Source of the DNA: Nitrospirae bacterium GWB2_47_37
GTDB taxonomy: Bacteria; Nitrospirota; Thermodesulfovibrionia; Thermodesulfovibrionales; Dissulfurispiraceae
Assembly: GCA_001803635.1 (NCBI GenBank)
Contig: MHDU01000076.1
Location: 1 to 32,779, forward strand
Direction of reading: 5' to 3'
DNA length: 32,779 nt
Part shown: positions 1 through 32,779 of the stretch, piece by piece
How the letters are laid out: the number at the start of each line of letters is the position of its first letter
Position numbering within the stretch: the first letter of the stretch is position 1
The notes under the pieces: model-generated
The model's input: the letters and a program-made list of their open reading frames with translations, nothing else
Database searches by the model: none
What the model was told of the DNA's origin: nothing
Translations under genes and position numbers: made by a program

Positions 1-202
1 TCATGCTGCTTACTGCGATTGCCGCGCCGCACCCGAACGTCCTGAATTTTGCGTCTACGATCACGTCATTTTCGACCTTTATGAATAACTGCATTGCGTC
101 TCCGCAGGTCGGATTTCCTTCCATGCCCATGCCGTCGGCATCCTGAATTTCTCCGACGTTCCTCGGGTTCATAAAGTGATCCATAACTTTAGGGGAATAC
201 AT
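1..202 (-). CDS. iscU: IscU/NifU-type Fe-S cluster scaffold protein, N-terminal part (cut by window edge)
   Basis: The scaffold on which [2Fe-2S] clusters are assembled before delivery to apoproteins in the cytoplasm. The 67 visible codons begin MYSPKVMDHFMNPRNVGEI and include the first conserved cysteine in GNPTCGD, with its Asp, and the second in FRTFGCGAAIAVSS. Both are cluster-ligand motifs of the IscU family. A GGAGGTG ribosome-binding site lies just upstream of the ATG at 202. It is the last visible gene of an operon read rrf2, tusA-like, iscS-like, iscU, and starts 24 bases after the iscS-like stop. The third cysteine and the C-terminus lie outside the window, so it cannot be seen whether the gene is a short IscU or a longer NifU. 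Confidence 0.93.
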   Translation of the reverse strand, partial: MYSPKVMDHFMNPRNVGEIQDADGMGMEGNPTCGDAMQLFIKVENDVIVDAKFRTFGCGAAIAVSSM

Positions 203-226
203 ATAACCGACACCTCCTATTAATTT

Positions 227-1435
227 TCAGCCTGTATAACATTTTTCTCCTTCTCCGTGTCCTTCAAATCCCTTACCCCATCCCTTTGCAAACGGAGACA
301 TTTCCCTCAGCCTGTTAATTATCGGCGGAAACTCTCCGAGCAGGTAATCCACGTCTTCAACGGTATTGCCGGCTCCGAGGCTGAATACGATAGAACCCTG
401 CGCGAGGGCCGTAGGAACTCCGAGCGACAGTAAGACCGGTGATGATTTCAGCGCCTTTGACGAGCAGGCCGAACCGCTTGCCGCGTACATGCCTTTCATG
501 GAAAGCATTAACAGCATCGCCTCTCCTTCGATAAATTCTACGACAAAGCTCGCATGGTGGGGTAATCTTTTTTCGGGATGTCCGGTAAGATACACGTTTG
601 GAATTTTCAGTATACCCTCTATTATTCTATCCCTCAGTTTCTTGGAGTGTTCCATTCTCTTGTCCAACTCGCTCTTTGCAAGCTCCGCAGCCTTTCCCAT
701 ACCTGCTATAGCCGGAACATTCTCTGTGCCTGCCCTTCTGCCGCCTTCCTGAATGCCTCCGTAAACAAGGGGGACTATCCTGAGCCCCTCCCTCACATAG
801 AGAGCGCCCGCGCCCTTAGGACCGTAAAACTGGTGCGCTGCCATGCTCAAAAGATCGACGCCGAGATCATTAACGTCAACCGGGATATTCCCGACCGTTG
901 CAACGCCGTCCGCGTGAAATACGATATTATTTTCTTTAGCTATTTTGGCTATCTCCTTTATGGGCTCTATCGTGCCTATCTCGCTGCTCGCGTGTGTTAT
1001 GGAAATAAGGACGGTCTCTTTTGTAATAGAATTTTTAACCGTATCAGGATTTACGAGCCCGTGTTTATCGACAGGCAGATACGTTACGACAAACCCGTTC
1101 TTTTCAAGGAACCGGGCTGAATTAAGAATGGAATGATGCTCTACCTTGGAAACGATCACGTGCTTGCCGTGGTTCTGCTTGGCAAGGGCTATTCCCCTGA
1201 GGGCAAAGTTATTAGCCTCTGCTCCGCTTGCGGTAAAGACGACTGCGGACGGTTTCGCGTTTATCAGAGTAGCGACTCCCGTTCTCGCCTTTTCGATCGC
1301 GTCACGCGCCCTCATTCCAAGGTCGTATACGCTCAAGGGATTGCCGAAATCTTCCTTGAAATACGGCATCATTGCGTTCAGCACTTCCGGGTCAAGCGGA
1401 TTGGTTGCAACGTGGTCAAAATAACATTTAGTCAT
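227..1435 (-). CDS. IscS/NifS-family protein lacking the PLP-binding lysine
   Basis: The length (402 aa), fold-type I aminotransferase pattern and C-terminal GSACSSK loop identify the IscS/NifS family, which normally takes sulfur from cysteine using PLP and passes a persulfide to IscU. The persulfide cysteine is present (Cys324, E. coli Cys328), as are the ring-stacking His100 and Asp176. The Schiff-base lysine is replaced: the usual SGHK-YGPKG reads AAHQFYGPKG, with Gln202 encoded by CAG. Other PLP contacts also differ by my alignment to E. coli IscS: Thr76 to Ala72, Asn155 to Ser (HASSEIG), Gln183 to Ala179 and Ser203 to Ala199. The C-terminus ends in a Gly/Lys/Glu-rich tail. An AGGAG site lies 6 bases before the ATG. 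Archaeoglobus IscS is a known relative with Asp at the lysine position. Normal desulfurase chemistry looks unlikely. It may act as a sulfur relay or structural partner of IscU, which is inference. Confidence 0.93.
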   Translation of the reverse strand: MTKCYFDHVATNPLDPEVLNAMMPYFKEDFGNPLSVYDLGMRARDAIEKARTGVATLINAKPSAVVFTASGAEANNFALRGIALAKQNHGKHVIVSKVEHHSILNSARFLEKNGFVVTYLPVDKHGLVNPDTVKNSITKETVLISITHASSEIGTIEPIKEIAKIAKENNIVFHADGVATVGNIPVDVNDLGVDLLSMAAHQFYGPKGAGALYVREGLRIVPLVYGGIQEGGRRAGTENVPAIAGMGKAAELAKSELDKRMEHSKKLRDRIIEGILKIPNVYLTGHPEKRLPHHASFVVEFIEGEAMLLMLSMKGMYAASGSACSSKALKSSPVLLSLGVPTALAQGSIVFSLGAGNTVEDVDYLLGEFPPIINRLREMSPFAKGWGKGFEGHGEGEKCYTG

Positions 1436-1450
1436 TGTCTGCTCCTTTCT

Positions 1451-1471
1451 TTCAGCCTATTGCACATTGCC
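1451..1471. repeat. Short heptanucleotide repeat over the tusA-like stop codon
   Basis: Three degenerate 7-base units of the form (T/C)ATTGC(A/C) with a partial flanking unit. They cover the end of the TusA-like gene and its TAG stop (1457-1459). It is short and would be unconvincing alone, but it matches the pattern of the longer heptamer arrays elsewhere in the window. Confidence 0.4.
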
Positions 1472-1714
1472 TGCCTTTCTCACATAAAACTTGTAATAAT
1501 CTTCGTCTTCGTCCATTCCTACAAATTCATTGCCTGTCCTTACGCACCACTGCGGTATATCTTCGAGTGCGCCGTCGTAATCGGTCAGTATCTCCAGCAC
1601 CTGTCCATTTTCGAGACTCCTTACCATCTCGTCGAGTTTCAGAAGATGCATAGGGCACATCATATATACAATGTCTGCGGTTATATCCGCCTTTACGCCG
1701 TGAACGAATTTCAT
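1457..1714 (-). CDS. TusA/SirA-like sulfur-carrier protein
   Basis: An 85-residue protein with the TusA-fold pattern. The sulfur-carrying cysteine sits in MMCPMHLLKL (Cys20-Pro21) at the start of the first helix, followed by a V/L-E-I-L-T-D strand, then D-IP-WC (Cys57) and a YYKFYVRK end like TusA's final strand. TusA proteins carry a persulfide between sulfur donors such as IscS and acceptors. The usual CPxP motif reads CPMH here, so the second proline is lost. It lies between the Rrf2 regulator (10 bases upstream) and the IscS-like gene (22 bases downstream), which argues for a role in Fe-S sulfur supply rather than tRNA thiolation. No strong ribosome-binding site is visible, so translation may be coupled to rrf2. 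Confidence 0.8.
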   Translation of the reverse strand: MKFVHGVKADITADIVYMMCPMHLLKLDEMVRSLENGQVLEILTDYDGALEDIPQWCVRTGNEFVGMDEDEDYYKFYVRKAGNVQ

Positions 1715-1723
1715 AAATACAGT

Positions 1724-2203
1724 TTAAGGCTGCGACTGCGGCTTCAGCCTTACGGGCCGCCGCATCTCCTTCTTAGCCGTACCTCCTAACGCATAAAAGT
1801 CTCCTGCCATCAAATTCTTAAGCGTTATGGTTTTAAGAAATGCCTCCACCTGCTCTCCCAATGCCTTCCACAGCAGATGGGTCACGCAGCTGTCGATGCG
1901 CACGCATCCGCCTTCGGGCTCAAGGCATGATGTAAGCGCTACAGGGCCCTCCAGTTCGTTTAAAATGGACGCTATGCTTATCTTATCGGCGCTCCGGTTC
2001 AGTATATAGCCGCCGCCGGGCCCTCTTATACTCTTGATTAATCCTGCCTTCCTGAGCTTATTGAGTATCTGCTCAAGGTAGGCTACGGAGACGTCCTGCC
2101 TTTCGGAAATCTCTTTGATGGTTACGGGCGTTGCGGGATATCCCCTCGCTATTTCGTACATGGCCCTTACGCCGTATTGTCCTTTTGTCGATAATCTCAG
2201 CAT
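1724..2203 (-). CDS. Rrf2/IscR-family Fe-S-sensing transcriptional regulator
   Basis: 159 residues with an N-terminal winged helix (LSTKGQYGVRAMYEIA, then a recognition-helix region ending IRGPGGGYIL), typical of Rrf2 proteins. A cysteine cluster near residues 93-106 reads C-x6-C-x5-C-x2-H. It matches the [2Fe-2S] ligand set of IscR (three Cys and one His) except that the first gap is one residue longer. As the first gene of the isc-like operon it most likely represses its own operon when it holds a cluster, which is inference from IscR. The start is fixed by the family's MxLSTKGxYG beginning. A 20-residue basic tail follows the usual end. No Shine-Dalgarno sequence precedes the ATG, and the promoter's -10 element ends only 6 bases before it. 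Confidence 0.92.
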   Translation of the reverse strand: MLRLSTKGQYGVRAMYEIARGYPATPVTIKEISERQDVSVAYLEQILNKLRKAGLIKSIRGPGGGYILNRSADKISIASILNELEGPVALTSCLEPEGGCVRIDSCVTHLLWKALGEQVEAFLKTITLKNLMAGDFYALGGTAKKEMRRPVRLKPQSQP

Positions 2204-2209
2204 GAGAAT

Positions 2210-2238
2210 ATGCTATAAAACCCTACCGTTTTTGTCAA
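2210..2238 (-). promoter_or_regulatory. Sigma-70-type promoter of the rrf2-tusA-iscS-iscU operon
   Basis: Read on the minus strand: a perfect TTGACA -35 (plus 2233-2238), a 17-base spacer and TAGCAT as -10 (plus 2210-2215, 4 of 6 matches). The predicted start site falls at or next to the ATG of rrf2 at 2203, so the transcript would have essentially no leader. Confidence 0.7.
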
Positions 2239-2242
2239 GTAT
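2218..2242 (-). promoter_or_regulatory. IscR type-1-like operator over the -35 element
   Basis: A 25-base site on the minus strand whose left half ATACTTGAC fits the E. coli type-1 IscR half-site pattern at all nine positions. The right half GTAGGGTTT fits at seven of nine. By hand count about 21 of 25 positions fit the published consensus shape. It covers the -35 hexamer and most of the spacer, so a bound regulator would block RNA polymerase. This fits autorepression by the downstream Rrf2 protein. Confidence 0.65.
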
Positions 2243-2246
2243 TATT

Positions 2247-2275
2247 TTAAAAAATAAGCGGCAAATAAATGCCGC
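2247..2275 (-). terminator. Rho-independent terminator of the mla operon
   Basis: A perfect 6-bp GC-rich stem GCGGCA/TGCCGC with a 6-base loop (2258-2275), followed on the minus strand by TTATTTTTT. It lies 20 bases past the mlaC stop and just upstream of the rrf2 promoter, separating the two operons. A run of T on the other side could let it work in both directions. Confidence 0.85.
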
Positions 2276-2295
2276 CTCTTTTTTAAATTTAAGAT

Positions 2296-2925
2296 CTATT
2301 TCTTCGCTTTATCTTCGAACAACTCTTCTTCCTGCTTGTTTTTCATTCTCTTGACGAGTTCCTCGTAAGAATCGGCGCGGATGATCTTATTGAACTGTGT
2401 CCTGTAATTATTAATAAGGCTCACGCCCTCTATTGTTACATCGTAGACTTCCCATTTCCCGTCTCTTTTAAGCAGCCTGTAATCTATGGGGATCTCCACA
2501 TTCCTCTTGGTAACAACCTTTGTGCCCACATCGGAATATCCGCCTTCTATTCTTTCCGCGATATAAAGTATCTTCTCGTCGGTATAATTCTCTATCTTTT
2601 TAATATATGAACGCTCAAGGAGATCCATGAACAACGGCACGAATTCTTTTTTCTCTTCGGCGGTTCTTTTTCTCCAGTGAAGGCCGAGCGCCCTCTTTGC
2701 CATCTCCTCAAAGTCGAACCTCTCGTCGATAAATTTGCGTATTATCGTCCTTCTCTCTTTCGTCTTCGACGGTTTTTTCAGTTCCTTATCTCTCAGAATA
2801 TCGAGCACCTTATCGATAGTCTGCTTTACCTGATCCGTCGGCTCTCCCGCATATGCGGCATAAGAATTCCCCGCCATAAACGCAAAAATTAACAGCATTG
2901 CAAAAAATGACTTTACACCTCTCAT
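2296..2925 (-). CDS. mlaC: MlaC-family periplasmic phospholipid-binding protein
   Basis: A 209-residue exported protein with a signal peptide (hydrophobic FFAMLLIFAFMAG, cleavage probably after SYA or YAG). The MlaC/Ttg2D pattern follows: V-x2-I-D-K-VLDILRD, FDFEEMAKRALG-HW, then VEIPIDYRL...GKWEVYDVTIEGVSLINNYRTQF. In the Mla pathway MlaC carries phospholipids across the periplasm between the outer membrane and the inner-membrane MlaFED complex. It is the last gene of the operon mlaE-mlaF-mlaD-tolC-like-mlaC. A GGAGG site lies 11 bases before the ATG. The C-terminus is unusually rich in Lys and Glu. Confidence 0.95.
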   Translation of the reverse strand: MRGVKSFFAMLLIFAFMAGNSYAAYAGEPTDQVKQTIDKVLDILRDKELKKPSKTKERRTIIRKFIDERFDFEEMAKRALGLHWRKRTAEEKKEFVPLFMDLLERSYIKKIENYTDEKILYIAERIEGGYSDVGTKVVTKRNVEIPIDYRLLKRDGKWEVYDVTIEGVSLINNYRTQFNKIIRADSYEELVKRMKNKQEEELFEDKAKK

Positions 2926-2946
2926 AAAACTTAAAACCTCCTCTAT

Positions 2947-4359
2947 TTATTTCTTTATTTCTTTGATATCCATACCTGTAGCGGATAAAATATTCGCGAA
3001 CGACATCCTGTGATTATATATCGAACGCAGATTATCAGCCTTCATCCGCGCGTACGCCACGGCAGCGTCCGCTATATCCTTGGCGTCGCCGATGCCGAGG
3101 TCGAAATTCGCCACGGCCACAACAAGCCATTTCCTGGCGTTTCTATATGCCTTCTCCGTTTCGACTATATTCTTCTTCGCCTCTTCCATATCGAGATAGA
3201 TCTTTCTCACCTGAAACGGAATAGCCTCATCCGCAAACTTCTTTTTCTCCGCCAGTTTATAATACTCCGCCTGCGCTTCCTTTACCCTTCCCTCGGTTAT
3301 TCCGAAATCTATGGACCACTTAAGCCCCATGAACGCTGCGCCGTAGGAATGATTAAAGAAGTCGTAAAGATACGGGTTATCCACCTTGTCCCTGTTGGTC
3401 GCTCCGGCAACCGATGCCTTCAGCCCTAAAAAAAGGTGCGGATAAAAATTGCTTTTCTCGGCATTAACGAGCGCGTTCCTTGCATTCAGCCCTTCCTTAA
3501 GCTGAATGAACTCGGACCTGAGTTCTACGGCATTCCTCGTATAACTCTGCAGTTCCTCCGGAACTCTGCCCTCCGGGGTCAGCGACGTGTCCGCTATATC
3601 GAAATCCGTTCCCCGCGGAAGTCCCATGCTGACGGCGAGGGCGTCTTTTGCCGTGGCTATGCCTTTCTCAGTCTCGTTGAGATTTCTTTCTACCTCTCCC
3701 AGAAATGCCCGCAGTTTAAAAAGATTTGCCTCATCCGCCCACGGAGAGCCTACCTCTATCTGTTTCTCGGCCTTTTTTATGGACTCAACGAGTTCGTCCT
3801 TTACTTCCAGCACAAGATTCCTCATGTCTCTCGCGAGGATCAGCCCGTAATATATCTCTTTTGTCCTTAGTATTATATCCGACGTCTTTTTGCCGACGCC
3901 TGCCCTTGCTGCCTTTATACCGCTTTCGGCAGCCTCTCTATAACTGCTTATCTTGCCGAAAGTATAGATAGGCTGTATTAAGGTCGCGTCGGCGCTTCCG
4001 AATATGCCGTTAATGGTCGTTCCGACAGATGTGTTAACCGTCGGGCTTATCTGTTCCTTTTTCGCCTTCGGCGACGGCCCTGTCAATGCAAATATCTCTA
4101 TCTGAGGATAGCCGGCCGAATCGGCCTGCATCTTTTTCGACTTATATACCTCTTCGTCGTAACGCGATTCCCCTATCTCGGGGCTTACTTCCACGGCTTT
4201 TTTAATGCACTGATCGAGAGTTAAAACAAGCTTGCCGGGATCTTGAGCATATGCGGGCGATACTAAAAAAACAAGCGGTATAAATATTGTAACGAATAAC
4301 GACCGACGAGTAACGAGTTTGACCTTTGACCTTTGCCCCTTAACCCTTGACCCTGTCAT
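2947..4359 (-). CDS. TolC-family outer-membrane efflux channel protein
   Basis: About 470 residues: signal peptide ending PAYA, then the two-fold repeated alpha-helical barrel pattern of TolC proteins (LTLDQCIKKAVEVSPEIGESRYDEEVYKSKK..., tandem long coiled helices, aromatic strand segments such as YPQIEIFALTG and YPHLFLGLKASV). I place the start at the ATG at 4359. GGAGG lies about 9 bases before it, it follows the mlaD stop immediately, and a longer reading from 4380 would overlap mlaD. Its place inside an Mla operon suggests it is the outer-membrane partner of this transporter, although TolC proteins usually serve efflux pumps and type I secretion. The basic n-region of the signal peptide (T-G-S-R-V-K-G-Q-R-S-K-V-K) is encoded by a heptanucleotide repeat starting right after the ATG. 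Confidence 0.93.
   Translation of the reverse strand: MTGSRVKGQRSKVKLVTRRSLFVTIFIPLVFLVSPAYAQDPGKLVLTLDQCIKKAVEVSPEIGESRYDEEVYKSKKMQADSAGYPQIEIFALTGPSPKAKKEQISPTVNTSVGTTINGIFGSADATLIQPIYTFGKISSYREAAESGIKAARAGVGKKTSDIILRTKEIYYGLILARDMRNLVLEVKDELVESIKKAEKQIEVGSPWADEANLFKLRAFLGEVERNLNETEKGIATAKDALAVSMGLPRGTDFDIADTSLTPEGRVPEELQSYTRNAVELRSEFIQLKEGLNARNALVNAEKSNFYPHLFLGLKASVAGATNRDKVDNPYLYDFFNHSYGAAFMGLKWSIDFGITEGRVKEAQAEYYKLAEKKKFADEAIPFQVRKIYLDMEEAKKNIVETEKAYRNARKWLVVAVANFDLGIGDAKDIADAAVAYARMKADNLRSIYNHRMSFANILSATGMDIKEIKK
4287..4356. repeat. Heptanucleotide tandem array (10 units, two consensus types) in the tolC-like signal peptide
   Basis: On the plus strand, about five units close to GAGTAAC (4287-4321) are followed by five close to ACCCTTG/ACCTTTG (4322-4356). 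The array ends exactly next to the start codon (4357-4359). All ten units are 7 bases with no frame slip, so three units encode seven residues and the reading frame rotates through the repeat. The units are degenerate but clearly periodic. Confidence 0.8.
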
Positions 4360-4360
4360 T

Positions 4361-4813
4361 TTACACCCCTCCGAATACATATTTGGATATCAATTCTTCC
4401 AAATCAACCGCGGACTCCGTTTCCCTTAACCGTTCGCCTTCGACAATAACCTTCTCGGAGCCTCCCGGTGTTATCTGAATGTATTTCTCTCCTATGAGCC
4501 CTTTTGTTTTTACCGAGACTATGGCGTCTTCCTGTATCTTCAGTCCGTTATTCAACATCATTTCCACCCGCGCCTGATAGTCTTGATTAAGCGTTACCGA
4601 CTTTACCTTCCCGACATGAACCCCCGCTATTTCGACGTCGGAACCTGCCTTTATGCCGCCCGATTTTTCAAATTCCGCATATACAGTATATCCCTTGCCG
4701 CCTATAACTTCAAGTTTACCCATTTTTATGGATATATAACCGAGCGCAAAGATTCCGATCAAAAGAAAAAAACCGACCGCCACTTCAATGTCAAATTTCT
4801 TTTTCATATTCAT
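4361..4813 (-). CDS. mlaD: MlaD-family MCE-domain protein
   Basis: A 150-residue single-pass inner-membrane protein. One N-terminal transmembrane helix (about residues 10-30, VAVGFFLLIGIFALGYISI) is followed by one MCE domain (YTVYAEFEKSGGIKAGSDVEIAGVHVGKV...GLIGEKYIQITPGG). MlaD forms a hexameric ring on the periplasmic side of MlaFE and shuttles phospholipid. The length matches the short, single-domain MlaD type. AGGAGG lies 6 bases before the ATG. Its stop is one base from the start codon of the TolC-like gene, so translation is probably coupled. Confidence 0.96.
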   Translation of the reverse strand: MNMKKKFDIEVAVGFFLLIGIFALGYISIKMGKLEVIGGKGYTVYAEFEKSGGIKAGSDVEIAGVHVGKVKSVTLNQDYQARVEMMLNNGLKIQEDAIVSVKTKGLIGEKYIQITPGGSEKVIVEGERLRETESAVDLEELISKYVFGGV

Positions 4814-4816
4814 AAA

Positions 4817-5584
4817 TTACCTCCTGGTTTCCTTTTCACATAACAGTTCCACGGGGCCTTCAGAGCTTCCGGTTAAAAACTGCCTTACCATGGGATTCGA
4901 TGACTTTCTTATTTCATCCGGCGTGCCGATCTCTTCAATGACTCCTTTGTATAAAAAAGCCACCTTGTCCGAGATATCAAAGATTTCGGGTATCTCATGG
5001 CTTATCACGATACCGGTGAATCCATAGGTTTCGTGGGTGCATCTTATCAATTTGTGAGTAGACTGTAAAAGTATCGGATCGAGTCCGGTTGTAGGCTCAT
5101 CGAACAAGACTATCTGAGGTTCCGTTATCAATGTCCTCGCGAGCGCAACCCTTTTTCTCATTCCGCCGCTCATTTCCGACGGATATTTATCCTCCATACC
5201 CTTCAACCCTACATCCTCCAGAGCCTTCGACACCTTTTCCTGCAATGTTTTTTTACTGACTTTCATTTTTTCCTTCAACGGAAATGCTACGTTTTCATAA
5301 GCGGTCATTGAATCAAAAAGCGCCCCTCCCTGAAAAAGCACTCCGAGTTTTTGCCTTGTTTTATCCATCTCTCTTCCGCGAAGTTTTGTAATATCAACCC
5401 CGTCAATTATTATGCTTCCCTTGTCCGGCTTTAAAATTCCTATAATATTTTTCAGAAGGACGCTCTTCCCGCCGCCGCTTCTCCCTATTATAGCCATAAT
5501 CTCGCCGTGTTCGATCCTGAGATTAATGCCGCTTAAGACTTTCTGTCCGTTAAACGATTTTTCAAGTCCTATAATTTCTATCAT
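4817..5584 (-). CDS. mlaF: MlaF-family ABC transporter ATP-binding protein
   Basis: 255 residues with all ABC ATPase motifs. Walker A is GRSGGGKS near residue 34, the Q-loop is [12 protein letters not shown], the signature is [12 protein letters not shown], Walker B is [13 protein letters not shown] and the switch histidine sits in [10 protein letters not shown]. The [21 protein letters not shown] stretch is characteristic of the MlaF subgroup. It powers phospholipid movement through MlaE on the cytoplasmic face of the inner membrane. The start has an AGGAAGG site. The gene lies 10 bases after mlaE and 3 before mlaD. Confidence 0.97.
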
Positions 5585-5594
5585 AACCGCCTTC

Positions 5595-6374
5595 CTACAA
5601 TAAAACCGAGCCGAGGAAATAATCCCATATGAGAATCAATACCGAAGACATAACAACTGCGTCCGTTGTCGCCCTGCTTACACCTTCGGCTCCAAAACCG
5701 GTCTCTTCCGTAAAATAACCCTTGTAACACGATATCCATGAAACAATAACGCCGAAACTTATCGATTTGTAAAGTCCTATCCTTACATCTTTCCATTCTA
5801 CGAATGTGTCTATCTGTGAAAAATATGTACCTTCGCTCAAACCTAAAAGTTTTACCGCTATGACATATCCTCCGTAAATTCCTATAACGTCAAAAATTGC
5901 CGCCAGCAGAGGGAAGACAATAATCGCAGCCACGATGTTCGGGACAATAAGATATCTCATCGGATTTAAGGCCATTGAAACAAGCGCGTCTATCTGCTCC
6001 GAGATGCGCATTATGCCTATCTCCGCGGTCAAGGCTGAGCCTGCCCTTCCCGTAACCATGAGGGCGGAAAGAACCGGTCCGAGTTCCCTTATAAGGCTTA
6101 AGGCCACTGCCGGACCGAGCAGCGCCTCCGAACCGAATTTACTCAATGTATGATAGATCTGAAGGGCCATAACCATGCCTGTAAATGACCCTGTAAGAAG
6201 TATTACTATCATGGATTTGTTCCCGAAAAACCTTATCTGTTTTAAAAGCAGTCTGAATTTAAACGGAGGCACGCATATGTAGTATATTGAATTCAATAGG
6301 AACATAAGCATATGCCCCATTTTTTTAAAAAGGGATAATGCCCGTCCGCCTAATATTCTTAACAATTTTATCAT
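5595..6374 (-). CDS. mlaE: MlaE-family ABC transporter permease
   Basis: A 259-residue polytopic inner-membrane protein with about five to six hydrophobic segments and the MlaE signature region ([13 protein letters not shown], then [37 protein letters not shown]). It is the permease subunit of the MlaFEDB lipid transporter and the first gene of the operon. The start is uncertain: GAGG abuts the ATG at 6374, too close for normal spacing. A TTG three codons in (6365) has a 9-base gap and may be the true start. No MlaB (STAS) gene is seen in the operon. Confidence 0.95.
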
Positions 6375-6416
6375 CCTCTATCTTAACACCCGACTTATCT
6401 TAATTTTTTCATTTAG

Positions 6417-6435
6417 TTATTAAAGTCTTTAATAA
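6417..6435. promoter_or_regulatory. Perfect 19-bp palindrome at the mlaE start site (candidate operator)
   Basis: TTATTAAAGTCTTTAATAA is a perfect inverted repeat with 9-base arms and one central base. It overlaps the -10 element and the predicted start site of the mla promoter, where a repressor would block initiation. Its core AAAGTCTTTA also fits the AAAG-N-CTTTA motif found in the repeat elements of this window, perhaps by chance. Confidence 0.55.
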
Positions 6436-6460
6436 TAAAAGAAGCCCCGTCGATTGTCAA
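6432..6460 (-). promoter_or_regulatory. Near-consensus sigma-70-type promoter of the mlaEFD-tolC-mlaC operon
   Basis: On the minus strand: TTGACA (plus 6455-6460), exactly 17 bases, then TATTAT (plus 6432-6437). The predicted start near 6425 gives a leader of about 50 bases before mlaE. It is one of the best promoters in the window. Confidence 0.82.
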
Positions 6461-6550
6461 TTTATTCGTACTTATAGCCGGGGTATTTTTGGGGTAGGAC
6501 TGTAATTCCGTCGCCCTTTTTGATATTAAATTGACGCGATGCGCTCTCCT

Positions 6551-7468
6551 TTATGATCTGATTTTCAGGCTGCCGATGATCTCATTTATATCGGAAATCC
6601 CCTCATCCGTCAAAAATTTCTCTATACCGTCTATTATATCGATCACGGCTGTAGGATTTATAAAATTTGCGGTGCCGACAGCAACGGCTCTTGCCCCTGC
6701 TATTAAAAATTCAAGCGCATCTCCGGCAGTCGTTATTCCGCCCATGCCGATAACAGGTATCTTAACGGCCTTAGATGCCTCCCATACCATTCTTACGGCA
6801 ATAGGCCTGACGGCAGGGCCGGACAGCCCGCCCGTATTGTTTGCAAGCACAGGCCTTCGACTCTTAACATCCACTGCCATTCCGGTTATGGTATTTATCA
6901 GCGATACGGCATCGGCGCCGCAATCTTCCGCGACTTTTGCCATAAGGCCTATATCTGTGACATTGGGAGACAGCTTGACTATCAGCGGCAGTTTCGTTTC
7001 CTTTCTCACTGCCTTAACGACCTGCTCCATTATTTCAGGATCGGTGCCGAAGACTATCCACCCGGCCTGCTTATTCGGGCAGGATATGTTCATCTCTAAG
7101 GCATGTACGCCGTCCGCGCCGCTTAACTCAACCGCGGCCTTAACATATTCGTCAATACTGTCCCCGAAAAAATTAGCGATAACCGGAATATCGAACTTCT
7201 TCAAGAACGGCAGCTTTTCCTTTATAAATGCCTTAACCCCTATGTTCTGAAGGCCTATGGCATTAAGCATTCCTGCCGGAGTTTCGACAATGCGGGGTGT
7301 AGGATTGCCTTGTCTCGGCGCTGCGGAAAGCCCTTTTGCGACAATCGCGCCGAGCCTGTTCAAATCCATGAATTCCGAATATTCCTCGCCGTATCCGAAC
7401 GTGCCGGATGCGGTCATTATGGGATTTTTAAGCCTTAATCCCGCAATATTTACGGAAAGATTCACCAT
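6551..7468 (-). CDS. pyrD: Dihydroorotate dehydrogenase, class 1B catalytic subunit
   Basis: A 305-residue FMN-binding TIM-barrel enzyme of pyrimidine synthesis, oxidising dihydroorotate to orotate. Class 1B marks are the catalytic cysteine in EMNISCPN, the N-terminal KNPIMTASGTFGYGEE, the substrate-binding NAIGLQNIG, the phosphate loop PVIGMGGITTAGDALEFLIAGA and VKLSPNVT. Class 1B enzymes work with PyrK, encoded directly upstream with a 7-base overlap, and use NAD+ as acceptor. The start follows an AGGAGATAGT site inside pyrK. About 110 bases follow before the mla promoter, with no clear terminator. Confidence 0.97.
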   Translation of the reverse strand: MVNLSVNIAGLRLKNPIMTASGTFGYGEEYSEFMDLNRLGAIVAKGLSAAPRQGNPTPRIVETPAGMLNAIGLQNIGVKAFIKEKLPFLKKFDIPVIANFFGDSIDEYVKAAVELSGADGVHALEMNISCPNKQAGWIVFGTDPEIMEQVVKAVRKETKLPLIVKLSPNVTDIGLMAKVAEDCGADAVSLINTITGMAVDVKSRRPVLANNTGGLSGPAVRPIAVRMVWEASKAVKIPVIGMGGITTAGDALEFLIAGARAVAVGTANFINPTAVIDIIDGIEKFLTDEGISDINEIIGSLKIRS

Positions 7469-8232
7469 ACTATCTCCTCCGAATCGAAAACAGACCCCTC
7501 TTTACATACCCTTCTGTAGCCGGAAACGGTTTTGACAACGCATCCAAGACACGCTCCGACCCCGCATGCCATATGTTCTTCGAGAGAAACATAACATTTT
7601 ATTCTTCTCTCTCGCGCGATTTTAGAGAGCTCTTTCAGCATCGGATTAGGTCCGCAGGCGTAGATCGGTAATGTGAAATTAGAAATTTCAGATTTTAAAT
7701 TATTGAGAAAACCCTTTAACAATTCGGTTATCAACCCTTTTCTGCCTTCGGAACCGTCATCGGTAGCGACAAATGTTTCTTTTGATAAAGCCCCGGCTTC
7801 GCTCAGCATGACCGACTCGTCTTTGCTCCTTGCTCCGTAGAATAGATAACCGGTGTTCTTGCGTTTATCGAGGAGCGGCAGTAATGAAGCGATTCCTACG
7901 CCTCCGGCAACCGCAATAAAGTCTCCGGCGGGTTCGGGATAATTATTGCCGAGCGGCCCGATTACTTCGATTATGTCGCCGCCTCTAAGATTCGAAAGGC
8001 AAGAGGTTCCCTTACCCCTTATCCTGTAAAGAAAGCTCAGCGTGTTGTTTTTGCATCCGAAAATGCTGAACGGTCTTTTTAAAAGAGGATCATAGGTGTT
8101 GTTTGAATTAAGCATATAAAATTGTCCCGGCTGCGGGACTACGATGTCGGACTGAGGAGTGAGAGTTAATATTTTAAAGTGCTTATTTAAAGAGATATTA
8201 TCCGTTATCTCTGCTTTGAAGTATTTAGACAT
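7462..8232 (-). CDS. pyrK: Dihydroorotate dehydrogenase electron-transfer subunit (FAD, [2Fe-2S])
   Basis: 256 residues, the usual PyrK length. The FAD-binding barrel has RPFSIFG near residue 55. The NAD-binding half has VAGGVGIASLLPL and YACGPNPML. The C-terminal [2Fe-2S] loop reads C-GVGA-C-LG-C, with a fourth cysteine in RRVCKEG. It passes electrons from PyrD's FMN to NAD+. Its ATG overlaps the greA stop (TAATG), so the two are probably co-translated. A degenerate heptamer repeat encodes the stretch around LKSEISNFT, just before the YACGPN strand; this looks like a surface insertion. Confidence 0.96.
   Translation of the reverse strand: MSKYFKAEITDNISLNKHFKILTLTPQSDIVVPQPGQFYMLNSNNTYDPLLKRPFSIFGCKNNTLSFLYRIRGKGTSCLSNLRGGDIIEVIGPLGNNYPEPAGDFIAVAGGVGIASLLPLLDKRKNTGYLFYGARSKDESVMLSEAGALSKETFVATDDGSEGRKGLITELLKGFLNNLKSEISNFTLPIYACGPNPMLKELSKIARERRIKCYVSLEEHMACGVGACLGCVVKTVSGYRRVCKEGSVFDSEEIVW
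7669..7703. repeat. AT-rich heptanucleotide repeat inside pyrK
   Basis: Five degenerate 7-base units near AAATTxx on the plus strand. They encode about 12 residues (LKSEISNFTLP region) between two conserved segments of PyrK. Being AT-rich and imperfect, this is less certain than the arrays in tolC and flgJ. Confidence 0.5.
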
Positions 8233-8705
8233 TAGACAAACTTTATCTCTACAATTTCGTATTCTATGGTTCTTGCCGGCGCCTTAACCGTTGCGGCATC
8301 TCCCACTTCTTTGCCTATCAACGCCCTTCCCACCGGCGATGTTATGGAAATCTTGCCTCTCTTTACATCCGCCTCGTCAGGCCCTACAAGGGTGAATTCA
8401 TACTCTTCATCGGCCTCTATATCGACAACCTTTACCTTGGCTCCAAAGGCTATCTTGGACTGGCTTATCTTCGACGTATCTATCACGTCGGCAAGCGCAA
8501 GTTTGGCCTGAAGTTCCTGTATGCGGCCTTCCATAAAGGACTGCCGCTCTCTTGCGGCATGATATTCCGCATTCTCGGACAGATCCCCGTGAGCCCTCGC
8601 CTCGGCTATATCCTGTATATTTTTAGGCCTGTCTACTTTCAGGAGTCTATCCAGCTCTTCCCTCAGTTTCTGATACCCGTCGGGCGTCATCGGAACGCGT
8701 TTCAC
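8232..8705 (-). CDS. greA: Transcription elongation factor GreA
   Basis: GreA rescues backtracked RNA polymerase by stimulating transcript cleavage. With a start at the GTG at 8705 the protein is 157 residues, the normal length, beginning (V)[13 protein letters not shown]. The N-terminal coiled coil ([22 protein letters not shown]) carries the acidic tip D-LSENAEY. The C-terminal FKBP-like domain has [31 protein letters not shown] longer reading from a TTG at 8729 would put AGGAGG inside the coding region, so the GTG 13 bases after it is preferred. It is the first gene of greA-pyrK-pyrD. Confidence 0.96.
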
Positions 8706-8742
8706 GATTCTTACACAACCTCCTTCCAACTCAAATTGAGCG

Positions 8743-8788
8743 ATTATATATGTCAGGCACTACTGTAAGACGTTAACATGACATATAT
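8743..8788 (-). promoter_or_regulatory. Possible greA promoter with 10-bp inverted repeat
   Basis: A perfect TATAAT -10 (plus 8743-8748, minus strand) lies about 38 bases before the greA start, but no good -35 stands at normal spacing. An inverted repeat ATATATGTCA (8746-8755) / TGACATATAT (8779-8788) overlaps it. The repeat could bind a regulator that compensates for the poor -35, or fold in the transcript. Confidence 0.45.
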
Positions 8789-8820
8789 TAACCCAAATTA
8801 CGCAAATATTACATTTGCAG

Positions 8821-8984
8821 ATGATGACAGGTATGCTGAAAAGACTTTATCAGCGATACCTTAGAGCCGAACCCTCCCACCGTTTAAGGGCAACTTCAGT
8901 ATCACCTTTTGCATTCAGCAGTATAACAGGCAGCAAAATAATCTCATCGCATTGATAAAGGCTTTGAGGCATACCTGTCATCAT
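8821..8984. mobile_element. 164-bp inverted-repeat element, family C (MITE-like)
   Basis: The ends are a perfect 16-bp inverted repeat ATGATGACAGGTATGC. It continues imperfectly through AAAAGACTTTATCA on the left and CAAAGCCTTTATCA on the right (as read inwards). It is surrounded by an outer inverted repeat AATTACGCAA (left, 8796-8805) / TTGCGTAATT. No reading frame of note lies inside. It fills the intergenic space between fliW and greA (8706-9074), together with the possible greA promoter; the rest shows nothing I can name. The size and AAAG-N-CTTTA inner motif match families A and B. Confidence 0.75.
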
Positions 8985-9074
8985 ACCTTGCGTAATTCAG
9001 GTTTAGTTAAGATAACATTTTAAAGCCGGTTTTTTCAAAGAAATGAAGTTTGCTTTACAGGCATAGAGGCGCTT

Positions 9075-9512
9075 CTATTTACTGCCGTTTTCTTCCTGAT
9101 GCAGCGACGGCAGGGGCGCACGAAAGTCATACCGCTCATCATCGAGAAGTATCTGCACCCCCTTGAGAGTCGAGGAATTGATAATTATCGGCGCTTTAAG
9201 ATTCGCGTACAATGCGTTATCCGCGACAATTAAAATTACAATGATGGCCGCATCCTCCGGTTTCTTTATCTCCAGAAACGTTTCTACGTCATCCTTCATC
9301 GAGAATGCGTAGTCCGGAAAAAACGGAAACGGGATTGCCGTTATAAACGCGGTATCCGGATCGTCAACCGCGTGGAGCCATTTTATGGGGTCCTTGTAAT
9401 CTATCAAAAAATACCGTTTCAGATCAGGAAAACCGGGAACCCCCATCGGAAAATGGATAATCTTATTATCGTCTATCTCTACTTCTCCAAACCGTGTCGT
9501 ATTTATCTTCAT
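9075..9512 (-). CDS. fliW: Flagellar assembly factor FliW
   Basis: A 145-residue FliW protein: MKINTTRFGEVEIDDNKIIHFPMGVPGFPDLKRYFLI, then a VDDPD-AFI segment and the conserved NLKAPIIIN near residue 105. In Bacillus and Campylobacter FliW binds flagellin, and also CsrA, which relieves CsrA repression of flagellin translation, so flagellin output is matched to secretion. It follows csrA by two bases, the usual pairing. It is the last gene of the flagellar operon. The 3' flank (about 9000-9074) shows no clear terminator, and the family C element lies beyond it. Confidence 0.97.
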   Translation of the reverse strand: MKINTTRFGEVEIDDNKIIHFPMGVPGFPDLKRYFLIDYKDPIKWLHAVDDPDTAFITAIPFPFFPDYAFSMKDDVETFLEIKKPEDAAIIVILIVADNALYANLKAPIIINSSTLKGVQILLDDERYDFRAPLPSLHQEENGSK

Positions 9513-9514
9513 CT

Positions 9515-9739
9515 TTACTCCTTCAATCCCAAAAAATCCTTAAGTTTGCCCATATCGAGCTTCGCGGCTTCCTGATTAAGTTGTTTGAGCTTTTCATAGA
9601 GTTCTTCCCTGTATATCGGCGTTTCGCGCGGCGCTTCGATGCCCAGTTTGACATAACCGTTGCCGATCTCGACGATCTTAATACGAATGTCGTCACCGAT
9701 GTTTACTGTCTGGTTGGCCTTGCGGGTCAGAACGAGCAT
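9515..9739 (-). CDS. csrA: Carbon storage regulator CsrA
   Basis: A 74-residue RNA-binding translational repressor: MLVLTRKANQTVNIGDDIRIKIVEI...VKLGIEAPRETPIYREELYEKL, with the RNA-contacting Leu4, Arg6 and the Arg of APRE all present. The C-terminal tail is longer than in the 61-residue E. coli protein, as is common in CsrA partners of FliW. The leader just before the ATG contains GAGGAGAG and TAGGAT, so GGA-type binding sites for CsrA itself lie over the ribosome-binding region and autoregulation is plausible. It sits between flgL (17 bases upstream) and fliW. Confidence 0.97.
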   Translation of the reverse strand: MLVLTRKANQTVNIGDDIRIKIVEIGNGYVKLGIEAPRETPIYREELYEKLKQLNQEAAKLDMGKLKDFLGLKE

Positions 9740-9756
9740 TTTATCCTATTCTCTCC

Positions 9757-11886
9757 TCATCGTATGAAATCGAAAAGACTTGTCCTTAAAACGTCCGAAG
9801 AAAGCGTTCTCAATCCTTCCAATGCCGTCTCCCTCTGAGTCATTTCGGTTATAGCCTTTGCGATGTCCGTGTCCTGCTCGTTCGACATATATGTTGTTAT
9901 CTCGAACTCCCTGTCGACTTGATATGTCTCTTCGGTTTCGAGCTTGCTCATTCTCGAGCCTACGTCAGCCTGTATCTGGAAAAGTCTGTCGGATGTTTTA
10001 GTCAAATAGTCTATAGCCTTCTCAACCCTGCCTGCATCGTTATTCTCCAGTGAAACCTTCAGAAAATTAAGCGCCCTCAATATATTCGTTTCATTCAGGT
10101 AGTTGTTGTTAAAACTGTAATAATTATCGTTAGACGGGTTCGTAATATAATTGTAGTTCGCGATGTCCGTACCGAGAGTCTGATTTTGAACGCCGTAGGA
10201 CAAGGCATTGTCGCTGGTATCGTAATCATTATCTGTAATACCTGTAGTATCGGTTGCATCAAAACCAAGAACGGTTGCCGCTGTCGTATTAGAATCGCTC
10301 CATAACAAAGCAAGATCATTGGCATTTCCATTATCACTTATAATCTTAAATTTCTTATTGGTAGAATCGTAGGCTACCGTATAAGTATTTGTGGAAGCCG
10401 TAGTGCCTTCCAATGCAGCTTTCACTGCGCCTGCCAACTGATCTGCGGTATAGGTTCCCGTACTTATAGTTGCGGTTGCGACCTCTCCGGCATCCTGAAT
10501 AGTGTCATTATTTATATCTTCCCATATTCTGATCTGGTTATTGGAACTGCTGACGGTAATCGTATCATTGTCGGCCATATATACAAGCGCATGCAGTCCC
10601 GTGCCTGCAGCATCGTCCGATGTTGCGGTTACTCTCAATTCTTCCTGCCTGCCCGCGGGATCCGATGCGATAACTATCCTGTAATCAGCAATAGATGTAG
10701 CGCTGACATTAACAATCTCAGCCTTGACGCCTGCGTCGGCGCTATTGATGGCATTGCGGACATCCGCAAGGGTGGCAAGGGCGGAAATCGATACATCAAC
10801 AGCGGTTGCATCATCATCTCCAACCTTAATGGTTAATGTGCCGCCGCTTGTTGAAAATGTAGCGGTAGACGAAGTAAATGTTGTAACATTATCGCTTGTA
10901 TCGGAACTACCGTTGGCGATAGCAAGCGTATTCACCGCAGCAAAACCCAGAAGACTCTCTGCGGTTGTCGTTGCATCTGCCCACAACAAATCACGGGCAG
11001 CGCCTCTATTATTTGTTATGACAAACTTTTTTGTTGTTGAATTATAACTCACCGAATAACCTGTGCCGTCTGCTGCCTCCAACGCCCTTTTTATTTCGGT
11101 TGCCATCTCATCCGCAGTATATGTACCGGCAGTGAGCGTTGCAGTAAAATCAGGCGTTGCATCTCCATTAGTACCGCCGGCAATCTTATTGTTGGCTCCT
11201 GTTACTATGAATTGTGTTGTATGCAATGCCCCATTGGGATCCGCATCCTCATATATTTCATCCGTGGATGCATAAGTCCCTGTTTTATCGACATTATAAG
11301 AAGGCAGAACCAAATTTGCCGAATCCGAAGGATTAACGCGTTTAAAGCTGAATAGATCGCTTGCCGAAACATTCAGTTTTATTTCGGTATTCGCACTGAT
11401 ATTCAGAGTAATAGAATTAGAGTCGCCTACAAATTCTCCGGTATTTTTATCGATAGGAGCCGTATCGCTCTTGTATCCCGAAAAAATATACCTGTCTCCG
11501 ACCTTTGTATTGGCTATATCTATCGCATGTTCAAACAGAGCGCTTATTTCCTTGGCTATTAACAGCCTGTCCGAACCTGTAGCGCTTGCGTCCGCACCCT
11601 CTAATCCGAGTTCCCGCGCCCTGTTCAAAGTATCGGTCAAGCTCAACAGCGCCTTGTCGAGCGATCCGACCATACTATTAGCTGTGGTAATCGACCTCTT
11701 ATACTCTACTATCCGGCTTATCTGTGTTTTATAAGCGGTAATCTTCGACAGTGCCGCCGGGTCATCAGACGGACGGTTAACCCTCTTCCCTGACGAAATC
11801 TGTTCCTGAGTCTTTAAAATAGCTTCCATGTTGCTTTGAAAGCCCGAAAGAAACCGATCAAAAAACATACGGGTAGTAACTCTCAT
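9757..11886 (-). CDS. flgL: Flagellar hook-filament junction protein FlgL with large internal repeats
   Basis: 709 residues, more than twice the usual 300 or so. The ends are typical FlgL: MRVTTRMFFDRFLSGFQSNMEAILKTQEQISSGKRVNRPSDDPAALSK at the start and a flagellin-like helix ending LSSDVLRTSLFDFIR. Between them lie a beta-rich module at about 230-333, a Flagellin_IN-like domain at about 335-435 (LTIKVGDDD...LADVRNAINSADAGVKAEIV) and a second copy of the first module at about 445-560. Each module has a strand, GTYTADxxA, a helix with A-L-E, Y-V-YxSTxKKFxI, then LLW-D--TTA--LGF and DTSDN. The same module occurs twice in FlgK. The inserts probably form surface-exposed D2/D3-type domains at the hook-filament junction. 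Confidence 0.93.
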   Translation of the reverse strand: MRVTTRMFFDRFLSGFQSNMEAILKTQEQISSGKRVNRPSDDPAALSKITAYKTQISRIVEYKRSITTANSMVGSLDKALLSLTDTLNRARELGLEGADASATGSDRLLIAKEISALFEHAIDIANTKVGDRYIFSGYKSDTAPIDKNTGEFVGDSNSITLNISANTEIKLNVSASDLFSFKRVNPSDSANLVLPSYNVDKTGTYASTDEIYEDADPNGALHTTQFIVTGANNKIAGGTNGDATPDFTATLTAGTYTADEMATEIKRALEAADGTGYSVSYNSTTKKFVITNNRGAARDLLWADATTTAESLLGFAAVNTLAIANGSSDTSDNVTTFTSSTATFSTSGGTLTIKVGDDDATAVDVSISALATLADVRNAINSADAGVKAEIVNVSATSIADYRIVIASDPAGRQEELRVTATSDDAAGTGLHALVYMADNDTITVSSSNNQIRIWEDINNDTIQDAGEVATATISTGTYTADQLAGAVKAALEGTTASTNTYTVAYDSTNKKFKIISDNGNANDLALLWSDSNTTAATVLGFDATDTTGITDNDYDTSDNALSYGVQNQTLGTDIANYNYITNPSNDNYYSFNNNYLNETNILRALNFLKVSLENNDAGRVEKAIDYLTKTSDRLFQIQADVGSRMSKLETEETYQVDREFEITTYMSNEQDTDIAKAITEMTQRETALEGLRTLSSDVLRTSLFDFIR

Positions 11887-11888
11887 AA

Positions 11889-14300
11889 TTACCTCCCTAA
11901 AGCGCCTATAAGTGTTTCAAGAAGTTCATCCGCGATGCTTATCATTTTTGCGGCTGCCTCGAAGGATTTCTGGTATTTAATTAAATTAGCGGCTTCTTCG
12001 TCCAGACTCACGCCCGAAAATTCCTGCCTCTTCATTTCCAATTCTTCTACGAGCGCCTTATGGAACTTCACGCTCGTCTTTGCCAGAGATGCTTCTATGC
12101 CGGCATCGGAGGCTATAATCCGGTAAAAATCCGATGGGTTTTTGCTGCTGATAAAGGTCTTGTTTGCAAGATCCCCTATTATCCGGGCGTTTATATTATC
12201 GCCCGGCAAGATCGGATAAACCGAGGAACCGCTGGAATCCGATGCGGCGGCAATAACCGAATTGGAACTGAAACCGAATATGCCGTCGGCCGTGGTGGTT
12301 GAATGCGTCCAATCTAAAACAATATTGTTTGAATTGGCGGTCCCGCTGTCGTCATCGTCATTGGTAACGGTATACCTCTTTGTGTCGGTGTCATAAGCTA
12401 CGGTATAATCATACCCGCCGTCTGCGCTTTCCATCGCATCTTCCAACACCTCAGCCAATTCCCTTCTGGTGTATATGCCGTTAGCTATTGTAATGGTTGC
12501 GTAAGTGCTTCCGTTGTCTTCGCTGAAGCGAATAGCATTGTTCGAGCTGTCGATTATAACGGTCCCTGCCTTTACCTCGAGATCGCTCGTGTCAAAGCCG
12601 TTCTCCGGAATGATCGAATCGGCATTAAACCCGAAAAAATGCTCTAAAGTCGTAGTAGTATCCGTCCAGTTAAGCGTGATATTTGCCGCCGCATTATTAA
12701 TAATTTTAAACTTGTTGGTTTGGGCGTCAAAAGCAACTGTAATATCAGAGCCGGCTACTGCGGCTTCTATTTCGCTCTCCAATTCCGCTGCGAGCCCGAA
12801 TCTCGTATAAGAGCCTGCAGTCAGGGTTACTGTCGTCGCTCCATTAATAAGAATCGAATCGTTCTGTCCTGCTGTAATTGTAAATCTGGTATCGTCATCG
12901 CCTGCCGCTGCGGCTACCTTTTGCGGATCGGTAATTTTAACCGCCATCTCGAGCGCGGCATTGTTATTAAACTTAATATCAAACTGCTCTGTACTTGCAG
13001 AAAGCAACGCAGCCTGAGTGCCGTTTATCTGAATTCTTATACCTTGAAATTCCAATGTCCTCGGCCCTGCCGCACCGTTATCATCAACAATAACATTCGA
13101 TGTGTCTACCGTAGTCCATGTCTTCCCGTCGGTCGATTCCTGAACGCGCCAATAAATATCTGTAGCGCCGACCTCTTCTTTCTGGTATCCGGTCCCGCCT
13201 GAAGTGTTATAGTCTATCCGGTATCTCTTTTCAAAATTAACGAGATTGAGATCCCTTATTTCCATTGTTGAAACGCTCCCGCCGGATGACGGAGCCGAAT
13301 CGGTTGAAAAGAATATATCGCTTACCTCTTTAAAAAACTGGTTGCCGGTAGAACCGTCAAGCCCGTATCCTGTCTCATGATATGAGTTTATGGTTAAGCT
13401 CATATCGAGGGCAAAGGCATTCAGCTTGTTTATAAAACCGGCGATCTTCGTATCCCTCAGATCGAGATTTGCCTTAAGTTCCCCGCCCGATACGAAATTC
13501 GTAATATCGGTAAGAGAAGATTGCCCCAGATCAACCTTAAAACGCATGGTGTTATCGGAATCTATCTCAGCGCTCAGTTCATAAGTTCTCCCGCCGTCTA
13601 CGAGAGGGGTTCCGCTTACAAGCACCGTATATCTGCCCATATTATCTTCAAAGGTAGTAACCTTAAGTATCTGATTTAATCGTTCGACAAGGCCGTCTCT
13701 CTGGTCTTTCAGGTCAAGGGTGCCGGGCGATGACGCGATCTTTCCGTTCAGATCCGCAATCTGCGATGTTATGGTATTTACCTCGTCTGCGAGGGTCTGG
13801 CTGCCTCTTAATATCTCCGTCCGTTCATCATTGAGAGACGTATAAGCCCTGCTTATTCTTGAAGCAAGATATTCCGCGTTCTTAATAAGAGCCGTACGCT
13901 GAGCGTATCCTTCCGGGTTTTGCGCAAGCTCCTGCCACGAGTTAAAGAAATCATTGATCGCAGTGCCTACACCGGTATCCGACGCCTCGTTAAAAATATT
14001 CTCCAGCGTAACGGTTCCATCGCCATACGCTTCCCAATAAGAAAGATTCGAGCTTTCAGCTCTGAGCTGAATAGTCGTAAATGAATCGTACATCCTTTTT
14101 ATTTCCAAAATTCCAACGCCCCTGCCTGATGCGGTCGAAGTACTGACAACCGTTCCTCCGGCCAGGTTTTGCAAAACAACGTCCTGCCTCGTAAATCCCG
14201 ACGTAGAGACGTTGGCGACATTATGCGCCGTTGCATCCAGAGCCCTTCTGGTAGTGATTAATGCCGTTTTACCGATGTCGAACAGGCTGAGAATAGACAT
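11889..14300 (-). CDS. flgK: Flagellar hook-associated protein FlgK with two repeat modules
   Basis: 803 residues against a usual 450-650. The N-terminus (SLFDIGKTALITTRRALDATAHNVANVSTSGFTRQDVVL) and C-terminus (VSLDEEAANLIKYQKSFEAAAKMISIADELLETLIGALGR) are classic. After a central domain containing KITDPQKVAAAAGDDDTRF, two tandem modules of about 100 residues occur at about 480-575 and 583-690. Their common lines are GxYTRxxLAxxLExxxE, V-(F/Y)D--T-(K/R)(F/Y)-(I/V)-N, (L)-(N/D)WT--TTT---FGF-S/A-S-I. They match those in FlgL. FlgK forms the first junction ring between hook and filament. The ATG follows a GGAGGCAT site, directly after the flgN stop. Confidence 0.95.
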   Translation of the reverse strand: MSILSLFDIGKTALITTRRALDATAHNVANVSTSGFTRQDVVLQNLAGGTVVSTSTASGRGVGILEIKRMYDSFTTIQLRAESSNLSYWEAYGDGTVTLENIFNEASDTGVGTAINDFFNSWQELAQNPEGYAQRTALIKNAEYLASRISRAYTSLNDERTEILRGSQTLADEVNTITSQIADLNGKIASSPGTLDLKDQRDGLVERLNQILKVTTFEDNMGRYTVLVSGTPLVDGGRTYELSAEIDSDNTMRFKVDLGQSSLTDITNFVSGGELKANLDLRDTKIAGFINKLNAFALDMSLTINSYHETGYGLDGSTGNQFFKEVSDIFFSTDSAPSSGGSVSTMEIRDLNLVNFEKRYRIDYNTSGGTGYQKEEVGATDIYWRVQESTDGKTWTTVDTSNVIVDDNGAAGPRTLEFQGIRIQINGTQAALLSASTEQFDIKFNNNAALEMAVKITDPQKVAAAAGDDDTRFTITAGQNDSILINGATTVTLTAGSYTRFGLAAELESEIEAAVAGSDITVAFDAQTNKFKIINNAAANITLNWTDTTTTLEHFFGFNADSIIPENGFDTSDLEVKAGTVIIDSSNNAIRFSEDNGSTYATITIANGIYTRRELAEVLEDAMESADGGYDYTVAYDTDTKRYTVTNDDDDSGTANSNNIVLDWTHSTTTADGIFGFSSNSVIAAASDSSGSSVYPILPGDNINARIIGDLANKTFISSKNPSDFYRIIASDAGIEASLAKTSVKFHKALVEELEMKRQEFSGVSLDEEAANLIKYQKSFEAAAKMISIADELLETLIGALGR

Positions 14301-14738
14301 TTATGCCTCCACCGATATTTTCGGTCGCGCAGCCACGTCAAATGTATTTAAAAAATTATATGAGGTTTTTATGTAATACAGGGACTTTTCTATCAATACG
14401 CTGTTAAACCTGTTCAACTCCGATATGCTGTGGATTATTGCCGTAAACTTGGATGCTATAGAGGATAATCTTTCCCTGAAACCGTGTTCTGCAATATCGG
14501 CAACCTCGGATATGGTTTTATTCTCAAAACCGAGGGCGCCAAGAATCCTTTCCCGCGCCTCATCGCACAACTTTATCTCAACGGTTATAGCTTCCTTGTC
14601 TTTCAGCAGCGCCTCAAGAGCCGCAGGATCAAGGCTCACTATGATATCCTTCTCCCTTTGCAGGAGTTCGACCAATTGCGTGCATAAGGAAAACTCCTTT
14701 TCCAGCACATTAATCAGGTCTTCATATAAGTGAGTCAA
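14301..14738 (-). CDS. flgN: FlgN-like export chaperone for FlgK/FlgL
   Basis: A 145-residue, almost entirely helical protein (MTHLYEDLINVLEKEFSLCTQLVELLQREKDIIVSLDPAALEALLKDKEAI), with the FlgN pattern of a long coiled first half and a conserved LEALLKDKE segment. FlgN proteins hold FlgK and FlgL in the cytoplasm for secretion, and this gene stands immediately before both. The start is a TTG at 14738, chosen because GAGGAGG lies 6 bases before it. It overlaps the flgM end by 17 bases. FlgN sequences are weakly conserved, so position adds much of the confidence. Confidence 0.85.
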   Translation of the reverse strand: MTHLYEDLINVLEKEFSLCTQLVELLQREKDIIVSLDPAALEALLKDKEAITVEIKLCDEARERILGALGFENKTISEVADIAEHGFRERLSSIASKFTAIIHSISELNRFNSVLIEKSLYYIKTSYNFLNTFDVAARPKISVEA

Positions 14739-15015
14739 TTACAGCCTCCTCTAAAAGTTTCCCGGCCACCTCGGAGCCTTTTACTTCGTAGGTTCCGGCA
14801 TTTATGGCATTTTTTACTTCCTCAACCCGGTCGGTTCTTACTTCGGGCAGTTTGCTGACCTCCAGTTGGAGCCTTGCAATCTCTTTTGCCCTGTCAGAAA
14901 CCGTTACCTGATCCTTAGAGACAACCTCCTCGGCTCTTTCGGGTGTTGCCTTTTCCTTTGCCTTGTCGGTCTTTTGTACGTTCCCTACACCTTCAACCCT
15001 GTCTGTAATTCTCAT
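14722..15015 (-). CDS. flgM: Anti-sigma-28 factor FlgM
   Basis: 97 residues with the FlgM layout: a disordered, charged N-terminal half, then DRAKEIARLQLEVSKLPEVRTDRVEEVKNAINAGTYEVKGSEVAGKLLEEAVIDSLI, the FliA-binding helices. FlgM holds sigma-28 inactive until it is exported through the finished hook-basal body. Its target, FliA, is encoded at the right end of the window. AGGAGG lies 8 bases before the ATG. A 65-base gap separates it from flgJ and carries a possible sigma-28 promoter and a palindrome. Confidence 0.93.
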   Translation of the reverse strand: MRITDRVEGVGNVQKTDKAKEKATPERAEEVVSKDQVTVSDRAKEIARLQLEVSKLPEVRTDRVEEVKNAINAGTYEVKGSEVAGKLLEEAVIDSLI

Positions 15016-15036
15016 TTGCCCGTCCTCCTTATACGT

Positions 15037-15084
15037 TAATATAGACTACTATATTATATATCGGAGGATACGGCCAAAAATTAA
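15037..15084 (-). promoter_or_regulatory. Possible sigma-28 promoter and palindrome upstream of flgM
   Basis: On the minus strand, TTAA (plus 15081-15084), 15 bases, TCCGATAT (plus 15058-15065) resembles the flagellar sigma-28 form TAAA-N15-GCCGATAA with a few mismatches. Downstream, TAATATAG/CTATATTA is a perfect 8-bp inverted repeat with a 4-base centre (15037-15056), just before the flgM ribosome-binding site; it may fold in the transcript. The position suits a late promoter for flgM-flgN-flgK-flgL-csrA-fliW. Confidence 0.4.
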
Positions 15085-15812
15085 CCTGTAAACCGCTCAG
15101 GGTCGACAGGCGCCCCGTCTTTCCGCACCTCGAAATGCAGGTGCGGTCCGGTCGATCTGCCGGTCGAGCCGGACAGGGCGATGGTTTTCCCCTTGTCTAC
15201 AATATCACCTGCCTTTACAAGATTTAAGGAGTTATGCGCATAAAGGCTTGTCAAACCGTTCTCATGCTCTATTATTATGCAATTACCGTACCCGGACGAA
15301 TGTCCGCTGAAAACAACCTTACCGGAATCGGCGGATGCAACAGAGGTTCCTTCGGGAACGGCAATATCTATCCCATTGTGATGTCGAGATTTTCCGTCAA
15401 TGGGATCTTGCCTTAACCCGTACTGCGAACTCACCCTACCCTTAACCGGAAGCCCCAATTTCAGTTCGGAGTCTGGGGTTTGAAGTTTAGCTCCATCAAC
15501 TCCTAACTCATAACTCTTAACTCTTAATGCATCGCTGCCCTTGAGGAAAAATTCACCTATACCTATTCCCCTATTGTCGGCTATATCTTTAGCTATTTCG
15601 GCTGTTATATAAGGCATGTATGTGGAGATGACCCTGTCTTTGCCGAATGATGTCTGCTCCATCATAACCTTCAAAAATTCGTTCAAAAAAACATTTTCCA
15701 CTTGTTTCGCAATTACTTTAGGGTCGGAACTTTTCTGGACTTGAAATTCCGGCTTCAGAACATTTAACTCCTGTCCCTTAAGTGCGATTTGATTGCCGTC
15801 AGGTATTTTCAC
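15081..15812 (-). CDS. flgJ: FlgJ-type rod-binding domain fused to an M23 (LytM) peptidoglycan endopeptidase
   Basis: 243 residues in two parts. Residues 30-92 are the rod-binding domain (VIAKQVENVFLNEFLKVMMEQT...TAEIAKDIADNRGIGIGEFF). Residues 120-240 are an M23 metallopeptidase with zinc ligands His145 and Asp149 (HHNGIDI), His226 in HLH and catalytic His193 (YAH). All are present, so it should be active. Enteric FlgJ instead carries a glucosaminidase domain to open the cell wall for the rod, so here an endopeptidase takes that job. The linker (95-113) is encoded by a heptamer repeat. There is no signal peptide, as expected for FlgJ, which leaves by the flagellar export system. Its start overlaps the flgI stop by 4 bases. 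Confidence 0.95.
   Translation of the reverse strand: MKIPDGNQIALKGQELNVLKPEFQVQKSSDPKVIAKQVENVFLNEFLKVMMEQTSFGKDRVISTYMPYITAEIAKDIADNRGIGIGEFFLKGSDALRVKSYELGVDGAKLQTPDSELKLGLPVKGRVSSQYGLRQDPIDGKSRHHNGIDIAVPEGTSVASADSGKVVFSGHSSGYGNCIIIEHENGLTSLYAHNSLNLVKAGDIVDKGKTIALSGSTGRSTGPHLHFEVRKDGAPVDPERFTG
15491..15532. repeat. Heptanucleotide tandem array (6 units) in the flgJ domain linker
   Basis: Plus-strand units close to AACTCTT: six 7-base units without slippage, two of them identical. They encode roughly residues 95-108 between the rod-binding and peptidase domains. The position at a domain junction suggests repeat expansion shaped or joined this fusion. Confidence 0.8.
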
Positions 15813-16960
15813 ATTATCACCAGATCTGCCTTCAAACTTCCCGCAGTTTTAATCGCTTGCAATATCGCGACCATATCCTTGGGCGAAACACCGAGGGCAT
15901 TCAATGCCTTAACCAGTTGGCCTATGGTCGTCCCTTTAACCTCTGTAAGCGCAGCCCTTTTCTCTTCAGCTTTTACTTCTTTTTGAGGAACCGTTACCGT
16001 TTCAGCCCCTGCGGGCGCAAAAGGCAAAGGCTGTGAAACCTGATACTCCGTCTTTACCTCAACCGTCAGTCCGCCGTGCGCAAGGGCTACGGGACTGATA
16101 ACGACATTTTCGCCGACCACAACCGTACCGGTTCTTTCATTTACAACAACACGCGCCGGCATATCCACATTCACGTTTATAAGCTCGATTACCGACATAA
16201 GTTCGACTACCCTGTTAGCAAAAGAATCAGGCACCGCTACCGAAATCGACGATGGGCCTTCAGCTTGCGCAAAAGCGCCGCCGAGCCTGCCGTTTATCTT
16301 TTCGGCTACCCTCTTAGCCGTAGTAATATCCTGCGCCATCAATAAAACATCCAGCTTGTTCTTACTGTTCAACTGGACGGGAACCTCCCTTTCAACAATG
16401 GCTCCGTTGGGGATCGTGCCTACATTGGGATGATTTTTAATAGTCTGAGCTCCGGCGCCGCCTGCAACAAAACCGCCGATAGACACGGCTCCCTGCGCTA
16501 CCGCGTATGTATTATTGTCGGGACCCACCAGCGGGGTCATTAACAACATGCCTCCCTGAAGGCTCTTCGCATCTCCTATCGAGGATACCTGCACATCTAC
16601 TTTTGAACCGGGTCTCACCATCGTGGAAAGCTTAGCGGTAACTATAACGGCGGCTATATTCTTTGTCTTTCCTTTTACATCGGCTGGATTAATGCTGACC
16701 CCCATTCTGGTAAGCATATTGGCAAACGGCTGGAATATATATGTCCCGTCCTTATCGCCGGTCCCGTTAAGCCCTACCACTATGCCGTATCCTATAAGCT
16801 CGTTTTCTCTTACGCCTGAGAATGTAGCGATATCTTTTATTCTCTCGGCAAATGCGGTAACGCTTAATGTGTGAAGCGTCAAGAGTGAAAAAATAAAAGA
16901 AAAAACTAAAATACCGGCTCTTGTTCCGCTTTTTTCTCCGTTTATTTTCTTATTACCCAT
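15809..16960 (-). CDS. flgI: Flagellar P-ring protein FlgI
   Basis: 383 residues. A signal peptide (hydrophobic ILVFSFIFSLL, cleavage probably after TAFA) precedes ERIKDIATFSGVRENELIGYGIVVGLNGTGDKDG, the family signature. The C-terminus ends LNALGVSPKDMVAILQAIKTAGSLKADLVIM, typical of FlgI. It forms the periplasmic bushing around the rod in the peptidoglycan layer. GAGAGGTG precedes the ATG. The signal peptide is longer than usual, and its start region and hydrophobic core lie in heptamer-repeat-like DNA. Confidence 0.97.
   Translation of the reverse strand: MGNKKINGEKSGTRAGILVFSFIFSLLTLHTLSVTAFAERIKDIATFSGVRENELIGYGIVVGLNGTGDKDGTYIFQPFANMLTRMGVSINPADVKGKTKNIAAVIVTAKLSTMVRPGSKVDVQVSSIGDAKSLQGGMLLMTPLVGPDNNTYAVAQGAVSIGGFVAGGAGAQTIKNHPNVGTIPNGAIVEREVPVQLNSKNKLDVLLMAQDITTAKRVAEKINGRLGGAFAQAEGPSSISVAVPDSFANRVVELMSVIELINVNVDMPARVVVNERTGTVVVGENVVISPVALAHGGLTVEVKTEYQVSQPLPFAPAGAETVTVPQKEVKAEEKRAALTEVKGTTIGQLVKALNALGVSPKDMVAILQAIKTAGSLKADLVIM
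16856..16897. repeat. Degenerate heptanucleotide repeat in the flgI signal peptide
   Basis: About six loosely similar 7-base units (xGTGAAG / CGTCAAG / AGTGAAA on the plus strand) encode the SLLTLHTLSVT segment of the FlgI signal peptide. The periodicity is weaker than in tolC or flgJ. Confidence 0.4.
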
Positions 16961-16977
16961 TACGCATCACCTCTCAC
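16950..16977. repeat. Heptanucleotide repeat over the flgI ribosome-binding site and start codon
   Basis: Four 7-base units of the form xCATTAC (plus strand) cover the ribosome-binding site, the ATG and the first codons of flgI. A repeat in this position would alter spacing and translation whenever its copy number changed. Confidence 0.55.
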
Positions 16978-16981
16978 TGTT

Positions 16982-17725
16982 TTAAAACGGCCATGCCTTG
17001 TCTAAGAATCTTACAAGCCATCCCGGCGATTGCTTATCGTCAAGCACGCCGTCGCCTACAAGGTATATCTGGGCATCCGCCACATACTGGGATAGAACCG
17101 TATTGGTCGGCGATACATTGTCGGGCCTTATAAGCCCCCTGAACACCAATATCTCTTTTTCATTGTTGACCAGTATCTCTTTCCTCGACTCTATAACGAG
17201 ATTGGAATTCGGCAAGACCTCGACAACCTTTGCGGTAATTGTCGCGGTCAACGTGCCCTCACGGGTTGTGTCTCCGTTTCCTTTAAAATCGGATTTCCCG
17301 GTTCCCGATACGGACGGAGTAAACACATTGGCGCCTTTATAAAAGCCGCTCGCTATGGGCAATTTCTGAAGACCGAAATCGGTATTCATTCCGAAGAAAT
17401 CCGACACTTCGTAATCATTGTCTTTGGAATCCCTTTTCGCATTGGTAGTGGCCTTTTTGGATGCCGCCGATCTCTCGCTGATCAATACGGTTACAAGATC
17501 GTTTACCCTCTTTGCCTTTCTGTCCTCAAAAAGCGAAGCGTTGTTATGCCACAGCGACCCTTCTGTGGAATAAACGTCCTTTCCCTTTGTCTCGATATAT
17601 CTGGGAGGCATGGGAGCTTCCTTTATATCACGCGCCTCCTGCAGGCCGGAAGCGCAACCGAAAAGGGCAGTGAATAGTGAAAAATAAACAGTGAACAGTA
17701 TTAGATTTTTAAATTGTTTTTTCAT
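16982..17725 (-). CDS. flgH: Flagellar L-ring lipoprotein FlgH
   Basis: 247 residues. The lipoprotein signal ends in the lipobox ALFGC with Cys24 as lipidation site. It is followed by GSLWHNNASLFEDRKAKRVNDLVTVLISERSAASKKATT, then VEVLPNSNLVIESRKEILVNNEKEILVFRGLIRP and the C-terminal QSPGWLVRFLDKAWPF, all typical of FlgH. It forms the outer-membrane ring of the basal body and proves an outer membrane exists. Its ATG overlaps the flgA stop (ATGA). The hydrophobic core of the signal peptide is encoded by a heptamer repeat. Confidence 0.97.
   Translation of the reverse strand: MKKQFKNLILFTVYFSLFTALFGCASGLQEARDIKEAPMPPRYIETKGKDVYSTEGSLWHNNASLFEDRKAKRVNDLVTVLISERSAASKKATTNAKRDSKDNDYEVSDFFGMNTDFGLQKLPIASGFYKGANVFTPSVSGTGKSDFKGNGDTTREGTLTATITAKVVEVLPNSNLVIESRKEILVNNEKEILVFRGLIRPDNVSPTNTVLSQYVADAQIYLVGDGVLDDKQSPGWLVRFLDKAWPF
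17666..17700. repeat. Heptanucleotide tandem array (5 units) in the flgH signal peptide
   Basis: Plus-strand units close to AACAGTG: five 7-base units with one divergent member, encoding the FTVYFSLFTAL hydrophobic stretch of the lipoprotein signal. Confidence 0.7.
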
Positions 17726-18486
17726 ATCTTCACCCTCACGGTATTGGGAGATACCAGTATGCCGTTAACTTCCTTCTTAGATACGTCGCAGAAAACCCTC
17801 GCGGCGCCGCCGATAACGGCGTCATTCTTGAGCATGCCCTGCGTTGCAACGGCTATATTATTCCCTTCCACAACAACATTCACCTTCTGTCCTCTTTTAA
17901 CGTTCATCCGCTCAGTCACATAGTCGTTGCGTAAAATAACTCCCTGCCCGACATTCGATCTGAGCATTTTGCCCTCAATATCTTTTTTATTCGACACCGC
18001 CCCTGCGGGAAGTCTCGAACTCTTCTGTTTTACCGTATAAAAATCGTCTCCGGTCAATACAGTCCCGCCCGCGAGCGGTCTTGCAGCGACGAAAACCTCC
18101 ACAAGCATGTCATAAGACGCCTCCACAACTAAGTCATGCACCGCCTTTTTATCCGCAAGAGCAACCAAATAAACTATCCTGTTTTTACCGTTGTAACCGT
18201 TCATCGCTACATCTTTAACCGTATATTCTCCCTCGCTGCCGATAATGTCCATACCCTTCATGATCCGCAATCCGGTAAGCTCGACATTTTCCGAAAACGA
18301 ATCGGTCAAATTTTTAAGAACGGCCTGCTTCACCTTATCCATCAGATTTCCTTTTGGAACGGCATCGGCATCGCCTACAATAAGCATTGCCGTTAACACC
18401 GCAAAACACCCGACAGCCGACAAAATATAATTTATATGCTTGGAACCTTGCCTGTCGCCTATCGCCCTTTGCCTATAGCCTTTCAT
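17722..18486 (-). CDS. flgA: FlgA, P-ring assembly chaperone
   Basis: 254 residues. A signal peptide (core ILSAVGCFAVLTAMLIVG, cleavage near GDADA) is followed by an N-terminal domain and the C-terminal SAF-like domain: RPLAGGTVLTGDDFYTVKQKSSRLP...MLRSNVGQGVILRNDYV, RGQKVNVVVEGNNIAVATQGMLKNDAVIG. FlgA is the periplasmic chaperone that helps FlgI polymerise. Its GAGGAG site lies in the last codons of flgG and the ATG is 3 bases past that stop. The basic residues before the signal core (about residues 3-15) come from a heptamer repeat beginning two bases after the ATG. Confidence 0.95.
   Translation of the reverse strand: MKGYRQRAIGDRQGSKHINYILSAVGCFAVLTAMLIVGDADAVPKGNLMDKVKQAVLKNLTDSFSENVELTGLRIMKGMDIIGSEGEYTVKDVAMNGYNGKNRIVYLVALADKKAVHDLVVEASYDMLVEVFVAARPLAGGTVLTGDDFYTVKQKSSRLPAGAVSNKKDIEGKMLRSNVGQGVILRNDYVTERMNVKRGQKVNVVVEGNNIAVATQGMLKNDAVIGGAARVFCDVSKKEVNGILVSPNTVRVKI
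18447..18481. repeat. Heptanucleotide tandem array (5 units) at the flgA start
   Basis: Plus-strand units of the form xTxGCCT, five in a row, encode the GYRQRAIGDRQ region. As in the tolC-like gene, the array builds the positively charged n-region of a signal peptide and lies against the start codon. Confidence 0.75.
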
Positions 18487-18489
18487 TTA

Positions 18490-19278
18490 TTATCTCCTCA
18501 GGGCGCTGACGGTCTGAAGCATCTCATCCGACGCCTGCACCGCCCTTGAATTCAGATCGAAAGCCCTCTGGGCTATTATAAGACCGGCCAGTTCCTCAAC
18601 CACATTGACATTAGAGTTTTCGAGGAACCCCTGATTTATAGTGCCGCGGCCTTCCGTGCCCGGCGTGCCGGTAGTAGCTTCTCCTGATGAATCCGTAACG
18701 GTGAACAGATTTTTGCCTATTGAGCGAAGTCCTGCAGGATTTATAAACCGGGCTGTTTCAATGGTACCGATTTCCGTAGGAGTGGTACTTGCGGCCTGTA
18801 GAACTGTAACTTTACCATCTGAACCTACGGTAATGCTTATAGCATCGGTAGGTATCGAAATGGCAGGCTCAAGCGGATAACCGTCGGAATTCACTATCCT
18901 TCCATCTTTATCGAGCTTGAACGCGCCTGCCCTTGTGTATGCGATAGTACCGTCCGGTTGTGTTATCTGAAAAAAACCGTCACCCTCTATTACCAGATCG
19001 AGCTGGTTGCCGGTACTTATGAAATCGCCCTGACTGAATATCTTTTGAACGGCGACAGGCTTAACGCCGAGACCCACCTGTATGCCCGATGGGATTTGGA
19101 CGCCCTCTGCGGAAGGCGCTCCCGGATCCCTTAATGTCTGATAGAGCAAATCCTGAAAATCCGCCCTGCTCCTCTTGAAACCTACAGTATTAACATTGGC
19201 GAGGTTGTTGGATATGACATCCACGCTGAGGGATTGCGCCTGCATCCCTGTTGCTGCCGTAAAAAGAGACCTTATCAT
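18490..19278 (-). CDS. flgG: Flagellar distal rod protein FlgG
   Basis: 262 residues from the ATG at 19278, the normal FlgG length, beginning [49 protein letters not shown] and ending [21 protein letters not shown]. The middle holds [27 protein letters not shown]. It is the distal rod of the flagellar motor. An in-frame extension upstream to 19365 would overlap flgF and lacks a ribosome-binding site, while AGGAGGG stands just before 19278. It sits between flgF and flgA in one operon. Confidence 0.97.
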
Positions 19279-19291
19279 TCTTACCCTCCTT

Positions 19292-20014
19292 TTATACCTT
19301 TGCAATTTCCGAGACAGCTCTCTGCGACAGGTCATCAAAATGCTTAATAACCTTCTGAGCCGCATCGAATTGCCTTAATGCAGTTATTATGCCTACTAAT
19401 TCACGAACCGGGTTAACATTGGACATTTCAATGCCTCCCTGTATCACCTCGCCTTTTGACTCGCCTGCTTCGTCTCCGGAAAACAATGATTCTCCTACAT
19501 GCTGCACATTGTCTATTTTAGCGACCTTGAGCTTCGCTGCCGCGTTCCCGTCTACATATATATTTCCATCGGCCGCTATGCTCACGCCGACCCCTCCGTT
19601 AAGGCGGATCGGCTTATTTGCAGTGTCCAGAACCTTTTGCCCGATCATCGTCGTCAAAAAACCTTCTTTATTTCTGCTGAAAGAACCGTTCCTCGTGTAA
19701 TACGTCTTCCCTTTATTTTCAACGGCGAAAAATCCGTCTCCCTGAACGGCAACATCGAGCGGATTGCCCGTTGTCTTTATATTTCCATTAGAAGTATCGA
19801 TGCTGTATTCTCCCCAATGTGTCATTGCCCGGGCATCGGGATAAACGGAATCCTGAGCCTTTGAGATGCCTTCCAACATCGGATAAAAACGCGATGAAAA
19901 TCCGGTTTTCTTATAGCCTGCAGTGGCGGCATTCGCCAAATTATTGGCTACATTGTCCAGTTCTTGACTCCTCAGCACCGCCCCGCTCATTGCTACATAT
20001 ATGCCTTTGTACAT
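19292..20014 (-). CDS. flgF: Flagellar proximal rod protein FlgF
   Basis: 240 residues, shorter than FlgG, with [39 protein letters not shown] at the start, [28 protein letters not shown] in the middle and [38 protein letters not shown] at the end. It is a proximal rod subunit exported by the flagellar type III system. It is the first gene of the flgF-to-fliW run and has a sigma-54-type promoter 36 bases upstream and a GGGGAAAAGGA ribosome-binding region. Confidence 0.97.
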
Positions 20015-20049
20015 TTAACCGTCCTTTTCCCCGATTTTCATATTAATCA

Positions 20050-20065
20050 TGCAATATCGATGCCA
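20050..20065 (-). promoter_or_regulatory. Sigma-54-type promoter of the flgF operon
   Basis: On the minus strand TGGCAT-CGATA-TTGCA fits the -24/-12 form TGGCAY-N5-TTGCW at every fixed position, with GG and GC correctly 10 bases apart. The predicted start near 20040 leaves a 25-base leader to flgF. Sigma-54 control of rod genes is common in polar flagellates, so an activator such as an FlrC/FleR type is expected elsewhere in the genome. Between here and 20120 I see nothing else. Confidence 0.82.
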
Positions 20066-20120
20066 ACGACATTCTTCGCATGTGTTGAGTAAAGTAAAAG
20101 ACTATAACTACTATAATCCG

Positions 20121-20289
20121 AAGGCATGGAAGGCATAGCTTTAAAGCCTTTACAAGTGTTAGTTTACGTTCAGAGCATAGATATTCAGCGAATTACTCAA
20201 TAACTAAGCACCGATGCTGATGACGGGAAGGCGTATGCCGGTTGAAAATTTCGTCGGTAAAGTCTTTTCCGCCATACCTTCCATACCTT
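20121..20289. mobile_element. 169-bp inverted-repeat element, family B, copy 1
   Basis: The ends are imperfect inverted repeats of about 32 bp: AAGGCATGGAAGGCAT on one side, AAGGTATGGAAGGTAT on the other, each followed at positions 23-32 by AAAG-N-CTTTA. It has no coding content. A second copy, about 93% alike by eye, starts at 32681 in the opposite orientation. Likeness to that copy stops at the tip AAGGTATGG, which defines this end of the element. It is followed after 23 bases by a family A element. Confidence 0.8.
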
Positions 20290-20312
20290 TTTAATGTTTG
20301 ATTGCAAGTTAT

Positions 20313-20480
20313 GGGATGTGAGGCGTGCTGAAAAAGCCTTTACTCATATGTAATATCATAACAGCATTCTCTTTCTCGTGAGCTACAACTTTGCTTTCTT
20401 ATTGAATAAAACAAAACTAATCTCAGGACTGCACCGGCAACTACACTTAGTAAAGGCTTTTGAAGTATGCCTTACATCCC
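20313..20480. mobile_element. 168-bp inverted-repeat element, family A, copy 1
   Basis: Terminal inverted repeats begin GGGATGTGAGGCGTGC and GGGATGTAAGGCATAC, each reaching AAAGCCTTTACT at positions 21-32. A second copy in reverse orientation lies at 32496-32663, and by eye about nine bases in ten match along the full length. Flanks of the two copies are unrelated, so the boundaries are sharp. No reading frame inside is convincing. Just outside the right end, GTATGCTGAAAGG (20482-20494) resembles the inner end of family C and may be a remnant. Confidence 0.82.
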
Positions 20481-20522
20481 TGTATGCTGAAAGGTAGGAA
20501 TTTTTTTCCTGCGGCGGGAAAA

Positions 20523-20708
20523 TTATGCCTCGATGTCTATGAGGTGCGAAGACCCTTCTTCTTTGCGCTTTTCAGACGATTCCTTTTCTTCCTCTGCATG
20601 CTTCTTTGCCTTTTTGGTAACGCGGGTTTTGGGAAAGACATAGGCGGTTCCTATGCCTCGTATGCCTAATACCTTGTACGGTTCTCTTATGCCTTCTTCA
20701 TCCGCCAT
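20523..20708 (-). CDS. 61-residue charged protein of unknown function
   Basis: I do not recognise this protein. It starts MADEEGIREPYKVLGIRGIG, with a short glycine-containing folded-looking segment (PYKVLGIRGIGTAYVFPKTR), then about 25 residues almost entirely of Lys and Glu (probably disordered or helical), and ends SSHLIDIEA. It follows the HDOD gene by 49 bases in the same direction, and its codon use looks like that of its neighbours. The ribosome-binding site is weak (AAGCAAG before the ATG). The overall shape, a small hydrophobic head and a charged tail, would suit a small cytoplasmic regulator or chaperone, but nothing in the sequence proves this. Confidence 0.6.
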   Translation of the reverse strand: MADEEGIREPYKVLGIRGIGTAYVFPKTRVTKKAKKHAEEEKESSEKRKEEGSSHLIDIEA

Positions 20709-20757
20709 CTTGCTTTTTTATCGGCGAAAACGGCAGTTTCTTGAGTTTTATATCTTT

Positions 20758-21600
20758 TTATTCAAGGAGTTTGGATCTCTGCTCCGTATATATTTTTTGC
20801 ACCTTCTCTTTAAGTTCGTCAAACTTCTTCTCCGACAGCCCTATCCTGTCTATTCCTATATCCGCAGGGGTTATATTCCTCTCCATGCCTATGCCGAGGC
20901 CCAGACACATTGCATCGGCTATCTGCACGATCTGGCAAAGCGCTTCGTAATTATTGTCTTCAAAATCCGGGAATGTCTCCGCATGATGATATTCTATAAC
21001 GGTTTCAAGGTTTTTAGGTATCTTCCATTTTCTCGCGATGAGGCCTCCGACATTGCAGTGGTTAAAACCGAGCATTTCATTCTCAACCTCCATAAAAGCC
21101 GCACCCTCTTCGTAAACCTTTTCAATAACAAGCGAATACTTATCCGGCACGCTGTTATTAAGCACGGTCTTGCCGACGTCATGTATAAGTCCCGCAACCA
21201 TCGCTTCTTCCGGAACAACCATCTTAGTCTCAGCGGCAAGAATAGGAGCGGCAATAGACACGCCGAGGCTGTGCTCCCACAGTTTCTGCTCGAAAAGACC
21301 GAACTTCCTGTGTATATCCTTCAGCGAGGCCGCTACAACAAGGTTCTTCATGGTATTAAACCCGACAAGGATTATCGCGGTAGAGATGGTATCTATGCTT
21401 CTGCCCCTGCCGTAATAAGGAGAATTGGCAATCCTCAATATCCTCGTTGAAAATGCCTGGTCGTTGGCTATAATTTTTTCGAGTTCGTTGATGGAGGAAT
21501 AATCGTCGTTCATGAGATGCAAGACCTTCATAGCCACCTGAGGAAGGCTCGGGATGTCTACGGTCTCCATGATTATTTTTTCTAAAAGTTCTTCTCTCAT
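20758..21600 (-). CDS. HDOD-domain signalling protein with retained HD residues
   Basis: 280 residues forming one HDOD domain: DIPSLPQVAMKVLHLMNDD at the start, then IIANDQAFSTRILRIANSPYYGRGRSIDTISTAIILVGFNTMKNLVV. HDOD proteins are thought to be non-enzymatic relatives of HD phosphohydrolases acting in cyclic-nucleotide or motility signalling. This one keeps several HD-type metal-ligand positions: His in LWEHSLG, His-Asp in GLIHDVGK, His in NHCNVGG and YHH further on, so activity cannot be excluded. It is co-directional with the receiver protein 12 bases upstream. A GAGAGGCGCGGG site precedes the ATG. Confidence 0.88.
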   Translation of the reverse strand: MREELLEKIIMETVDIPSLPQVAMKVLHLMNDDYSSINELEKIIANDQAFSTRILRIANSPYYGRGRSIDTISTAIILVGFNTMKNLVVAASLKDIHRKFGLFEQKLWEHSLGVSIAAPILAAETKMVVPEEAMVAGLIHDVGKTVLNNSVPDKYSLVIEKVYEEGAAFMEVENEMLGFNHCNVGGLIARKWKIPKNLETVIEYHHAETFPDFEDNNYEALCQIVQIADAMCLGLGIGMERNITPADIGIDRIGLSEKKFDELKEKVQKIYTEQRSKLLE

Positions 21601-21612
21601 TCCCGCGCCTCT

Positions 21613-22008
21613 CTATGGGTCTATTCTACGACAATCCGCTTCAAACTCATCGATGATATTTTTAATTACATCCAGCTTGAACGGCTTGTTTATGACTTTA
21701 ACATACTCTTTATTTACAAACTCGTCAAGCCTCTCGTTCAGCACCGCGCCGGTAATCATGACAAACCGTTTGGCGAGTTCGCCGTCTATCTCTTTTATCT
21801 TATAAAATATCTTATCTCCCGTAGTCCACGGCATCATATAATCGCAAAATACCATCCAGTATTTGTTTTTCTTTATCGCCTCTACGGATTCTTCGCACGA
21901 TAAGAACACATCGGCCTCATAACCCATGCTGTCTAAAAAAATTTTAATCAGCTCGGCCACGTCCGGCTCGTCGTCCACCACAAGTATCTTTTTCATCTTA
22001 TCCGCCAT
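21613..22008 (-). CDS. Stand-alone response-regulator receiver domain protein
   Basis: 131 residues, a single CheY-like receiver. The acidic pair DDE is at residues 12-14, the phosphorylation site is the Asp in VFCDYMMP, the conserved Thr is in MITG and Lys is in NKPF. There is no output domain. The WTTGDKIFYKI region after the active site differs from the other two CheY proteins here. It lies between the chemoreceptor (2 bases upstream) and the HDOD gene, so it may relay phosphorylation to the HDOD protein or act as a phosphate sink. That role is inference. Confidence 0.9.
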   Translation of the reverse strand: MADKMKKILVVDDEPDVAELIKIFLDSMGYEADVFLSCEESVEAIKKNKYWMVFCDYMMPWTTGDKIFYKIKEIDGELAKRFVMITGAVLNERLDEFVNKEYVKVINKPFKLDVIKNIIDEFEADCRRIDP

Positions 22009-22010
22009 AA

Positions 22011-23984
22011 TTATATTTCCGATTCGAGCTTTGTGAGTATGAAAATTATTTCATCGATCGCTTTCGAAGCATCCGTTATATGCTGCTTTATAGCGGACTT
22101 ATCGCCTTTCTTGTGGGCCTCGAACGCCCTCAATCCTATCTCATGAAGCCTGCCGTGAGGTTCATCCATTTCCTGAAATGTTTTCAGCCGGCCGTATAAT
22201 TTCTTGCCCTCTTCATGATACCATTGTCCCACCCTGCATTTATGCGTATCAAATTCCTCGGGTATATATAGAGTTTCTTTATCGTCGAGGAGATCCATAA
22301 CCCTATGCAGCCATAAAACAGAGTCTGCCTTTACAATCCCTATCTTCAGTTTGGGATCCGTAAAATTATTCAAGAGCTTCAGGAACTCCTTTGCATTCAC
22401 ATTGAACTTATCAAAAGACGATGCCATATCCTTAATGGTCATCGAGCTTTCTTTTGCGTCCTCCGCAATGCCGGTCAGGTTGGTCGATATCTCCATTGTG
22501 GTTGCAGACTGCTCTTCGGTAGCCGTAACAACCTGATGCACCATATCGGACACTTTTTCGAAGCTGTCGTATATCTCCTTGAATGCCTCATCCAAACGGC
22601 CTGTAATATCCCTCGCTGCCTTTGCCTTATCTACAGCCGCATCCATTATGCTTGTAGTCTCGACCGTTCCGGAGTTTATGGAACCGAGAATATTGTTTAT
22701 TTCAACGGTGGCGTTTGTAGTCCTTTGCGCGAGTTTTCTGACCTCGTCGGCAACCACCGCAAACCCCCTTCCCTGTTCTCCGGCCCTTGCGGCCTCTATG
22801 GCCGCATTAAGAGCGAGAAGATTCGTCTGGTCCGCGATATCCTTTATCATCACCACAATCTCATCTATCTTCTTTGAAAACCCCGCAAGGTCCCTGACCT
22901 TATCGGACGCCTTTTCTATTTGCGTGTTTACCGCATCGATTGAGGATACGGTATTATCGATCATATTTTTCCCCTGAGCTGCCGCATCCCTTGCGCGCCC
23001 GGCAGCCCCGGATGCCGTGCCGATATTCTTCGCTATGTCGCCTACGGTGGCGGTCATCTGCTCTGTTGCGGTCGCAGCGGTCGTAGTGCGCTCGACATCC
23101 TTCTCGACCCTCTGCGATACGTCTTTCCCGTGAATTGTAAGATTGGTTCCGTCCTGAAGGATATTCACCGTTTTGGTTGCCACATCCCTCACCATAACCC
23201 TCATTGTTTTTATTATGCGGTTCACATCCACAGCCAGCATGCCGAATTCGTCTCCGGTCTTTGCCTCGACCTCGACTGTAAGGTCTCCTTCGGCAACCCT
23301 CTCCGCCGACGAACTGATGTCATGCAAAACCCTGATAACGAATTTATTTATAAACCAGAAAGAAAACGCAAAAGCCGTCGCAAACAGACCTATAACGATA
23401 ATTACAACCGTAATTATCGTTATTTTGATCTCTTTGTTTATCGACTCCATGCCCTGAACGAATTCCTTTCTCGAAGACTCTATTATTTCGTTGGCAATGC
23501 CGATAAAAACCTTTGACCGTTCCGACTGTACCGTACGCAGAACTTCAAGGGCGTCGTTTACCCTGCCCTCTTTAACGAACGGTATCAATTCTTTTAAAAT
23601 CGTGTCTTTGAAAGGGTTCAACGACTTTTCCATCTCGATTATCTTTTCTTTGAAGAGCCCTTTTTCCAGACTCGATACATTCCCGTCTATCGTCTCTGAA
23701 ATCGAAGCGATAACGCTTTCCTGATTTTCCCATACATCCTGATTTTTTGACATAGCCAGTCTCAGGAAACCTGCCCTTATCCCGTTTATATCGGATTTAA
23801 GCTGTATTATAAGCTGTATGTCGTTGCTCATGGCGTTTATCAGGTCATATTGCGCTTTTATGCGGAAGAAATTTATCGATATGAAAGCGAGTATGCCGAA
23901 TATCAAAAGGGTCATAAAAACATAGCCCATCAACACCTTTTTCTTGAGGCCTATAGCCAATAAGCGCTCTATCAACATCTTCAT
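22011..23984 (-). CDS. Methyl-accepting chemotaxis protein with C-terminal CZB zinc-binding domain
   Basis: 657 residues: transmembrane helix 1 (17-39), a periplasmic four-helix sensor of about 145 residues, transmembrane helix 2 (187-211), HAMP (212-266), and a long coiled-coil signalling domain with the hairpin tip [40 protein letters not shown], where CheA and CheW bind. A CZB domain follows at about 555-645 ([13 protein letters not shown]...[11 protein letters not shown]...[11 protein letters not shown]), with the His and Cys zinc ligands of that family. CZB domains sense zinc and, in Helicobacter, hypochlorous acid through the cysteine. The receptor therefore has one sensor outside and one inside the cell. 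The gene follows cheB by 12 bases. Confidence 0.95.
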
Positions 23985-23996
23985 TCTTCTCTCCCT

Positions 23997-25055
23997 TTAT
24001 ACCGAGTTTATTATTTCGCCGGCCATCTCTTCGAGATACAAAATTTTATCGGTTATGCCTGCGTCCACAACCGCCTTCGGCATTCCGTATACCACGCAGG
24101 ATTCTTCGTTCTGCGCGAATATCCTGCCGCCCGTCCTTTTCACCTCGATAAGTCCTTTGCATCCGTCGTTGCCCATTCCGGTCAAGATCACGCCCAGCGC
24201 CCTGCCGGGGAAAAATTCGGCTATGGAGAGCATCAGGGCGTCGACTGAAGGACGATATATGAATTCCTCTTTATTTTCGGAAATAGTCACCACGGTTTCT
24301 ATTCCTCTCGGTCTTTTCACCCTCATATGTCCCCTGCCCGGGGCTATCAAGGCAACGCCGTTCCTCAACGGTTCTCCCTCCTCGGCCTCCTTTACGGTAA
24401 TCTGACTGAGTTGATTAAGACGCTCCGCAAAAGGACCCGTGAAATTCGGCGGCATATGCTGGGCTATTACGATAGGGACCGGAAAATCCTTCGGCAGTTT
24501 CGGTATTATCTCCTGAAGCGCCTTAGGCCCTCCTGTGGATGTGCCTATCGCAATCACCCCGACCCTTCGCTCGCCTGTCGTTCTTACAGGCATGCATTTC
24601 GGGATCTCAATCTGTCTTGCAGGCGCAGTTGACGGCCTGACACGCTTTTTAACTATCCCTTTTCTTGCTATCTGTTTGATCTTATCAATGAGGATTTCCC
24701 GTATTTTGACAATATTTATTGAAAGTTCCGAAAGATTTTTGGGGATAAAATCAACAGCGCCGAGTTCTAAAGCGTCAAGCGTCGTCTTTGCTCCTTCAAC
24801 AGTGATTGAACTGACCATAATCACCGGAAGGGGATTCGTTTCCATTATATGTTTCAATGCCGCAATGCCGTCCATCCTCGGCATCTCGACATCCATAGTC
24901 ACAATATCAGGATTGAGGCTTGCAACCTTTTCAATCGCCTCGAGCCCGTCGCGCGCAGTCCCGACAATCTTAATATCGGGGTCGGAAGAAATCATATTAG
25001 ATAAAGCATTCCTCATGAATGCAGAATCGTCAACAATCAAAACCTTTACAGTCAT
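23997..25055 (-). CDS. cheB: CheB, chemotaxis protein-glutamate methylesterase
   Basis: 352 residues. An N-terminal receiver (phosphorylated Asp55 in VTMDVEMPR) is joined by a basic linker (130-160) to the methylesterase domain. The catalytic triad is Ser173 in AIGTSTGGP, His200 in AQHMPP and Asp297 in GMGNDG. It removes methyl groups from the receptors as part of adaptation, opposing CheR encoded upstream. It follows the CheW-CheZ gene by 30 bases. A GGAGAGAAT site precedes the ATG. Confidence 0.97.
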   Translation of the reverse strand: MTVKVLIVDDSAFMRNALSNMISSDPDIKIVGTARDGLEAIEKVASLNPDIVTMDVEMPRMDGIAALKHIMETNPLPVIMVSSITVEGAKTTLDALELGAVDFIPKNLSELSINIVKIREILIDKIKQIARKGIVKKRVRPSTAPARQIEIPKCMPVRTTGERRVGVIAIGTSTGGPKALQEIIPKLPKDFPVPIVIAQHMPPNFTGPFAERLNQLSQITVKEAEEGEPLRNGVALIAPGRGHMRVKRPRGIETVVTISENKEEFIYRPSVDALMLSIAEFFPGRALGVILTGMGNDGCKGLIEVKRTGGRIFAQNEESCVVYGMPKAVVDAGITDKILYLEEMAGEIINSV

Positions 25056-25085
25056 ATTCTCTCCAAAACGTCTGCGGCAGGTATT

Positions 25086-26276
25086 TTAGAAGCCGAAGTC
25101 CTTCAAAAGGTCGTCTACGCCCGACTGAGATACCTCTTCCGGAGCAGCGGCCTCCGCCTTTGCTCCCTGTTCTATCTTTACGCCGAAGGTCGCTATAAGT
25201 TTTACGAGTTCTTCTTCAATATCTCCGACAAGTTTGATAACCTTCTTTATTGTCTGACCGGTAAGATCCTGAAAGGATTGCGTCGTAAGTATCTCTGTCA
25301 GATCGTCTTCGAGTCCGCTCCTGAATCCCTTCAAATAATTCACGGATTCCTCCGGCTCCTTGACGTTCCTTATATGGGAGGCAAGTTCGTCCATGCATAG
25401 TATATATTTCTCTACTATTCCCATCGTTTTATTAGCCGCCTCTTCGGTCTTTTCTATGACAAACTGTAGTTTGTCGACCGCGTTGGGCATCTCCGTTACA
25501 GCCATATCCTTAAGCCTCGGGTCTAAGGCTTCTTTAAAGCTCCTTATCGAGTCGTGAAGCTTTCTGGTAACCCTTCCGACCTCCTTGAAAAGATCGCTCT
25601 GGCCTTTTTTATTGATAATATTCTGTATGGTCTCGTCCGCTTTTTCGTAATCCTGACCCGCGACCGCGTTCATAAAACCGACCATATCGTCAAAAAGGGC
25701 GTATCTCGGGTCGTTTGCGCCTATGCCTTTCTTTTCAAAAAAATCTTTAGCGTCCATAAGCTCCTTGACCGTCATCTCCCCGCCCATTCCTTCTATCTTT
25801 TTTATCACCTCGACCTTGTCTCCTACTTCCTTCACCTCGAAAACCTCTTCTTCAAAAATGCTCATATCCTCCATGGGGATAAGCTTTTTCGCATCTAAAA
25901 TCGTAATCAGCCTGTCATTCACCTTTGCGACCCCGGATACCTGTTCTATGTGGGCCTTCATTATGTTCTCCGTAGGCTCTATTTCCGAATCCTCTATATC
26001 TACGACGCCGGTTATGCCGTCCACTAAAACGCCGAAAGTAACGCGGCCGCTCGTCACGACTATTACCTTTTCCCCTGCGGAATCTCCGCCGTTCAGCCTC
26101 ACCAGTTTTTTAAGATTGACTACCGGTATTATCCTCCCCCTCAAATTGGTAATGCCTTCTATATAATTCGGAGACTGCGGCATTTTTGTAACCTGCGGCA
26201 AATTTATAATCTCCTGAACCTTCAAAATAGGTATAGTGTATTCATTATTGTTCATGATAAAGCCTATATATTGCAT
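25086..26276 (-). CDS. CheW-CheZ fusion: chemotaxis adaptor joined to CheY-P phosphatase
   Basis: 396 residues. Residues 1-140 are a CheW domain (IGFIMNNNEYTIPILKVQEIINLP, GITNLRGRIIPVVNLKKLV, ILDAKKL). A charged linker of about 50 residues follows, and then CheZ. This contains a long helical hairpin from about 200, the catalytic motif TTQSFQDLTGQTIKKVIKLV with Asp337 and Gln341 (E. coli CheZ Asp143 and Gln147), and the C-terminal CheY-binding tail SGVDDLLKDFGF, a close match to E. coli CheZ's last residues. No stop or frameshift lies between the halves. No separate cheW or cheZ is in the cluster. The fusion would fix the phosphatase to the receptor-kinase array. GGGAGG lies 4 bases before the ATG. 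Confidence 0.95.
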   Translation of the reverse strand: MQYIGFIMNNNEYTIPILKVQEIINLPQVTKMPQSPNYIEGITNLRGRIIPVVNLKKLVRLNGGDSAGEKVIVVTSGRVTFGVLVDGITGVVDIEDSEIEPTENIMKAHIEQVSGVAKVNDRLITILDAKKLIPMEDMSIFEEEVFEVKEVGDKVEVIKKIEGMGGEMTVKELMDAKDFFEKKGIGANDPRYALFDDMVGFMNAVAGQDYEKADETIQNIINKKGQSDLFKEVGRVTRKLHDSIRSFKEALDPRLKDMAVTEMPNAVDKLQFVIEKTEEAANKTMGIVEKYILCMDELASHIRNVKEPEESVNYLKGFRSGLEDDLTEILTTQSFQDLTGQTIKKVIKLVGDIEEELVKLIATFGVKIEQGAKAEAAAPEEVSQSGVDDLLKDFGF

Positions 26277-26317
26277 ATGTCCTCCCTTTGCGTTTATAAC
26301 ATTACAGCGTTATTATT

Positions 26318-28081
26318 CTATTTGCCGCTCATTCTAAAAATCTCCCTCGATATCACGGCAAAATCAAGTATCAATACGACCCTGCCGTCGCCGGTTATGG
26401 TCGCTCCCAGTATGCCGCATTCCTCGGACTCTATGCCGTTGATGGTCTTTATGACGACTTCTTCCTGCCCCAAAAGTTCGTCCACCGATATGCAGAATCT
26501 CTTGTCTCCGACCACGGCCACAAGCACATAACTGTTGCCGAAATCCGTCTCTTTATGTTCTTTCCTTACTCCTAATACCTCCGACATATCGAACATAGGC
26601 AATACCTTGCCCCTTATCGTCAATACCTTCTGCCCGGTTACGTCCTTTATGTCGCTCTTTTTAACTCTCAGAGTCTCTTCTATCATTGTCTGGGGTATAG
26701 CGTAATACTCTCCGCCTATCTTCACCATCATGGCTTGCAGTATTGCGAGAGTCAAGGGCAGGCTTATCCTGAATGTGCTTCCTATGTCCTTCTTCGTTAT
26801 TACTTCGACATAGCCGTTGAGTTTAGCGACATTGGTTTTCACAACGTCCATTCCTACCCCGCGGCCGCTGAGTTCGGTGGATTTTTCTTTTGTCGAAAAG
26901 CCGGGCAGGAAGATGAGGTTCACGGCGGCTTCGTCGGTCATTTTCTGGGCCTCTTCTTCGGTGATGAGGTCTTTGCTCAGCGCCTTTCTTTTTACCGCCT
27001 CCACGTCTATGCCCTTTCCGTCATCGCTGACTTCTATGACTATCAGCGTGCCTTGCTGGTAGGCGCTCATTATGATCCTTCCCTTTTTCGGCTTACCCTT
27101 GGCCAAACGCTCTTCGCTAAACTCTATTGCGTGGTCTATGGAATTCCTTATGATATGGACAAGGGGGTCTCCGATGTTCTCTATAACGGTCTTATCTACT
27201 TCGGTGTCTTCGCCGAACATCTCGAGGTCTATGTCTTTGCCCAACGATCTGGACATGTCCCTTACCATTCTCGGGAATTTGCCGAACACTTTATGAATGG
27301 GCTGCATTCTCATTTTCATAACGGCAAGCTGCAAGTCCGACGTAACCCTGTCCAGAAAACCGGTCGTCTCCAGAAGGCCTTCTACATTGTGGTCGCCCGA
27401 GTAGCTCATATCGAGCTTTGCGGCAAGATTGAGAAGCCTGTTTCTTACAAGGACTATTTCTCCGGCAAGGTCCATTACTTTGTCTATTCTGGTTACGTCT
27501 ACTCTCAGTGTAGAAACTACTTCCTTTTCTTTTGTTATCTGTTCGACCGTAGCTTGTGGCGTAGCTTGCGGCATAGGCTGAGGTTCAACCTTGGGTTGAC
27601 GCTGCGGTTCAGGTTTAGGTTGAGGTTTTTCTTCCTCAAACTTCTCTTTTATTTCGGCTTCGGCCTTAACTTGCGGTTTTGTTCCGGCTCCGGACATTGT
27701 TTCCAGAGCATTATCGAGTTCCGTCAAGAGTTCCGATATATCTTCTTCTACGCTGTCTTTCAACTTTATGTGGTATATCTGCAGTTTTAAGGCATCGACG
27801 CTTTTCAGTATCACGTCCATCAACTCTCTTGTCAGGTTTACTTCGCCTTCACGAAGCCTCTTCATTATGCTTTCAGCCCTATGCGCTACGTCTACTATCG
27901 GCTGAAAACCTAAAAAGCCGGCAGCGCCTTTAAGAGTGTGCATGCCCCTGAATATCTCATTCAGTATTTCCTTGTCCTCCCCTCGCGTTTCAAGCTCCAC
28001 GAACATGGGATCTATCTTTTCGAGGGTCTCTTCCGCCTCTGTCACGAATTCGCTTACTATTTCATCCATCTCGTCGGCCAT
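26318..28081 (-). CDS. cheA: CheA, chemotaxis histidine kinase
   Basis: 587 residues: HPt domain (1-105) with phosphorylated His48 in FRGMHTLKGAAGFLGF, a Pro/Gln-rich linker (about 135-185), dimerisation domain (ATLRVDV-type VSTLRVDVTRIDKVMDLAGEIVLVRNRLL), ATPase with the N box HIIRNSIDHAIE, VSDDGKGID, IFLPGFSTKE and GRGVGMDVVKTNV, and a C-terminal CheW-like domain. There is no recognisable P2 (CheY-docking) domain, only the low-complexity linker where it would be. It is shorter than E. coli CheA for that reason. It phosphorylates the CheY proteins and CheB of this cluster. GGAGGATAAC precedes the ATG. Confidence 0.97.
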   Translation of the reverse strand: MADEMDEIVSEFVTEAEETLEKIDPMFVELETRGEDKEILNEIFRGMHTLKGAAGFLGFQPIVDVAHRAESIMKRLREGEVNLTRELMDVILKSVDALKLQIYHIKLKDSVEEDISELLTELDNALETMSGAGTKPQVKAEAEIKEKFEEEKPQPKPEPQRQPKVEPQPMPQATPQATVEQITKEKEVVSTLRVDVTRIDKVMDLAGEIVLVRNRLLNLAAKLDMSYSGDHNVEGLLETTGFLDRVTSDLQLAVMKMRMQPIHKVFGKFPRMVRDMSRSLGKDIDLEMFGEDTEVDKTVIENIGDPLVHIIRNSIDHAIEFSEERLAKGKPKKGRIIMSAYQQGTLIVIEVSDDGKGIDVEAVKRKALSKDLITEEEAQKMTDEAAVNLIFLPGFSTKEKSTELSGRGVGMDVVKTNVAKLNGYVEVITKKDIGSTFRISLPLTLAILQAMMVKIGGEYYAIPQTMIEETLRVKKSDIKDVTGQKVLTIRGKVLPMFDMSEVLGVRKEHKETDFGNSYVLVAVVGDKRFCISVDELLGQEEVVIKTINGIESEECGILGATITGDGRVVLILDFAVISREIFRMSGK

Positions 28082-28118
28082 TGTTATCCTCCTCTTTCAA
28101 CTCACGGCTCGCAGCAAA

Positions 28119-28523
28119 CTATGAGCCCTTCAGGGATGTCTTCTTATCGGCTATTTTTTCGAGCTTCTCTTTTAATACTTCTGCCGTAAACGGTTTAACT
28201 ATATAATTGTCCACGCCGGCTTTTATCGCCTCGATTACCTTCTCCTTTTCAGCCTCTGCGGTTACCATAAGGAAAGGGATATTTTTCAGAGGTTCGGCTT
28301 CCTGCCTTATATTCCTTAAAAGGTCTATTCCTTCCATATTAGGCATATTCCAATCCGAAACAATAAGCCCGTAGTTGCCGCTTTTCAGTTTATTCAACGC
28401 CTGCACCCCGTCCTCGGCCTCGTCTATATTCTCAAAGCCTATCTGTTTGAGCAGGTTCTTTACTATCCTTCTCATGGTAGGGAAATCGTCAACCACCAAT
28501 ACCTTGAGCCCAAAATTAAACAC
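28119..28523 (-). CDS. cheY: CheY, chemotaxis response regulator (motor-binding type)
   Basis: About 134 residues from the GTG at 28523. It is very close in sequence to enteric Che[20 protein letters not shown], phosphorylated Asp in [28 protein letters not shown] with the Thr, and [13 protein letters not shown] with the Lys. That resemblance makes it the likely motor-binding regulator and substrate of the CheW-CheZ phosphatase. I prefer this GTG over the one nine bases earlier because AGGAGG has an 8-base gap to it. It overlaps the end of the first cheY by a few bases. Confidence 0.93.
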
Positions 28524-28905
28524 CGGCGCCACCTCCTTTAAAAATCTTCTTTAGTATCTTTACGACGGCCTCTGTAACCTGTTCCGCATTTACCGGCTTT
28601 ACAAGATACTCGTCGACTCCCGCCTTAAACGCCCTTTCCCTTTCGTCCTCATCCGCTTCCGTGGTTACCATCACTATAGGGATACTTTTTAATACTGGAT
28701 CCGACTTTATATTTTTCGTAAATTCTATGCCGTCCATATAGGGCATATTCATATCGGTAAGAATAAAATTAACGCTTTCCGTGCCTACCTTTTCTATCGC
28801 GTCCAGCCCGTTTTCAGCGGTTACCACCTCGTATCCTTTCCCTTTGAGATATAAACTTAACAGCTTTCTCGTCGTTTTGTCGTCATCCACAACCAGTATC
28901 TTCAT
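28516..28905 (-). CDS. CheY-like response regulator (second copy)
   Basis: 129 residues, a single receiver domain: [16 protein letters not shown], phosphorylated Asp in [30 protein letters not shown] and VKPVNAEQV. It is clearly different from the adjacent motor-type CheY (no TMRRI-KNLL motif) and ends in a Gly-rich GGGAGV tail. In systems with two CheY proteins one often serves as phosphate sink; that role is possible but not shown here. GGAGG lies 7 bases before the ATG. Confidence 0.92.
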
Positions 28906-28926
28906 AAATAGTCCTCCGAAGTAAAC

Positions 28927-29757
28927 CTATACCTTCTGATAAACGATAACTTTGTTAATAACTACGGGTTTAAACGCCCTTGTCACATTATGAAGGCTCT
29001 CGGACGTTCCGATGAACAGATACCCGTTAGGCCTGAGTGCGTCATACAGGTTTGAAACGGCTTTCTGTTTGGCCTTATCGTCAAAATATATAAGGACGTT
29101 CCTGCAGAATATAACGTCGACTCCGCGGATAGCCTTAGTGTCCTTGTCATCCATAAGGTTTACCTTCATAAACTTTGTTAAGGACTTTATGTTGGGGGTT
29201 AAAGAATATTGCTGATTGCTGTTATTGAAATATTTTTTCAAATAGGCCTCAGGCACGTTCCTGATTGAATAGGAACCGTACACTCCGGCGCGGGCGGAGC
29301 TGAGAACCGCCTCGCTTATATCAGAGGCGTATATCTCTTTTCTAAGCGGCTGCGCCTCCGGCTTTTCGAGAAGTATCATTGCAAGCGTATAAGGCTCCTC
29401 TCCGGTCGAAGATGCCGCCGACCATATCCTTATTTCCTTCCGGCCGGCCTTGACGTTCTCGTCCGTTATGCGCTTGAAAAGCTCGCCGCTGAACACATCG
29501 AACTGCTGCGGCTCCCTGAAAAAAAAGGTCTCGTTTGTGGTGATTAAATTAAACAGTCCGTTAAGCTCATTTTTATCCGAACCGTATTTAATAATATAAA
29601 GGTAGTCTTCGTATCCCTTCAGGTTCTTTTCCTGCACCTTCCTGCCGAGCCTGTTCTCGATGAAATATTTTTTATTATCGGGGATGAAAATACCGCTTCT
29701 TTCGTATATGAAGTCTCTCAATTGCTTAAAGATGTCGTCGGTCATCACAGGAGTCAT
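28927..29757 (-). CDS. cheR: CheR, chemotaxis protein methyltransferase
   Basis: About 276 residues from the ATG at 29757. The N-terminal helical domain (FKQLRDFIYERSGIFIPDNKKYFIENRLGRKV...NETFFFREPQQFDVF) precedes the SAM-binding domain (IRIWSAASSTGEEPYTLAMIL, IYASDISEAVLSSARAGVYG, VDVIFCRNVLIYFDDKAKQKAV...NGYLFIGTSESLHN). It methylates receptor glutamates, opposing CheB. A longer frame to 29985 overlaps the HEAT gene and is unlikely. The ATG overlaps the HEAT-protein stop (ATGA), so translation should be coupled. Confidence 0.96.
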   Translation of the reverse strand: MTPVMTDDIFKQLRDFIYERSGIFIPDNKKYFIENRLGRKVQEKNLKGYEDYLYIIKYGSDKNELNGLFNLITTNETFFFREPQQFDVFSGELFKRITDENVKAGRKEIRIWSAASSTGEEPYTLAMILLEKPEAQPLRKEIYASDISEAVLSSARAGVYGSYSIRNVPEAYLKKYFNNSNQQYSLTPNIKSLTKFMKVNLMDDKDTKAIRGVDVIFCRNVLIYFDDKAKQKAVSNLYDALRPNGYLFIGTSESLHNVTRAFKPVVINKVIVYQKV

Positions 29758-31601
29758 AGAGCGCTCAAGGCCTCCCGTATCTTGTCCCTGACGTCTAAAT
29801 TCGGATGCTCCTCGTGAACGGACAGCGCCTCGTACGCCTCTCTGCCTCCTATCTCCATGATCGCGTCTATAGCCGACATAACCACCGGGATGAATTCGTC
29901 GTTGAGCATGGAGCTTATCATACTTATGGCCTTCTCCCGGTCGCACGAAAAGGAAACCGCCTTGATGGTGTAAAACCTTACCCACGGGTCGCTGTCATGC
30001 AAGGCGTCAAACAACTCGGGCGGGCAATAATGCGTCTCGCCGAGCGCCACCACCGCCGCTTTTCTTACGTCGGAATCGCCGTCTCCCAAAAAACCTATCA
30101 GCCGTGAAGTGGCATCGTCGGTTGCGGCGCGGCCCAGTCCGTATATAGCCGCGAGCCTTATCTTTTTATTATCGTCGTCGGCCAATTTTAAAAGTATTCG
30201 CACGTCGATTATCGTCTTTGCTATAACCTCCCGCACATTATCACGGTATCGGGAGATGTCCGATAAAAACGACTCCGCGTCTATCTTTATCAACGCGTTA
30301 ACTATCTTTTCGATAACGTCATAATACCTTTCGACCTCCAGCAGATCCATCAAGGGTTTAAACGCGTCCTTTGTCTGTATATTGCCGAGCGCCTCGATGG
30401 CCGAGCGCCTTACGTGCGCGTCCACATCCTTCAGGGAAGCCTCAAGCAGATACTCGGTGGACTGCTGCCCTCCGATCTCGCCGAGCGCCTCCGCAGACGC
30501 CCTTCTTAAGTCCCTCCTCACGTCGTTAAGATAATCGATCAATCGTGAAACCGCCTTTTTACTCCGAGTAGACCCTAAGATTTCAATAGCAAAGGATTTC
30601 CCCTTGTATTTAATCTCCGTGGCCTCCAGCAGTTTCAGCAATTCTTCTTCGGAATCTATGGAGCTGATGGAATCCCTTAACAATGAAATCCTTTCGTCAT
30701 TGCCGGGCAAGGAGGAATCCAAAGAACCCGCAATATCCACAATCACGGGTACGGCCTCCCTGTAATTCATCGATACTATACCCCTAAGCGCTATCTCCTT
30801 TTCCTCCCAGTCTCCCTCTTTAAGCATTTCTATCAGGTGCCCTGATATATCGCCCATCTCAGGGGTAATCCCTATCTGGATCAAGCTCTTTATGATCTCA
30901 TTTTTTTCATCTTCAGGCACGAGCGGCAGATACTTTAAAAGCGCGTCCCTTCCCCTATCGGAGCCTATCCTTCCGAGAGTTTCTACTGCGGAAAAACGGA
31001 CAGCAGGCGAAGGGCTTTCGAGAAGCTTCGCTATGCTTCCGACAGCGGAGTCCGCCTTCAGCTCCGCCAATGCCTCAAGCGCCGAAAAACATACCCATTC
31101 CTCGTCTTTTAAAGCCTCGATAAGCGCCGGGATTTCCTCTTTATGCCCCAGTATACCGAGGGCCTTTGCCGCGGATGCCCGGACATTAGGATTAGGGTCT
31201 TTAAGATACGGGACGATCCTCGACGGATCGACTATCTTCTTTATCTCGATAAAAAGATCTATCGCAAACTTCCTGATATCATCGTCCTTGTCTTTCAAGA
31301 GAGCATAAAGAAAAGGCACGGACACCTCGCCGAGTTCCTTTAAAATGATCATGGCAGTATTTCTGATAAGGGTTTCTTCCCTCAATAAAGGCAAAACCAT
31401 GTACGCCGTAACTTCTCCTCCTACGGCTATAAGCGCCCTCATTGCCGCGTCCTGAACACCCGCGTTTTCATCTCCGAGGGCCTTAATAAGGGGATATACG
31501 GCGCGTTCGTCCCCTTCCGATAAATCCTCCGCAGCCTTTCTCCTGACTGAAGGGTCTTTATCGCCGAGTTTCTGTATGAGCTTTTTTATGTTTTTGACCA
31601 T
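29754..31601 (-). CDS. HEAT-repeat (PBS lyase-like) protein upstream of cheR
   Basis: 615 residues made almost wholly of about 19-20 helical repeats of roughly 31 residues. The recurring pattern is A-x2-L/I-G-D/E...A-x2-L-I-x-L-L-x-D-x-D-x2-V-R-x2-A-x2-A-L-x3-G. There is no signal peptide, transmembrane helix or catalytic motif. Such superhelical proteins act as protein-binding scaffolds. Coupling to cheR by a 4-base overlap, and its place between fliA and cheR, suggest it binds a chemotaxis or motor component; the partner is unknown. A GGGGGT stretch precedes the ATG. Confidence 0.9.
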   Translation of the reverse strand: MVKNIKKLIQKLGDKDPSVRRKAAEDLSEGDERAVYPLIKALGDENAGVQDAAMRALIAVGGEVTAYMVLPLLREETLIRNTAMIILKELGEVSVPFLYALLKDKDDDIRKFAIDLFIEIKKIVDPSRIVPYLKDPNPNVRASAAKALGILGHKEEIPALIEALKDEEWVCFSALEALAELKADSAVGSIAKLLESPSPAVRFSAVETLGRIGSDRGRDALLKYLPLVPEDEKNEIIKSLIQIGITPEMGDISGHLIEMLKEGDWEEKEIALRGIVSMNYREAVPVIVDIAGSLDSSLPGNDERISLLRDSISSIDSEEELLKLLEATEIKYKGKSFAIEILGSTRSKKAVSRLIDYLNDVRRDLRRASAEALGEIGGQQSTEYLLEASLKDVDAHVRRSAIEALGNIQTKDAFKPLMDLLEVERYYDVIEKIVNALIKIDAESFLSDISRYRDNVREVIAKTIIDVRILLKLADDDNKKIRLAAIYGLGRAATDDATSRLIGFLGDGDSDVRKAAVVALGETHYCPPELFDALHDSDPWVRFYTIKAVSFSCDREKAISMISSMLNDEFIPVVMSAIDAIMEIGGREAYEALSVHEEHPNLDVRDKIREALSAL

Positions 31602-31673
31602 CGGAATACCCCCGGGTTACGGCTTATAGGTTAAAGTATTTACTCTATATAATTCAAGCAGGAGATGCCGGGA

Positions 31674-32399
31674 TTACCTGTCCTTAAACTGCTCTACCTT
31701 GCCTTTTAATTTAACGAGAACCCTGCCGTGCAACTGACATACCCGCGATTCGCTTATGTCGAGGACCTTGCCTATTTCCTTCATGGTAAGCTCCTCAAAA
31801 TAATAAAGGGTTACGACAAGGCGTTCCTTCTCCGGAAGCTCATCTATAGCCCTGCCGAGGGTCTCTTTCATTTCCTTGAGATGCAATTCATCGAGCATAT
31901 CCCTTTCGCCTTCCTTTGATATGCACTCCAGTATATCGAGGGGTTCTCCTTCCTTGCCCGCCCCCAGAGCGTCCAGATTCAACATGTTCATGGTATTGGC
32001 CGTTGAAAGCGTCTTATATAATTCATCGAGAGTTATGTTCATTCTGCGCGCTACCTCCTCGTCGTCGGCGCTCCTGTTATGCTCTTTTTCAAGCGCCGAA
32101 TAAACGCTTCTCACCTCTTCGAGCCTTTTCCGCGCGTCCTTAGATGCCCACTGCATGGAGCGTATCTCATCGATAATTGCGCCTCTTATCCTGAAATCGG
32201 CAAAGGTGCTGAGCGTCGCATTCATCGAAGGATCATACCGTTCTATCGCCTCTAAAAGCCCGACTATTCCCGCAGACACAAGATCTTCGACGCTCAATTC
32301 CGGAGGGAGGGCTATAGTATATTTGTTAGCGTAATATCTCACCCTCGGCAAGAACTGTTCGACTATCTTCTCTTTCTGTTTTTGAGATACCTTTCCCAT
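31674..32399 (-). CDS. fliA: FliA, flagellar sigma-28 factor
   Basis: 241 residues, the FliA length. Region 2 reads FLPRVRYYANKY, VEDLVSAGIVGLLEAIERYD, LSTFADFRIRGAIIDEIRSMQWASKDARKR, region 3 RSADDEEVARRMNITLDELY, and region 4 LPEKERLVVTLYYFEELTMKEIGKVLDISESRVCQLHGRVLVKLK. It directs late flagellar transcription and is held by FlgM (encoded at 14.7 kb). No Shine-Dalgarno sequence precedes the ATG, only AT-rich DNA. The upstream 380 bases hold repeat elements instead of the flh genes that commonly precede fliA. Confidence 0.96.
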   Translation of the reverse strand: MGKVSQKQKEKIVEQFLPRVRYYANKYTIALPPELSVEDLVSAGIVGLLEAIERYDPSMNATLSTFADFRIRGAIIDEIRSMQWASKDARKRLEEVRSVYSALEKEHNRSADDEEVARRMNITLDELYKTLSTANTMNMLNLDALGAGKEGEPLDILECISKEGERDMLDELHLKEMKETLGRAIDELPEKERLVVTLYYFEELTMKEIGKVLDISESRVCQLHGRVLVKLKGKVEQFKDR

Positions 32400-32495
32400 C
32401 GTGATAATAATATATCATAATTTAACGTACATTGTTCTGCCCGCAATCCGTAAACATGCAAAGTAGGCACGGCTTCTCATACAAAAAGTACTGAC

Positions 32496-32663
32496 CAGAT
32501 GTGAGGCATCCTTCAAAAGCCTTTACTAAGTGTAATTGCCGGTGCAATCCGAAGATTACCTTTGTCTTATTCAATAAGAAAGCAATGTTGTAGCTCACGA
32601 GAAAGAGAATGTTGTTATGACATTACATATGAGTAAAGGCTTTTTCAGCACGCCTCACATCCC
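32496..32663. mobile_element. 168-bp inverted-repeat element, family A, copy 2 (reverse orientation)
   Basis: The reverse complement matches copy 1 (20313-20480) over its whole length with about a dozen differences by eye. The left tip reads CAGATGTGAGGC instead of GGGATGTAAGGC, so the tip has diverged or ends slightly inside. The 96 bases between this element and fliA (32400-32495) hold no gene and only AT-rich sequence of promoter type with no clear -35/-10 pair. Confidence 0.82.
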
Positions 32664-32680
32664 GTTAAAATGATGGGTCG

Positions 32681-32779
32681 AAGGTATGGAAGGTATGGCG
32701 GAAAAGACTTTACCGGCGAAATATTCAACTAACATACGCCTTCCCGTCATCCGCATCGGCGCTTAGTTATTGAGTAATT
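32681..32779. mobile_element. Inverted-repeat element, family B, copy 2 (cut by the window edge)
   Basis: It begins AAGGTATGGAAGGTATGG and runs to the end of the window, about 93% alike to the reverse complement of copy 1 (20121-20289) by eye. It lies 17 bases from the family A copy. The far end is outside the window. Confidence 0.8.

Follow-up and report, generated by a model that had tools for sequence, protein, structure and literature searches.

A probable PLP-independent IscS-fold partner of IscU in an ISC-like operon of sulfidogenic Nitrospirota

Introduction

In bacteria, sulfur is commonly assumed to enter Fe-S clusters through cysteine desulfurase and, to our knowledge, Lys-less IscS proteins are known only from archaea (Archaeoglobus fulgidus and Methanosarcina acetivorans). 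In the literature covered, which lacks most subscription journals, no paper was found that deals with a bacterial Lys-less IscS or with the structures of the 9wfy series considered below, so that novelty is unproven.

In the PLP-dependent IscS of E. coli, Lys206 forms the Schiff base, Gln183 contacts the PLP phenolate, Asp180 contacts N1, Arg354 binds the substrate carboxylate and Cys328 carries the persulfide, while the K206A mutant retains a very slow formation of some intermediates (PMC9978102). A. fulgidus IscS has been reported to be without desulfurase activity, its cysteine being a cluster ligand together with IscU, and M. acetivorans IscS1 also lacks the catalytic Lys and has IscU1 as partner (PMC7585200). 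The minimal ISC system (MIS) consists of a cysteine desulfurase and a scaffold, with no carrier (PMC12192291).

The locus described here codes for a protein related to IscS, termed below the IscS-like protein, which resembles E. coli ISC in its fold, Cys loop, IscU partner and IscR-like regulator; moreover, the TusA of E. coli is a partner of IscS. The differences are that the IscS-like protein has no PLP lysine, and that its operon lacks IscA, HscAB and Fdx and contains tusA. As in MIS, the pair formed with IscU is not accompanied by cluster-carrier or chaperone genes, but MIS needs an active cysteine desulfurase whereas the IscS-like protein lacks the active-site residues of one. The archaeal proteins are similar in the absence of the catalytic Lys and in the IscU partner. 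The A. fulgidus IscS2-IscU complex (PDB 4eb5; D199K mutant, 4r5f) also keeps the loop Cys, and IscS2 has replaced the same three residues as the IscS-like protein (Lys by Asp, Gln183 by Ala, Arg354 by Leu), although it is only 46% identical and retains Thr76, Asn155 and Ser203.

Results

The iscS-like gene

The window (the whole stretch of 32,779 nucleotides analysed, from contig MHDU01000076.1 of Nitrospirae bacterium GWB2_47_37) contains the iscS-like gene on the minus strand, where its only intact frame lies, since on the plus strand the same span and frame is interrupted by stops. The relevant features are the following:

1435..227, minus strand: iscS-like gene (402 aa), product of IscS/NifS-type fold lacking the PLP lysine; Aminotran_5 (PF00266), 2e-80
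830..832, minus strand: codon 202, CAG (Gln), at the position of the Schiff-base Lys (E. coli K206); minus-strand match CACCAGTTTTACGG
386..388, minus strand: Val350, by alignment at the position of the Arg for the substrate carboxylate (E. coli R354)
899..901, minus strand: Ala179, by alignment the counterpart of Gln183, which hydrogen-bonds the PLP phenolate
983..985, minus strand: Ser151, by alignment the counterpart of the pocket residue Asn155
464..466, minus strand: Cys324, retained persulfide/loop cysteine (E. coli C328); present in 91 of 91 aligned sequences
239..241, minus strand: Cys399, in a short C-terminal tail; present in 78 of 91 aligned sequences

The protein has the class V aminotransferase fold, and its top Foldseek matches were IscS/NFS1 structures; the AlphaFold model, with a mean pLDDT of 74 and values below 50 in the Cys loop, was used only for the fold. 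With the curated NCBIfam models, it scored below the cut-offs of both NifS (TIGR03402, 491.7 versus 530.75 bits) and IscS (TIGR02006, 380.5 versus 643.2 bits). The segment that in IscS reads SGHKIYGPKG is AAHQFYGPKG in the window. A preliminary description of this DNA, which named no strand, had placed Gln202 at the Schiff-base lysine and had listed as changed the positions Thr76, Asn155, Gln183 and Ser203. The codon was read as stated, and by alignment those four positions (E. coli numbering) are occupied by Ala, Ser, Ala and Ala, respectively; two further changes, Arg354 to Val and Met151 to Thr, were absent from that description. The residues that it gave as conserved, His100, Asp176 and Cys324, correspond to E. 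coli His104, Asp180 and Cys328, and all three are indeed retained.

The cysteine of the C-terminal tail (KCYTG or similar; positions 227-241 of the window, and the tails of loci L044-L145) is gone in several lineages. A special relay role for Cys399 was given little weight, as the residue is absent from 13 of 91 sequences and the Lys-type IscS of the window's own genome also ends in Cys.

Active-site residues and selection among relatives

The residues of 89 aligned IscS-like proteins (88 from Thermodesulfovibrionia and one from a second Nitrospirota family, f25, of another class) were compared with those of 26 sampled paralogues of Lys type found in these same lineages. All 26 paralogues have Lys206, Gln183 and Arg354, and none of the 89 IscS-like proteins has any of the three; for the lysine, this difference is much greater than chance would give. 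The IscS-like proteins have instead Gln (84), Glu (3), Met (1) or Ile (1) at the lysine position, Ala in 86 cases at that of Gln183 and Val in 88 cases at that of Arg354. Asn155, also found in 26/26 paralogues, occurred in only 2/89 IscS-like proteins, and Thr76 was missing from nearly all, its place being mostly taken by Ala. On the other hand, Cys328, His104, Asp180, Glu77 and Thr243 were conserved in 89/89, and His205 in all but one. In four copies (L058, L062, L084 and L139), the Asn155 position is taken by Arg, as it is in PDB 9wfy.

The dN/dS ratio was about 0.05 (0.05–0.06 in four pairs). The earlier view of an intact gene that is functional and not decaying is strongly supported. A sequencing error or decay in one genome was ruled out by the many independent assemblies, the absence of Lys from all 89 proteins and the dN/dS value. 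As the PLP-site residues are lost while the loop cysteine is kept and dN/dS is low, the enzyme site appears to be gone, with the loop cysteine and the fold under strong selection. There is strong support for the view that cysteine desulfuration with PLP is unlikely for the IscS-like protein and, by the features tested (no Lys, Gln or Arg; scores below curated cut-offs), it is not an IscS enzyme.

The operon

The neighbours of the iscS-like gene are these:

2203..1724, minus strand: Rrf2/IscR-like regulator gene, upstream of the iscS-like gene; three clustered cysteines, C-x6-C-x5-C
1714..1457, minus strand: tusA-like gene, upstream of the iscS-like gene; Pfam TusA, 1.3e-19; motif YMMCPMHLLKL (CPxP changed to CPMH)
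202..1, minus strand: iscU, 5′ part only (the contig ends at base 1), downstream of the iscS-like gene; NifU_N

The operon with IscU, a TusA-like protein and an Rrf2 regulator, already recognized in the preliminary description, is borne out by the Pfam/NCBIfam matches and by gene order, as the arrangement rrf2 (IscR-like)-tusA-iscS-like-iscU occurs in nearly every sufficiently long locus among 80. No further conserved gene was seen around these four, and none of the genes within the conserved neighbourhood codes for a cluster carrier or chaperone. The top NCBIfam match of the regulator was IscR (TIGR02010), below the model cut-off, and its three clustered cysteines were found in 83 of 86 cases. 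The TusA-like protein has CPMH instead of CPxP in nearly all loci, and the IscU homologues retain all the cluster ligands (C37, D39, C63, H105 and C106). In family f25 the order is rrf2-iscS-like-iscU-tusA, with CPMP in the one TusA copy read; judged from these gene orders, the partnership of the four genes survives rearrangement.

Genomes of this group (G000, G007, G030, G044, G076 and others) contain five to eight TusA-domain genes each, so that there are numerous sulfur carriers, probably specialised ones, and the link between the IscS-like protein and TusA is less specific.

Distribution in Nitrospirota

Among 100 related genomes searched, most of those of the order carry close orthologues (63–97% identity), while the Lys-type paralogues are about 40–50% identical. 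In 80 Thermodesulfovibrionia loci obtained from a genome scan, residue 202 was Gln in 79 and Met in one; in family f4 of the same order, it was Glu in three copies and Ile in one. Of 396 Nitrospirota genomes, 127 contained the motif HQ[FLIMV]..GPKG, which passes over f4. They belong without exception to f25 or the window's class, with no match in the other families sampled; the reversed control pattern gave only scattered matches. All 13 copies fetched from f25 are Lys-less, with GHQFYGPKG or AHQFYGPKG; a pattern requiring Ala before His-Gln passes over the 12 that have GHQ. The f25 copies show Ala in place of Gln183 and Leu in place of Arg354, but keep Asn155 and, mostly, Thr76. Since similar losses are found in f25, A. 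fulgidus and 9wfy, the trio Lys/Gln/Arg is their common core, beyond which Thermodesulfovibrionia went further.

Relatives of known structure

The best solved relatives are PDB 9wfy, 9wfe and 9wep, annotated as cysteine desulfurase (456–458 bits, 54% identity). In 9wfy, as in the window protein, the Lys is replaced (by Leu) and Val stands at Arg354, but Gln183 and Thr76 are Pro and Ile instead of Ala in both cases. The structures 9wfy and 9wep differ at nine PLP-pocket positions, and the family of the IscS-like protein deviates from the Lys-type residues at eight of the nine. From these differences we infer that the series stems from the experimental restoration of a natural PLP-less IscS, and likewise which member is the natural one. 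The Archaeoglobus protein, which the preliminary description had named as the closest known case, is a real precedent (PMC7585200) but not the closest, as it scores 389 bits against 456 for 9wfy.

A tree computed after removing the PLP-site columns unites the IscS-like protein with the f25 copy and 9wfy in one clade (support 100/97), and in an AU test a single clade enlarged by A. fulgidus IscS was not rejected (p 0.476). A single ancient loss is no more than possible. With Lys, Gln183 and Arg354 all replaced, the loop Cys kept and iscU adjacent, the IscS-like protein shares the sequence features of A. fulgidus IscS and looks to work like a Lys-less IscS of that type.

Fe-S assembly and sulfur genes in the genomes

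The closed genome G044 and the near-complete genomes G016, G019, G032, G036, G038, G085 and G094 have exactly one NifU_N gene, that of the operon, and no SufB/D match was found in any of these eight, in which the operon is therefore probably the main Fe-S factory. Genomes with short SUFBD matches (316–377 aa), which may be SmsB of the SMS type, were counted as having an alternative scaffold and left out of this statement. In the two genomes tested of family f10, which is without the operon (G039 and G051), SufB was present and IscU was not found.

Most genomes with the IscS-like protein have, besides, one or two Lys-type desulfurases. The search for a second, canonical desulfurase suggested in the preliminary description detected two Lys-bearing ones in the window's own genome: a Lys-type IscS, which adjoins a NifU-type scaffold, and the product of another, NifS-like gene. 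Conversely, no Lys-type IscS, NifS or SufS was found in G076 and G094, which share a genus, in G268 and G370, from another one, or in G030; the strong matches remaining from the search were SerC in G094 and G268, with matches in the same score range in G076 and G370. The completeness of 87–98% makes the absence from both members of a genus suggestive, not final.

A dsrA match was obtained in 41/41 genomes tested, with or without the IscS-like protein (39 above the curated cut-off), which characterizes these cells as sulfite/sulfate-respiring or related sulfur-metabolising organisms. This fits a sulfide source but is no proof by itself, as lineages without the IscS-like protein carry dsrA too.

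Discussion

Taken together, the sequence data make it probable that the IscS-like protein is a PLP-independent, non-desulfurase partner of IscU, with IscS/NifS fold, in an ISC-like operon of sulfidogenic Nitrospirota. It would obtain no sulfur from L-cysteine and would dock on IscU, and Cys324 in the mobile loop would either hand on persulfide from the TusA-like protein of the operon or lend a ligand to the nascent cluster, the ultimate sulfur presumably being the sulfide/sulfane pool of a cell that contains DsrAB. A TusA-fed relay through Cys324, whatever loads TusA, is quite plausible, if short of an even chance; the direct use of sulfide with Cys324 as cluster ligand, in the manner reported for A. 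fulgidus (PMC7585200), is given less credit, as a tentative alternative. Joining these elements into one proposal, namely that throughout Thermodesulfovibrionia and f25 a Lys-less IscS assists IscU and receives sulfur of the sulfide/sulfane pool through a TusA-like protein, with at least two genera having lost all their cysteine desulfurases, would be a rather unlikely outcome in all its parts.

The competing explanations differ in where the sulfur comes from and in what is left for the protein to do. Cysteine may be the ultimate source via TusA, given the one or two Lys-type desulfurases of most genomes: one of these, encoded elsewhere, would load the TusA-like protein, and the persulfide would pass through Cys324 to IscU, the IscS-like protein being a docking relay that keeps desulfuration and assembly apart. 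The presence of at least one Lys-type desulfurase in most genomes, and of two in the window's own, speaks for this, as do the tusA gene adjoining the iscS-like gene in nearly all loci, and present also in the f25 operon, and the binding of TusA to IscS in E. coli (solved complex 3lvj). Nevertheless, it is considered unlikely, and it cannot be universal unless the assemblies hide a desulfurase, because none of Lys type was detected in two genera (two genomes each) or in G030. Slightly less doubtful is a merely structural help, in which the protein closes over IscU and provides Cys324 as the fourth ligand of a cluster made from sulfide and iron, with TusA acting elsewhere. This has been reported for A. 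fulgidus IscS-IscU (PMC7585200); sulfide feeds IscU, replacing IscS, in E. coli without iscS (PMC13015791) and is the feed of the M. jannaschii SMS system in E. coli (PMC12192291); and the organisms carry dsrA. However, it leaves unexplained the tight linkage of tusA in two gene orders.

The two remaining explanations have much lower probability. The conservation of the PLP-touching residues H104, D180, H205 (all but one) and T243 makes weak PLP binding possible, and could be taken as a sign that the protein still works as a PLP enzyme, through a different base or with the cofactor bound non-covalently; this is very improbable with the Lys, the Gln that contacts the PLP phenolate and the Arg for the substrate all lost, and with residue 202 drifting among Gln, Glu, Met and Ile, which is odd for a catalytic residue. 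Even less credible is a relict or paralogue that serves in regulation or sulfur storage and not in Fe-S assembly: the degenerate catalytic site and the neighbouring IscR-like gene would agree with it, but the dN/dS of about 0.05 would not, nor would the fact that the iscU of the operon is the sole IscU in eight genomes without SufB/D.

What sets the present case apart is a Lys-less IscS that is bacterial, whose losses are fixed throughout a class and also in another family, and with tusA in its operon; in some genomes a second scaffold, or even any desulfurase, was not detected beside that operon. This suggests that a class of sulfide-making bacteria, and with it a related family, builds Fe-S clusters from a sulfur source other than cysteine desulfuration. 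If true, a bacterial pathway of Fe-S assembly would have dispensed with PLP chemistry. Whether sulfide or a carrier persulfide is the normal sulfur source of a bacterial IscU is a question testable with the four-gene cassette.

Some minor observations concern other genes. Positions 15081-15812 of the window (minus strand), in a flagellar gene cluster, code for an M23 peptidase joined to an N-terminal part that by eye resembles the rod-binding part of FlgJ and had no Pfam match at 1e-5. The Lys-type desulfurase genes of G044 (L175) and G032 (L181) adjoin two genes resembling, also by eye, YeeE/YedE-type sulfur transport proteins. Finally, a 1126-aa open reading frame of G035 (L193:731-4111; contig C1, about 851.7–855.1 kb) combines, according to Pfam, a molybdopterin oxidoreductase with a C-terminal, Lys-bearing desulfurase of IscS/NifS type, and desulfurase matches lie also within open frames of 1134–1145 aa in G022:C150, G348:C17 and G154:C142; the fusion possibly serves a built-in sulfuration of the Mo cofactor.
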